NCBI GenBank assembly: GCA_030673895.1
Contig: JAUTCR010000066.1
Location: 1-64,000, forward strand
DNA from: Verrucomicrobiota bacterium JB023
Lineage (GTDB): Bacteria > Verrucomicrobiota > Verrucomicrobiia > Verrucomicrobiales > Akkermansiaceae
Direction: 5' to 3'
DNA length: 64,000 nt
The position numbers and the translations under genes are program-made. The notes beneath the pieces are model-generated. The model had not been told where the DNA came from and did not search any database. It saw only the letters and a list, made by a program, of their open reading frames with translations. This document shows positions 1 through 64,000 of this stretch, piece by piece (position 1 is the stretch's first letter; each line of letters starts with the position of its first letter).

Positions 1-86
1 TCGGAGGTTGCCTGACCGAACGCGGGAAGGGCGAGTCCGAGGACTCCAGCCGCGATGGCCACTGATTTCAGTGTTGTCATTTTCAT
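1..86 (-). CDS. Secreted protein, N-terminal fragment (cut by window edge)
   Basis: Reading leftward from an ATG at 84-86, the first 28 codons encode a typical signal peptide: MKMTTLKS, a hydrophobic Ala/Gly/Leu core, then an ALPAFGQA-type signal peptidase I site. The rest of the gene lies outside the window, so the mature protein cannot be identified. An exported protein is likely; nothing more specific can be said. Confidence 0.5.
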   Translation of the reverse strand, partial: MKMTTLKSVAIAAGVLGLALPAFGQATS

Positions 87-432
87 GATTTGTTTTGCTG
101 CAAGTTTAGGTTTTTACCGGGCTTCCCCGGGGGTGTCAGACGAATCTGACGGTTGGTCTTAATGTTCCGCAGGCAATCCGCGTTCAAGCTACCTACCGTA
201 TGCGGGGTAGGTCAATTTTTTTTTTCCTATTGGCGAAGAATTCACTAAAGAAAAACCTAAATAGCCAATTACTTCCAAATCACTCTTTTTGAACGATTTA
301 GAGCGAATCTTCTCGTTCTTTACTGCTGCTTCTTGCCGATGCAGGACAGATTTGATGAACCCAAATCAATTTTTTGTCTGAAAAATTATCGCCGACCCTG
401 CGCCGAATGATGTCAAAAAGAATACCCAAAAT
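87..432. other. Intergenic stretch with no gene seen
   Basis: About 345 bases between the secreted-protein start (leftward) and the stop of the M42 peptidase gene. No convincing reading frame was found. It holds a hairpin followed by a T run at 191-225, listed separately, and AT-rich sequence at 215-330. Confidence 0.5.
191..225 (+). terminator. Rho-independent terminator-like hairpin
   Basis: A perfect 7-bp stem (ACCTACC at 191-197 pairs with GGTAGGT at 206-212) is followed by CAA and ten T. The orientation is + strand, but no + strand gene was seen upstream. It may end a small unannotated transcript or lie in the leader of the leftward gene. Confidence 0.45.
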
Positions 433-1524
433 TCAGATGTACTGAATCAATTCGGAAAATCTTTCCGCAGTCAGATGCTCGACCAATTTAGCCCCAAGTT
501 CGACCATCGCTTGGTAGTCCGCGATATCGATGATTCCATTGTGAGAGTGGATGTAACGGGCGGGCACTCCGAGAACTATTGAGGGCACACCCGGCCCGCT
601 GAGATGGAAACCTCCCGCATCCGTCCCGCCGCTCCTGCGAACGGTGACTTGGTGAGGAATATTTTCCGCCTCGGCCAAGGCGATGGTCATTTCAGCCAAT
701 CTGGGATTCATGATGGCTGACGGGTCATGAAGCCTGATCTGCACTCCCTTGCCCAACACTCCCTGACTTGTACTCAGATCGAATCCCGGGGTGTCATCGG
801 CCGGAGGACCTTCCAGGACGATGGCCACATCCGGGCGAAGGACATAAGCCAAGGTCTTTGAGCCCCGAAGTCCGACTTCTTCCTGAACGGTGCCCGCAAC
901 CGTGAGAGTGTTCTGTGTTTTCCCCAGCATTTTCTTGCCGATTTCAATTGCGCCACCCATGCCGACGCGATTGTCGAATGATTTGGCAATGAAGCGGCCT
1001 TCTTTTCTTGCTGGCACAAAGGAGGCGTCAGGCGCAATGGGGTCGCCGACCCTGACTCCCCAAGAGGCAACCTCTTCCGCAGAAGATGCCGAGACGTCAA
1101 TGAACATGGCATCCAATTCCTGAACCTTGCCCCGCTCCGCCTTCCCTAAAAAATGAGGAGGCTTTGAAGCAACCACGCCGGGAATCTTTTCTCCACTTGA
1201 GCTCTTCACCACCACACGCTGGGCGAGAAGATTATGGCCCCACCAGCCTCCAACGGGAACGAAAGTAAGAAAACCCTGCGAGTTGATGGATTGAACACGG
1301 AATCCGATCTCATCCATATGACCAGCGACAAGGACGTTCGGACCAGTCTCACTCACATCGCCCCGGCAATAGACGGAGCCATTGCGATCGGAACCGAATT
1401 CTCCACATCCATCGAGATGAGTCCGGAAAAGTGTCCTGACTTCATCTTCATACCCGGGAACGGAATGAGCCTCGGTGAGTTCGCGCAACAACTGAATGGA
1501 ATAATCGCCCATGAATTGATTCAT
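433..1524 (-). CDS. M42 family metallo-aminopeptidase
   Basis: A 363-residue cytosolic peptidase of the M42 (glutamyl/deblocking aminopeptidase) family, which trims N-terminal residues from peptides. The expected metal-site motifs appear in order: GHMDEIG (about residues 68-74), SFDNRVG (Asp bridging the two metals), QEEVGLRG (catalytic and metal Glu), and a C-terminal IHSHNG with the last His ligand. Length matches the family. It lies downstream of lexA on the same strand with a 129-bp gap and is probably an independent gene. M42 members are sometimes annotated as endoglucanases; the peptidase call is much safer. Confidence 0.9.
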   Translation of the reverse strand: MNQFMGDYSIQLLRELTEAHSVPGYEDEVRTLFRTHLDGCGEFGSDRNGSVYCRGDVSETGPNVLVAGHMDEIGFRVQSINSQGFLTFVPVGGWWGHNLLAQRVVVKSSSGEKIPGVVASKPPHFLGKAERGKVQELDAMFIDVSASSAEEVASWGVRVGDPIAPDASFVPARKEGRFIAKSFDNRVGMGGAIEIGKKMLGKTQNTLTVAGTVQEEVGLRGSKTLAYVLRPDVAIVLEGPPADDTPGFDLSTSQGVLGKGVQIRLHDPSAIMNPRLAEMTIALAEAENIPHQVTVRRSGGTDAGGFHLSGPGVPSIVLGVPARYIHSHNGIIDIADYQAMVELGAKLVEHLTAERFSELIQYI

Positions 1525-1653
1525 CGTGAATCACCATCCAAATTCAAGGGGGAACGACGTGCGAGAAAAAGAAAGAACGTCGCATCTCGCGCTGCTCGAC
1601 AACGCAACGGAGGCCTGAGAAGGCAGTTCGCATCGCGAAGACTCACAGCGAGC

Positions 1654-2268
1654 TCAAGACGTTTTCCTCAGCAAGGCGACCATGACTCCTTGCACGACCA
1701 GCTCTTGAACCGGAATCAGATCGGGGAACTCAGCATTCTCGGCATGGAGGTAATAGCTTCCCTCTTTCATCACAAAGCGCTTCAGCGTCGTTTCCCCATC
1801 AATCAAAGCGGCAACGATATCGCCGGGGCGCGGCTCGCGATGCTCGAGAATGACCGTGTCTCCATCGCAGATATGAGCATCAATCATCGACTCTCCCCTT
1901 ACTTTGAGCGCGAACGTTTTTGCCTTGGAAGAGACTCCAAGCGTTGCGACGTCAATTGAGACAGCTCCTTCCCGATTTTCCACCTGATCTTCTCCGAAGC
2001 CTGCCGCGATCGAACCATACAGGGGGACATCGACGATTTCCTCCCGCTCCAGATCCTCCGGGAACATCACCGCGCGTGCTTTGCCCGGGAGACGAATCAC
2101 CGCGCCCTTTCGCTCCAAGGCGCGCAGATGGCTCATTGCAGCAGTCTGGCTAGCGAACCCAAAGTGAGCCTGGATTTCCCTAGTTGAGGGAACCAAGCCG
2201 GTCCTCCGATGTTCAGCCTTGAGGAAATTGAGGACGTTTTCTTGTTTTTGAGTGAGTGCTTCAGCCAT
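1654..2268 (-). CDS. lexA: LexA repressor (SOS regulator)
   Basis: A 204-residue LexA. The N-terminal winged helix-turn-helix (about residues 1-68) includes the STREIQAHFGFAS recognition region. The C-terminal S24 protease domain keeps the Ala89-Gly90 cleavage site in GSIAAGF, nucleophile Ser127 in RGESM and general-base Lys163 in TTLKRF. RecA-stimulated self-cleavage should relieve repression after DNA damage. A palindrome matching the verrucomicrobial LexA motif lies 14 bases before its start codon, so autoregulation is likely. The flanking genes are not obvious SOS genes. Confidence 0.95.
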   Translation of the reverse strand: MAEALTQKQENVLNFLKAEHRRTGLVPSTREIQAHFGFASQTAAMSHLRALERKGAVIRLPGKARAVMFPEDLEREEIVDVPLYGSIAAGFGEDQVENREGAVSIDVATLGVSSKAKTFALKVRGESMIDAHICDGDTVILEHREPRPGDIVAALIDGETTLKRFVMKEGSYYLHAENAEFPDLIPVQELVVQGVMVALLRKTS

Positions 2269-2281
2269 GATTTTTGAACAA

Positions 2282-2295
2282 CGTTCGACTGAACA
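2282..2295 (-). promoter_or_regulatory. LexA operator (SOS box) upstream of lexA
   Basis: On the minus strand the site reads TGTTC-AGTC-GAACG, a match to the TGTTC-N4-GAACA motif reported for Verrucomicrobia LexA with only the last base differing. It sits between the NlpC/P60 stop at 2355 and the lexA ATG at 2268, the expected place for autoregulation. Confidence 0.75.
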
Positions 2296-2354
2296 TATCC
2301 AAGCTCATCAGGAGCCTCAAGAGAAAAACCGTTTATCTTCGTCGGGAGCAAAAG

Positions 2355-2873
2355 TCACAAGCCGCGGGGATGCCTCATGGCGTGTCCGTCCACCCTTCGT
2401 GATTCCGGCTTCCATCGCGGACCCGTTTCGTGGGCGCTCCCGCCCGTATCGAAGCGAAGGCCTCCAATCACAAGGAAAGTGTGACCATTCCGAGTATAGA
2501 CGGTGATCCAATCGCCCTTGCCGCGCTTTCCGTAATTGAAAAAGCCGCGCGAGGTTAGATGGCCCTCCAGCAAGCCAGCTTCGCGCAAAACATAGCTAGT
2601 CGCTCCGCTGCAGTCATATCCGGAGTCGTTCAATCTCGCATGCCCTCCTCCATATTTGTAGGGCTTGCCCACCAAGCGATTGGCTGCCGCCACCGCCAGC
2701 TTGACCTCCTTCGGAGCAAAGAGCGGCGCGCTGGCCAGCCCGTTGCGCTCCAACTCGAGCGATCTCATGAACTTGTGCTCATACTGCACCCGCCCTTTGG
2801 CCCACTTCTGACCACTTGAGCAGGACGGGGTAAGGAACAAACAAAGGGAACACAAGAGCAGGAGGCACCTCAT
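2355..2873 (-). CDS. NlpC/P60-like cell-wall hydrolase lipoprotein
   Basis: A 172-residue exported protein. The N-terminus has a hydrophobic signal ending in PSC-SSG, a plausible lipobox. The NlpC/P60 fold is indicated by VGKPYKYGGGH followed by GYDCSGATSYVLREAG (catalytic Cys in DCSG) and a later GHTFLVIGG (catalytic His). Such proteins cleave peptidoglycan stem peptides. A close paralogue lies at 4497-4979; the two flank a TMTC-like gene, which looks like local duplication. The substrate cannot be told from sequence. Confidence 0.8.
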   Translation of the reverse strand: MRCLLLLCSLCLFLTPSCSSGQKWAKGRVQYEHKFMRSLELERNGLASAPLFAPKEVKLAVAAANRLVGKPYKYGGGHARLNDSGYDCSGATSYVLREAGLLEGHLTSRGFFNYGKRGKGDWITVYTRNGHTFLVIGGLRFDTGGSAHETGPRWKPESRRVDGHAMRHPRGL

Positions 2874-2938
2874 TAAGAACTCTTAACCAATTCTTCGAAT
2901 CCCCACAAGTGTTGCTATCCCAAACATCCGGGTTCACC

Positions 2939-4426
2939 ATGCGGCGTCTTGTGAAACGATGGTTCCGAGCCTTGCAGTCCCGATCCTGGGTGATTGGAAG
3001 CCTCCTGCTGACTGGCCTCCTTCTCCTGCCCCTTCTTCGGAACGGGTTCGTGCATTATGATGACGGGATCTACATCGTAGAGAACCCTCTGGTCGCTGCG
3101 CCTTTCCAGGTAGCAACCATTCCGACCGCCTTCAGCACCATCCACGAGCAGAACTACGCTCCGCTGCTTTGGCTGACCTTCCGGGCGCTCCATGAGGCGG
3201 CAGGCCCTGCGCCCTGGGTCTTTCACCTTGTCTCGGTGCTCGCTCACCTTGCCTGCGCCTTGCTCCTCATTCGAGTCGGGCGACAGCTTGGAGGCAGTTG
3301 GGCATGGACCAGCCTCCTCGCTTTTCTGTGGGCAATCCATCCGCAGAGGGTCGAATCCGTCGCGTGGGCATCGGCACTCAAAGATCCTGCCTCGGGTTTC
3401 TTCGCTCTACTCACGACCTCGCTTTGGCTGAGCCTCAGAAGGACGGGAGGCAAGAACCCCAGCCTGACCTTTGCAATGTGCCTCTGTTACCTGGCCTCGC
3501 TGCTCTTCAAGCAGGCTGCCTTTCCCCTTCCCTGGGTGCTTCTATCATGGCATCTCTTGATGCGAAGAGATAGCGACCAAGCTCTGCTGAAGGCGACGCT
3601 TCCCCTGCTCCTTCTCTCTTTGGGCGGTGCCTTGGCAGCATGGACTGCCAATCGGGAGGCTCTCACGCAAACAGAGTTTCTCGGCCTCTCCACTCCGATT
3701 GATCAGATTGGTCATTTTCTTTCCGCGCTGGCCTTCACTCTGCGACAATTCCTCCTTCCTTGGCCTCTGGCTCCTGATTATCCAGTGCCGCAGAATGCCT
3801 TGCTTTGGAGGCTCACGGGCGGAATCGCTCTCATCCTCTTCATCCTATTACTTGGGGTGGCAATTCGACAGCGTGCTGCTTTGCTCACCCTGGCCCTCCT
3901 CTGGGCTGCGGCCTTGTGGATTCCCGGCTCGGGGCTCCTACCGATCCCGCTCGAATTCACCGCCGATCGTCTCACCTACCTACCCTCCAGCCTGGCCATA
4001 GTCGCTGCGGGAGTCTGGGCCTCCCGCCAACTTCCCCGGGGGCCATTTCTATTCTCCTTGATGGGTTTGGCTCTGCTCTGGAGTGCCCTGAACTGGCGGG
4101 CGCAACAACCATGGGAAGATGGCCCGTCCCTTGTCTCTCACACCCTGAGACACTACCCATCTCATTATCCGTCCAAGGTCAATCGGGCAGTGCTGCAAGC
4201 CCGGTCCGGCCGTCTTGATGAAAGCATCCTCACGCTCCAGGAGGCAATCGAAGACTACCCGTTGCGCCCGGGGGCTTATGAGAAGCTGATCCAAATTCAC
4301 TTGGCGCGGGGACAGCCTCAAGAGGCGCTTGATACGGCTCGCCGATGGAAATCGATGCAACCGACGAGCGAAGGCCCGGACCTCTATCTCCTGCAGCTCA
4401 CAACTCGCCAGCCTCACCAAAGGTAA
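2939..4426 (+). CDS. TMTC-like polytopic membrane protein with C-terminal TPRs
   Basis: About 495 residues with roughly ten hydrophobic segments and a C-terminal TPR stretch (from about residue 405: helices around RAVLQARSGRLDESILTL and ARGQPQEALDTAR). The luminal-loop motif FVHYDDGIYI and the later HPQRVESVAWASALKD are typical of bacterial relatives of TMTC O-mannosyltransferases (GT-C fold), so lipid-linked sugar transfer to proteins is a reasonable inference. The ATG at 2939 is preferred to the GTG at 2909 because MRRLVKRW gives a normal cytoplasmic N-terminus. A paralogue lies at 20102-21775. Confidence 0.7.
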   Translation: MRRLVKRWFRALQSRSWVIGSLLLTGLLLLPLLRNGFVHYDDGIYIVENPLVAAPFQVATIPTAFSTIHEQNYAPLLWLTFRALHEAAGPAPWVFHLVSVLAHLACALLLIRVGRQLGGSWAWTSLLAFLWAIHPQRVESVAWASALKDPASGFFALLTTSLWLSLRRTGGKNPSLTFAMCLCYLASLLFKQAAFPLPWVLLSWHLLMRRDSDQALLKATLPLLLLSLGGALAAWTANREALTQTEFLGLSTPIDQIGHFLSALAFTLRQFLLPWPLAPDYPVPQNALLWRLTGGIALILFILLLGVAIRQRAALLTLALLWAAALWIPGSGLLPIPLEFTADRLTYLPSSLAIVAAGVWASRQLPRGPFLFSLMGLALLWSALNWRAQQPWEDGPSLVSHTLRHYPSHYPSKVNRAVLQARSGRLDESILTLQEAIEDYPLRPGAYEKLIQIHLARGQPQEALDTARRWKSMQPTSEGPDLYLLQLTTRQPHQR

Positions 4427-4496
4427 AAGACATTAAGAAGCATCCGACCCACCGGGAGAATCACTTAAGATCCCCTCCTCATTCTGCCGCCCCTCG

Positions 4497-4979
4497 CTAT
4501 TGGGTCGACGGGACTTGGGCCGGCCGCCGTGGGGTGAACTTTTTGGTAGAACGCTCCTTCCGATACCATCTTGGCCCCGCATCCCAGTCTTCGCCGAGCG
4601 TGTCAAAGCGAAGCCCGGCGACCTCGATAAAGACGTGTCCTCCCCGAGCCCAGACGGTAATCCACTCTCCTTGGCCCGGTCGGCCGAATTGCAGGAAGCC
4701 TCGCGAGGTTTTCACCCCCTCCATCAATCCGGCCTTCCTAAGAACATAGCTTGCCGCACCGGAACAATCATAACCATCATCTTCGAAACGGCCATGACCG
4801 CCACCCCACTTGTATGGTTTACCGACCAATTGATTTGCCGCCTCCACCAGAAGCTTAACCCGCTTGGGCGCATCTTCAGCCACCAGAGCCTTGCCCTCGG
4901 AATCGAGCTCGATGCGCGGTTCGTCATCCGCATGGATGAACACAACGATGGCAAACCAGAAGGTTAAGAAAGTTTTCAT
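4497..4979 (-). CDS. NlpC/P60-like secreted hydrolase (paralogue of 2355-2873)
   Basis: A 160-residue protein with a signal peptide (MKTFLTFWFAIVVFIHA). The core VGKPYKWGGGHGRFEDDGYDC continues into SGAASYVLRKAGL, with the NlpC/P60 cysteine in DCSG; GGHVFIEVAG carries the His. It is closely similar to the protein at 2355-2873 over the whole domain but lacks a lipobox, so it is probably periplasmic or secreted rather than lipid-anchored. It is convergent with the TMTC-like gene and followed on the same strand by nothing obvious. Confidence 0.78.
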   Translation of the reverse strand: MKTFLTFWFAIVVFIHADDEPRIELDSEGKALVAEDAPKRVKLLVEAANQLVGKPYKWGGGHGRFEDDGYDCSGAASYVLRKAGLMEGVKTSRGFLQFGRPGQGEWITVWARGGHVFIEVAGLRFDTLGEDWDAGPRWYRKERSTKKFTPRRPAQVPSTQ

Positions 4980-5010
4980 GGGGGCGATAAAGTCGCCTCC
5001 TTGCCGAAAA

Positions 5011-5631
5011 TCACAAATTTTCTCTTTCTCGAAGCCAAGAGACCACCTTCTCCAAGGCCTTTGCCCGGTGGCTTAACCGATTCTTCACTTCGATTCCCAA
5101 TTCCGCGAAAGTCTGCTCAAAGCCATCTGGGATGAAGTGAGGGTCGTAACCAAACCCCTCCTCTCCCCGAGCTTCGCTCAAAAGAGTTCCTTCCACACTA
5201 CCAGCGAAATCGGCGACCTTTTGACCGCCGCTTGCCAACACCATCACACAGCGGAATCGCCCCCCGCGCTTCTCCTCGGGCACAGACGCCAACTCGGAAC
5301 AGAGCTTCTCGTTATTCTTCACGTGATTCCCCTCTTCGCCTCCGAAGCTGGAGGACCAGACACCAGGCCGACCATCCAATGCATCGACCTCAAGGCCGGA
5401 ATCATCGGCCAGCACCCACCCGCCAATCCGCTGGCTGATTGCTTCCGCCTTCAGCGTCGCGTTCTCGAGAAAAGTCACCCCAGTCTCTTCAACTTCAGGC
5501 AAATCAAAGCCTTCTTCCTCCAGACCGCGAACATCCACCACCTCGCAGATACCAGCTAACTTCTCACGAATCTCCGCCGTCTTCTTCCTATTCCTCGTCG
5601 CCACGACTAGGCGTCTCAATTTTTCGCTCAC
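5011..5631 (-). CDS. rdgB: RdgB/HAM1 non-canonical purine NTP pyrophosphatase
   Basis: House-cleaning nucleotidase that hydrolyses dITP/ITP and XTP to monophosphates. Motifs in order: LVVATRNRKKTAEI (N-terminal NTP-binding loop), ADDSGLEVDALDGRPGVWSS (family signature), GFGYDPHFIP, and a C-terminal NRLSHRAKAL. I chose the GTG at 5631 (VSEKLRRLVVATRN), giving 206 residues, normal for the family; the open frame extends upstream to 5745 but that extension (Phe/Cys-rich) looks non-coding. Confidence 0.9.
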   Translation of the reverse strand: MSEKLRRLVVATRNRKKTAEIREKLAGICEVVDVRGLEEEGFDLPEVEETGVTFLENATLKAEAISQRIGGWVLADDSGLEVDALDGRPGVWSSSFGGEEGNHVKNNEKLCSELASVPEEKRGGRFRCVMVLASGGQKVADFAGSVEGTLLSEARGEEGFGYDPHFIPDGFEQTFAELGIEVKNRLSHRAKALEKVVSWLRERENL

Positions 5632-5752
5632 GCGGGCAGAGAAACAAAAAAAGTGAAGTTTCAGGAAATAAAAACAGGCCGCTCGCACTCTATACCGATG
5701 CAGTTGGATCGGTTTCATCACTTGATTCACTTCTGATTCAGCCATTTCATCA

Positions 5753-5795
5753 GGCCCCGGCTTCCGCGAGGTGCACGCGGAATCGGGGCCTTTTC
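5753..5795 (+). terminator. GC-rich hairpin with short T run, in leuS leader
   Basis: GGCCCCG pairs with CGGGGCC and the inner TTCCGCG with CGCGGAA, followed by TTTTC. It points in the leuS direction and ends 67 bases before the leuS ATG. No + strand gene precedes it, so it either ends a small transcript or acts as an attenuator in the leuS leader. Confidence 0.5.
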
Positions 5796-5861
5796 TTGCC
5801 CAATATCACTGCATAATCGTCTGGACTCCCGATAACGGATTCACAAGTCTCCCCGCCCATC

Positions 5862-9068
<3,207 letters not shown>

Positions 9069-9100
9069 CCCCAGGGGCCTAACCCCGATTCCTTCCTCAA

Positions 9101-9134
9101 AAGCCCGCCGGGAATCCACCGGACGGGCTTTTTC
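9101..9134 (+). terminator. Rho-independent terminator of leuS
   Basis: AAGCCCG pairs with CGGGCTT and the inner CCGG with CCGG, followed directly by TTTCTTT. It begins 32 bases after the leuS stop codon. Confidence 0.85.
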
Positions 9135-9237
9135 TTTGCCCTTCCGCGAAAAACCGAACAACCCGCGAGATTGTTCAAATTCGACTCAATCTTAATGATT
9201 TACGTCAAAATCCTCTAGGAACCGAGTCTCGATTGTG

Positions 9238-9279
9238 GAATCTTGGTGTTTCAATAATACATACAGTATTCCAAGATTC
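9238..9279. promoter_or_regulatory. Long nested palindrome upstream of the lyase-like gene
   Basis: GAATCTTGG (9238-9246) and CCAAGATTC (9271-9279) are perfect inverted arms; an inner pair AATAC (9256-9260) and GTATT (9266-9270) is also perfect. It ends 14 bases before the ATG at 9294. It could be an operator or a hairpin at the start of the mRNA controlling translation. Confidence 0.5.
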
Positions 9280-9293
9280 GAGACATCCACCTC

Positions 9294-12200
9294 ATGAACG
9301 CCCCCATCAATTTCGTTCTCCTGATATCCCTCTGCTTAAGTCGCCTCTTCGCCGCCGAAGTCGTCTACGAGGGAGTCTCCGGTGGAGAATGGGCAACGGA
9401 CAGCAATTGGAGCACCGGAAGCTACCCCACCGGCGCGGACTATGCCGCGCTTAATACGACTGCCAATCTTAGCGTCGAGGCTCCGACGAGTATCCGGGCC
9501 ATTCGCTTGGGCAGCGAGGGTAATGGCATTCTTCAAATCGGGAGCCAAGCCTCCCTCACTGTCGGGTCCCACGCGGCATGGGATAGCCATTTGGGCAATG
9601 GAGAGGGCCATCATGGTCAAGTGAATCAGGAAGGCGGGACCGTCCAGATCAACGAATTGGAAATCGGGCGAAACTCCTCCACCGGAGCCTACTACCTGCA
9701 GGATGGCTCTCTCACCTTAATCCGTGGACTCAAGGACAACTCCCTCTACCTAGGAACCGACGATGGCAAGACGACCGCTGGGGATGGTTTGCTGAGTATC
9801 AGGAGCGGCGAATTCCGCACTCGCTTTGGCGTCTACCTCGGTTCCGTGAACGGAGGGGTCGGAACCTTTGAAGTGATTGGCTCTCACGCCAGCGAGATCG
9901 GCATCGGCTCCCATGGTTCGGGAGATGGGCTGTGGACACAAAATACGGGATCGATTCTCCGCGTCCGGATTGACAAGACCGCACAGGGCATCACACCCAT
10001 CTTCATTGATGAGGTCGGAGAGGATGGAGGCGGAGATGTCCTCTTCGAAGAGGGCTCCCTTCTCGATATCGACTTCACCGCAAACTTTGTGAACGGAGGC
10101 ACCTTCACCCTCATGGAGTGGGAAGGCGAGGTGATCGACCATGGCTTACAATTCGCCCCTTCGGTGGATACCAATCAATGGAGCTTCCAAGTCGACGCAG
10201 CCAACAAACGGCTCACTGCAACTGCCGTAGGACCACCCTTGGAGCGAGCCTTCGTCCATCCTGGCCTCTCCCACAAACTGTCGGACCTCCATCGCATGCG
10301 AGACATGGTCGCTGCCGGAGCCGAACCTTGGGCCACGACCTTCGCCCAGCTCAGCAGCCATCCTCGCGCGCAACACACGGTCCAACCCGGGAACCTGACC
10401 CCGGAGCAGCGGGAAGTACTAGACGGAACCACCAATAACTTCCTGAGAAACGATGCCACCAGCGCCTACTACAATGCCCTGATGTGGATGATCACCGGCG
10501 ACTCCCGGCACGCCGAGGCCTCTATCCGCATCTTCAATGCGTGGTCTGTCATGAAAAGGAACACCCAGACGGTCCCACTGAGTTCGGGCCGTCATTGGCG
10601 CCTCATCGAGGCCGCCGAGATCATCAAGAGCACCTACCCGGGCTGGGATCCCGGTGAGCTGCAAGCCTTCAAGGACATGCTGGTCTACCCCGGTTATTCG
10701 AACACGAGCGCACCGACAGCGGCGATTGAGAATTCCGATGTCACCCTCTACTGGCGATGCTATCAAGGCGATCCCGCCCGCCATGGCAATCAGGGCCTCT
10801 TCTGCATGCGGATGGTGATGGCGATGGGAGTCTTCCTCGACAACGAGATCATGTATGACCGCGCTCTCCGCTACCTGCAGGGGGCACCGGCGCGGGAGGA
10901 CGACATCCCCTACCCGTCCGGCCCATCCATTGCCGAACAACAGATTGCATCTTACGAGCACTTCACCGAGTTTCGCCGCACCGGCCAGGAAGACACTGAG
11001 CCCGACCATGGCTACAACGAGGTCATCCACAACTACATCTGGCCCAATGGTCAAGGGCAGGAATTCTCCCGCGACATGGCCCATGGCCTAGCCGGGGTAT
11101 CCATCATCTGCACCATGTCCGAAATTGCCTGGAGCCAAGGGGACAATCTCTATGGACACCTCGACAACCGCCCTCTGCTCGGGCTGGAATACTTCTATCG
11201 TTACAATCTAAGCTACGAGAACAGCTACCCCGATCAACCGGCCCCTTGGGAGCCAACGGTTGAGAACGGAGAATTCATCCAACGACTCGATCGCTCGGGC
11301 CGCTGGTTCTCGCTCAAGGCCAACCCCTATCTCGCTCAGAACGTCGGCCCGAGATACTTCCATCGAGGCCGCCCCAGCCTCCTGCAAGAACCTTGCTACG
11401 AGATGAACCTCGGCCACTACCGTGACCGCCTGGGAGTCGACCCGGAGGACACCAAATGGCTGCAAAGAGGATATGACCTCCTCACCGCCACGATCGGCGT
11501 CGAGCCAGAGGGCACGGTCTGGGATCATCCGTCCCGGGGAGGACTTACCTTCCACCGCGTCAGCCCCGGAGACCCCATCGCTGGCATCACAGCCGATGGG
11601 CCGGACTTCGCCATGAACCTGCTGCCCATGACTATCGAGGCAGAGAATTACGACTACTTCCCTATCGACGGTGAAGGGCGGACTTATCACGACGTGACGA
11701 CGAACAACTCCGGCGCATCCTACCGTCCTTACGACGGAGTGGACCTCACTCCTGCCGCGGTTGGAGGACACGCCATCTCGTCCATCGAGCCCGGCGAATG
11801 GACCACCTATACTTTATCCGTCCCAGCGGAAGGCGATTACGAAGTGAGCATCCACTATTCCTCCAGTAGTCCTGGCGGAACGATTCAACTCATTCTCGAC
11901 GGCGAGGCTCTCACGGAGGCAATCCCGGTCCCCCACGGCGCACCCGCTTCCACCGGCCCTACCGATTGGCAGCATGTCGCTCTTGCATCCGGAATCACCC
12001 TCACCCAAGGGGTCAAGCAACTGAAGATCCTCTTCGGAGGAGATCCTGATTCCTTCCAGCTCAACAGCTTCTCTTTTTACCAGCCGCTCCCTCTTCCACT
12101 CGCTCATTGGAGATTCGATGAAGGAAGCGGGTCAATTGCCACCGACTGCTCTGGCAATGGCTTTCATGGCCTCATCAATCAAGCTACCTGGACCACCCGT

Positions 12201-13457
12201 CCAGGCGGAGGCTCGGCGCTTGCCTTTGATGGCTCGACCTCCAATGTCACCCTACCTCCATCTGCCTTTGCCTCGCTTGATGCCGAGCTCACCCTCGCCT
12301 TCTGGGCCTATGGAGACAGCAGCCTGCCGAGCGAGAATTGCGCCTTCTGGGCTGGCACTGCGAGAGGAGGACGGATCTTGAACGTTCATCTCCCTTGGAC
12401 TGATTCCAAGGTCTACTTTGACGCCGGGGGACGTCTCTCCCAGACGGCGAGCGAAGACGAAACGGAGAATAGCTGGACACACTGGGCTTTCACTAAAAAC
12501 GCTGCGGAAGGAACAATGAAGATTTACCGCAATGGCCAGCTCTGGCATGCGGGGAGCAATCGAACGAGTCCTATCGCCAACATTGAGCAAGCCTTCATCG
12601 GCAGCGAAGGAGCGAGCCGCCACTACCCCGGCCTCTTGGATGACTTCCGGCTCTACGATCAGGAGCTTGATGCCGCCACCATCTCCGCCATTCACCTCCA
12701 GTCCCAGGCAACGACCGAAAGCGAACAAACCTGGGCAGCCAATGGAATGCTTGAGCTATCCTTCAGCCGGGCTGACGGCACGGCCGGGCTGGATTGGACC
12801 CTCTTCCGATCCGAATGCCCCTTGGTGCTCGATGAAAACTTGTCACCAAGCACTCCATTCACCCTTCGCTTGAGCGGGGAAGCCACCGGCTTCGATGCGG
12901 AAGAGGAACAAAGTTGGCTCATCGCTACCGCTCCGGAAATTCTCGGAACCTTCTCTCCCGATACCTTCCTGATCGATAGCGCAGCCTTCGAAGCAATGAA
13001 CTCTCTCAACGGCGGCTCTTTCGCTGTCGCAAAGCAAGAAAGCTCTCTCTTCCTGACCTTCACCCCTGCCCAGTACACCGACCTTGAAAAGTGGAGGTTC
13101 CAGAATTTTGGCAGCTACGAGAACACCGGTTCTTTCAGCGATGAGGCTGACTTCGACGAGGATGGTCTCGTTAACCTGCTTGAGTACGCCTTGGGTCTTA
13201 ATCCAACCAGCCCTACCGCCTCACAGGCCATTCACATCTCCCGGTCCGCCGACGGCCAACTGGAAGTCAGCTTTAATGCCATCGACGACCCCGCGCTTCG
13301 CTACACTCTGGAAGGAAGCTCCGATTTGGCATCGCCGAGCTGGCCTGTCATTTGGACCGGGCAATCTGAGGCAGCGCAAACCATCGTCGTGCCCCAAAGC
13401 CTTTGGCCGGAGGAACCCTGCCACTACTTCCGGCTCAGTGTCTCCTATCAAAACTAA
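9294..13457 (+). CDS. Giant secreted alginate-lyase-like protein with CBM and LamG domains
   Basis: 1387 residues. A signal peptide (about 1-21) is followed by a Gly/Ser-rich beta-rich domain beginning GEWATDSNWSTGSYPTG (about 22-310), then a helical-toroid domain of the alginate-lyase type (about 316-770; segments DATSAYYNALMWMITGD and SSGRHWRLIEAAEI). Next come a carbohydrate-binding module opening TIEAENYDYFP (about 778-905), a LamG/concanavalin domain opening LAHWRFDEGSGS (about 935-1110), and a C-terminal module WRFQNFGSYEN with LVNLLEYALGLNP (about 1263-1387). The last is shared with the next gene and is probably for surface retention or export. The role is likely degradation of an acidic polysaccharide; the exact substrate is unknown. 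Confidence 0.75.
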   Translation: MNAPINFVLLISLCLSRLFAAEVVYEGVSGGEWATDSNWSTGSYPTGADYAALNTTANLSVEAPTSIRAIRLGSEGNGILQIGSQASLTVGSHAAWDSHLGNGEGHHGQVNQEGGTVQINELEIGRNSSTGAYYLQDGSLTLIRGLKDNSLYLGTDDGKTTAGDGLLSIRSGEFRTRFGVYLGSVNGGVGTFEVIGSHASEIGIGSHGSGDGLWTQNTGSILRVRIDKTAQGITPIFIDEVGEDGGGDVLFEEGSLLDIDFTANFVNGGTFTLMEWEGEVIDHGLQFAPSVDTNQWSFQVDAANKRLTATAVGPPLERAFVHPGLSHKLSDLHRMRDMVAAGAEPWATTFAQLSSHPRAQHTVQPGNLTPEQREVLDGTTNNFLRNDATSAYYNALMWMITGDSRHAEASIRIFNAWSVMKRNTQTVPLSSGRHWRLIEAAEIIKSTYPGWDPGELQAFKDMLVYPGYSNTSAPTAAIENSDVTLYWRCYQGDPARHGNQGLFCMRMVMAMGVFLDNEIMYDRALRYLQGAPAREDDIPYPSGPSIAEQQIASYEHFTEFRRTGQEDTEPDHGYNEVIHNYIWPNGQGQEFSRDMAHGLAGVSIICTMSEIAWSQGDNLYGHLDNRPLLGLEYFYRYNLSYENSYPDQPAPWEPTVENGEFIQRLDRSGRWFSLKANPYLAQNVGPRYFHRGRPSLLQEPCYEMNLGHYRDRLGVDPEDTKWLQRGYDLLTATIGVEPEGTVWDHPSRGGLTFHRVSPGDPIAGITADGPDFAMNLLPMTIEAENYDYFPIDGEGRTYHDVTTNNSGASYRPYDGVDLTPAAVGGHAISSIEPGEWTTYTLSVPAEGDYEVSIHYSSSSPGGTIQLILDGEALTEAIPVPHGAPASTGPTDWQHVALASGITLTQGVKQLKILFGGDPDSFQLNSFSFYQPLPLPLAHWRFDEGSGSIATDCSGNGFHGLINQATWTTRPGGGSALAFDGSTSNVTLPPSAFASLDAELTLAFWAYGDSSLPSENCAFWAGTARGGRILNVHLPWTDSKVYFDAGGRLSQTASEDETENSWTHWAFTKNAAEGTMKIYRNGQLWHAGSNRTSPIANIEQAFIGSEGASRHYPGLLDDFRLYDQELDAATISAIHLQSQATTESEQTWAANGMLELSFSRADGTAGLDWTLFRSECPLVLDENLSPSTPFTLRLSGEATGFDAEEEQSWLIATAPEILGTFSPDTFLIDSAAFEAMNSLNGGSFAVAKQESSLFLTFTPAQYTDLEKWRFQNFGSYENTGSFSDEADFDEDGLVNLLEYALGLNPTSPTASQAIHISRSADGQLEVSFNAIDDPALRYTLEGSSDLASPSWPVIWTGQSEAAQTIVVPQSLWPEEPCHYFRLSVSYQN

Positions 13458-13468
13458 CAATCCCCCCC

Positions 13469-16400
13469 ATGCTCTTCCCACCAGCCACTCGCCACGCCCT
13501 CCGGTCGACTCCCGCTCGGCTCGCCAAGCGCCTCTTTCTCGCGCTTTTCTTACAGGTCACCTGCGCCGAAGCCGGGGTCATTCGCTGGGACGATCCGCTC
13601 GACTACAGTTCTCCGCAAGATGTCCTCACCGAGGGCGTCTTGACTGAAGCCTTCAACGCCACCGGAACGAACAACCAGGAGAACCCTACGGTCAACGGTG
13701 TCCTTTTCTCCGGCACCTCGACCCTCTTGGGAGGAGATGCGTCCATCAACTTCCTATCCGGTGACACGGGTGACACCGCTTACAACAACCTCCTCAACAG
13801 CCTGGATTACGGCACCCCCGATTCGCTCACCATTGGTGACGGGCTCCTGCAGGAGGGACACGAATACTTGATCCAAATCTGGTTCGTCGACGAACGAAAC
13901 AACTATGACCATCGTGCCATGCAATATGGCGACGGAAACGGCAACCTCAGCCAAGAGGTGAACGACCAGTTCATCGTCGGCACCTTCATCGCAACTGACA
14001 GCGGGCAGACGCTTACCATTAACGGGGTCAATACCGGGACTCCCCACCTGAGCGCCTACCAACTCCGCGACTTGGGCGTGCCTGTGAGAGGCGTTATCGA
14101 CTGGGATGAGCCCAAGGGATATGAAGATGAGCAGGATGTCGTCACGGATGGGTTTCTCGTCGAGGCATTCAATGCCTCGGGTGAGGATGCGGCGACCGAC
14201 CTGACCCTCAATGGCGTCCCCTTCACCGCGACGACAACCCTTCTCCCAAGTGATGCCAACACCGACTTCCTCCAAAACGATACCGGCAGCCTGGCCTACA
14301 ACCAGTTCCTCAACAGCCTTGACTACGGCTCGAGAAGTTCCTTCGAAATTGGCGGAGGCCAACTGCAAGAAGGAAAGGAGTATCTCCTCCAGGCTTGGTA
14401 TGTCGACGAGCGCTCAGGGACGGATCACCGCTCCATGCAGTTCGGTGATGGCGCTGGCAATCTGAGCGGTGAGGTCAATGATGGCTTTGTCACCGGCACC
14501 TTCATCGCCAACGCTCCCTCGCAGATCTTGACGATCACCTCGAGTGCAAGCAGCCCGCACTTCACCGGCTATCAATTGCGGGATCTGTCCAGCCCTATTC
14601 CTGTTCTCTCGGCTGAGGTAGAGGACACGGTTTCCGCCCCCTTCATTGCCAATTTGGTTTTCTCCGCAAGCGTGACGGGACTTCAGAGCAGCGACTTCCA
14701 GACTAGCAATGCCACTCTTGGGGCCGTGACCGGCGCAGACCGATTCTGGTCACTTGAGATCTTCCCCGTTGCCAACGGAGATGTCGAAGTGAAGCTGCCC
14801 GCCGACGCCGTCATTGATGGCGACGGTCACGGCAACGTGGTCTCTAACACCTTGTCGACGACCTATGTTTCAGCCGGCAGCGACCAACCGGTGCCCAGCC
14901 TCTCCACGTCAACGAACAAAGCTGACGGACCTTACCTTATCGACCTCCATTTCAGCGAAGAGGTCACCGGCTTGACGGAAGACGACTTTCAGGTTTCAGG
15001 AGGTCGCGTGAGCGGCATTGCGGGCTCGGGCAGCCAATACTCAATCGAGATCACCCCCGAGGTTGGTGGCGATATCACCGTCCTCCTTCCGCGCAACTCG
15101 GTCACTGATCTCGACGGTGACGGGCTCCTTAATATCGCGTCCAACACCTTGACCACCCCCTATTTCATCGAGGTGACGGTCCAGTCGCCGGAAGAACTTC
15201 TTCCCTATCTCCGGCAGGACAACGTCTGCGCCACGCTGGCTCCGGGAACCTACACAATCGACGCGGAGGACGTTCGCGATATCTACGGGACTCCACGCTT
15301 TGAATTCTGGGGCAGCAATAGCTGCTACGACTTCACCGATGTGACTATCAACTTCGCTGCCGACATTTACGACGAAGGCCTTAGCATGAACCATTTCCAA
15401 ATCTTCGGTAATGATAACGTCCTGAAGAATCTCACGATGGTCGACCTCTGCGACAAATACGGCCAAGCAGGCAAAAGTGGCGGAGTGAACCTCACGATCG
15501 ATGGCTCTAACAATCGCGTGGAAGGATTCCACATGACCATCCGCGGGTCCTACCCTTATGGCTATGGAGATTGCTTCGGCAAGGGAGGAAACTACACCAT
15601 CAAGCATTGGAAGCACAGCGGGCTTCTCGTCCGCGGCAATGACAATCATGTGCTCAACTGCATCCTGGATCAAAAGTCCTACGGGCACTGCATCTTCATG
15701 CAAGCGGCGCACAATCCGACCATTGAGGGATGCTACGTGGAAGCCGAAGTCCGCTCCACCGACGACATGCTCGCAGAGACCTCGGGCCCTGCCTACGACA
15801 TCGACTTCCTAACCGTCTGGGGCTTTCGCCTGCCTCCGGGCTACATGAAGAGCACGGTCGAGGGCGGCATCCGCGCCTACAATGCCGGCAATACCTACAT
15901 CGACGGGGTCTGGTATTCGCGCGGCACCTCCAATCCCACGATTCTCAACAACACCTTGGTCAATACCCGGACGGGTGTCACCCTGACCCATGCCACCGGG
16001 GAAAAATACGTCGCGGGATGCACCACCATCGGCACGGAACGGGGCTACGCCATCGGTAGTGGCATCATCGAGAACTGCTATTCCGACGTCAAGCACGGGC
16101 CTGCCTTCGGCGTCGACTACGAGAGGGACAGTGGCATCACTGCTGATATCACCATCCTTCCCCACGAAGGCGATCACTATAACGGAAGCCGGCATGTGGC
16201 CTACATCCTGGGCAGGGATCACAACTTGACCTTCCGAGGCCTCGACCAGAACCCTGAGACGGATCTGGAGATCAACATCGGAGGCGACAAGCGAATCGAG
16301 AGCTCCTATCACGAGATTGATAATTATCTCGCGGACGACATCACAGTGAACAACCTCACCGGTTTCCCCTTAATCCTGGATGACAACGCCGAGGGCAACG

Positions 16401-17272
16401 CCGGACAGTCCATTGGGCTTGTCACCGACCAAGGATCGGCGAACAACTTTGGGGTCACAACCTGGGATATCACCACCAATCTATCCTTTTACGGAACGAC
16501 CACCCAAAGCTCGACCGCGCACGGCGCCATCGCCTCTCTGGCAACGGATCAGAACACAAGCGGCCAGTGGAATGAGGGCTCGGTCACCCATACCGAGATT
16601 GAAGACCGCCCCTGGTGGAAAATCGATTTGCAGGAAACCTTCCACCTGACGGAGATCAAAATTTGGAATCGGACAAACTCAAACGAGAGCCGATTGAGTG
16701 ACTATGATGTCACCATCCTCGACCACAACGAACAGCCAGTCTGGACGAGCTATCAGAGCACAGCCCCTCTCCCCTCGCTTTCTCTTTTCCCTGAAATGGT
16801 GGGCCAGTATGTGCTCATCCAATTGCGAGGAAATGATGCCCTTAGCCTCGCGGAGGTCGAAATCTTTGGTAGTCCCGCAGCCCCCTACTCGCTTTTGGAG
16901 GAGTGGCGCTTTGCTAATTTCGGCTCTCATGAAAATGCCGGCTTGGCCGAAGACAGCTTCGATGCGGACCAAGACGGTTTGCCCAACCTCTTGGAATACG
17001 CTCTCGGGCTCAACCCGATGCAACCTCAAGGGCAAGCCCCTCTCACACTCCGCCCCGCCGACAACTCCGATGAGCTGGAGATCGCCTTCTCTCGCATCGC
17101 AGACCCCTCGCTACAATACACTCTTGAGGGAACGAGCGACCCTGCCTCGTTAGAATGGGATGCGATCTGGCTCGGAAGCGGCGAACAAGCCGATACAGTC
17201 ATCGTCCCCCGTTCATCCTGGCCAGAGGGTGAGGAGCGCTACTTCTTTCGCCTCCGAATCTCCCGCCTCTAA
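13469..17272 (+). CDS. Giant secreted beta-helix protein with Ig-like and discoidin domains
   Basis: About 1267 residues from the ATG at 13469, 11 bases after the previous stop. After a signal peptide come two tandem copies of a beta-sandwich-like unit (starting GVIRWDDPLDYSS near residue 36 and GVIDWDEPKGYED near 207). Two Big-type Ig-like repeats (about 378 and 474; each with FSxxVTGL and a DGDGxGN-type end) follow. A right-handed beta-helix (about 570-985) resembles pectate-lyase-like polysaccharide enzymes. An F5/8 type C (discoidin) domain (about 1004-1140; PWWKIDLQETFHLTEIKIWN) and the C-terminal WRFANFGSHEN/LLEYALGLNP module complete it. It is probably co-transcribed with the upstream lyase-like gene. 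Confidence 0.72.
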   Translation: MLFPPATRHALRSTPARLAKRLFLALFLQVTCAEAGVIRWDDPLDYSSPQDVLTEGVLTEAFNATGTNNQENPTVNGVLFSGTSTLLGGDASINFLSGDTGDTAYNNLLNSLDYGTPDSLTIGDGLLQEGHEYLIQIWFVDERNNYDHRAMQYGDGNGNLSQEVNDQFIVGTFIATDSGQTLTINGVNTGTPHLSAYQLRDLGVPVRGVIDWDEPKGYEDEQDVVTDGFLVEAFNASGEDAATDLTLNGVPFTATTTLLPSDANTDFLQNDTGSLAYNQFLNSLDYGSRSSFEIGGGQLQEGKEYLLQAWYVDERSGTDHRSMQFGDGAGNLSGEVNDGFVTGTFIANAPSQILTITSSASSPHFTGYQLRDLSSPIPVLSAEVEDTVSAPFIANLVFSASVTGLQSSDFQTSNATLGAVTGADRFWSLEIFPVANGDVEVKLPADAVIDGDGHGNVVSNTLSTTYVSAGSDQPVPSLSTSTNKADGPYLIDLHFSEEVTGLTEDDFQVSGGRVSGIAGSGSQYSIEITPEVGGDITVLLPRNSVTDLDGDGLLNIASNTLTTPYFIEVTVQSPEELLPYLRQDNVCATLAPGTYTIDAEDVRDIYGTPRFEFWGSNSCYDFTDVTINFAADIYDEGLSMNHFQIFGNDNVLKNLTMVDLCDKYGQAGKSGGVNLTIDGSNNRVEGFHMTIRGSYPYGYGDCFGKGGNYTIKHWKHSGLLVRGNDNHVLNCILDQKSYGHCIFMQAAHNPTIEGCYVEAEVRSTDDMLAETSGPAYDIDFLTVWGFRLPPGYMKSTVEGGIRAYNAGNTYIDGVWYSRGTSNPTILNNTLVNTRTGVTLTHATGEKYVAGCTTIGTERGYAIGSGIIENCYSDVKHGPAFGVDYERDSGITADITILPHEGDHYNGSRHVAYILGRDHNLTFRGLDQNPETDLEINIGGDKRIESSYHEIDNYLADDITVNNLTGFPLILDDNAEGNAGQSIGLVTDQGSANNFGVTTWDITTNLSFYGTTTQSSTAHGAIASLATDQNTSGQWNEGSVTHTEIEDRPWWKIDLQETFHLTEIKIWNRTNSNESRLSDYDVTILDHNEQPVWTSYQSTAPLPSLSLFPEMVGQYVLIQLRGNDALSLAEVEIFGSPAAPYSLLEEWRFANFGSHENAGLAEDSFDADQDGLPNLLEYALGLNPMQPQGQAPLTLRPADNSDELEIAFSRIADPSLQYTLEGTSDPASLEWDAIWLGSGEQADTVIVPRSSWPEGEERYFFRLRISRL

Positions 17273-17358
17273 CAGAACCGGGCAAAAGAGGGCAGAAAAG
17301 CCCAATTTCCCCGCATTGAGGCTTTCCATCACAGCGGGAGCTTCATCTCCTAGGCGCA

Positions 17359-19215
17359 ATGTGCGGAATCCTCGGTCGCCTTTCGTCTCACAGCGAACTT
17401 CCCGCTGCTGCTCTGGCCTCCCTCCGCCATCGGGGGCCGGATCATCAGGCAACCTTCTCCCACCCTCCTTTTCAACTTGGCTACACCCGCCTGGCCATCC
17501 TCGATCAAGAGGACGGCAACCAGCCCTTCGCTTCTCCCGATGGCCGAGTTCATGCCTTCTGTAATGGCGAGATCTACAACTGGCGGGAACTGAGGACCCA
17601 GCTGGAGCAGCGGGGCCACCGCTTCCAGACGCAGTGCGATAGCGAGATTCTGCCCGCCGCCTGGCTGACATGGGGTACCCAGCTGCCGGAGAAGCTCAAC
17701 GGGATGTTCGCGCTCGTTATCCACGATGCGGCTACGGATTCGCTATTTCTTGCCCGCGACCGCTGCGGCCAGAAGCCGCTTTACTACTCGACCAAGCACC
17801 CCTTCGCCTTCGCGTCCGAGATCAAAGCCCTCGCCGCCATGGGCCTCCCCCTTGAGCCCGATCCCCGCTACCTCGCCACATGGCTTTCCCTCCGCTACCT
17901 GCCGGAGCCAACCACGATGTTCAAGGACATCGTCACCCTTCCCGCAGCCCACTGGATGACCGTCTCCAAAGACCGGCAGATCCGGCTCGAGCGCTACTGG
18001 GCTCCAGATAACAGCCCCCAACTCGACGATGAAAGAGGCCGCCGGGAAAGCGACCTCGACTACCTCGACCGCCTCACCCGCTCTTCAGTCGAGCTCGCCC
18101 TCCAAGCCAACGTCCCAATGGCCGCCTACCTCTCTGGAGGGGTGGATTCAGCCCTTCTTGCCTATTACCTCAAGGATTTGGGGGGAGACTTCACCACGAT
18201 ATCCATCGGCTTTGGCGCCGCCAGCGACGAGACTGCCGCCGCCGAGGAGACAGCCAAGCTCCTCGGCCTCACCCATCATGTCAGCCAGCTCCAGCCTTCC
18301 TCTCTGCTAGAGCTTCCCCGGGTGGTCGCGCAGATGGAAAGGCCGATTGGCGATGCCCTCATTCTCGCCTTCGATCAGCTGGCTGCCCACTCTGCCTCCC
18401 TTGGTTGCAAGGTCGTGCTCGGCGGAGAGGGTCCGGATGAACACTTCGCGGGCTACTCTTTTCAAAAAGCTTACGCCATCGCTCATCGGATCGGTCCCGC
18501 AGGCCGCCATCTTGCTGCCAGCCTTATCGACCACATGCCCACTGGTCTGCTTGACCGCTTGGCTCAATTCCCCGCCTCACTGGGCCCCGCAGGACGGGCA
18601 AAAACCTCCAATTACCTGCGCACGTTCGGCCAGCGCTCATTCTTTGAGAGAGCGACCGGACTCCACACCCTTTTCGAGCCGGAAGAAATCCAGAATATCC
18701 TTCACCCCGATCTTCTGGCGGAGCAGCAGCCGCCTCCACTGCTCGACACGGTATCGCCGGCAGGTCGTCTCAACGATCTTCTTGCCCTACAATACCGCCA
18801 TTGGCTCCCGGACTGGTCTTTGATTCGACAAGATAAGAACACGATGGCTCATTCTGTCGAATACCGGGCCCCATTCCTCGACCACCGCCTCATTGATCTC
18901 GCCTTCAGCCTCCCTCCGTCCTCCAAGATCAACCGCTCCCAAGACAAGGCGATTTGGCGCCAACTGGCCGCCCGCCATCTTCCCTCTTCCATCACCAAAC
19001 GGCCCAAACAACCGTTCTACCTTCCGCTTGAGCAGGCTCATTGGCAAAACCTTATAAAAAATTTTGCGCAAGGAGTTTTAGAATCTAATCAAGCAGCTAG
19101 CTGCCTGCATCTACAAACCTGCCACTTGATGCTCAAGTCGGATCCCTGTGACTTCCTCCCACTCAAAAAGATAGCATCTTTAGCAATTTTAGGGACGTGG
19201 CTTAACAACAATTGA
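17359..19215 (+). CDS. asnB: Asparagine synthetase, glutamine-hydrolysing (AsnB type)
   Basis: 618 residues. The N-terminal glutaminase domain starts MCGILGRLS, with Cys2 as nucleophile, and continues with LRHRGPDHQ and AFNGEIYN-type FCNGEIYNWREL. The C-terminal synthetase domain has the pyrophosphate loop YLSGGVDSALLAYYL and later GGEGPDEHFAGY and EYRAPFLDHRLIDLA. It forms Asn from Asp, Gln and ATP, but relatives in exosortase/exopolysaccharide clusters may amidate other carboxylates. The glycan genes and the PEP-CTERM gene beside it make that alternative realistic. A good terminator follows. Confidence 0.88.
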   Translation: MCGILGRLSSHSELPAAALASLRHRGPDHQATFSHPPFQLGYTRLAILDQEDGNQPFASPDGRVHAFCNGEIYNWRELRTQLEQRGHRFQTQCDSEILPAAWLTWGTQLPEKLNGMFALVIHDAATDSLFLARDRCGQKPLYYSTKHPFAFASEIKALAAMGLPLEPDPRYLATWLSLRYLPEPTTMFKDIVTLPAAHWMTVSKDRQIRLERYWAPDNSPQLDDERGRRESDLDYLDRLTRSSVELALQANVPMAAYLSGGVDSALLAYYLKDLGGDFTTISIGFGAASDETAAAEETAKLLGLTHHVSQLQPSSLLELPRVVAQMERPIGDALILAFDQLAAHSASLGCKVVLGGEGPDEHFAGYSFQKAYAIAHRIGPAGRHLAASLIDHMPTGLLDRLAQFPASLGPAGRAKTSNYLRTFGQRSFFERATGLHTLFEPEEIQNILHPDLLAEQQPPPLLDTVSPAGRLNDLLALQYRHWLPDWSLIRQDKNTMAHSVEYRAPFLDHRLIDLAFSLPPSSKINRSQDKAIWRQLAARHLPSSITKRPKQPFYLPLEQAHWQNLIKNFAQGVLESNQAASCLHLQTCHLMLKSDPCDFLPLKKIASLAILGTWLNNN

Positions 19216-19258
19216 GATTCTATTTGACGAACATCGGAAGACCTTTAATATAAGGTCA

Positions 19259-19295
19259 AAAGCTAGCCAATAGCGGAAAAACCTAGCTTTTTTTA
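19259..19295 (+). terminator. Rho-independent terminator of asnB
   Basis: AAAGCTAG (19259-19266) pairs perfectly with CTAGCTTT (19283-19290), followed by a T run. A second small hairpin, GACCTT-taatat-AAGGTC, lies just before it. Confidence 0.75.
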
Positions 19296-19317
19296 TCAAT
19301 CTCAAGAAAATCTTCGC

Positions 19318-20109
19318 ATGAAAAATTTTTTAATCCCGCTCTGCTTTTCACCAATGATTTGTAGTGCAGCGGTCACTTATACTGAGTCATTCTCCAGCGG
19401 GAGCGGGTTTTTCACCCCCTTACAAGAGACCAACGTCGACACCTCATCGGGGGCATTGACCTTCCAGAGTAGCAGGAACAATCCTATACAAAACGGGCAG
19501 GGGTCTGGCGTGACTCTGGATCTCGACCAAGACGGCGTTTTGGGCAGCTCTTTTTCCAATTCAGCTTCTGCGCCCCTATACTTTCAGTTTGACTCGATTG
19601 TTCCAGCAGCGGATGGAGCACAAGACGAGCTCGGTTTCTATTTCGGCCCTCCCTCTGGCCAAGCTCAATCCAGCAACATTACCAATGGCCAGAACACCAA
19701 CGGGTTCACCTTCTACTTCAACGATCGGGATTTGGTCGCACAAAGCTCCTCGGGTTCGATGGTCACCATCCTGAGTGACTTGGGTGTCGGCTCCGACATT
19801 ACCTTCGACATTGAATGGTCTCTCGCACCCGCTCAGAATGCCGGGCAGTTCAACAACTTCTTCTCGGTGACGGCTTCCGGCACGAATGCCTCCGGAGCTT
19901 CCGTCACCAATACGGAAAGTATCGCCGGAGCGCGAGACCAGGGCGTCAATCAGATTGACGCCTACCAATTCACAGTTTCTTCAACCAGAGGCTTAACCGG
20001 CACGCTTGATAATTTCACCGTTTCCGACATGCCCATCCCCGAACCCGGGGTGACCTTTCTCAGTTTGCTAGGAGCCTCTGCTTTGCTATTCCGGCGCCGC
20101 CATGGATAG
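19318..20109 (+). CDS. PEP-CTERM sorted secreted protein
   Basis: 263 residues. It has a Sec signal (MKNFLIPLCFSPMICSA), then a beta-rich Ser/Thr/Gly/Asn-rich body resembling a concanavalin-like secreted domain (for example LYFQFDSIVPAADG and ELGFYFGP). A textbook PEP-CTERM tail ends it: MPIPEPG, a hydrophobic stretch TFLSLLGASALLF, then RRRHG. Exosortase would cleave near PEP and attach the protein to the cell surface. Its stop overlaps the start of the TMTC-like gene by 8 bases, implying coupling; glycosylation of this Ser/Thr-rich protein by its neighbour is a testable inference. Confidence 0.8.
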   Translation: MKNFLIPLCFSPMICSAAVTYTESFSSGSGFFTPLQETNVDTSSGALTFQSSRNNPIQNGQGSGVTLDLDQDGVLGSSFSNSASAPLYFQFDSIVPAADGAQDELGFYFGPPSGQAQSSNITNGQNTNGFTFYFNDRDLVAQSSSGSMVTILSDLGVGSDITFDIEWSLAPAQNAGQFNNFFSVTASGTNASGASVTNTESIAGARDQGVNQIDAYQFTVSSTRGLTGTLDNFTVSDMPIPEPGVTFLSLLGASALLFRRRHG

Positions 20110-21775
20110 ACGGAGCAAGTCCCCCGGCCCACGAGCCTTTCTGCCGCTCTTGATCGCCTCCCTTGTGGGGGCGATTTTTTTTCCCATCATCTTCTATCCT
20201 TGGATGGCCATCGAGGATCTGGCTTACTATCAGCTCAATCCCCTTTTTGGCCCCAGTCCGTTGGCTGACCGAATGTTCACTGCTTGGATTAGCGCTCCCG
20301 AGGCCAACTACATTCCCCTGACGTGGAACCTGACCACTCTCCTCTCGGAGCTTACCGCCGGTTCCGCCTCCGCTTTCCACGCCTTTTCCCTCCTGCTTCA
20401 TGCCCTCAATGGGGTCCTCGCTTTTTATCTCGCCGACCGCCTTGGCCTGCGTCCACTCCAGTCGCTTCTCGCCGTTCTGCTATTCTCCCTTCACCCCTTG
20501 CGGGTTGAATCGGTGGCTTGGGCCTCTTCAATCAAAGGACTACTCGCCACCTCGTTCGCCCTGGCCTCGCTCCTAGCCCAGTCCACCCCGAGGCTTCCTG
20601 CCCGCTCGCTCACCATCATCGCCTTTTTTGCCTTCTCGTTGCTTTCCAAGCAGACGCTCCTTCTCCTACCCGCGGTCCACTTCCTCTTCAGCCGAATCCG
20701 GTCTGACTTCGCCCTTTCGAAGAAGAGCATGGCCATTCTCGGTATTCTCAGCGTGAGCGCGGCTTTCGCAGCGAAGTGGGCCAACATGGGCAATCCGCTC
20801 GGAGAATTGAATCAATACCTCTTTGGCGATATCGCTCCCCTCCGCGCCCTTGCCGCCCTCGGGCACTATCTCTGCACGCAGCTTTTCCCCTCGAATCTGT
20901 TTCCCGAGTATCCGGCCTCGACGTCCCCGCTACTCATCGGGGCGGGCTGCTTGAGCCTGCTTCCCCTTTATCCTCTAGCCAGAGCGCTTATGCGTCGGGA
21001 GAATCCTTCATTGGCAGCGTGCCTCTACGGAGCCTACCTTGTTCTCCTCTTCCCAGTCCTCGGAGTGGTGACAACTCCACTCGAGTTTGCCGCCGATAGG
21101 CTCACCTATTTTCCTTCCTTCTTCTTTTGGGCCTCGGTCGTCGTTTTCCTCAGCACACGGACTTGGCTCCAGGCTCGCATTGCGATCAGCCTTGGTCTCG
21201 CCGCCATGGCCATTTGCTCCTTTCTAACCATCCAGCAACTCCGCCACTGGAAGAATGAGAAAGCGCTGACCCGTCACATTCTCCGCATTCACCCCACCCA
21301 CTATTTGGCTAATTTCCAATCTGCCAATCGACTGGCCCGCCGTGGCCACTTCCGCGAGGCGCTGCCCTTCGCTCAGCGTCTTGCCCAGCACCACCCTTAT
21401 CGATACGGCACTTGGCAAACTCTCTCCCGCATCCACCTCAGTCTCGGCGAGACGGACTCATCTTTGGATGCCTTGGATCATGCTCTCGAGCGGCAGGGCC
21501 CCCGCCAAGCGGACTTGCTTCTGCTCAAGGCCGAGGCTCTCCGCGCCGCGGCAAGGTATGAAGACGCGCTGGCGGCGTGCACCAAGGCCAGTGAGCTCTC
21601 AGCCGATCCCGCGACAGTGCTCTATCAAAAAGCCCTCATCTATCTGGCCGCCAACCAGCCTCACGAAGCTGCGGAAGCCATCGCGGAAGCGCTCACCCTC
21701 CAACCTCAATCGAAGCCGTTGCTTCAGCTCGAAGCAACCATCTCGGAGCAATTGAAACAAGGCGCTCCTCGATAA
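20102..21775 (+). CDS. TMTC-like polytopic membrane protein with TPR repeats
   Basis: 557 residues: about ten hydrophobic segments in residues 1-375, then several TPRs (about 390-550; GHFREALPFAQRLAQ, GETDSSLDALDHALE, ARYEDALAACTKASE, NQPHEAAEAIAEAL). WMAIEDLAYY near residue 40 and HPLRVESVAWASSIKG are the same motifs as in the paralogue at 2939-4426. A GT-C type protein O-glycosyltransferase is the likeliest role. It overlaps the PEP-CTERM gene by 8 bases (ATG inside CATGGATAG), so the two are translationally coupled. Confidence 0.72.
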   Translation: MDRRSKSPGPRAFLPLLIASLVGAIFFPIIFYPWMAIEDLAYYQLNPLFGPSPLADRMFTAWISAPEANYIPLTWNLTTLLSELTAGSASAFHAFSLLLHALNGVLAFYLADRLGLRPLQSLLAVLLFSLHPLRVESVAWASSIKGLLATSFALASLLAQSTPRLPARSLTIIAFFAFSLLSKQTLLLLPAVHFLFSRIRSDFALSKKSMAILGILSVSAAFAAKWANMGNPLGELNQYLFGDIAPLRALAALGHYLCTQLFPSNLFPEYPASTSPLLIGAGCLSLLPLYPLARALMRRENPSLAACLYGAYLVLLFPVLGVVTTPLEFAADRLTYFPSFFFWASVVVFLSTRTWLQARIAISLGLAAMAICSFLTIQQLRHWKNEKALTRHILRIHPTHYLANFQSANRLARRGHFREALPFAQRLAQHHPYRYGTWQTLSRIHLSLGETDSSLDALDHALERQGPRQADLLLLKAEALRAAARYEDALAACTKASELSADPATVLYQKALIYLAANQPHEAAEAIAEALTLQPQSKPLLQLEATISEQLKQGAPR

Positions 21776-21902
21776 CTGACGCTGGCGGAACCCGGCGGGT
21801 AATCTCCCCCAACTGCTGCCCCCACCCTTAGAAAGAAAACTTTTCCCTTCACAGACATCTTCCAATCTCGCCGGACCAAACGAATCTTACCAAGCTCGCG
21901 CA

Positions 21903-23099
21903 GTGGCTCTTCAGACTCCTTCCAACGTGAAAGTCGGCATCGTCGGTGCGGGATGCATGGGACGGGGTGTCGCGTTCCAAGTCCAAGCAACCGAAGGAAT
22001 GTCGCTCGTCTGGATCGCGGACCGGGATGAGAAAGCGGCCCGGGAGGCAGCCCAGCTGGCAGGTGATGCCACTTATGGCACTGATTTCTCGTCGCTACTA
22101 GGCACGACCCCAATCGATGTTCTTGTCGAATGCACCAACTCCATCGGCCCCGCTGCAGACTACTGCCTTACCGCGCTCGCTTCGGGGGCTCATGTGGTTC
22201 TGATGAATGCTGAAGTCGACCTCGCCCTTGGCCCATTGCTGTCGCATCAGGCCAAAAAGGCGGGGCGCACCATCACCTCCGATGCCGGAGATCAGCACGG
22301 GGTCCTGGCCTCGCTCATCGCAGAGGCTGATGCGATGGGCTTCGAGATTGTCCAGGCGGGCAATATCAAAGGCTTCCTTGATCGCTACGCGACGCCGGAG
22401 TCAATCAAGGAGGAGGCAGCCAAACGAAACCTCTCGCCCACCCAATGCTGCGCCTACACGGACGGCACCAAGCTTCATATCGAGATGGCGGTCCTCGCCA
22501 ACGCGCTTGGCTATCTGCCTCCGCCCGGCGGCATGACAGGTCCCCGCGCCCACACCGTCCAAGAAGCCCTTACTAGTTTTGACTTCGCCAGCTACGGAGA
22601 GACGCCTCGTATCGATTACCTCCTCGGCGCGGAGCCTGGTGGCGGGGTTTATTTAGTCGTTCGTCCCAAGAAGAATCTTCCTCCCGAACAAGCCTTTTAC
22701 CTAAACTACTACAAGCTCGGTGATGGCCCCGAGTATCTCCTCTATCGCCCCTATCATCTCTGCCACCTTGAGACCCCCAAAGCGATCATGGCCGCCGTCA
22801 AGGGCAGTCCCATCTTGACCACAGATTCCCGCACCTGCGATGTCTACGCCTTCGCCAAGCAAGACCTGCCAGCCGGCACTCCTATCCGCCATGCCATTGG
22901 CTCAGCGGAAGTCTATGGTCTGGTCGAACCCCACAATACGGAACGCATCCCCATCGTCCTCTTGGAAGAGACGGCGGTTCTCAAGCAATCCATCGGCAAG
23001 GATGAACCCATCTCTCCCCGTCACCTGGATTTGCCCCCTGGCCGTCTAACTACCCTTTGGACCCAGCAAGAGAAAATCCTCAAGCAGTTCACAAAATGA
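21903..23099 (+). CDS. NAD(P)-dependent homoserine-dehydrogenase-like oxidoreductase with SAF domain
   Basis: 398 residues. The N-terminal Rossmann fold has VGIVGAGCMGRGVAFQ (dinucleotide loop) and the segment DVLVECTNSIGP. The middle resembles homoserine-dehydrogenase-like catalytic domains, and the C-terminal part (about 320-390) is a SAF domain (KQDLPAGTPIRHAIG... with KDEPISPRHLDLP). Proteins of this architecture occur in surface-sugar gene clusters; the substrate is not known. The GTG start at 21903 is assumed; a GTG at 21927 is an alternative. The stop overlaps the next start as ATGA, so this is the first gene of a coupled trio. Confidence 0.7.
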   Translation: MALQTPSNVKVGIVGAGCMGRGVAFQVQATEGMSLVWIADRDEKAAREAAQLAGDATYGTDFSSLLGTTPIDVLVECTNSIGPAADYCLTALASGAHVVLMNAEVDLALGPLLSHQAKKAGRTITSDAGDQHGVLASLIAEADAMGFEIVQAGNIKGFLDRYATPESIKEEAAKRNLSPTQCCAYTDGTKLHIEMAVLANALGYLPPPGGMTGPRAHTVQEALTSFDFASYGETPRIDYLLGAEPGGGVYLVVRPKKNLPPEQAFYLNYYKLGDGPEYLLYRPYHLCHLETPKAIMAAVKGSPILTTDSRTCDVYAFAKQDLPAGTPIRHAIGSAEVYGLVEPHNTERIPIVLLEETAVLKQSIGKDEPISPRHLDLPPGRLTTLWTQQEKILKQFTK

Positions 23100-24451
23100 G
23101 TGGAGCCGATCTTAAGATCCTCGGAGGCGGAGTGTGCGGTCTCTATGCCGCACACCGGGGTCTTGACCTTGGGGCCCGGGTCACTCTCTTTGAGAAGGAA
23201 GCCTCCTTCGGAGGGCTCGCCTCAGGTCATCAGTTTGATGGAAACTGGTTCGACCTCGGCGTTCACATGCTCCACGCCTTTGATCGAGAGATCTTCGAGA
23301 CCTGCCGGGACGCGATGGGACCGGAGCGCATCGAGGTTCCCCTCAAGTCTCACATCCGCTGGGGAGGCAAGCTCTATCATTATCCTCTGCGCGGTCGTGA
23401 CATCCTCGCGGGGATCCCGCCCCTCACTCTCGCTCGTTGCCTCACCGGCCTCTTTCTCGCCGAAATCGAGTCCCGCTACCCTTCCCGCCGCCCCGGGCCA
23501 GATGCGGAGTCCGCTCTGATCGAGCTCTACGGAGCCCCGCTTTACGAATTCTTCTTTGAAGACTTCACTCATCGCTACTGGGGCATCCACCCGAGTGACC
23601 TGTCGGCAGAATTCGTGCGACGGAAGATGCCCCGCCTCTCGGCCATCGACGTGTTCAAGAATCTCTTGGAGAAGCTCCGTCTTGCCAAGCCTCGCAACGC
23701 GACGGAAGGAGCCCTGCGCTTCGAAACCCTCCACTACTCCCACACCGGCTCGGAAGCCTTGCCCCGCTCTCTGGCCAAATCGATCGCGCAGCGCGGGGCC
23801 GACCTCCGGCCCGATTCATGCATTGAGAAAGTTTCACACGATGGTGAGAGGATTCGCTCCATCACCGTCGCGGGAAAGGAATGGGACTCTTCCTCTTCCC
23901 AGATCATCTCCACCCTGCCGCTCCCCCTCCTTATCCAAAGTCTTGAACCTGCTCCTCCACCGGAGGTCACGGCCGCAGCCTCCCGGCTTCGCTACAAACC
24001 GATGACCGTCTATGCTCTCCTTGTTAGAAAGGAACGCTGTATGGAGGCCCTCTACACCTACTATCGAGACCGTATTTTTCATCGCGTGGGCGAACCAAAA
24101 AATGCGGGCCTCCGCGTCACCCCGGAGGGTCACACCACCTTGATCGTGGAGACGACCTGCGAGGTGGGTGATGACAAGTGGAACGGGACCGCCCTCCCCC
24201 ACATCCTCGCCGACCTCGAATCCGAACAACTCTGCGCACCCGAAGACGTCGTTTCCCATCACCTCATCCACGCCAGACACGCCTACCCCATCTTCTCTCT
24301 CGGCTTCGAAAAGAGCCTCCAGAAGGTCATGGATTACCTCGCCCAGTTCCCCAATCTGATCTCCACCGGTCGACAAGGAGCCTTCACCTACCCCAATATG
24401 CACTCGGCCATGCGCATGGGCGCGGAAGCCATCGACAAGCTATTGAAATGA
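23096..24451 (+). CDS. FAD-dependent amine-oxidoreductase / UDP-galactopyranose mutase-like protein
   Basis: 451 residues from the ATG at 23096, which shares ATGA with the preceding stop. The N-terminus LKILGGGVCGLYAAHRG is a dinucleotide-binding loop, followed by LFEKEASFGGLASGHQFDG and FDLGVHMLHAF. Together these are typical of protoporphyrinogen-oxidase/UGM-like flavoproteins acting in polysaccharide biosynthesis. The C-terminus ends with GRQGAFTYPNMHSAMRMG, the usual FAD-contacting segment. Its position between an oxidoreductase and an RmlC-like epimerase supports modification of a nucleotide sugar. Confidence 0.75.
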   Translation: MSGADLKILGGGVCGLYAAHRGLDLGARVTLFEKEASFGGLASGHQFDGNWFDLGVHMLHAFDREIFETCRDAMGPERIEVPLKSHIRWGGKLYHYPLRGRDILAGIPPLTLARCLTGLFLAEIESRYPSRRPGPDAESALIELYGAPLYEFFFEDFTHRYWGIHPSDLSAEFVRRKMPRLSAIDVFKNLLEKLRLAKPRNATEGALRFETLHYSHTGSEALPRSLAKSIAQRGADLRPDSCIEKVSHDGERIRSITVAGKEWDSSSSQIISTLPLPLLIQSLEPAPPPEVTAAASRLRYKPMTVYALLVRKERCMEALYTYYRDRIFHRVGEPKNAGLRVTPEGHTTLIVETTCEVGDDKWNGTALPHILADLESEQLCAPEDVVSHHLIHARHAYPIFSLGFEKSLQKVMDYLAQFPNLISTGRQGAFTYPNMHSAMRMGAEAIDKLLK

Positions 24452-24999
24452 GAGAAGAAGTCACCTCCCTCCCAGGAGTCACCCTCCTGCACCCTCCACG
24501 CTACGATGACGCCCGCGGGAGCTTTCGGCCCGTTTACGCCGAACGATTGCATCACTCCTTCGGAGCCGATTGGGCGGAAATGAATCTCTCCCATACCGGT
24601 CAAGGAGTTATCCGAGGACTCCATTTCCAGCTGCCCAAGGCCCAGGCCAAGCTAATCACGGTGGTCTCGGGGACCCTGGTCGACGTCGTTGTGGATCTCC
24701 GCCCGGGCCCTGCCTTTGGTCGCCATGAGGTCTTCACCTTATCGGCTGGCGAGCCCTCCCGCCCTTCGCAGGTCTACCTGCCCGAGGGAGTTGCCCACGG
24801 CATCGCCACACCATCGGGCCCGGCAACGATTGCTTACCTTGTCTCGCGTCCATGGTCGCCCGATGGCGAGCATGTCCTCGCCCATGATGATCCGGCGCTC
24901 GGGATCAACTGGCCTATCAGCAGGCCCCTTCTCTCTCCCCGCGACGAGAACGGCCTCAGTCTATCAGAGGTCCGGGACATGGTCCTAACTTCCCAATAA
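24448..24999 (+). CDS. RmlC-like dTDP-sugar 3,5-epimerase family protein
   Basis: 183 residues, cupin fold. It starts at an ATG overlapping the previous stop (ATGA). Conserved: GVIRGLHFQ (catalytic His), AKLITVVSG (Lys), VDLRPGPAFG, LPEGVAHGI and INWP near the end. The catalytic Tyr usually found in the YxPxxE segment is replaced by Trp (SRPWSPDGEH). It may therefore epimerise at only one carbon or act on a different sugar than dTDP-4-keto-6-deoxyglucose, so I do not assign rmlC. It closes the coupled trio 21903-24999. Confidence 0.75.
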   Translation: MREEVTSLPGVTLLHPPRYDDARGSFRPVYAERLHHSFGADWAEMNLSHTGQGVIRGLHFQLPKAQAKLITVVSGTLVDVVVDLRPGPAFGRHEVFTLSAGEPSRPSQVYLPEGVAHGIATPSGPATIAYLVSRPWSPDGEHVLAHDDPALGINWPISRPLLSPRDENGLSLSEVRDMVLTSQ

Positions 25000-25023
25000 G
25001 GTCAACCTGCGCTATTCTCTCCA

Positions 25024-25578
25024 ATGCCCCCGCTTCCCACCATCACCCTCACCGTTCTCGCTGCCGCCCTTCTCCTGTCTTGCTCCTCACCTCGTGGCGG
25101 AAGCGATGGAGCCTCGAACACCGCGGCACTGAACATCACCCCCTCGACTGGCGTCATCGACGCCATCAACCAATATCGGACAAGTCGCGGGAAGTCCCCA
25201 CTCAGCCCGCACCCGGGCTTGACAAGCCTGGCTCTCACTCACTCCCAGTCCATGGCCAGCCGTGGCAAGATGGACCACAAGCGATTTCTCACTCGCTCCT
25301 CCATCGCTAGGGCCAACTATCAGCTCGGACCTTGCGCGGAGAATGTCGCCAAAATCCCGCTCTCTACCCCCAAGGCAACGATCGTGAGCCTCTGGATCGA
25401 TTCAGCGCCCCATCGCAAGAACATGTTGGGCGACTACGACTACGTCGGCTTCGCCACCGCGCAAGCTGGCTCCTTCTCCTACGCCACCGCGATCTTCGGT
25501 GATCCTATGGAAGTGCGCAAAGCCCCGGTCGGCGGACCCCGCGAACAGATCTTCCCCTTTGAGGTGCCGTTCTTTTAG
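25024..25578 (+). CDS. CAP/SCP-domain lipoprotein
   Basis: 184 residues. The signal ends LLLSC-SSP, a clear lipobox, so it is probably anchored to a membrane. The CAP (SCP/PR1) domain follows: VIDAINQYRTSRGKSPLS, LTSLALTHSQSMASRGKMDH and ENVAKIPLSTPKATIVSLW then SAPHRKNML, with the conserved His and Glu residues in the expected order. The biochemical activity of bacterial CAP proteins is largely unknown. It lies 24 bases after the RmlC-like gene and could be in the same transcript. Confidence 0.85.
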   Translation: MPPLPTITLTVLAAALLLSCSSPRGGSDGASNTAALNITPSTGVIDAINQYRTSRGKSPLSPHPGLTSLALTHSQSMASRGKMDHKRFLTRSSIARANYQLGPCAENVAKIPLSTPKATIVSLWIDSAPHRKNMLGDYDYVGFATAQAGSFSYATAIFGDPMEVRKAPVGGPREQIFPFEVPFF

Positions 25579-25634
25579 GCCCTCGGCGAGAAGGCCCGGC
25601 ATGGTCTTCACCGCGGAAGCTTCCTGCAGCGAGG

Positions 25635-26501
25635 CTAATCGGCGCTGAAGTCCACCCGCTCGATCCGGGCATTCTGCCGCAAGGTTGCCGCGAAGGCCTT
25701 GACCGCATCCCGCTTTTTCTCCGTTTGCCATCGCTCCGCGAGCTCTTCCCGCAGTTCGCTCAAGGGAGGAAGGTCCCCTCCCCGGCGGTCGATCACCATC
25801 ACGAGGTGGAAGGCCATCTCGTAGCTAAGAACCGGCGAAATCTCATTGAGGCGCAACGAACTGAGCACCGCCTCGAAGGGGTTGCTCGGGCGGTCGAGGG
25901 CGATCCACCCCAGGTCCACCTCTCCCGTAGAGGCTCCAGCCTCCGCCCCGGCGACCGTGAGGAAGTCCTCCCCGCCGAGTAATCTCTCTCGCAAGTCGAT
26001 CATCTCCTGTAACAAAACGGCCGGATCAGCCGCGCTGTCGATGAGCTTCATGAGACGATAGCACCGGGCTTCCGGCACCGAGCGGTAGTCCTCCCGATGG
26101 GTCTCATAGTAGCCCTGTAGATCCTCCTCCGAGGCCTCGTCAATGGTCCCTACTTTCGCGTCAATGAGAGCCGCCATCCGGAGGCCAGCCACGACTTCCT
26201 GCCTCAGCTCATCACGCCGGCTCGCAATAAAGTCCTCGGGAGCCCCCTGGCGCCGATACTCCTCCTCCAAGGCGGCCAGACCCTCGCGAATCCTCTCCTC
26301 GTCCAGCTCTTGCACTTGCCGCTCCGCCTCCGAGGCGATCAATATCGTATCGATCACCTCGTCCTCAGCGGCTTGATAGAGAGCGTCGTCGGTCTCACCC
26401 GTTGAGCTCCCGGTTCGCCGCGAGGCGTCTTCCTTGAGTCGCTCGAAGGTGGCCTCAACCAGATTGGGGTCCAGCAGCTCCCCGTTCACCCGCAGCATCA
26501 T
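25635..26501 (-). CDS. Parvulin-type peptidyl-prolyl isomerase, SurA/PpiC-like
   Basis: 288 residues. The N-terminal helical chaperone part (about 1-130) resembles SurA N, with VEATFERLKEDASRR near the start. A parvulin domain (about 135-250) includes ARCYRLMKLID, LLGGEDFLTVAGAEA and VDLGWIALDRPSNPFEAVLSSLRLNEISPVLSYEMAFHLVMV, the last part being the usual parvulin end. It has no signal peptide of its own: the start MMLRVNGELL overlaps the stop of the upstream gene (ATGA), which has a membrane anchor, so the pair is probably co-translated. It likely aids envelope protein folding or acts as a soluble chaperone. Confidence 0.8.
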   Translation of the reverse strand: MMLRVNGELLDPNLVEATFERLKEDASRRTGSSTGETDDALYQAAEDEVIDTILIASEAERQVQELDEERIREGLAALEEEYRRQGAPEDFIASRRDELRQEVVAGLRMAALIDAKVGTIDEASEEDLQGYYETHREDYRSVPEARCYRLMKLIDSAADPAVLLQEMIDLRERLLGGEDFLTVAGAEAGASTGEVDLGWIALDRPSNPFEAVLSSLRLNEISPVLSYEMAFHLVMVIDRRGGDLPPLSELREELAERWQTEKKRDAVKAFAATLRQNARIERVDFSAD

Positions 26502-27415
26502 TGCCGTCTCTTTCTTAATGAATTTTGCGGCTGCCGACTCAGTTGCTGTTGGAGATAAGTCCGATAGGTTTCCAATTCTTCCTCATTGAGAATTCCCGTC
26601 AGAGCGTCGAGCTTGGCCTCGACTTGCCGGTCGCGGCTCATCTGATTGAGCGCGGCGACGGGATTGACCGCGCCGCCATCTTCTCCCTGCTGGGCGGCGA
26701 TGGCTTCCTGTAAGACAGCCTGCACATCCAGCGGCTCGCCCGCGACTCCCTCGTTAACTTGCATCGCCTGCTGAGTCAGAGCCTGCACGACTTGCTCGGC
26801 CCGCTCGCCATCCATCTCAAACAAAGCCTGCAGATGTTTCGTCTCCCGACGGGCTTCCTGCTCCAGCTCCCGCTCTCGCGCGGTCGCGAGATAGTCCTCG
26901 TAAGCCTCCATCTGATTCTCGTCGAGGACATTGCCCAAAGCCTCCTCGAGGAAGGCCCCGTTCAGCTTGCCTAACATCTGATTGAGCGCCGCCATGTCCT
27001 CGTGCCCATTCCCCTGCTGATCGGCGAATTCGTTCAGGAGAGCCTCTTTCTGAGCCGACGTCATGCCCACCGCATCCGCAATCGCATCCAGCCGTTGGGA
27101 AAAGCTTTTGAACTGCTTCTCACTGACAATGCGCCGGATCTCTGCTTGCTGCGCCTCGAGGCGGGCCAGCTCTTCCTCCGTGAGGTCGTCCAAGCTCCCG
27201 CCCTCGGGAATAACGACCTGTTCCTTGAAGATATCCGACAGTTCGTTCTCGCTCTCGATGCCGTCATTCGAGCCTTTGCCCACGTCGGGAGTCAGGCTCG
27301 ATTTCGTTGCCGTTTGATCGTCATTCTCCTGCTCGTTCCCCGCATTACGACCCCACCAGTAGAAGGCGATAGCCAGGATACTCAGTGCAACCAGCGGTAT
27401 GAGAGTTTTCTTCAT
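26498..27415 (-). CDS. Single-TM coiled-coil envelope protein of unknown function
   Basis: 305 residues from the ATG at 27415 (MKKTLIPLVALSILAIAFYW), giving an N-terminal signal anchor. The rest is strongly acidic and helical: an Asn/Asp/Glu-rich linker, then repeated amphipathic helices (for example LTEEELARLEAQQAEIRRIV and two NQM-containing segments, ALNQMLGKLN and AALNQMSRDR). I do not recognise a family. The downstream parvulin overlaps it by 4 bases, suggesting a shared role in envelope protein folding. Confidence 0.65.
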   Translation of the reverse strand: MKKTLIPLVALSILAIAFYWWGRNAGNEQENDDQTATKSSLTPDVGKGSNDGIESENELSDIFKEQVVIPEGGSLDDLTEEELARLEAQQAEIRRIVSEKQFKSFSQRLDAIADAVGMTSAQKEALLNEFADQQGNGHEDMAALNQMLGKLNGAFLEEALGNVLDENQMEAYEDYLATARERELEQEARRETKHLQALFEMDGERAEQVVQALTQQAMQVNEGVAGEPLDVQAVLQEAIAAQQGEDGGAVNPVAALNQMSRDRQVEAKLDALTGILNEEELETYRTYLQQQLSRQPQNSLRKRRQ

Positions 27416-27461
27416 CGTCAAATAAACGTCGCGAAAAGGTGATGTTGTCGGCCTCCCGGGT

Positions 27462-28145
27462 TCAGCCCCGGATTGTTGAAATTGCCGCAGCCATGTCCGG
27501 GGCTTTGAAGGTGGACGAGCCGGCCACCAGCACATTGGCCCCCGCATCGCGACAGAGAACCGCAGTCCGGGTATCAACCCCGCCATCCACCTCAATGTGG
27601 TAAGCGAGCCCACGCTCCGAGCGCCATGCCGCGGCCTGGCTCACCTTGGGCAACACCTCCTCCATGAAGGCTTGCCCCCCGAAGCCTGGAACCACCGTCA
27701 TGCAGAGCAGAAGGTCAATCTGCCCCAGATAGGGCAAAACAGCATCCAGCGGTGTGGCCGGATTAAGCGCCAAACCCGCTTTGACGCCAGCCTCCCGGAT
27801 CATCTCCAGAGTGGCCGCGACCTCATGCTTGGCCTCCTCCTCGACGTGAACGGTGATGGAATCTGCCCCCGCCTTGACGAAGCGCGGGACGTAATGCTCG
27901 GGGCGCTCAATCATGAGATGGACATCGAGGAAGACATCATTCGTCGCGTGCACGGTCTCCACCATGGCTGGACCGAAGGAGATGTTATCGACGAAGTGCC
28001 CGTCCATCACATCCAGATGCATCCAATCTCCGCCCGAGTTGATGGCCCGACTCGTCTCTTCCGCCACCCGGCCAAAGTCAGCCGCCAAGAGCGACGGAGC
28101 CACAATCACATCCTCACAGGTCCAGTTTTTCACGCCACGACCCAT
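27462..28145 (-). CDS. rpe: Ribulose-phosphate 3-epimerase
   Basis: 227 residues, TIM barrel. Interconverts ribulose-5-phosphate and xylulose-5-phosphate in the pentose phosphate pathway. Seen: APSLLAADFG at strand 1, WMHLDVMDGHFVDNISFGP (metal and catalytic Asp), DVHLMIERPE, LALNPATP, TVVPGFGGQAFM, and EVDGGVDTRTA with the second catalytic Asp. The N-terminus has about ten extra residues before VIVAPSLL; a later start is possible. Gap of 46 bases to the next gene on the strand. Confidence 0.93.
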   Translation of the reverse strand: MGRGVKNWTCEDVIVAPSLLAADFGRVAEETSRAINSGGDWMHLDVMDGHFVDNISFGPAMVETVHATNDVFLDVHLMIERPEHYVPRFVKAGADSITVHVEEEAKHEVAATLEMIREAGVKAGLALNPATPLDAVLPYLGQIDLLLCMTVVPGFGGQAFMEEVLPKVSQAAAWRSERGLAYHIEVDGGVDTRTAVLCRDAGANVLVAGSSTFKAPDMAAAISTIRG

Positions 28146-28170
28146 ACTGGTTGACCATCAATTTTGAAAT

Positions 28171-29040
28171 TTGAAATTTGAAAACCCTCGAACTTCTGGC
28201 ACTTCCCCTTCTGTGCTTGTTGACGCCCCGGCAAAACTGAATCTCTCCCTCCGCGTTCTTGGGAAACGCAATGACGGCTTCCATAAAGTGGAGACCCTCA
28301 TGATCCCCCTTACCGGACTCGCTGACAAGGTCACCTTCGAGGCCGCCGATCAGTTCGAGCTCAGCTGTGATGCCCCCGGCATCCCAACCGATGGGACCAA
28401 TCTCGTCACCCGCGCGGTCCGGCTCTTCGAGCAAGAAATCGGCCATCCCGTCGCTTACCGCATCCATCTGGAAAAGACCATTCCCCACGGGGCCGGTCTT
28501 GGCGGCGGCTCCAGCGACGCCGCTTCCACCCTCCTCGGCCTGAATGCGCTTCATGATGATGCCATCCCCTTCGAGAAACTCACCAAGATGGCAGGCAGCC
28601 TGGGCTCCGACGTTCCCTTTTTCTTCTTTGATGAAGCCTGTTGGTGCCGGGGACGTGGCACCAATGTCGAGGCCGCCGGCATCACCCTCGAGCGCAATGT
28701 CATCCTCTTCAAGCCCGCCTTCCCCGTTTCGACCGAGCAGGCCTACAAGCGCTGGGCGCGTTCCCGCGAACTGGCAGACATTCCCTACGGCCCCCAGGAG
28801 GTGGATGAGATCACGCTGGTCAATGACCTCGAGAAGCCGGTCTTCGAGAAGCACCTCTTCCTCGCCATTCTCAAGCGCAAGCTCATCGCCACCGAGGGCA
28901 TTGCCGCGGCCATGATGAGTGGTTCAGGTTCCACCGTCTTTGCGGTCCTCGAAGACGGCGTCGACGGGGAAGCCCTCGCCGAGCAAATCAAGAACGAGAC
29001 CGATCCCCTGCTCTGGACCTGGGTTGGCCCCCTCGGGTGA
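28171..29040 (+). CDS. ispE: 4-diphosphocytidyl-2-C-methyl-D-erythritol kinase
   Basis: GHMP kinase of the MEP isoprenoid pathway. Seen: VDAPAKLNLSLRVLGKRNDGFH (substrate end), IPHGAGLGGGSSDAAS (ATP loop), LGSDVPFFF, and MMSGSGSTVFAVL near the C-terminus. The listed start is TTG at 28171 inside an AT-rich short repeat (TTGAAATTTGAAATTTGAAA), so the GTG at 28213 (VLVDAPAKLN) is an equally good start. Divergent from rpe. Confidence 0.92.
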   Translation: MKFENPRTSGTSPSVLVDAPAKLNLSLRVLGKRNDGFHKVETLMIPLTGLADKVTFEAADQFELSCDAPGIPTDGTNLVTRAVRLFEQEIGHPVAYRIHLEKTIPHGAGLGGGSSDAASTLLGLNALHDDAIPFEKLTKMAGSLGSDVPFFFFDEACWCRGRGTNVEAAGITLERNVILFKPAFPVSTEQAYKRWARSRELADIPYGPQEVDEITLVNDLEKPVFEKHLFLAILKRKLIATEGIAAAMMSGSGSTVFAVLEDGVDGEALAEQIKNETDPLLWTWVGPLG

Positions 29041-29069
29041 ATCCGCTTACATCCTACGGAACGAAGGCC

Positions 29070-29312
29070 ATGGACCAGATTGAATACAAATCAGTCATTC
29101 TGGGTCTTCCTCGAGGCCCGGGCTTCTTCTCCCAAAAACCCGACCTCGATGGAGTCGAGTCCATCGACGCTGAATTGAACAAGCTTGGCCAAGAAGGCTG
29201 GCAGCTGGTCGCCGTCTTCCCCTTTACCGATGGAAGTAGCCCGGCTCAAATCAGCAAGGCCCTCCACTACTTCTCCCGTCCGAAGCCAACGAGCAAAACG
29301 GATCCCCAGTAG
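29070..29312 (+). CDS. Small DUF4177-like protein
   Basis: About 80 residues from the ATG at 29070 (MDQIEYKSVILG). The composition and the segment LNKLGQEGWQLVAVFPF are typical of DUF4177-type small proteins, whose function is unknown. A GTG at 29037 that shares GTGA with the ispE stop would give 91 residues. It is probably in the ispE transcript. Confidence 0.6.
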   Translation: MDQIEYKSVILGLPRGPGFFSQKPDLDGVESIDAELNKLGQEGWQLVAVFPFTDGSSPAQISKALHYFSRPKPTSKTDPQ

Positions 29313-29372
29313 CCCCTCTCCCTCTCCCTCTCCCTCTCCCTCTTCCTCTCCCTCGGATCTCGCCTCTCTGTT
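29313..29372 (+). repeat. CTCTCC-type microsatellite
   Basis: Imperfect run of CCCTCT hexamers at about 29316-29362, directly after the DUF4177-like stop. Low-complexity sequence with no coding sign. Confidence 0.7.
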
Positions 29373-29390
29373 AGATTTCTGCGGGGGAAA

Positions 29391-29422
29391 GAAAAAAGCC
29401 GACTCCCTTGCGGAAGCCGGCC
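29391..29422 (-). terminator. Rho-independent terminator of groEL
   Basis: On the minus strand GCCGGCTTCC pairs (with two G-U pairs) with GGGAGTCGGC, followed by TTTTTTC. It begins about 26 bases after the groEL stop. Confidence 0.75.
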
Positions 29423-29447
29423 CTTGAAACAAAGTCAACGATGACGC

Positions 29448-31088
<1,641 letters not shown>

Positions 31089-31106
31089 CTACTAAAATTA
31101 TCGTAA

Positions 31107-31400
31107 TTAACCTTCAACGACACCGAGGATGTCGCTCTGAGAGAGGATGAGAAGGTCCTCGCCATTCACTTTGACGTCGGTTCCGCCGTACTTGGAGATG
31201 AGCACCTTGTCACCAACCTTGACGTGGAACTCGATGTCGTTGCCGTTGTCATCCTTACCGCCGGTTCCGAGGGAGACGACCTCAGCTTCCTGAGGCTTTT
31301 CCTTGGCACTGTCGGGAAGAACGATTCCTCCGGCACTGACTTCTTCTGCTTCCAGGCGCTTCACGAGCACCCGGGCTCCGAGTGGTTTTACATTAGCCAT
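31107..31400 (-). CDS. groES: Co-chaperonin GroES (Hsp10)
   Basis: 97 residues. Seen: VKPLGARVLVKRLEAEE at the start, TAGGIVLPD-type SAGGIVLPDSAKEKPQEA (mobile loop and after), and GDKVLISKYGGTDVKVNGE with LLILSQSDILGVVEG at the end. Immediately upstream of groEL on the same strand. Confidence 0.97.
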   Translation of the reverse strand: MANVKPLGARVLVKRLEAEEVSAGGIVLPDSAKEKPQEAEVVSLGTGGKDDNGNDIEFHVKVGDKVLISKYGGTDVKVNGEDLLILSQSDILGVVEG

Positions 31401-31434
31401 GTTTGTGTTTTCGTTTTTGGTTTGAGTTAAATGA

Positions 31435-31461
31435 CCCGCGCCGGAACGACTCCGGCACGGG
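31435..31461 (-). terminator. Strong hairpin between dnaK and groES
   Basis: On the minus strand CCCGTGCCGGA pairs with TCCGGCGCGGG (11 bp with one G-U), loop GTCGT. There is no good T run after it, so it may be a processing or stability element separating the dnaK and groESL messages rather than a full terminator. Confidence 0.5.
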
Positions 31462-31479
31462 AAAGCTTTCTAGGTTCAA

Positions 31480-33465
<1,986 letters not shown>

Positions 33466-33497
33466 TCAATTCTTCCCCCTTTCTCGCAAGAACGATG

Positions 33498-33524
33498 CCA
33501 GCACTCTATTTCAACGAGTTACAC
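33498..33524. promoter_or_regulatory. CIRCE-like element upstream of dnaK
   Basis: CCAGCACTC-N9-GAGTTACAC compares with the CIRCE consensus TTAGCACTC-N9-GAGTGCTAA: 7 of 9 in the left arm, spacing exactly nine, core GAGT in the right arm. It lies 78-104 bases before the dnaK start. Degenerate, so HrcA control is possible but not secure. Confidence 0.4.
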
Positions 33525-33647
33525 ACAATTACCCCCTCGAACCGCGCCATTGTGTCACGCTTTTCAAGGACACCCGCGTGTCAAACTGACCAACTGCGCC
33601 AATCGGGCCACCTTGACAAATCTAGCAACGTAAAACAATGTTACCAC

Positions 33648-33875
33648 ATGGTTAAGGAGATTCGAAAAATTGGAAACAGCAAAGGCCTCATTTTTGACTC
33701 CGCTATGCTGGAGGCGATGCATGTCGATGAGGGCGACCAAGTGAATATCGAGGTCCACGCGGGAGGGGCCATGACGATTACTCCTCTCAGACCCCGAATC
33801 TCTGCGGAAGAAGCCTCCAGTGCAGCGAAGGAAATCATTACCGCGAATAGCGAACTCTTTCGACGTCTCTCCTGA
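33648..33875 (+). CDS. AbrB/MazE-like antitoxin
   Basis: 75 residues. The N-terminal swapped-hairpin DNA-binding domain is visible in VKEIRKIGNSKGLIF, and VDEGDQVNIEVHAGGAMTITPL continues the AbrB fold. The C-terminus (about 50-75) is helical and would wrap the toxin. Start at ATG 33648; the upstream extension of the frame lacks coding character. Its stop overlaps the Doc start by one base (TGATG). It likely represses its own operon and neutralises the downstream toxin. Confidence 0.85.
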   Translation: MVKEIRKIGNSKGLIFDSAMLEAMHVDEGDQVNIEVHAGGAMTITPLRPRISAEEASSAAKEIITANSELFRRLS

Positions 33876-34270
33876 TGGAATTCAAGCACCCTAGTTACGA
33901 GGCCATACTCGCTATTCATGAACAGGTTCTGGCTGCTCATGGAGGAGGACAAGGTATTCGCAGCAAGGAACTGCTAGAATCCGCCTTATCTGGCCCCCAA
34001 GCTAGCTTTGGCAGAGAACCCATTATGAAAGATGGCATTGAGGTCGCAGCTGCCTACCTCTTTTACCTATGCCGTAACCAGCCCTTTGTTGATGGGAACA
34101 AACGAGTGGGGCTGGCGACGTGCCTCGTATTCTTAGGACTGAACCACCTTTCTGAATTTGAATCACTTGATGTCGATTCTTGGGAAGCCCTTACCCTCGA
34201 CGTCGCCTCTTTGAAACTCGATCGCGACCAGACCACGGAACGCCTGCGCGAGCTGATCGAGAAGAGCTAA
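33875..34270 (+). CDS. Doc-like (death-on-curing) toxin, Fic fold
   Basis: 131 residues. The family signature normally HxFxDxNKR appears as QPFVDGNKRVGLATCLVFL (residues 69-77 for the motif), with the usual N-terminal IHEQVLAAHGGGQGIRSKELLESAL. Doc toxins phosphorylate EF-Tu; others of the fold AMPylate. The catalytic His of the motif is Gln69 here, so activity may be lost or altered; Asp73, Asn75, Lys76 and Arg77 are kept. Coupled to the AbrB-type antitoxin; the pair is visibly AT-richer than the flanking genes. Confidence 0.85.
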   Translation: MEFKHPSYEAILAIHEQVLAAHGGGQGIRSKELLESALSGPQASFGREPIMKDGIEVAAAYLFYLCRNQPFVDGNKRVGLATCLVFLGLNHLSEFESLDVDSWEALTLDVASLKLDRDQTTERLRELIEKS

Positions 34271-34336
34271 TCTCCGACAATTCCCCAAAAGCGGGCGTGA
34301 CGGCCACCCTACCTTGTGGTTTCCCTCTGCCACCGC

Positions 34337-36235
34337 ATGTCCACCCTTCTTTCCGCGACCGAAATTAAGCTCAGCTACGGCTACCAAACTCTCCTCGACG
34401 GGGTCACCCTCGCCATCGGCGAAGGAGAAAAGGCCGGTCTGGTCGGTCGGAACGGCTGCGGAAAGACCTCTCTTCTCAAGATCCTTGCCGGGGTCAATCA
34501 GCCGGATTCCGGAGACATCGCTCTCCGCCGTGGTATCCGCGTCGGCTACTTGCCGCAAGAGTTCGAGCTCGATCCTCAGCTCAGCGTCTATGACAACATC
34601 CTCGCCGGAGCTGCCGACCTCGCGGAAGCTGTTCGAAAATACGAAGCCGGAGAAGGCACGGAGCAGGAACTGGCCGATCTCCTCCACTTCATCGAACACG
34701 CCGACGGATGGAATCTCGAAAACCGAATCAAGGCCACCGCTTCCGCACTCGGCACCCCACCCTTCGACGAGCACATTGAGAATCTCTCGGGAGGGGAAAA
34801 GCGCCGCGTCGCCCTCTGCCAGGCCCTCGTCAGCCAACCTGATCTCCTCCTGCTCGACGAGCCCACCAACCACCTTGATGCGGAATCCATTCGCTGGCTG
34901 GAGGCCACGCTCAAAAACTTCACCGGCGCGGTCATCTTCGTGACCCACGACCGCTATTTCCTCGACGTCATCGCCACCCGAATCCTCGAGATCGATCAAG
35001 GCAAAGCCTTCTCTCACGACGGCAACTACACCGCCTATCTGGAGAGCAAAGCCATCCGCCAGCAAATCGCGGAACAAACCGAGCGCCGCCGCCAACGCTT
35101 CCTGCGCGAGGAGCTCGAGTGGGTCCGCGCCGGGGTGAAGGCCCGCACCACGAAGTCCCGCACCCGGCTGGACAAATTCTACGAAGTCGAGGGCCTGGAA
35201 GCTCCACCCGAGGAGCGGGAGATGGACCTCCTCATCCCTCCTCCGCCCGAGCTTGGCAACGTGGTCATCGAGCTGGAAAAGGCGGGCCTCAATATTGGCA
35301 GCGAGACCGACCCGCGCTGGCTCTTCCGCAAGCTCGACCTCTCCCTGGAGCCGGGCACCTGCACCGGCATCGTCGGACGCAATGGCTCAGGCAAGACCAC
35401 CCTGCTCAAGCTCTGTCTCGGTCAGCTCAAGCCCACCGAGGGCCAAGCCACCATCGGCAAGCGGGTGAAGGTGAACTACATCGACCAGAACCGGATGCAA
35501 ATCGCAGGCTCCGGCTCGCTCTTGGACGAAGTGGCCGAGGGCAACGAGAAAATTCAATTCGGCGACGAGCTCATCGGAGCCCGCGCCTATCTGCGCCGCT
35601 TCCTCTTCAGCGATGATCGCATCAACGAGCGCGTCGACCTCCTCTCCGGAGGAGAGCGCGCCCGCCTCATGCTGGCCAAGGTCCTGAAAACCGGCGGCAA
35701 CCTTCTCGTGCTCGATGAGCCCACCAACGACCTTGATCTCCCCTCCCTCCGCATGCTGGAGGAAGCCCTCGCGGTCTTTCCCGGCACCGTCATCTGCGTC
35801 TCCCACGACCGCTACTTCCTCGACCGCATCTGCGACCAGATCGTCGCCTTCGAGGAAGGAGAGGTCATCGTCCAGCCCGGCAACTATTCCTACTATCTCG
35901 AAAAGAGAACCGCCCGTGAGAATGCACTCCGGGCGCAGATGCAAGCTTACGAGAAACCCAGTAGCAAACCTGCGCCTAAGAAATCGAACAAACCGAAACC
36001 TCTTTCTAACAAAGAACGCGCCGACTTGGAAACGATCGAGGAACGCATCATGGAAGCCGAGGAAGTGGTCGCGACGATCGAGGAACGACTCAATGATGCC
36101 AACTGGCAGGCCGAGAACTATGAGGAGCTTCCGGCAGAGACCAAGAAGCTCGAAGAGGCAAGGGAAGCCGTGGCCGCCATCTATGCCCGCTGGGAAGAGC
36201 TGGAAGCTCGCGTCGCGGAGATTGAAGCCGGTTAG
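34337..36235 (+). CDS. uup: ABC-F family ATPase, Uup type
   Basis: 632 residues with two ABC domains: GLVGRNGCGKTSLL and LSGGEKRRVALCQAL with LLLLDEPTNHLD in the first, GIVGRNGSGKTTLLKL, LLSGGERARLMLAKVL and LVLDEPTNDLD in the second. There are no membrane segments. The C-terminal coiled coil (about 545-630) is the Uup DNA/ribosome-binding extension. ABC-F proteins act at the ribosome E site or in replication-associated repair. Start is ATG 34337 (MSTLLSATEIKLSYG). Confidence 0.9.
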   Translation: MSTLLSATEIKLSYGYQTLLDGVTLAIGEGEKAGLVGRNGCGKTSLLKILAGVNQPDSGDIALRRGIRVGYLPQEFELDPQLSVYDNILAGAADLAEAVRKYEAGEGTEQELADLLHFIEHADGWNLENRIKATASALGTPPFDEHIENLSGGEKRRVALCQALVSQPDLLLLDEPTNHLDAESIRWLEATLKNFTGAVIFVTHDRYFLDVIATRILEIDQGKAFSHDGNYTAYLESKAIRQQIAEQTERRRQRFLREELEWVRAGVKARTTKSRTRLDKFYEVEGLEAPPEEREMDLLIPPPPELGNVVIELEKAGLNIGSETDPRWLFRKLDLSLEPGTCTGIVGRNGSGKTTLLKLCLGQLKPTEGQATIGKRVKVNYIDQNRMQIAGSGSLLDEVAEGNEKIQFGDELIGARAYLRRFLFSDDRINERVDLLSGGERARLMLAKVLKTGGNLLVLDEPTNDLDLPSLRMLEEALAVFPGTVICVSHDRYFLDRICDQIVAFEEGEVIVQPGNYSYYLEKRTARENALRAQMQAYEKPSSKPAPKKSNKPKPLSNKERADLETIEERIMEAEEVVATIEERLNDANWQAENYEELPAETKKLEEAREAVAAIYARWEELEARVAEIEAG

Positions 36236-36245
36236 GTCGCTTCAA

Positions 36246-36275
36246 TAAAAAAGGCGACCCGGAGGCCGCCTTTCC
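36246..36275. terminator. Bidirectional terminator between uup and azurin genes
   Basis: AAAGGCG and CGCCTTT are inverted arms flanked by A on the left and T on the right. It lies between two convergent stop codons (36235 and 36300). Confidence 0.7.
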
Positions 36276-36299
36276 ACATCGTTTGAAGAGGGGAAGTCC

Positions 36300-36791
36300 T
36301 TACTTCGCCTCGACAGTCATCACACCCTTCATCACGGCTGCGTGGCCGGGGAAGGTGCAGACATATTCGTATTTCCCGGGCGCGGGAGCGGTGAAAGTCA
36401 CGGTTTCCTCCTCGTCTGGTCCGAGGATTTTGGTCGCAGCCACGACGGCTTTCAACTTCTCCTCGTCATCAGGAAGGCCGGTGGTGTCCTTGTTTGCCAT
36501 TCCCGCCATCGCGAACTGCATGCTGTTGGTGCCGGGCTCAAGAATCACGAGATTGTGGCCCATCGCGATCTTGGGCAGCTTGCCGATGTTCTTGAAAGTC
36601 AGTGCCACGGTCTCGCCTTCGGTGACCGTAAATTCCTTTTTGTCGTACTGCATCTGGTCGTTACCAGTGACGACCACTTCGACATCGGCCTTCTTGGCTT
36701 CTGCCTTCGCTTCCGCTGCTTTCTCCTCCTGCGCCATCAGCGCGGTGGGAGCGAGAAGCGCCAATCCTGTTGCCATGATCAATGTTTTCAT
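36300..36791 (-). CDS. Azurin-like periplasmic copper protein
   Basis: 163 residues. Signal peptide (cleavage after LMA, about residue 20), then an Ala/Lys/Glu-rich linker and a cupredoxin domain. Type-1 copper ligands are all visible: His79 in MGHNL, Cys145 and His150 in YVCTFPGH, Met154 in AAVMKG. It is likely a small electron carrier in the periplasm. Convergent with uup. Confidence 0.92.
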   Translation of the reverse strand: MKTLIMATGLALLAPTALMAQEEKAAEAKAEAKKADVEVVVTGNDQMQYDKKEFTVTEGETVALTFKNIGKLPKIAMGHNLVILEPGTNSMQFAMAGMANKDTTGLPDDEEKLKAVVAATKILGPDEEETVTFTAPAPGKYEYVCTFPGHAAVMKGVMTVEAK

Positions 36792-36884
36792 TGCTGGGGA
36801 ATGTTCTACCCAAGTGGCGAATTTCGCAAAAGGAAATCGTCACTCAATTTTGCGATATCCGGCTCCTTTCTTGCGCCTTGGCCC

Positions 36885-39800
36885 TCACGATTCAAGAATA
36901 TCCAAGACCTCTTGCTCACTAATGCCTGCCCCGCTTCCGCCTCCATCGACAAGGGATTCGATCAGCCCCCGCTTCTTCTCCTGAAGCGCGAGAATCTTCT
37001 CTTCCACCGTGTCTCTGGCGATCAATTTGTAGCTCGTCACGACGCGCGTTTGCCCAATCCGGTAGGCCCGGTCCGTCGCTTGAGCCTCCACGGCCGGGTT
37101 CCACCACGGGTCGACATGAATGACCGTATCCGCGCCTGTTAGATTAAGTCCCACGCCCCCGGCTTTGAGGGAAATCAAGAAGATAGGGATGCTCTCATCC
37201 TCTTGGAAACGCTTCACCACCCCGGTCCGGTCCTTGGTGGACCCGTCCAGATAGCAGAAATTCCACCCTTTGGCGGCCAGCATGGGCACCATGGCCTGGA
37301 GGAATTTGACGAACTGGGAGAAAATCAGAATCCGGTGCCCCCCCTCGATGGCCTCTTCCAATAGTTCTTCGAGAACGGCGATCTTGACGCCCGCCTCTTC
37401 CTCCTCGAGTCCGGTGAGCCGTAAATCGCAACAGGCCTGCCGCAGCCGGAGCAGGGAAGTCAGTGCCACCATTCGTTTGGCGCCTCCCTCGGCTTCGCCC
37501 ACCCGTTGCCGGCTCTCGCGGAGGATCGCCTCATAGACTTGGCGTTGCCGCTTGCCGAGGGTGACGTGGTGGACCTGCTCGATCTTCTCGGGCAATTCGG
37601 TGGCCACTTCCGACTTGAGGCGACGGAGGATGAAAGGCTTCATCCGGCGGGCCAATCGCGCGCGCAAGGCCGGGTCATCGCCTTTGGCCAACGGCTTCTC
37701 ATAGCGCTCGGCGAAATCGCTCCGCTTCCCGAGATAGCCAGGCTGCACAAAGCGCATGATACTCCAGAGGTCCTTCACCGAGTTTTCTACGGGAGTTCCC
37801 GTAAGAGCGAAGCGCCTCTCCCCGCTAAGGAGGAAGGTCGCCTTGGAGACCTGGGCCTCGGGATTCTTAATGGCCTGGGCTTCATCCAGGATGATCGCGG
37901 TGAAGCCCCACTGCTTCCACGTGTCAATGTCCTGCCTGAGCAAGGCGTAGCTCGTGATGAGAACATCAGCCGCCTCACCCTGCTTCGCGAGCACCTGCTT
38001 CCGCTTTGGCCCCTCGACCGCGAGAACGTTCATAGTCGGGAAAAACTTCTCGGCTTCAGCCACCCAATTCCCGACCAATGAGGAGGGACAGACGACGAGC
38101 GATTGGCCACCGGTGGCGTAGATGAAGGTGAGCGTCTGGAGCGTCTTACCCAGGCCCATGTCATCGGCGAGGATGCCTCCCAGGCCGGACTCCGCGAGCT
38201 TCAGCATCCATTCCACCCCCTCCCGTTGATAAGGCCGCAGGATGTCACCCGCCGGGCCCAGATCCCACTCCCACTCTTCTTCCTGCCAAGGACCCCGGCC
38301 AGCCACTTTCAGCAGACCCTCCCGCACGGCCTCGCGGAGGTAGCCGGACTGCGCCGCATCCACCTTCATCACTCCCGCTCCCACCTGCCGACCCTCCAGA
38401 TCCCGCTGTAGCTCGGCAATCTCGAGAGCGACCGCCTCCTCCATGACCACCACCCGACCGTCCGGCAAGGTCCGCTGCCCCCCTTCCCCGCCTTGAAAGA
38501 TGCGCTGCACCTCCGCCGCATTGAGCGCATTGCCGTTGCTCGTGCGATAGGCCAGGGAAACCTCGAACCAGTCCTCCCCGCTGCCCCGGAAGTCCATCTC
38601 CGGCGTGACCTCCACCACCTGCCCCGCCGCATGGCGAAAGCGCTCTCCCTCCTGCACCTCCCAATCTGCCGGAACCCGCTCACGCCCATAGGCATGGAAG
38701 CGCACAATCTCGTCCTTCTCTCTCATCACCCATTGCGAGCGATTCCCCGTCTCCCCTCGCCCGGACCGCGCCTTGAGCTTCTCAAAACCCCACTCTGCCA
38801 GGAAGGCGCGGGCCACTCGCTCGCTCTCTTCATCAGGCAAAAAGGAAATGTCTCCCTCCGGAGCATAGTCAAAGGACAGCTCGGCTTCCAAATGATTGAG
38901 CGACCCCTCGAGCACGAGATGAACGCGGGGCTTCCTCACCACCGGGAGCTGGGCCTCGATTTGGCTCAGATCAAAGTGCCTTGCCAACTCTTCGCGCTCC
39001 CGACCAGCATCAGCAAGCGAGATTCCGCTGGTGAACACCGCCCGCAGATTTTCACGCAACCCCACGCCGAGAGGGAGTAGCTGGGGCCGCCCGGACGTCG
39101 TTAAAAAGAGCCAGGCCCGCGACTCATCTACCAGCAGCACCCCGTCCGGTTTGAGACCGACCCGCTTGCCTTCGATCATCAGGGCAGGCCGCTTGTCCAA
39201 GCGGCCACCTGGCAGGACCTTTTCCTTCTTACCGAGAGAAACCCGCCCGTGCCCGCCAAGCCCGTCGAGAAGATCAAGGAACTCCGCCTTGGTGAGAAAA
39301 CCCATCCCGGGCACCTCCTGCGGCGAGATGGCTTGGAGAGCCTCCAGCACCCCGGCATCCGCCTCACTGACAAAAAGCAGCTCCCCCTTGGGTAAGGCGC
39401 TCAACATCGCCTTCGCCCCACTCTCCACTTCCTCCACCTCCACGCCGATCATCAGCTGACCCGCCTGCCAGCTCTTCTCAAGATTGAGTGGCAAAAGAAT
39501 GGCCAACCGGACCGCGCGCGCCTCTCCCGCCTCCTCGAACGTCCAGCGCGGCCAATTCTCGCTGACCTCGATGGCAGCCGCCTCCCGCTCGCGGGGTTCC
39601 GCCTCCTTGCGCTCACGGGGATTGAGAACCTCCAAGCCCACCGCGACCACATGCGGGCACACGGTCCCGAATTTCCTCGCCAGGTAGCACCCGCACTCGT
39701 TCTCCACGTCGGTCTTTGAGTGAATGCGCAGGCGGGCCACCCCGCTCTTGCCCGTTCCCTTCACTTTACCCTCGAGCACGCCACCCTCCCACGAGGCCTC

Positions 39801-39896
39801 TCTCACGGCCCCGGCCCGCCAGATTCCCCTCGCCTCCTTCATCACCTTCCACCCCGCCATCTCCATCAGTGCCTTTTCCGTCAGCTCGAAAGTCAT
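36885..39896 (-). CDS. SWIM-domain SNF2 family helicase
   Basis: About 1003 residues from ATG 39896. A SWIM zinc finger (CxC...CxH: CGCYLARKFGTVCPHVV) lies near residues 70-90. The C-terminal half is a Snf2 ATPase: ILADDMGLGKTLQTLTF (motif I), DEAQAIKNPEAQVSKA (motif II), RFALTGTPVENSVKDLWS (III), then LIFSQFVKF, FLISLKAGGVGLNLTGAD and DPWWNPAVEAQATDRAYRIG (IV-VI). Such proteins remodel nucleic acid-protein complexes; the cellular role in bacteria is poorly known. Divergent from the GH13 gene, with 179 bases between starts. Confidence 0.92.
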   Translation of the reverse strand: MTFELTEKALMEMAGWKVMKEARGIWRAGAVREASWEGGVLEGKVKGTGKSGVARLRIHSKTDVENECGCYLARKFGTVCPHVVAVGLEVLNPRERKEAEPREREAAAIEVSENWPRWTFEEAGEARAVRLAILLPLNLEKSWQAGQLMIGVEVEEVESGAKAMLSALPKGELLFVSEADAGVLEALQAISPQEVPGMGFLTKAEFLDLLDGLGGHGRVSLGKKEKVLPGGRLDKRPALMIEGKRVGLKPDGVLLVDESRAWLFLTTSGRPQLLPLGVGLRENLRAVFTSGISLADAGREREELARHFDLSQIEAQLPVVRKPRVHLVLEGSLNHLEAELSFDYAPEGDISFLPDEESERVARAFLAEWGFEKLKARSGRGETGNRSQWVMREKDEIVRFHAYGRERVPADWEVQEGERFRHAAGQVVEVTPEMDFRGSGEDWFEVSLAYRTSNGNALNAAEVQRIFQGGEGGQRTLPDGRVVVMEEAVALEIAELQRDLEGRQVGAGVMKVDAAQSGYLREAVREGLLKVAGRGPWQEEEWEWDLGPAGDILRPYQREGVEWMLKLAESGLGGILADDMGLGKTLQTLTFIYATGGQSLVVCPSSLVGNWVAEAEKFFPTMNVLAVEGPKRKQVLAKQGEAADVLITSYALLRQDIDTWKQWGFTAIILDEAQAIKNPEAQVSKATFLLSGERRFALTGTPVENSVKDLWSIMRFVQPGYLGKRSDFAERYEKPLAKGDDPALRARLARRMKPFILRRLKSEVATELPEKIEQVHHVTLGKRQRQVYEAILRESRQRVGEAEGGAKRMVALTSLLRLRQACCDLRLTGLEEEEAGVKIAVLEELLEEAIEGGHRILIFSQFVKFLQAMVPMLAAKGWNFCYLDGSTKDRTGVVKRFQEDESIPIFLISLKAGGVGLNLTGADTVIHVDPWWNPAVEAQATDRAYRIGQTRVVTSYKLIARDTVEEKILALQEKKRGLIESLVDGGGSGAGISEQEVLDILES

Positions 39897-40075
39897 CGCT
39901 GGCGAAAGGTCAGCATCATCGCCCTGCAAAGGCAATCCCCCACCCAATCCCTCACAAATTGGCAAGCCAAGTCGCGCGATCTGCACGTCCTGATCAGCCG
40001 GGTGGCACCCCGCTCACCTTGTCCTTCAACAGCTTCCGACCTGGCACTCCGCCTGCCAAGCCTTCCAGCAAATCC

Positions 40076-41728
40076 ATGGCCACCATCGAGTTCAAGCTAT
40101 TCGCCCCTTACAACAAGGAAGCCGCTCTTTTGGCCGACTTCACGGACTGGGAACCCGCCCCCATGAGCAAGGGGGATGACGGCCACTTCCGGCTGGAGAC
40201 CGAACTGGAGGATGGCCGCTACCTCTACCGCTTTCGAGTGGCGAGCAAGAGCTGGTTCCACGAGGAAAACCAACTGGTCGAGGTGACCGACCCCTATGCC
40301 TTCGAGGTCGTGGATGACGAGTATCAGAACGGCGTCATCGAAATCCGCGACGGGCAGCAGGTCACTCCCCCGCAGCATGAGTGGCAGCACGACGGCAAGC
40401 CTCTCCCCGGCAACCAGGAGATCATCATCTACGAGCTGCTCGTGCACGACTTCAGCGGAGAAGCCGCCGATGCGGGAGAGCGGGGAACCTTCGCCAAGGT
40501 TCGTGGGAAACTGGACTACTTGAGGGAGCTCGGCATCAATGCTGTCGAGCTCTTGCCAATTGGCGAATATCCGGGCCGCGACGGCTGGGGCTACAATCCC
40601 CGGCACTTCTTCGCTACCGAATCAAGCTACGGAGGAGCGGAAGAGCTGGCCCGTCTCATCGACGAGCTTCACGGTGCAGGCATCCGCGTCTTGAAGGACG
40701 GGATCTACAATCATGCCGAAGCCTCAAGCCCGCTGGCGGGAATTGATCACGATTATTGGTTTCACCATGAGCCCAAGGACGAGGAGTATCATTGGGGCCC
40801 GGAGTTCAATTACCAAATGCGGGACGACCGCTTCGATGTCATGCCCGCCCGTCAATTCATCGGGCGAGCCGTCACCCACTGGATTCGGGATTTTCACTTC
40901 GACGGCCTGCGGCTGGATGCTGCGGCGCAAATTCGGGATCCGGAGGTCTTGGCTTGGCTACACGACGAGGCGTTTCGCCAGACTGCGGACAAGCCTTTCC
41001 TCGTCGTCGCGGAGCACATCCCGGATTCTCCTGACCTGGTGCAGCCAGACGGCCCGCTCGACGGCTGCTGGCATGAAACCTTTTACAACACGGTCAAGAA
41101 CGCCCTCGTGCATGGAGAGGCTCGGCCCCAAGCCCTCATGGACGTCATTGATCCCCGCCGCCGGGGCTACGAGAGCGGACTTCGCGTCATTAACTACCTT
41201 GCCAATCACGACCACCCCCAGCTCATGGCCGAGCTGGGCCAGGCGGGAATCACCGGGGAGGCAGCCTTCCGACGCGCGCGGCTCGGAGCCATCCTGCTCC
41301 TTACCTCGATGGGCATCCCCCTGATTTGGTGTGGCGAGGAATTCGGCGACTACCGCGACAAGGTGCTGGAAGCCAATCCCGTGCATTGGGATTTACTCGA
41401 GAACGAGCCGAACCAGGAACTCCACGCTCTCTACAAGGGCCTCATCCAGCTACGACGGACCAATGGCGCGCTCCAAGGCTCCCACCTCGACTTCTTCCAC
41501 TTGGATGAGGAGCTGCCCCTCATCGCCTTCGTGCGCTGGAATGATGAGGGCTCGAGGGTGGTCGTCATCGCCAATTTCTCGGACCAGTTCTTGGCTGATT
41601 ACCTGCTGGACGACTTCCCCGCTGATGGAACGTGGAAGGATTGGGTCAATGGGCATGAAATCGAAGTCGAGCAACGCAAGCTCTCCCTCGACATTTCGGA
41701 ATGGGAAGCCCGCGTTCTGGTGATCTGA
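40076..41728 (+). CDS. GH13 alpha-amylase-family enzyme (trehalohydrolase/branching-like)
   Basis: About 550 residues from ATG 40076 (MATIEFKLFAPYNKEAALL). An N-terminal CBM48-like domain (about 1-100, FTDWEPAPM) is followed by a GH13 barrel: YELLVHDFS, LGINAVELLPIGEYPG, VLKDGIYNHA (region I), FDGLRLDAAAQI (nucleophile Asp), FLVVAEHIP (acid/base Glu), and INYLANHDHP (third Asp). It resembles malto-oligosyltrehalose trehalohydrolase and glycogen branching enzymes; the exact linkage cannot be told. The reading frame is open to 39716 but that stretch overlaps the helicase gene and is not convincing. Confidence 0.85.
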   Translation: MATIEFKLFAPYNKEAALLADFTDWEPAPMSKGDDGHFRLETELEDGRYLYRFRVASKSWFHEENQLVEVTDPYAFEVVDDEYQNGVIEIRDGQQVTPPQHEWQHDGKPLPGNQEIIIYELLVHDFSGEAADAGERGTFAKVRGKLDYLRELGINAVELLPIGEYPGRDGWGYNPRHFFATESSYGGAEELARLIDELHGAGIRVLKDGIYNHAEASSPLAGIDHDYWFHHEPKDEEYHWGPEFNYQMRDDRFDVMPARQFIGRAVTHWIRDFHFDGLRLDAAAQIRDPEVLAWLHDEAFRQTADKPFLVVAEHIPDSPDLVQPDGPLDGCWHETFYNTVKNALVHGEARPQALMDVIDPRRRGYESGLRVINYLANHDHPQLMAELGQAGITGEAAFRRARLGAILLLTSMGIPLIWCGEEFGDYRDKVLEANPVHWDLLENEPNQELHALYKGLIQLRRTNGALQGSHLDFFHLDEELPLIAFVRWNDEGSRVVVIANFSDQFLADYLLDDFPADGTWKDWVNGHEIEVEQRKLSLDISEWEARVLVI

Positions 41729-41802
41729 AGAGCAAGGCCTCGCTTGCCAAATTTGCTTTTTTTGACCGTGAAATCCGCTTGGCACAGTGAGAAGCTACCC
41801 CC

Positions 41803-42363
41803 ATGAGAAAGCTGCTCACAATCACTTGGCTCGGCCTGGTGACCCTCTTCCTCTCCTCTTGCGTGACCGATACTGGCACCTTCATAGCCAAGGAGAGCCA
41901 AGGCTTCATCCCTGCCCTGTCCGCACCGGACCAGTTTGGCCGCCAGATTGCCCTGCGCCAACAGGCCGCCGCCAATGACTACCTTCTCGTCTTCTTCTAC
42001 CCCGAAGCCGATACCCCTGGCTGAGTGGCCCAAGTACAAGCGCTGCAGGCTGCAGCCGATGACCTCTCCGCACAAAAGATCAATCTGCTCGGCGTCTCCA
42101 TGGACCCGGTGCCCAAGCAACGGGCCTTTGCGGATAAGTTCAACATCACCTTTCCCCTCCTCTGTGACACCTCGGGCGAAATCTGCGATCAATTCAACGT
42201 CCCCCATCCGGCCGATAAGCCCTCCCGCTACTCCTTCCTCTTCCACAAGCAGCGCCTGATCTGGGCCGACCAGCGGGTGACTCCTGCCAAGCAGGCCGAG
42301 CACGTTCTCAAGGCAGTGAAAAAGCACCGCATAAAGGAGCGGAGCGGCGAAATGAATGGGTAA
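41803..42363 (+). CDS. Selenocysteine-containing peroxiredoxin lipoprotein (UGA recoded)
   Basis: 186 codons with an in-frame TGA at 42022-42024 (codon 74). Before it: a lipoprotein signal (lipobox LSSC, Cys20) and the AhpC/TSA strand LLVFFYPEADTPG. After it: VAQVQALQAA, LLGVSMDPVP, FPLLCDTSGEICDQF and YSFLFHKQRLIWADQRV, all normal peroxiredoxin (BCP/PrxQ-like) sequence in the same frame. The TGA sits exactly at the peroxidatic Cys of the PxxxTxxC motif, and a SECIS-like hairpin follows it. I therefore read it as Sec74. Cys121 and Cys128 could resolve the selenenic intermediate. Expected role: reduction of peroxides at the outer face of a membrane. A nonsense mutation is the alternative. Confidence 0.82.
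42025..42056 (+). promoter_or_regulatory. Bacterial SECIS-like hairpin after the UGA codon
   Basis: GCTGCA (42042-42047) and TGCAGC (42051-42056) form a perfect 6-bp stem with loop GGC. The first loop G is 23 bases after the UGA. Bacterial SECIS elements place a small G-containing apical loop about 16-37 bases after UGA, so spacing and loop both fit. Confidence 0.7.
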
Positions 42364-42410
42364 TTCGAAAACCCATTGACCCCACTGCCAGTGAGGGTCA
42401 ATCTCAGCCC

Positions 42411-43103
42411 ATGAAACATTGCGGTTTTGCAGCCTTGGCAGCGACCTCACTTCTCGTGAGCTGCGAATCTATCAGCACCACTCTCAATGAGCCGATCACC
42501 AGCGACTATGATCCGCTTGATGGTCCTGGTGTCCGTCTCCGCTCCGAGGGTGGCGGCGTGACCACTGCCGCCGCCGGGCCGGCCTATCAGCCCGGCCAAT
42601 GGGTGGAGGCTGCCATGCCGAACACCACCTTCTTCCGCCGTTACCCGAAGGGCTCGGCCACCGCTGATCGCATCCTCAAGACAGGCACCCCCGTCAAGGT
42701 CGTCTCGACCCGTGGCTCCCATGTGAAGGTCGAGCTCGAAAACGGCGAGGTCGGCTACGTGCCGAGTATCATGGTCGCGGAGCCCACCCTCTCTGGCCAA
42801 GACTCCACCCCATTCTTGCCCGAGCCACCCAATAGCCCGCTGCATAGCGCTCCTCCTTCCCTCCCGGATGCCGCCCCCGCGCCGCTGCAGGATACTGGAG
42901 ACTCGGTCATCCCTCCTCCCTCAAACTTCAGCCCGGCTCCCGTGGAGCCCCTCCCGGAGCCTGACGATACTAACGAGGTCCTCATCCCGACCTCACCTCC
43001 GGAAGCCCCGGCCTTACCGGAAAGCAGCTCGACATCGTTCGACGACACCATCCCTCCTCCGAGCAATCTGGACAATCTCGACCCAAGCTTTGGCATCGAG
43101 TAA
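42411..43103 (+). CDS. SH3-domain lipoprotein with Pro-rich tail
   Basis: 230 residues. The lipoprotein signal ends in LLVSC-ES. A bacterial SH3-like domain (about 55-125) contains GQWVEAAMPNTTFF, ILKTGTPVKVVSTRGSHVKV and NGEVGYVPSIMV. The last 100 residues are Pro/Ser/Glu-rich and contain two IPPPSN motifs, probably an unstructured spacer. It likely binds cell-wall peptides. Unclear link to neighbours; 47 bases after the peroxiredoxin stop. Confidence 0.75.
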   Translation: MKHCGFAALAATSLLVSCESISTTLNEPITSDYDPLDGPGVRLRSEGGGVTTAAAGPAYQPGQWVEAAMPNTTFFRRYPKGSATADRILKTGTPVKVVSTRGSHVKVELENGEVGYVPSIMVAEPTLSGQDSTPFLPEPPNSPLHSAPPSLPDAAPAPLQDTGDSVIPPPSNFSPAPVEPLPEPDDTNEVLIPTSPPEAPALPESSSTSFDDTIPPPSNLDNLDPSFGIE

Positions 43104-43146
43104 CTCACTCTCCGACAAAATCTTCTACACCAATGAAAATTGGTGA

Positions 43147-46866
<3,720 letters not shown>

Positions 46867-46916
46867 GCTCCATCGCCGGGGAAGACCGATTAGCCCCCAT
46901 TCATTCAGCACCCGCC

Positions 46917-46957
46917 AAGGGGAAGCTCGGCCGCAAGCCAAGCTTCCCCTTTTTCTT
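46917..46957 (+). terminator. Rho-independent terminator of the beta-galactosidase gene
   Basis: AAGGGGAAGCT (46917-46927) pairs perfectly over 11 bp with AGCTTCCCCTT (46941-46951), followed by TTTTCTTT. It lies 50 bases after the stop. Confidence 0.88.
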
Positions 46958-47161
46958 TGCCTTCCGGCCGCAGAAACAAGGCGGAGAAGCAATTTCCCTC
47001 ACGCGAAGAGCGTCTTACCGCCCTCTCCTTAAGCTCGCCCACCCCAACCGGTCGACATCGGGCAGGGCAAATCAACCCATCCTCAGCTCGCAAAGAGGAA
47101 AAACCGCTCTTCCCGACCCGCCCAATTCCCGCTATTCCTGAAAGCCTTCAAGCAACCGCTC

Positions 47162-48337
47162 ATGATTCTGCAACCCAATACCTCTCTTTCCGACCTCGCT
47201 GCGGACGCTCAAGCGCAGCTCAAACATCATTATGGCAAGGATGCCACCTTCGTTGCGGCTGCCCCTGGCCGCGTCAATCTTATCGGCGAGCACATCGACT
47301 ATTGCGATGGATTCGTCCTCCCCCTTGCCATCGAGCGTTACATCGTCATCGCGGCCGTGCCAAATGGCACAAGCCAAGTCCGCGCCCGCTCGGGCGATGC
47401 CGATGAGGCCGTCATCGACCTCTCGGAAAAAATGGCCATCAATGATCTCAAGTGGTCAAACTATCTCCGCGGCGTCATCGATGGCTTCCAAAAGCGAGGC
47501 CACGTCATCCCCGGCTTCGACGCCATCGTCGTCTCCAGCGTACCCACCGGCGGCGGCCTGTCCTCATCTGCCGCTCTCGAATGCGCGATGGCCACGCTCC
47601 TCGAGGCCATTGTCGATACCACCCTCGATACCAAGGAGAAGGCCCTCCTCGCGCAGAAGGCCGAGCACGAATTCGCCAACGTGCCCTGCGGCATCATGGA
47701 CCAGTTCGCATCCGCCTTTGGTAAGAAGGACCACCTCGTCCTCATCGATTGCCAGAGCGCCGAGCCCGAACTCGTCCCCTTCTCTAATCCCGATCTGGAA
47801 ATCATCGTCGCCAATACCTGCGTCTCCCACGACCTCTCGGATGGCGGGTACGCCGCCCGCCGACAAGACACCGAGGACGGCCTCGCCGCCATTGGCAAGG
47901 AGAGCTGGCGGGCCTGCACCATGGACGACGTGCTGGCAGCCAAAGACAAGATGAACGAACGCGTCTTCCGTCGCTCCCGCCACGTCGTTAGCGAGATTGC
48001 CCGCACCGTGCAAGCAGCCGAAGACTTCAAGAAGGATGAGTATGCCGACATCGGCCGCCTGATGAAGGAATCCCACGATTCCCTGCGCGACGACTTTGAG
48101 GTCTCCTGTCCGGAGCTCGACCTCATGGTTAAAATCGCCGAGGACCTGGGACTTGAGGGCGGCGTCCTCGGGGCCCGCATGACCGGTGGCGGCTTCGGTG
48201 GCTCCACCGTCACCCTCTGCCGGAAGGATCAAGCCCTCTCCATCGCCACCGCGCTGCATGAGCGCTACTTGGCCGAGACAGGGATCACGCCTCAAATCTT
48301 CGCCACCCGCCCGGCTCGCGGCGCCCACATTCTGTAA
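47162..48337 (+). CDS. galK: Galactokinase
   Basis: 391 residues. GHMP kinase: AAPGRVNLIGEHIDYCDGFV (galactokinase signature), PTGGGLSSSAALECAMA (ATP loop), NVPCGIMDQFASAFG, and GARMTGGGFGGSTVTL near the end. It phosphorylates galactose to galactose-1-phosphate, the first step of the Leloir pathway, matching the beta-galactosidase gene just upstream. A terminator separates the two, so galK probably has its own promoter. Confidence 0.95.
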   Translation: MILQPNTSLSDLAADAQAQLKHHYGKDATFVAAAPGRVNLIGEHIDYCDGFVLPLAIERYIVIAAVPNGTSQVRARSGDADEAVIDLSEKMAINDLKWSNYLRGVIDGFQKRGHVIPGFDAIVVSSVPTGGGLSSSAALECAMATLLEAIVDTTLDTKEKALLAQKAEHEFANVPCGIMDQFASAFGKKDHLVLIDCQSAEPELVPFSNPDLEIIVANTCVSHDLSDGGYAARRQDTEDGLAAIGKESWRACTMDDVLAAKDKMNERVFRRSRHVVSEIARTVQAAEDFKKDEYADIGRLMKESHDSLRDDFEVSCPELDLMVKIAEDLGLEGGVLGARMTGGGFGGSTVTLCRKDQALSIATALHERYLAETGITPQIFATRPARGAHIL

Positions 48338-48375
48338 GCCCTCTTTCTACCTGCAGAGGGCTCGCCAGGGCCCTC

Positions 48376-48753
48376 TCAGGCAGCCTGTTGCCGATAGCGG
48401 AAGGAGAGATGAATCCGCTGCGCATCATAGGCGCGATCCAAGCGGATCAGCTCAATCGCCTTCTCGCAATACTCGCGTAGGCTCCGGCTCTTGCCCAGCA
48501 TCACCGGGAGGAATTCGGCCTCCTCGCCATCCACCCGGACCGCAATCTCAAGGTTCTCTTCCAGCCAAATTCGCAAAGGCCGCAGACCTTCAGGCGAATG
48601 CATATCCTTCAGCAAGGAAAAGAAGCAGCCCACACATTGCCCGGGATGACCACGTTCCTTGAGGTTCTCCCGAATATCCAACAGCACATCCACACCCGCA
48701 GGTGTCTTGGGAATTGCATGGGCCAACAAGGTGTCGATTTCACTCCCCGTCAC
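48376..48753 (-). CDS. Hypothetical protein
   Basis: 125 residues from GTG 48753. I do not recognise a family. Features seen: a Cys pair in GQCVGCFFSLLKDMHS, acidic and Leu/Arg-rich helices, and no signal peptide. Its codon use is like its neighbours. A short helical protein of unknown role; convergent with galK and with nothing else informative around it. Confidence 0.5.
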   Translation of the reverse strand: MTGSEIDTLLAHAIPKTPAGVDVLLDIRENLKERGHPGQCVGCFFSLLKDMHSPEGLRPLRIWLEENLEIAVRVDGEEAEFLPVMLGKSRSLREYCEKAIELIRLDRAYDAQRIHLSFRYRQQAA

Positions 48754-48852
48754 GAGGATAGTGAAACGCTATTGAGACTCATTCGCAATTAAATTTTTCT
48801 AACCGACTTCACCATGGGGATTTCCCTGCCGTCCCAAGCAATCCCGTACGCA

Positions 48853-48885
48853 AAAAAGCCCGCCTTTTATTAGGCGAGCTTTTCT
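48853..48885 (-). terminator. Terminator of the small Cys-rich gene
   Basis: Arms AAAAGC-C-CGCCT and AGGCG-A-GCTTTT with one mismatch; on the minus strand the hairpin is followed by a T run. It lies 43 bases beyond the stop of the gene at 48928-49122. Confidence 0.65.
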
Positions 48886-48927
48886 TGGAAAGGGGCTAAC
48901 TACCCTTTCTTGAATGCCTGTTGGCCT

Positions 48928-49122
48928 TCACTTGCGCTCGAAGTCTCCGCACCAGTCATGCTCATTGGTGGTCGGGAAGCGCGATTCGATGCTCGTCTTG
49001 TCGTCGATCTCAAACACGATCGTTTGTGGAGCATGGCGACGGCACTCACCGGTTTCGGTTTCGAGAGCTTTCCAGTGGGCACAATTGTGACAGGTCTTGG
49101 TTTTGGTTTCGGTACTAGTCAT
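48928..49122 (-). CDS. Small Cys-rich (four-cysteine) protein
   Basis: 64 residues. The pattern is CHNCAHW, then GECRRHAP, then NEHDWCGDFERK: two Cys close together, one in the CRRHAP segment and one in WCG. This spacing is known from small hypothetical proteins that probably bind zinc or an Fe-S cluster. No signal peptide. The function is unknown. It has its own terminator. Confidence 0.7.
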   Translation of the reverse strand: MTSTETKTKTCHNCAHWKALETETGECRRHAPQTIVFEIDDKTSIESRFPTTNEHDWCGDFERK

Positions 49123-49366
49123 AGATTGGGGTTGATCGATTCAACCGCAACCTTACCTCGCATCAGGAAGGTCTCAAAGAAAAAGCGCGTTGAGAATCAG
49201 TCTCATTCCGTGACCCGAGAGGCAACCCTCCCACCAATCCCGGGCGACTCGGAATCCCTCCCCTTCTCCTCCCGCCCTTTATCCTCAAGGGCTCAATGCC
49301 GATGAAGAAGCAATTTTCGCGGTTTCCTCGTTTGACCTCCCCGCTCCAACCTGCCAAGCTCGCGCC

Positions 49367-49498
49367 ATGCTGAAGTCCATCGCTATCGCACTCATCGCAG
49401 CTCTTTGCCTCGGTTCTCTCACCTCTTGCACCCTCGTTCGCAGTGCGATCGGCATCCCGGTGCGCGTCCTTCAAGCCGCTGGACGCACCCTCCAGTAA
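49367..49498 (+). CDS. Very short lipoprotein
   Basis: 43 residues, too short for common ORF cut-offs. MLKSIAIALIAALCLGSLTS ends in the lipobox LTSC (Cys21), followed by TLVRSAIGIPVRVLQAAGR, an amphipathic helix. Short anchored peptides of this type resemble entericidin-like or small envelope lipoproteins, but the family cannot be named. Confidence 0.55.
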   Translation: MLKSIAIALIAALCLGSLTSCTLVRSAIGIPVRVLQAAGRTLQ

Positions 49499-49660
49499 GT
49501 GAGCCTGCTGCTCTAAGCACGCTTGTTGATTTTATCTAGCATTGCGGCTAGACGATGGCCACCTCATCCATCCTGGCAGTCCCTTGCCAAACCAAGCGTT
49601 CACCTTTCGAGCTCATCCACTGAACAGACCGGGCGACTCCGTCTCCCGAACCTTACTCGC

Positions 49661-49690
49661 TCCGGGTCCTTTCGACCCGGATTTTTTTTC
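49661..49690 (+). terminator. Strong rho-independent terminator
   Basis: TCCGGGTC (49661-49668) pairs perfectly with GACCCGGA (49674-49681), loop CTTTC, followed by eight T. The only + strand gene before it is the 43-residue lipoprotein ending 163 bases earlier. Confidence 0.88.
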
Positions 49691-50100
49691 CTTCGAGCTC
49701 TCGTTGAGTCAGATGACTCACTGATTTTCTGGGCTTCATCCATCTCGCCCCCCCTCCCAAGTCGACCTCTCGGGCCGCAGCAAGTGGCCTCATCCGCTAA
49801 GTAAAGTCTGTTAGAAAATTGAATCTCAGGCGGTTTTTCCAAAATTTTACCCTCTCCAGTCAGTGAGTTAGGCAATCCGGGACCCCTCTCCTCCCTCCAC
49901 GCCACTAAAATTTTTAGAATAGTGGAACAAACGGTCGCCATCACTTGTGCCACGAAGTTTTTTTTGACCCGAGAGGCCACTGCGCCAAAGTGACCACCCC
50001 AACCCGCAGGCCTCCAATTGTCGGGGCTTCAGCCCGCGACAAGATCAAAGTGTTGCAGCACGCACAGCCACCCCACCACAACATCTTGTATTGTGAATAA

Positions 50101-50123
50101 TTTGTTCATACTATATGAGCAAA
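50101..50123. promoter_or_regulatory. Operator-like palindrome upstream of nrdB
   Basis: TTTGTTCAT-ACTAT-ATGAGCAAA: arms match at 8 of 9 positions. It overlaps a second imperfect palindrome, TGAATAA-T-TTGTTCA. It is not a LexA box (spacing 9, not 4) and not a clear NrdR box. It lies about 120 bases before the nrdB start. Confidence 0.4.
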
Positions 50124-50242
50124 TTGAAATTGACCAAAAGTTCGAAAAACAGGTAGGATGGTAAAGTCCTCGCGAGCAAGTTTTTGCCACCTCTTTCCGG
50201 CTCCGGGGGCGCACCGAAAGACTCCCAAGCACCCCCATCATC

Positions 50243-51331
50243 ATGCCCGATACGACCACGATCCAAGTTGGAAACCGCACCTTCGTCCTCGACCGAGACA
50301 AAGCCGACGCAGCCATCGCGGCCAAGAGCGTCATCAATGGCAGGGACACCATGTTCTTCAATATTCTCCCCCTGAAATATCAGTGGGCCTACGACCTCTA
50401 CAAGACGATGAAGGCCAATCACTGGGAGCCGGAGGACATCCAGATGCAGACCGACATCCAGCAGTGGCGCAGCGATGACATCTCCGACGTGGAGCGCTGG
50501 ATCATCAAGATGGGGATCGGCTACTTTTCCGCCGCCGAGGGCATCGTCGGCGACAATATTCTTCACGTCGTGCGCGAGGTCGTCACCGCACCCGAGCTCA
50601 AGCTCGTCCTCGGCCGCCACGCCCACGAGGAGAACATCCACGCCGACTCCCTCGTCTACATGATTTCCTCCCTCGGCATCAACCCACACGAATGCGAGGC
50701 CATGTTTGAGGACATCCCCACCATCAAGGCCAAGAACAACTTCGTCGTCAGCAACTCCCGCGCTCTCCGTCGCGACATCGACCTCACCGTCACCGAGAAC
50801 AAGCAGGCCCTCGCCAAGAACATCTTCATGTTCGGCCAAGTGATGGAAGGCACCCAGTTCTACGGCCTCTTCGGCATGATTCTCAGCCTCTACCGCCAGA
50901 ACAAATTCCCCGGCATCGGCCAAATGTTCCGCTACACCCTCCGCGACGAGTCCAATCACATCGAGGTCTTCCGCAATCTCCTCAACACCCTCGTCACCGA
51001 GAACCCCGACATCTGGACCCCCGAGTTCCAGGAAGACCTTCGCCAGACCATGGCCGAAGGCATCCGCCTCGAAAAAGAGTTCATTCGCGACTGCCTCCCC
51101 GTCTCCGCCGTCGGACTCTCCGCCGAGGAATTCGAGCGCTACATCGACTACAACGGCAACCGCCGCCTCACCAACTGCCGTCTCGACCCTCTCAACGACA
51201 TCAACGAGAACCCCTTCCCTTGGCTCTCCGAATCGATGGACCTCAAGAAGGAACAGAACTTCTTCGAAGGCAAAGTCACCGAATACCAAAAAGCCTCCGC
51301 CCTCGCCGGCGCCGACGACGACGAACTCTAA
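50243..51331 (+). CDS. nrdB: Ribonucleotide reductase beta subunit, class Ic-like
   Basis: 362 residues. It makes the radical for class I reductase. Metal ligands: Glu99 in FSAAEGIVG (first ligand is Glu, not Asp), Glu130 and His133 in EENIHADSL, a Glu in QVMEGTQFYG, and Glu and His in RDESNHIEVF. The position of the usual radical Tyr is Leu137 (ENIHADSL), as in Chlamydia-type subunits where it is Phe. The protein therefore probably uses a Mn/Fe cofactor instead of a tyrosyl radical. nrdA lies 1 kb downstream on the same strand. Confidence 0.92.
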   Translation: MPDTTTIQVGNRTFVLDRDKADAAIAAKSVINGRDTMFFNILPLKYQWAYDLYKTMKANHWEPEDIQMQTDIQQWRSDDISDVERWIIKMGIGYFSAAEGIVGDNILHVVREVVTAPELKLVLGRHAHEENIHADSLVYMISSLGINPHECEAMFEDIPTIKAKNNFVVSNSRALRRDIDLTVTENKQALAKNIFMFGQVMEGTQFYGLFGMILSLYRQNKFPGIGQMFRYTLRDESNHIEVFRNLLNTLVTENPDIWTPEFQEDLRQTMAEGIRLEKEFIRDCLPVSAVGLSAEEFERYIDYNGNRRLTNCRLDPLNDINENPFPWLSESMDLKKEQNFFEGKVTEYQKASALAGADDDEL

Positions 51332-51375
51332 TTCCCACGGGATTGCCTCACCGAGGCATCCTCACCACTCGGTAG

Positions 51376-51396
51376 GGACGCCTCGCCGAGGCGTCC
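51376..51396. repeat. 21-bp palindrome (REP-like, copy 1)
   Basis: GGACGCCTCG-C-CGAGGCGTCC, perfect arms of ten. The larger shared unit, 31 bases from 51370 to 51400, is repeated at 55644-55674. Confidence 0.8.
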
Positions 51397-51475
51397 GCCA
51401 ACCGGACCGCGAGCTTCAGCTCGCCCCAGCGCAACAAGCCCCTACGCAATTCCAGCACCACAAGCCCAGTCACCT

Positions 51476-52138
51476 CTGAACCTCGCACTTCCAGTCTGTC
51501 TCAGTCTCACCCTCGCTGCCTGCTCCTCCAGCAAGCACCACCCCGACTTTGTCGCTCTCGACATCCCGCGTAGAAATGTCGAAATCTCGGAAACCGTCCC
51601 CGTCTTTTTCAGGCAAGAATCAACCACCCCCGCCAGCCTCGCCGAAGCAGCAAATCACTACATCGCTCTTGGGGAAACCAAGGCCGTCGCCAGCCTGAAA
51701 TCCCTCGAGACCCGACCCTTCGATACCGTCCACCCCATTGACCGATACGTTCTCGAGCGTCGAATCTGCTCGCTCTCCCTCCTTCTCTTTTCCGACCACA
51801 GCAAAACCTTGAGACGCCCTGGACTCGGAGCTCCCATGGCCAGCCTTCCAAAAAGCCGCTGGCCACTCGACCCCTTGGCAGAACAGGATGGCGTTTTCTT
51901 CATTCTAAATCCAGCAACGATCCTCACAGGCGTTCCAGAGCCATCCAGCCAGTATCTCGCCTACTGCCAAAGCGCAGGCAGCTTCCGCACCCACAAGCTC
52001 CTCGTTCCAACTCCGTTCCAGGAATCCGCCGCACTCCAATCCTTAATCAGCTCCAAGCGCTGGCAACAAGACTTGCCAAACGAAGGCCTCTTCCTCTCCG
52101 AAATCACCCTCAAGCAGCAACTTTCTCCCCCTAGTTAG
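51476..52138 (+). CDS. Lipoprotein-like ORF without an ordinary start codon
   Basis: The frame is open from the nrdB stop through 52138 and encodes LNLALPVCLSLTLAACSSSK (lipoprotein signal, lipobox LAAC), then about 190 residues of normal-looking protein, including FVALDIPRRNVEISETV, YIALGETKAVASLKSL and GVFFILNPATILTGVPEP. No ATG, GTG or TTG precedes the signal; the likeliest starts are CTG 51476 or ATT 51449. A REP-like palindrome lies about 80 bases upstream, so an insertion may have removed the original start. I do not recognise a family. The TTG at 51809 would give only the C-terminal half without the signal. Confidence 0.5.
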   Translation: MNLALPVCLSLTLAACSSSKHHPDFVALDIPRRNVEISETVPVFFRQESTTPASLAEAANHYIALGETKAVASLKSLETRPFDTVHPIDRYVLERRICSLSLLLFSDHSKTLRRPGLGAPMASLPKSRWPLDPLAEQDGVFFILNPATILTGVPEPSSQYLAYCQSAGSFRTHKLLVPTPFQESAALQSLISSKRWQQDLPNEGLFLSEITLKQQLSPPS

Positions 52139-52345
52139 AAAAATCCCCGTCAATCCGCGGTTCCCAACCGACTGACAAACTCCACCTCCAACTTGGCCTA
52201 AATCCCTCTAACAAAAACTCTCCGTCCAACCTCTCCCACCCACAGCCCAAGCCAGTCCTGCTCCCCCCGCAAAGCCCAAGACTGAAAACTGCAAACTGAA
52301 CGCTAACAAACTTTCGCCGCCAAACCTCTAAACCTCCTAACAACC

Positions 52346-55300
52346 ATGTACCGTTCGATAACACTCGAAGAAGACCTCGCCCTCAAAGAAGTCATCTCTA
52401 ATCGCTTCCAAAACACCAACCCCGACTTCAAAGCCTACAACTGGCGCGAGACCCTTCCGAGTGATAAGCGAACGCCCATCCCCGAGATCACCGTCACCCG
52501 CGCCGACATCGAGGAACACTTCTCCCTCGCCGACGTCGCCGATGCCATTGGCGAGTCCCTCACCGACCTCCTCATCGCCCGCCGCACCCCGGAGGCCTCC
52601 ATCTTCAATGACGAGAACCGCTCCTTCGTCTCCGCCGTCGCCCACAGCGTCTCTAACAGTCTCATGGCTCAAGTCCAAAAGGGCGGCCAGCTGAAGCTCA
52701 CCCAGGCCGACCTCTACCTCCTCATCGAAAAGGCCCTCATCGAGAACGACGCCCACGACGTCGCCAAATCCCTCGTCTTTAAGCGCGCGCTGGAAAACAC
52801 CGGCGAAATCTCCATCAACGAAGAGCCCGCCCCCATGCCCGTGCGCCTCATCCGCCGCAATGGCAAGGTCGTCCCTTGGAGCGAATCCAAAATCGAATCC
52901 GCTGTCCGCAACTGCTTCCTCTCCGAGGAAAAGGACCCCGCTCCCGCCCAAGCCATCGCCCACGCCGTCACCGAACAAGTCCGTGGTGGCGACCAAGCCT
53001 TCGTCCACATCGAGGACGTCCAAGACATGGTCCAGAACGAGATCATGCGCCAAGGCCACTTCAAGGTCGCTGAAGCCTACATCCTCTACCGCGCCGAACG
53101 CGCCCGCATGCGCGCCCTCGAAACCGGCCCCGCCGAGGACCCCAATCAGGAAGCCTTCGTCACCGTCATCCGCGATGGCGAATCCGAGTTCTGGGACGGC
53201 ATGGAGCTCAAGAAGCGCATCCAATTCGCCTCCATCGGTCTCAAGCTCGACATGAGCGACGACCAGATCGAGCGCGAACTCCGCCGCTCCATCGGAGCCG
53301 AAATCACCGCCGAGGACCTTCAGAAAACCATCATCCTCAACGCCCGCGCCCTCATCGAGAAGGACGCCGACATGGCTAAATTCGCCGGCCGCATCCTCCT
53401 CACCTACATCTACGAGGAAGTGCTCGACTGGAACATCGTCCGCGACGGCATCGAGGGCCTCAAGAAAGCCCACCAACGCGCCTTCAAGGCCTATCTTAAG
53501 CACGGCGTCAAAATCAAGCGCCTCAGCCCCGACCTCATCGACGGCCGCTACGACATCAAAAAGCTCTCCGCCGCCCTCGACCCCTCCGCCGACCTTGACT
53601 TCGACTACCTCGGCATCCAGACCCTCTACGACCGCTACCTCATCGTCGACAAGACCGGCAAGAAGCCCCGCCGCATGGAGACCCCGCAATTCTTCTGGAT
53701 GCGCGTCTCCATGGGTCTCTTCAAAGAAGAAAAAACTAACCGCGAGGACTGGGTCACCCGCCTCTACCAACTCTACAAGGGCCGCCGCTTCTGCTCCTCC
53801 ACCCCCACCCTCTTCAACTCCGGCACCCTCCACAGCCAGCTCTCCAGCTGCTACCTCTACAAGGTCGATGACAACATCGAGAGCATCATGATCCGCGGCA
53901 TCGCCGAGAACGCCTTCCTCTCCAAGTGGGCCGGCGGACTCGGTGGCTCCTGGACCTCCGTGCGTGGCACCGGCGGCTACATCCAGGGCACCAATGGCGA
54001 GTCCCAGGGCGTCATCCCCTTCCTCAAGCTCCACAACGACCAACTCATCGCCGTCAACCAGGGCGGCAAGCGTCGCGGCTCCGGCTGCGCCTACCTCGAG
54101 ACCTGGCACAATGACATCGAGGACTTCCTCGAGCTGCGCGTCAATACCGGGGACGAGCGCCGCCGCACCCACGACATGAACACCGCCAACTGGATCCCCG
54201 ACCTGTTCATGAAGCGCATGGAAGCCCGCCAAACCTGGACCCTCTTCCGCTCCAACGAGACCCCCGACCTCCATGACCTCTACGGACGCGCCTTCGAGCT
54301 CCGCTACGAGGAATACGAAAAACAAGCCGAAGAAGGCAAAATCTGGTCCCGCCAAGTCCCCGCCATTGAGCTTTGGAAAAAGATGCTCTCCATGCTCTTC
54401 GAAACCGGCCACCCCTGGATCACCTTCAAGGACCCCTGCAACCTCCGCAGCCCTCAGGACCACGCCGGCGTCATCCACTCCTCCAACCTCTGCACCGAGA
54501 TCACCCTCAATACCTCCGACGAGGAAACCGCCGTCTGCAACCTCGGCTCCGTTGTTCTCGATACTCACGTCACCGATGACGGCGCGCTCGACCACGAGAT
54601 GCTCCGCGAGACCATCACCGTCGCCATCCGCGCCCTCGATAACGTCATCGACATCAACTTCTACCCCACCGACGCCGCCAAGACGGCCAATTCCCGCCAC
54701 CGCCCCATCGGCCTCGGCGTCATGGGTCTTCAGAATGCTCTCTACAAGAAGGGCTACTCCTTCGCCTCCGAGCAAGCCGTGGACTTCAATGACGAATTCC
54801 AGGAAGCCGTCGCCTACTACGCCTACAGTGCCTCCAGCGACCTCGCCGGCGAGCGCGGCACCTACAACTCCTATAAGGGCAGTAAGTGGGACCGCGGCCT
54901 CCTCCCCCAAGACACCCTCGACCTCCTCGAAGACGAACGCGGCCAGGACATCCAAGTCCCCCGCGGCGGCAAAATGGACTGGCGTCCCGTGCGCGAAAAA
55001 ATCTCCCGCAACGGCATGCGCAACTCCAACGTCCTCGCCATAGCCCCCACTGCGACCATCTCGAACATCATGGGCACAACCCCATGCATTGAGCCCAGCT
55101 ACAAGAACCTCTACGTCAAGAGCAACCTCTCCGGCGACTTCATTGTCCTCAACCGCGAGCTTGTCAAAGACCTCAAGGCCGAAGGCCTCTGGAACCAGGA
55201 CATGCTCGACCAGCTTAAATACTTCGACGGCGAGCTCACCGACATCGACGGCATCCCCGAGCGTCTCAAGCAGAAGCACCTCACCGTCTTTGGCATCGGC

Positions 55301-55588
55301 CACGAGCACCTCATCGACGCCGCCGCCCGCCGCCAAAAGTGGATTGACCAGAGCCAAAGCGTGAACCTCTTCCTCGCCCAGCCCGACATGAAGACCCTGT
55401 CTCACATGTATCGCCGCGCCTGGTCCACCGGCCTCAAAACCACCTACTACCTCCGCACCCTCCAGGCGAGTAACATCGAAAAGAGCACCGTCGCGGCCAA
55501 AGCGAAGAAAACCTACACCCCCGCCGAAAAAGCTGCCTGCTCCATCGAAGCCATGCGGAATGGCGAGGAGTGTGAAGCGTGCCAGTAA
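52346..55588 (+). CDS. nrdA: Ribonucleotide reductase alpha subunit
   Basis: 1080 residues. Two ATP-cone-type N-terminal regions are visible (about 40-150, degenerate; 150-255, VRLIRRNGKVVPWSESKI to VAEAYILYRAERARM), which suits allosteric control. Catalytic landmarks: first active-site Cys in LSSCYLYKVDD, the NLCTEI thiyl-radical Cys with neighbouring Asn and Glu, AVCNLGSV with the paired Cys, and a C-terminal CEACQ tail that shuttles electrons. The radical-path tyrosines lie near TTYYLRTLQAS. Reduces NDPs to dNDPs with NrdB. Length exceeds the usual 750-850 because of the two cones. Confidence 0.95.
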   Translation: MYRSITLEEDLALKEVISNRFQNTNPDFKAYNWRETLPSDKRTPIPEITVTRADIEEHFSLADVADAIGESLTDLLIARRTPEASIFNDENRSFVSAVAHSVSNSLMAQVQKGGQLKLTQADLYLLIEKALIENDAHDVAKSLVFKRALENTGEISINEEPAPMPVRLIRRNGKVVPWSESKIESAVRNCFLSEEKDPAPAQAIAHAVTEQVRGGDQAFVHIEDVQDMVQNEIMRQGHFKVAEAYILYRAERARMRALETGPAEDPNQEAFVTVIRDGESEFWDGMELKKRIQFASIGLKLDMSDDQIERELRRSIGAEITAEDLQKTIILNARALIEKDADMAKFAGRILLTYIYEEVLDWNIVRDGIEGLKKAHQRAFKAYLKHGVKIKRLSPDLIDGRYDIKKLSAALDPSADLDFDYLGIQTLYDRYLIVDKTGKKPRRMETPQFFWMRVSMGLFKEEKTNREDWVTRLYQLYKGRRFCSSTPTLFNSGTLHSQLSSCYLYKVDDNIESIMIRGIAENAFLSKWAGGLGGSWTSVRGTGGYIQGTNGESQGVIPFLKLHNDQLIAVNQGGKRRGSGCAYLETWHNDIEDFLELRVNTGDERRRTHDMNTANWIPDLFMKRMEARQTWTLFRSNETPDLHDLYGRAFELRYEEYEKQAEEGKIWSRQVPAIELWKKMLSMLFETGHPWITFKDPCNLRSPQDHAGVIHSSNLCTEITLNTSDEETAVCNLGSVVLDTHVTDDGALDHEMLRETITVAIRALDNVIDINFYPTDAAKTANSRHRPIGLGVMGLQNALYKKGYSFASEQAVDFNDEFQEAVAYYAYSASSDLAGERGTYNSYKGSKWDRGLLPQDTLDLLEDERGQDIQVPRGGKMDWRPVREKISRNGMRNSNVLAIAPTATISNIMGTTPCIEPSYKNLYVKSNLSGDFIVLNRELVKDLKAEGLWNQDMLDQLKYFDGELTDIDGIPERLKQKHLTVFGIGHEHLIDAAARRQKWIDQSQSVNLFLAQPDMKTLSHMYRRAWSTGLKTTYYLRTLQASNIEKSTVAAKAKKTYTPAEKAACSIEAMRNGEECEACQ

Positions 55589-55593
55589 CTCAA

Positions 55594-55615
55594 GGAGCAC
55601 CGGCGTCCCGCCGGT
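55594..55615 (+). repeat. Solitary REP palindrome after nrdA
   Basis: GGAGCACCGGCGTCCCGCC followed by GGT: identical over 22 bases to the left end of the RAYT insertion in leuS (7063-7084). It begins 6 bases after the nrdA stop. Confidence 0.85.
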
Positions 55616-55649
55616 GAATCCCCACCGCCCCGAAAACTTCCACCGGTAG

Positions 55650-55670
55650 GGACGCCTCGCCGAGGCGTCC
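55650..55670. repeat. 21-bp palindrome (REP-like, copy 2)
   Basis: Identical to the copy at 51376-51396, within a 31-base unit at 55644-55674. Confidence 0.8.
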
Positions 55671-55781
55671 GCCACCCAACCAAGTCCCCACAGCCAAGAA
55701 AAGGCCCCCCAAGCCTTTCCTTTTCCGAAAATCACCCAAGACCAAACCACCTGCCCTAAAAAGTAAACCTCCCGCCCTAAA

Positions 55782-56588
55782 ATGCCTGCCGACGACCCAT
55801 TTAACATCCCACCCGAAAACGAGCATTCTACCCCAGATGAGAGTCCAAGGTCCTTCCAAGAAACTTCAAGCCGTCAACGACGCGCTTTCCAAGTTGCCGC
55901 CCGAGCAGCGGACCATCGAGGAAGTACGCCAACAGGTGATCCAACATCAAAAGGAATCGAGACAGGAAATCTTGAAAAGTGGGCAGCTGATTCAGGCCAA
56001 ATAGTTCCAACCTCCCGCTTCAACAACCTTCGTATCGTCTCCGACAGCACTAGCGAACACAAAGTCTTTCACGACAAAAAGCACGACCGCGCCCTCAAAC
56101 ACACTTGGCCCGAAGTCTTCGGTCAGGTCCCCTGCGTCGTTGACGGTCACCTCGACCGCCGCAACGCCACCCCGTCAGAATACCTTACCCGAATGGCCCT
56201 CCAGCTCGAAGTCTTCGGCGGCGACATCGAACTCGAAGGCGTCTACACCTCCGACGGGCCCAGCATCATCATCGGCCAACCCTCAGGCCAACCTTCCCTC
56301 GTCATATCCCAACAGTGATATGAGAACACCAGACCCGTCACCACCGAGGCTATTCATGACCTCCTGACACAGGAGGGCTTCCGGGGAGTCCCCAATTCCT
56401 GCTTCGGCTTCTATCGTCCTGCAGACGGAGTCGTCATCGTCGATGCCAAACCCGACAACTTTGTCCAAACCCAGGCCGGCCTCGTCCCCATCGATCTCCA
56501 GATGGCAGTCTTCACCCCTGAACAACTCCAAGAAACCAACCTCACCAGCGACGGATCCGGACCAATCATCTTCATTCCACGAGATTAA
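55782..56588 (+). pseudogene. Polyvalent-type protein kinase-like gene with in-frame stop
   Basis: A single frame from ATG 55782 runs to TAA 56588 (268 codons) but is broken by TGA at 56316-56318. Before the stop: HKVFHDKKHDRALKHTWPEV, TPSEYLTRMALQLEVFGGDI and GPSIIIGQPSG. After it: IHDLLTQEGFRGV, then ADGVVIVDAKPDNFV and GLVPIDLQ, which match the catalytic-loop region (DxKxDN) of the kinase domain found in phage-type polyvalent proteins. The stop probably came from a CGA (Arg) to TGA change. The first 60 codons look poorly coding and overlap the small ORF 55837-56004, so the true start is unsure. Confidence 0.6.
55837..56004 (+). CDS. Small ORF overlapping the kinase-like gene
   Basis: 55 residues in another frame: begins MRVQGPSKKLQAVNDAL, then LPPEQRTIEEVRQQV and SRQEILKSGQL. 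It reads like a helical, charged protein and looks more protein-like than the kinase frame over the same bases. It may be a separate small gene or the displaced N-terminus of the kinase after a frameshift. Confidence 0.35.
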   Translation: MRVQGPSKKLQAVNDALSKLPPEQRTIEEVRQQVIQHQKESRQEILKSGQLIQAK

Positions 56589-56916
56589 TCATTCCTTTTT
56601 CGAATAACATCACAATACGTGGACTCTATTCTCCCATATATTGTCAGCGAGCTTCAAAAAAGTCACTTCAGCAGAATCCATTATGTGCCGCCCCCTAAAT
56701 ACCGACTGCTTTCAGAGTTTTCTAAGATATTTTAGGAAGCATTGCGTGCCATTTTGTCTCGAGTTAATCGACAAGCTGTCCTGCTATCTGCGTCGTTTTG
56801 GCCACATGAAGAAAACACCACTGCTTCACAAAACATCAGAAACCCATTTCCAGCTGATTACCATTACCTTACGAGTTCCCCGGTTTTCTGGCATGTATAA
56901 TGCGTTCTGTTTAAGC
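56589..56916. other. AT-rich intergenic stretch before the defence-like operon
   Basis: 328 bases with no supported gene. Composition drops to visibly AT-rich at about 56590, the left edge of the accessory island. A TATAAT hexamer at 56896-56901 lies 16 bases before the ATG at 56917 and is a plausible -10 box. Confidence 0.4.
56896..56901 (+). promoter_or_regulatory. Candidate -10 box of the operon
   Basis: TATAAT, perfect consensus. No convincing -35 hexamer at normal spacing. The start of transcription would fall about 9 bases before the ATG at 56917, giving a very short leader. Confidence 0.35.
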
Positions 56917-57169
56917 ATGGCAACAAACCCTAAAAACAACAGGTAGTAAGGCTGCTAGATATGCCTCCAAAAGATTGAGGTCAACTTCTACTTCAAAGAC
57001 GCCTAAGACAAGTTCTGGAAGCGCTTTGTCTCAGAAAGGCGCTCCAAAACGGCAAACATCCAAAAAGGCCTCCTCAGCGGCATCAAAAGTGCTCAAAGAT
57101 GGAAGAACAAGTAAAGCCTCTAAATCCGCGGCTGGCAGTACACTTGCTCAAACTCGCACTAATAAATAA
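56917..57169 (+). CDS. Small basic two-repeat protein, frameshifted
   Basis: From ATG 56917 the frame reads MATNPKNNR then stops; the next frame continues TTGSKAARYASK... to TAA 57169. Removing one A from the five-A run at 56931-56936 joins them into a protein of about 83 residues. Its body is two copies of a 30-residue unit (ending GSALSQ and GSTLAQ) that match at 14 of 30 positions, rich in Ala, Ser and Lys. It may be a real mutation, a sequencing error or +1 frameshifting. Role unknown; it precedes the cyclase gene by 6 bases. Confidence 0.5.
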
Positions 57170-57175
57170 TCGGCA

Positions 57176-58687
57176 ATGAAAAGAAATCTTACACGATCGC
57201 AGAAAAATCTCAGAGAGTTTGTCGAGTTGCCGAACTCCTCAAATTTCAGCAAAGATTCCAACGTTTCCGGATTTGGTTATCTACCAAAGAATATCTGGCA
57301 TATCTACTTGCATCTTGAATTCGAATCAAGATACGAAAGCGCCGAGAATCTGGAAGACGCAAAATCGTTTCTCAGAAACGTCGGAAAAGCTACTCAAGTA
57401 AGTGAAAAGACAGCGAAAGCTTTTGATGGTGCTGTTTTGGAGGCCCAAGGCTCGACAATCCATATCGCTATTCCACACGAATCAGAGAAGACACGTTCTG
57501 ACGTATCGTTATTTTGCTATTCTCTTCACCAAAACTTGACAAAAATCTTTGCTAAATCTCAGAAAGTGAAGGCCTGGAGATTCACTTCTGACCATGGCAA
57601 TACATTAGTAGTCAATGGCCGAGGCATACACGGAGATCAGTCTTCTGTATCATTAGGGAACTCGGCAAATCGGCCCGCGAAAAAGCTCTATTCCGAACTT
57701 GCCAAGAACTTGGAAGAGCAATCTCTAAAACGCTTTCACTACGGAGAATATTGGCGCGGAACATGGAGCTATATAGACTTGCATGATGGGCAGGTGGAAA
57801 TTCCAAATACGTTACTAACCGAGAGAGCAAAGGACCTAGTTTTCGACGAGAAAGATTTAGACGTCACAGTGGGCTCCTTTTTGCTAGAAACTAGCGCTCG
57901 AACTGGCATTATCAACGCCTCTACTGGAGACATAAATCCTGATAACGACGAACCTCAAAGGTTTTTTGGATGGACTATGAGAGCCGATTTAGACGGATTC
58001 ACAAGTCGAGTTGAAACATGTTTTGATGATGATGCTGCCTTGAGAAATCTCGCTAATGATTTCCTCTCTCTAATGGACGATGCAGCAAATTTCTCAGAGA
58101 GTCATACTGAGCATATTGTCCAGCTTCCATGGGCAGGCGATAATTTCACAGCGATAGCACAATACGACAATAAGGAAGACTACATTCAAGCACTACAAAC
58201 CAAACCCATAGAGTTATCTCTCGACTTCGAGGACACCATGCATCTAAAAGCTGCAGGATTTGGTTTTGGAGGGTGGGCACAGAGTGTTTCAGGAGGAGAT
58301 ATTCATGGCAATGCAACCGGTAACGTCTTTCTGGGATCAGTTTCCTTTCCTGGCAGACGATTTCTTCTTGGTGCAGGCAAAGGCATCGGCATGAGCATTC
58401 GCGGTTTTTCTGAAATGAATCCTAAACCTCGGAGTATAGCGATACTTGGCGAAGACCGCGATATGCTTGTGAAGCCATACAAGGATTGCTTGATGGACAA
58501 TGAGAAGGAGAACGGACAAAGCTCGACACTTTTTCGGAAAGGTGTGCTTCATGATCTAGCCACTGCTAAGGCAGAAGTTGAGATGCTTTTAGGTCATGAA
58601 ACTCCTAAGGCTAAAATCACAGTTCCCAGCGTAGGAAAAGCCACAGTTCGTCCTAGGCCTTATCTTCATGAGCAAAGCAAAATTTAA
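57176..58687 (+). CDS. Two-domain class III nucleotide cyclase (Pycsar-like)
   Basis: 503 residues, cytosolic. Domain 1 (about 40-175) ends in VSLGNSANRPAKKLY, with Asn165 and Lys169 at the positions of the class III catalytic Asn and Arg, but the metal Asp positions are Glu48 and Ser93. Domain 2 (about 262-430) has MRADLDGFTSRVE (Asp271) and PWAGDNFTAIA (Asp322), the two metal Asps, but lacks the Asn/Arg element. The domains thus complement each other, as in animal transmembrane cyclases. In Pycsar defence, such enzymes make cCMP or cUMP on phage infection to activate a membrane or TIR effector. The gene overlaps the next by 20 bases and is AT-rich. Confidence 0.8.
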   Translation: MKRNLTRSQKNLREFVELPNSSNFSKDSNVSGFGYLPKNIWHIYLHLEFESRYESAENLEDAKSFLRNVGKATQVSEKTAKAFDGAVLEAQGSTIHIAIPHESEKTRSDVSLFCYSLHQNLTKIFAKSQKVKAWRFTSDHGNTLVVNGRGIHGDQSSVSLGNSANRPAKKLYSELAKNLEEQSLKRFHYGEYWRGTWSYIDLHDGQVEIPNTLLTERAKDLVFDEKDLDVTVGSFLLETSARTGIINASTGDINPDNDEPQRFFGWTMRADLDGFTSRVETCFDDDAALRNLANDFLSLMDDAANFSESHTEHIVQLPWAGDNFTAIAQYDNKEDYIQALQTKPIELSLDFEDTMHLKAAGFGFGGWAQSVSGGDIHGNATGNVFLGSVSFPGRRFLLGAGKGIGMSIRGFSEMNPKPRSIAILGEDRDMLVKPYKDCLMDNEKENGQSSTLFRKGVLHDLATAKAEVEMLLGHETPKAKITVPSVGKATVRPRPYLHEQSKI

Positions 58688-59204
58688 ATACTCCGAAAAC
58701 CTGATATCATTATTGGGAACGTGGATAGAAAATATGGATATCCAGAAAAGTGACCGGAGTTCACTTACGTTGAATGGTAAACTTAGGTTTTCGGTAAACG
58801 ACACAGAAGTTATAGCGCCTATTCGTATTAAAATTAATCTCAGGACAATGCGGAGAACTCCGCCCATGTTGTTTTGCGATGAGCCATGGGTGAAACGAGA
58901 AGCAGATTGGCATGTCAATGTGAACGCTGACGGCGACCTTTGTTGGATCTCTCATGACGAATGGAAACTAGCACAATCACAGACAAGCAAATCGAAGATA
59001 TTAGTAGTTGAGGATTTTTCCGAATTGCTTCGATGTGGTGCACTATTCTTGATCAGCCGTCACTGGATTGCGACAAAACTTGAGCTAAAAATATGGCCGA
59101 AGCAGTGGGATCAGTGGCTACACAGCGATGAAGGAACAAAACAATTTTGGGATGAGATTAAAACAGAAGGGAAACCTTTAACATGGATGACCGCGAAAAC
59201 TTAG
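58668..59204 (+). CDS. E2 (ubiquitin-conjugating)-like protein
   Basis: 178 residues. The core resembles a UBC fold: a pair of beta strands (about 36-60), then TPPML (Pro-Pro), and WHVNVNADGDLCWI, where His82, Asn84 and Cys92 have exactly the spacing of the E2 HPN...C active site (Asn to Cys, eight positions). A helical C-terminus follows, HWIATKLELKIWPKQW. In type II CBASS, E2-like proteins link the nucleotide synthase to a target and prime it; here the partner is a class III cyclase. The Pro of HPN is Val. There is no E1 or JAB protein nearby. Overlaps both neighbours (20 and 22 bases). Confidence 0.6.
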   Translation: MSKAKFKYSENLISLLGTWIENMDIQKSDRSSLTLNGKLRFSVNDTEVIAPIRIKINLRTMRRTPPMLFCDEPWVKREADWHVNVNADGDLCWISHDEWKLAQSQTSKSKILVVEDFSELLRCGALFLISRHWIATKLELKIWPKQWDQWLHSDEGTKQFWDEIKTEGKPLTWMTAKT

Positions 59205-59785
59205 CGCTATCAACTTCGCAAAGAATTGAACACCTTAAAGCTGGCTACCAAAATAGCCAATCAGTAGCCAGATTCATCGATACCAAGATTGGAGCATTAA
59301 TGGCTGGCTTAGCAGCACTTGTTGGGTTGATGTTCGCCCAAGGAAAAGCCGTTGTGGAATCACTTCCTTATTTTCTTAAAACAGTGATTTCTTGGGAAGG
59401 ATGTTGGTGTTGTGTGCCTCTACTCTTCATCATCGCTAGTGTGGCGGTTATCGCGTCAGGAGGCTACGTTTTCTGGAGTTCAATAGAAGCTCTTAGCCCC
59501 AGAAATCCAGGAAGATCAAAGCCTTCAGCAATATTCCCTTATCTTGATAAGAAAAATGAAGAATTACACAACTCAGAAAAAGAAAGGATCGACCTTTTCC
59601 GAGACGGCGGCGAATGGAAGCATGCTATAGAAGACTGGTCGAATCAGCTTGAGAGGATGGGAGAGATCAACTGTGAAAAGATTATGAACTGCCAAAAAGC
59701 ATTTAACGGCTTCCGTTTCTTCCTTTACTCCACACCTGTCTTTTTCTTAGCATGCCTTTTGGTTCAATATGTTATAAATTTTTAA
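59183..59785 (+). CDS. Three-TM effector, PycTM-like
   Basis: 200 residues. TM1 is about 33-53 (IGALMAGLAALVGLMF), TM2 about 77-98 (CVPLLFIIASVAVIASGGYV) and TM3 about 177-198 (FFLYSTPVFFLACLLVQYVI); a cytosolic helical segment lies between TM2 and TM3. The N-terminal helix LKAGYQNSQSVARFIDTKIG before TM1 is typical of Pycsar TM effectors, which on binding a cyclic pyrimidine nucleotide disturb the inner membrane and abort infection. It is the last gene of the operon and overlaps the E2-like gene by 22 bases, so effector output is coupled to it. Confidence 0.75.
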   Translation: MDDRENLALSTSQRIEHLKAGYQNSQSVARFIDTKIGALMAGLAALVGLMFAQGKAVVESLPYFLKTVISWEGCWCCVPLLFIIASVAVIASGGYVFWSSIEALSPRNPGRSKPSAIFPYLDKKNEELHNSEKERIDLFRDGGEWKHAIEDWSNQLERMGEINCEKIMNCQKAFNGFRFFLYSTPVFFLACLLVQYVINF

Positions 59786-59997
59786 TTCACGCACCACACT
59801 ACACGGCAAAAGAACGTTGAGTCCGCCTGAAGCGACGAAACTAGAAAGTGCCTGTCCCTTTAAAGAGGTCCTTTAAAGAAGAACCAGGGCCAGCAAAGTG
59901 CCTTTCCTCGTGTAGCCCTACTCCGTTTTAAGGGTCGCGTTTCAATTGCTGACAGCTTTGCGGCCATGCGCTGAGGTCTGGCCTTTTCCTGCTTGGG
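59786..59997. other. Intergenic stretch with short direct repeat
   Basis: About 210 bases. AAAGTGCCTGTCCCTTTAAA at 59845 and a related AAAGTGCCTTTCC at about 59897 resemble the terminal sequences of IS200/RAYT-like elements and may be a remnant. Nothing else seen. Confidence 0.4.
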
Positions 59998-62056
59998 CTA
60001 ATTCACTTTCTCCCGCAGGACCAAGAAGCTCCTTGCCCCGAAGCTTCGAATTTCCAGCTCAAGTGTTTGCGGCTCGTCGCCGGCCACGAAGTCGGCAATT
60101 GGTTCCCAGCCGCCTTCGGCCAGGCCGTCACGCAAAAGGATTTCATAAGGAAAGCCAGGCTCGCCATTTGCCGAGATTTCCACCAGGCCTGAGCGGGGAA
60201 AGCGCAGGGTGGGAGCTTTCGGAAAGCGCCGGACTTCTTCTCTCCATTCGGAGAAATCGTCGTAGGGAGCCCACCCGCTCGCGGGGAAGCCTCTTACAAA
60301 GCCGTAGGAACGAGAGGCGGTCTCCGTGCCGAAATTGACGGGAGTTTCAAACGCTGCCCCGAGGTCTGACAATCCGCGAGAGCCGCCGTTTGCGGCAAGA
60401 CTTCCGCCGAGAGAACTTGTTCCCAGCCCCGAGTTCTTGTAGCGCAACTGGTCGGCAAGGTGGCGCACCACGGCATTGGTGGCGTCGTCTCCCGCCGCTA
60501 TGTCAAAGTCGATGTTGGCCGCGCCCACCACCGCCCATCCGTCGGTCAGGTTGATGAAGGCCCGCGCATTGAAACGAAAGTAGCTTCCGCTGTGGTCGAG
60601 CCTCTTTCTTCCATCGCGGTAGGAGACTCCCCATCCCGGGGCATAGGTGGTATCGTCGGTGGAAGGGTAGGGCTCGTGGAGGGCGTCCAAGGTGGTTTGT
60701 GTGAGGGTAATTTCCCCCCTCGAACCCCCGGATGTGCAGGCGGCAGAACGCCAGCCATTCGTCAAAGGTTAGATAGAGTCCTCCCGCCGCATTCCATGCG
60801 GGTTCGAGAGGGGTGTTGTCGGGGTAGATTGCAAAAGGATACTCCACCTCGCGACGATGGCCATGGGGCTCGTTCCCAAAACCGAGGTCCGTGGGCATGC
60901 CGAAGTCCGCTTTCGCTACCCCGAGCAGGGGGGTGAGAAACTGTTGCCTGATGAGGTCCTCGAAGTTGTCGTTGAGCAACTCTTCGATCACCGAGGCCAG
61001 CACGAGATAATTACCACTTCCATAGTAGAAGTCCGTCCCCGCTAGGGTGGGGACGGTGGGCTGCCCGTCCTCGAAATGCTGACGGGTCAAAAGCGACTCG
61101 GTCACCAGACGACGGAGTTGCCGCGGATTGGTCAAATTGAGCGAGCCCGGCGACATGTCCCTAGTCGCGGAATTCTCGGTTCCGTTCATGCGCAAGCCGG
61201 AGCGATGGCAGGCGAGCTGGAGCAGGGTGGTGTTTTGAAATCGGGGGTGGAGATCGTCGCCAAACGAACTCGGACCGAAAATTTCGAAGAGGCTGGTATT
61301 CCAAGAGAGGGGCGCTCCCGTTCCCGGGGTGGCCGTACCCCGCTGGATCAGCAGGCCGAGAAAGGTCGAGGTGACCGCCTTGGTGCAGGAACCGATGTGC
61401 CAGGCATCCTGTGCTCGAATAAGCCCCGCGCCGCCCCCGTGCCCCCGGACGCCATCGACATAGACCTCGCTCTCGTCGGTTCCCTCGCACCAATAGCCGC
61501 CACCGACTCCAGGCACGCCGAAATTCTGGGCGATTTGCAAAAAGAAGATGGGTGTGTAATGGAAAGGCGGAATCTCGTTGGAAACCGCGTTGATGGTGAG
61601 CCGGTTCGACTGGTTGACGAAGCTGTCGCCCTCTCCGTTCTGGAGAATGACCCTTAACTGAATTCCCGGTAGGAAGGGAAGCTCGCCCAGGGTCATGGGG
61701 CCATATTCACGGAAGCCGCTCGGGGCCACGCCTTTCTCGGGCAGCTCCATCATCGCGCTGCCCGGTCCATCCGTTCTTTCGACCAGAAGCTTGGCTTGGG
61801 CGAACTCTGGTCCGGAGTGCTTGAAGCGGAGGAAAAATTTCTGCATTGGTTCGCTGCCTGAGAGTTCGTCGCGCCAGTCTGTTCCAAGGTCACCGAAGTC
61901 CCAGGAAATTTCGGCTTGGATGAGATGGACCGCCGAGGAGAGTCCGTCGGTGAGGGCGGGCGGGGCGATGGCGGTTTCCGGCTGGGGAGGACGAGAGAGT
62001 GGTTAGGGCCGAAAAAACGGCGACTGTCACGGCTTTGCAACAGGTAGTCAGATTCA
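59998..62056 (-). pseudogene. Serine hydrolase (beta-lactamase/DD-peptidase fold), two frameshifts
   Basis: Read leftward from ATG 62056, the signal peptide (MNLTTCCKAVTVAVFSALTT) runs out of frame near 61980-62000; the body continues in another frame (LTDGLSSAVHLIQAEISWDF, then SxxK in HIGSCTKAVTS and the second motif in YYGSGNYLVL). It shifts again at a six-G run (60714-60719) to reach the C-terminal half (TTYAPGWGVSYRDG to the end). Joining the three frames gives one class C beta-lactamase-like secreted hydrolase. Either a decaying gene or two homopolymer-type errors. Confidence 0.75.
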
Positions 62057-62251
62057 TGGGAGATAGGGGTAGAGGTTGTGGAGGGGACGGGGCCGGATGG
62101 CAAAGCTGGTGACCACCGTCCCCTCTACAACCGAAAGCCTTTCGCCCTGCTTTCCAATCTGAGAAAATTCGGGTTGGGAAACTTTCCAATCATTTTTCAA
62201 TTCCGCTCTTCACCTGCCTCTTGATATTTTGTTGTTTAATCCACGTCGATT

Positions 62252-64000
62252 ATGAGCGCTCAAGTTCTTCTCTTTCTATTGGCCAGTTCCCTCTCACTCA
62301 TCGCAGGCCAATTTCCGGACGGGGTCTGGAATTCCAAACCTTGGCCTGCCGACAAACTTGAAGCGGAGGCTGCCGCCGGAAACATAGATGCCATGGCCGA
62401 ATGGGCTTTTTGTTCTAGCGAGGTCATGCTTGGTATCGCTTACGACTCCGAACAAATTGTGGAGTATGCAAAACGGTCCTCTACAGGAGGCTCCGCCCTC
62501 GGCACTCTTCTTTTGGGAGAGTTCTACATCCGCGGACAAGCCATCGAAGAAGACCAAGCAAAGGGAAGTGAGCTCATTATCCAAGCGGCAGAGACCGGGC
62601 ACCCTCTAGCACGCTACAAATGGGCCTCCCTCATGGTCCTCTCTGATTACGTAGGCACGATAGAACCCGACCCTGAGGCTGCTCTCGAAATCTTCGAGGA
62701 ACCCGGATGCAAGCAGCTCTTTAACTACGATTTTATCGATTACCTGATTTACTCCAAAGGAGCCAGAGGCTTTCAAGACTTCGAGGAAGCGTATAGCGCT
62801 TTGATAAGATGCTTCAATAAAACTCAATCAATCGATTGCGCCTCCAACATTATTTACCTCAATTCTAGCTACGACAAGCCTGCGAGGAAATACCTAACTG
62901 ATGCCATCCTCAACAAAGCAGCGAAACGAGTCGAAGAAGGAGTCAGGCTCAACCATCCCCACGCCAAGTATCGCTGGGCGACCTATAAGAAATCCGGGAT
63001 CACTCCTCACCAGAAGTTCCCTCTACTAATTGAAGCAGCCAACCAGAAAACATGGCTCGCGCATTACACCCTGAACTACTGGGTCGTCAATCAAGACAGG
63101 ATGCAGCAGTGTGGTGGGGAAGTCTTAATTGGGGACGGCAAGACCCGGCTCAATACCGCTGCCGCAGTCTACGAAAAACTACCCCGGCTCGGGAAGAAAT
63201 CTCGAATCGGTCTCCTTTATGCCGAGAAAATAAGAGATGAGAAACAGAAGAACGGCGGGGGCCACTCGGCCGAAGATGAAGCCATCCAAATCTACCGGCA
63301 GTTGATACGTGCCGACCGCTCCAATGTAGGCGCGCTCAGAGACTTGGGAAATTACTTTTGTTATGTAGCCAGCTTCGGAGAAAAGCGGGACAAGAAATAT
63401 TTAGACCGGGGTTGTGAGATGTTCGTTTACCTTTCTGAAAAAGACAGGCGAACCGCATTCTTCTTAGTGGCCACCCTTCTCAACTCACCGCACTTCGAGC
63501 CGCAATATGCCAAGGCCTATGCCGCTTTGGATCATGTGTGGGACCAAAAGGATAGCTTCTACTCTCCTAGGGAGAGGAGGCTAAAAAGAAAGATGATGGA
63601 GAAGATTACACCCGAACAAATCGCTGAGGGCGAACGACTCATCAAAGATGGCTACCCCTACGCGAGAAAATACCGCGAAGCAGCCTTCAAATTTCTGCAA
63701 GAAAAAGGAGATGTTCCGGCGGACTGGATCTTCGATGACGATTTGGACGAACATCGTGACCAAATGGAACGAGGAGATGCTCACCTCTTCGACCCGCGCT
63801 TCAACCAAATCTTGCTTGCGGCAATTACTACTCTCCCCGTATTAGAGACTGATCCGACAGACAGCTCGCTGCTTTTCAAATTGACCAAGGGAGAGGACTT
63901 TACCGAGAAAGAACTTCCTCATCTGACCCGGCTCCTTATCGCCGAGGAAGAGAGACTCTTCGCAGCTCTTGCAGAATTGCCAGAAGAGCACCGTGCAAAA
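62252..64000 (+). CDS. Secreted Sel1/TPR-like repeat protein, 3' end cut by window
   Basis: 583 codons are in the window without a stop. The signal peptide (MSAQVLLFLLASSLSLIAGQ) is followed by helical repeats of Sel1 type, for example AAAGNIDAMAEWAF, AKGSELIIQAAETGHPLARY and VEEGVRLNHPHAKYRWATY. Sel1-repeat proteins are binding scaffolds in the envelope; no catalytic motif is visible. Two further regions rich in Lys, Glu and Asp (about 350-583) are less regular. It is divergent from the broken serine hydrolase. Confidence 0.65.
   Translation, partial: MSAQVLLFLLASSLSLIAGQFPDGVWNSKPWPADKLEAEAAAGNIDAMAEWAFCSSEVMLGIAYDSEQIVEYAKRSSTGGSALGTLLLGEFYIRGQAIEEDQAKGSELIIQAAETGHPLARYKWASLMVLSDYVGTIEPDPEAALEIFEEPGCKQLFNYDFIDYLIYSKGARGFQDFEEAYSALIRCFNKTQSIDCASNIIYLNSSYDKPARKYLTDAILNKAAKRVEEGVRLNHPHAKYRWATYKKSGITPHQKFPLLIEAANQKTWLAHYTLNYWVVNQDRMQQCGGEVLIGDGKTRLNTAAAVYEKLPRLGKKSRIGLLYAEKIRDEKQKNGGGHSAEDEAIQIYRQLIRADRSNVGALRDLGNYFCYVASFGEKRDKKYLDRGCEMFVYLSEKDRRTAFFLVATLLNSPHFEPQYAKAYAALDHVWDQKDSFYSPRERRLKRKMMEKITPEQIAEGERLIKDGYPYARKYREAAFKFLQEKGDVPADWIFDDDLDEHRDQMERGDAHLFDPRFNQILLAAITTLPVLETDPTDSSLLFKLTKGEDFTEKELPHLTRLLIAEEERLFAALAELPEEHRAK

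Follow-up and report, generated by a model that had tools for sequence, protein, structure and literature searches.

Peroxiredoxins that carry selenocysteine (Sec) in a TxxU motif have long been known, with 43 genes in the Sargasso Sea (PMC1088965), 253 in the GOS data (PMC2398784), and a review in 2026 (PMC13188914). The members of this family (Prx, TxxU, PF00578/COG1225) have an AhpC/TSA domain, a UGA codon at the peroxidatic position, and a downstream SECIS element, for which a small apical loop containing G is a common bacterial feature (PMC1088965). PrxU of Eubacterium acidaminophilum is also a Sec peroxiredoxin (Soehling 2001, as cited in PMC13188914). Among the Cys-dependent enzymes, PrxQ of C. 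glutamicum uses Cys49 and Cys54, so that the resolving Cys lies at +5 from the peroxidatic residue, as in many PrxQ proteins (PMC5811025), and an atlas of peroxiredoxins indicates that the position of the resolving Cys is inconsistent within PrxQ (PMC5302317). The reviews of Sec peroxiredoxins that we searched mention neither Verrucomicrobia nor lipoproteins. Likewise, a search of titles and abstracts returned no paper on Verrucomicrobia Sec peroxiredoxins or on lipid-anchored peroxiredoxins, within a coverage that was incomplete and is no proof of absence.

The window analyzed here is a stretch of 64,000 nucleotides from Verrucomicrobiota bacterium JB023. On its forward strand, positions 41803-42363 form one reading frame for a protein of 186 amino acids (M1 to G186), which ends at TAA and is interrupted only by a TGA at codon 74 (42022-42024). 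When the TGA was read as Cys, the product matched PF00578 (AhpC-TSA) with 84.8 bits against a Pfam gathering cut-off of 26. The active-site motif was P67-E-A-D-T71-P-G-U74, and the TGA aligned with the peroxidatic Cys of the homologues. Thus, the initial annotation, which had placed a UGA exactly at the peroxidatic Cys of PxxxTxxC and described the frame beyond it as that of a normal peroxiredoxin, was borne out on both points. The AlphaFold2 model of the protein had a pLDDT of 88.5 and a pTM of 0.80, its low-confidence parts being only the signal peptide, linker, and C-terminal tail, and the top PDB matches of the model in Foldseek were BCP/PrxQ peroxiredoxins. Arg142 (codon 42226-42228, forward strand) was invariant in alignments A1 and A2, covering the clade described below and its homologues, and is presumably the catalytic Arg of peroxiredoxins. 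These results indicate that the gene encodes an AhpC/TSA peroxiredoxin of the PrxQ/BCP-like branch with one in-frame UGA at the peroxidatic position. A peroxidase activity of the product would follow from its family membership.

The best matches in fold and sequence, M. tuberculosis BcpB (5epf) and Xanthomonas PrxQ (5iiz), share the motif PxxxTxxC with the window protein. In contrast to them, the window protein has Sec in place of Cys, lacks the +5 Cys and, like most of its clade, the +36 Cys, and is predicted to be an exported lipoprotein. It scored 74.5 bits with the PrxQ/BCP equivalog model NF006960, below the cut-off of 140, and 17.5 bits with the PrxU model NF040737 (cut-off 270), which represents a different peroxiredoxin subgroup; no NCBIfam model reached its own cut-off for this protein. 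Since no NCBIfam model covers the Sec peroxiredoxin clade, a shortened gene is the probable outcome of standard annotation. Indeed, the mechanical list of open reading frames for the window held only a 3' fragment starting at GTG 42025, in line with an earlier expectation that the gene would be mishandled automatically. A gene for a SNF2-type helicase lies nearby (36888-39986), and one is likewise found near the orthologue in the relative G001 (L066, 69% identity), indicating partial conservation of the gene order around this locus within the genus. No neighbor was conserved across the compared clade loci.

Searches with a profile built from alignment A1 (the clade alignment) set apart a clade scoring 234-285 bits; the homologues that ranked next reached 184 bits or less. 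The clade was found in 23 genomes, 22 of the same family and one (G043) of another family in the same order; its relatives in the named GTDB collection were from Akkermansiaceae and other Verrucomicrobiales MAGs. In an even sample of 388 genomes across the phylum, scores at the clade level were obtained only from the window's own genome and G001. Every clade member had TGA at this codon and no Cys member was found; hence, the comparison between Cys and Sec relies on sister homologues. Close homologues carried only Cys or Sec at the site, and a residue other than these, which would have spoken against a Sec peroxiredoxin, did not appear there. In several Cys homologues a flag for an internal TGA near the end of the match was the normal stop codon, and such cases were excluded by inspecting the translations. 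In one sub-branch (L153, L155, and L157), TFWU replaces TPGU before Sec, an unusual change in the peroxidatic loop.

A stop codon inside a frame raises the question of whether the TGA is a nonsense mutation or a sequencing artefact in an ordinary Cys peroxiredoxin. Apart from the internal stop itself, one relative (L165/L073, same genome, G366) lends some weight to this explanation: it reads TTC TAG TGA where close relatives read TGG TGA, so that decay may occur in this family, and it is perhaps a decaying copy or an assembly error. However, the same TGA was present in all 23 clade genomes. Furthermore, dN/dS was about 0.1-0.4, below 1, in most close pairs both before and after the TGA, with higher values based on few changes in the pairs L155/L157 and L161/L078, indicating that the downstream frame is under purifying selection. 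Together with the conserved hairpin and the Sec machinery described below, these results make a pseudogene or an error hardly credible.

The Sec machinery was sought by family searches in the assembly holding the window (4.03 Mb, 97.5% complete). The genome contained selB (329 bits, cut-off 242), selA (441 bits, cut-off 268), selD (374 bits, cut-off 125), and a tRNA-Sec with the anticodon TCA (UCA). The absence of these genes had been named in advance as the finding that would speak against Sec, and all four were present. Rfam matches to tRNA-Sec below about 50 bits were set aside, because nearly every genome and control yields them. The selD gene (L045, G000:C17:129582-130511) had an in-frame TGA of its own in ELSSCAGUASKL, so that a second Sec codon is present in the genome. 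Among 58 sampled genomes, namely the window's own and 57 relatives, selB was detected in 29, including 12/12 of those in which this family has TGA as its peroxidatic codon; the hypergeometric probability of this co-occurrence is about 6e-5 when phylogeny is ignored. Reading of the UGA as Trp or Cys by suppression, for which the one supporting point is the Cys at this site in other homologues, is very improbable against a genome that holds tRNA-Sec, selA, selB, and a selD with UGA at its catalytic site, a SECIS-like hairpin after the codon, and the restriction of the TGA-containing genes to selB-positive genomes of the sample. Taken together, insertion of Sec at codon 74 is strongly supported by comparison.

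The putative SECIS element was located at 42042-42056 on the forward strand, as a perfect stem of 6 bp with a GGC loop at 42048-42050 (GCTGCA-GGC-TGCAGC), separated from the UGA by 17 bases; it lies exactly where the initial annotation had put it. Its position downstream of the UGA and its small apical loop with G agree with the published description of bacterial SECIS elements. The loop lies about 24 nt after the UGA, a distance that is conserved. In the corresponding register, in which paired positions add up to 54 when numbered from the T of TGA, pairing reached 87% among clade members and 79% among the remaining Sec genes, compared with 41% among Cys homologues. The first loop base, G at 42048, was invariant in Sec genes (29/29) and occurred in 38/100 Cys homologues. 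Most clade members had TGCGGTCTGCA, which is close to TGCAGGTCTGCA of E. coli fdhF; the latter stretch matched fdhF exactly in the sequence collection. At a loose threshold, no SECIS family of Rfam matched the region. The sole Rfam match, sR44 on the other strand (19.5 bits), was below its own cut-off and chance-like, and was rejected.

The energy of the fold was then compared with that of synonymous recodings of the same peptide, using bases +15 to +44. Sec genes folded more strongly than their recodings (mean z -1.75, n=29) and Cys homologues hardly differed from theirs (mean z -0.17, n=100); the difference gave a Mann-Whitney p of 8e-11, which is not a true probability because the rows are related and not independent. 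A hairpin arising as a by-product of coding, with another downstream element or none guiding SelB, would fit the poor pairing of L038 and L107 in this register, and the peptide is partly conserved, so that the base composition is constrained. However, such a by-product would not be expected to lower the energy below that of synonymous recodings in Sec but not in Cys genes, nor to be kept in the same register by separate TGGU groups with changes of pairs at several positions, and we regard it as improbable. By these comparisons the candidate hairpin is beyond chance, with TGA at the same codon throughout the clade and an excess of folding in Sec genes that is not seen in Cys genes.

The N-terminus of the protein (41803-41862, forward strand) was predicted to be a lipoprotein signal peptide ending in LGLVTLFLSSC (residues 10-20), with the lipobox LSSC and lipidation at Cys20 (codon 41860-41862). 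The lipobox pattern was found in 21/22 clade members, the remaining one having AMPAC, and Cys20 is among the 22 columns of A1 that do not vary. Elsewhere the pattern occurred in 2/100 Cys homologues and in 0/7 other Sec members, and no match to it was seen in L049 (C44), the Cys paralogue encoded by the window's own genome. Two Cys homologues with the pattern are L077 and L035. These results agree with the earlier proposal of a lipoprotein, in which lipidation itself is a prediction, and membrane anchoring of the product is likely, with the localization based on a sequence pattern. Compared with the known Sec peroxiredoxin family, the clade is distinguished by the lipobox and the predicted lipid anchor, by Sec in every member, and by the lack of the +5 Cys together with the presence of a +54 Cys. 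The suggestion that a lipid-anchored Sec peroxiredoxin is rarely reported holds for the lipid-anchored form, of which none was found in the literature searched, but not for Sec peroxiredoxins in general, which form a large known family (PMC1088965, PMC2398784, PMC13188914).

Subsequently, the Cys residues available for the catalytic cycle were compared. An atypical 2-Cys PrxQ has its resolving Cys at +5 (helix 2) or at +36 (helix 3), and the window protein has Q79 and A110 at these positions. The +5 Cys was absent in all clade members, two of which had Cys at +4. Position +36 corresponds in the alignment to the Cys84 site in helix 3 of Xanthomonas PrxQ; it was occupied by Ala, Ser, Val, or Thr in most members and by Cys in both copies of one genome. 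A Cys at +54, Cys128 in the window protein (codon 42184-42186, forward strand), was present in all clade members and in 2 of about 100 Cys homologues (L077 and L146), and is a candidate resolving or partner Cys. Neither the missing +5 Cys nor the conserved +54 Cys had been noticed in the initial annotation. L077 combines Cys at +5 and +54 with a lipobox; it might resemble an ancestral state, though it is not adjacent to the Sec clade in the tree.

With no resolving Cys at the usual +5 position, resolution of the selenenic acid may fall either to Cys128 or to an external thiol acting directly. In a cycle of the 1-Cys type, Cys128 would be structural and the external thiol would reduce the selenenic acid directly. 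The lack of a +5 Cys in any member and of a +36 Cys in most is consistent with such a cycle, as is the DsbD homologue encoded in the genome. Furthermore, a Cys of Xanthomonas PrxQ aligns with Cys128 even though the studied catalytic pair of that enzyme is C48/C84 (mutant PDB entries), indicating that presence alone does not make Cys128 a resolving residue. On the other hand, Cys128 is invariant in the clade and rare (about 2%) in Cys homologues, suggesting that the clade acquired or retained it along with Sec. On this balance we give the 1-Cys type cycle about even odds. The DsbD homologue could feed either route, via Cys128 or via an external thiol.

In a tree of 129 rows, the 22 distinct full-length clade members, all with Sec, were monophyletic with a support of 100/99, and the distribution of Sec required at least three changes of state. 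The other Sec groups in the tree had the motif TGGU and mostly kept the +5 Cys; L053 to L057 grouped with a Cys gene of G022, and L038 together with L107 was placed elsewhere. The tree thus indicates that Sec arose in the clade separately from its appearance in two or more further groups of Sec peroxiredoxins of this family. TGGU in place of TPGC was seen in nine Verrucomicrobia Sec peroxiredoxin-like proteins in all (L053-L057, L038, L107, L061, and L062). The change from Pro to Gly accompanies Sec in all of them, most keep the +5 Cys, and those included in the tree fall on branches distinct from that of the lipoprotein clade.

Taken together, these findings point to a PrxQ/BCP-like peroxiredoxin that is a selenoprotein, is exported, and is anchored by a lipid, in which Sec74 would be decoded via SelB, tRNA-Sec, and SECIS for peroxide reduction at the membrane; we put the probability of this reading at roughly 0.9. 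According to the proposed mechanism, SelB and tRNA-Sec would insert Sec74, and the product, once exported and carrying a lipid on Cys20, would be anchored on the outer face of a membrane. There Pro67, Thr71, and Arg142 would hold the selenolate of Sec74, which would reduce peroxides, and the resulting selenenic acid may be resolved by Cys128 or by direct reaction with an external thiol, for instance via a DsbD-fed periplasmic pathway. A further, tentative and rather doubtful idea is that a selenium-committed, membrane-anchored branch exchanged Cys for Sec with loss of the +5 Cys and recruitment of the +54 partner Cys, which would yield a selenenyl-sulfide cycle so far undescribed among PrxQ-type enzymes.

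The new part of these results is a lipid-anchored, always-Sec clade of Verrucomicrobiales with rearranged helper cysteines, which does not seem to have been described. A known selenoprotein family would thereby gain a membrane-anchored and obligately Sec-containing branch in Verrucomicrobiales, an order in which the use of Sec is little described in the papers searched. Because its Sec appears to have arisen separately from that of groups that mostly keep the resolving Cys, this lineage may serve as a natural comparison of how redox partners are rewired when Sec is taken up.
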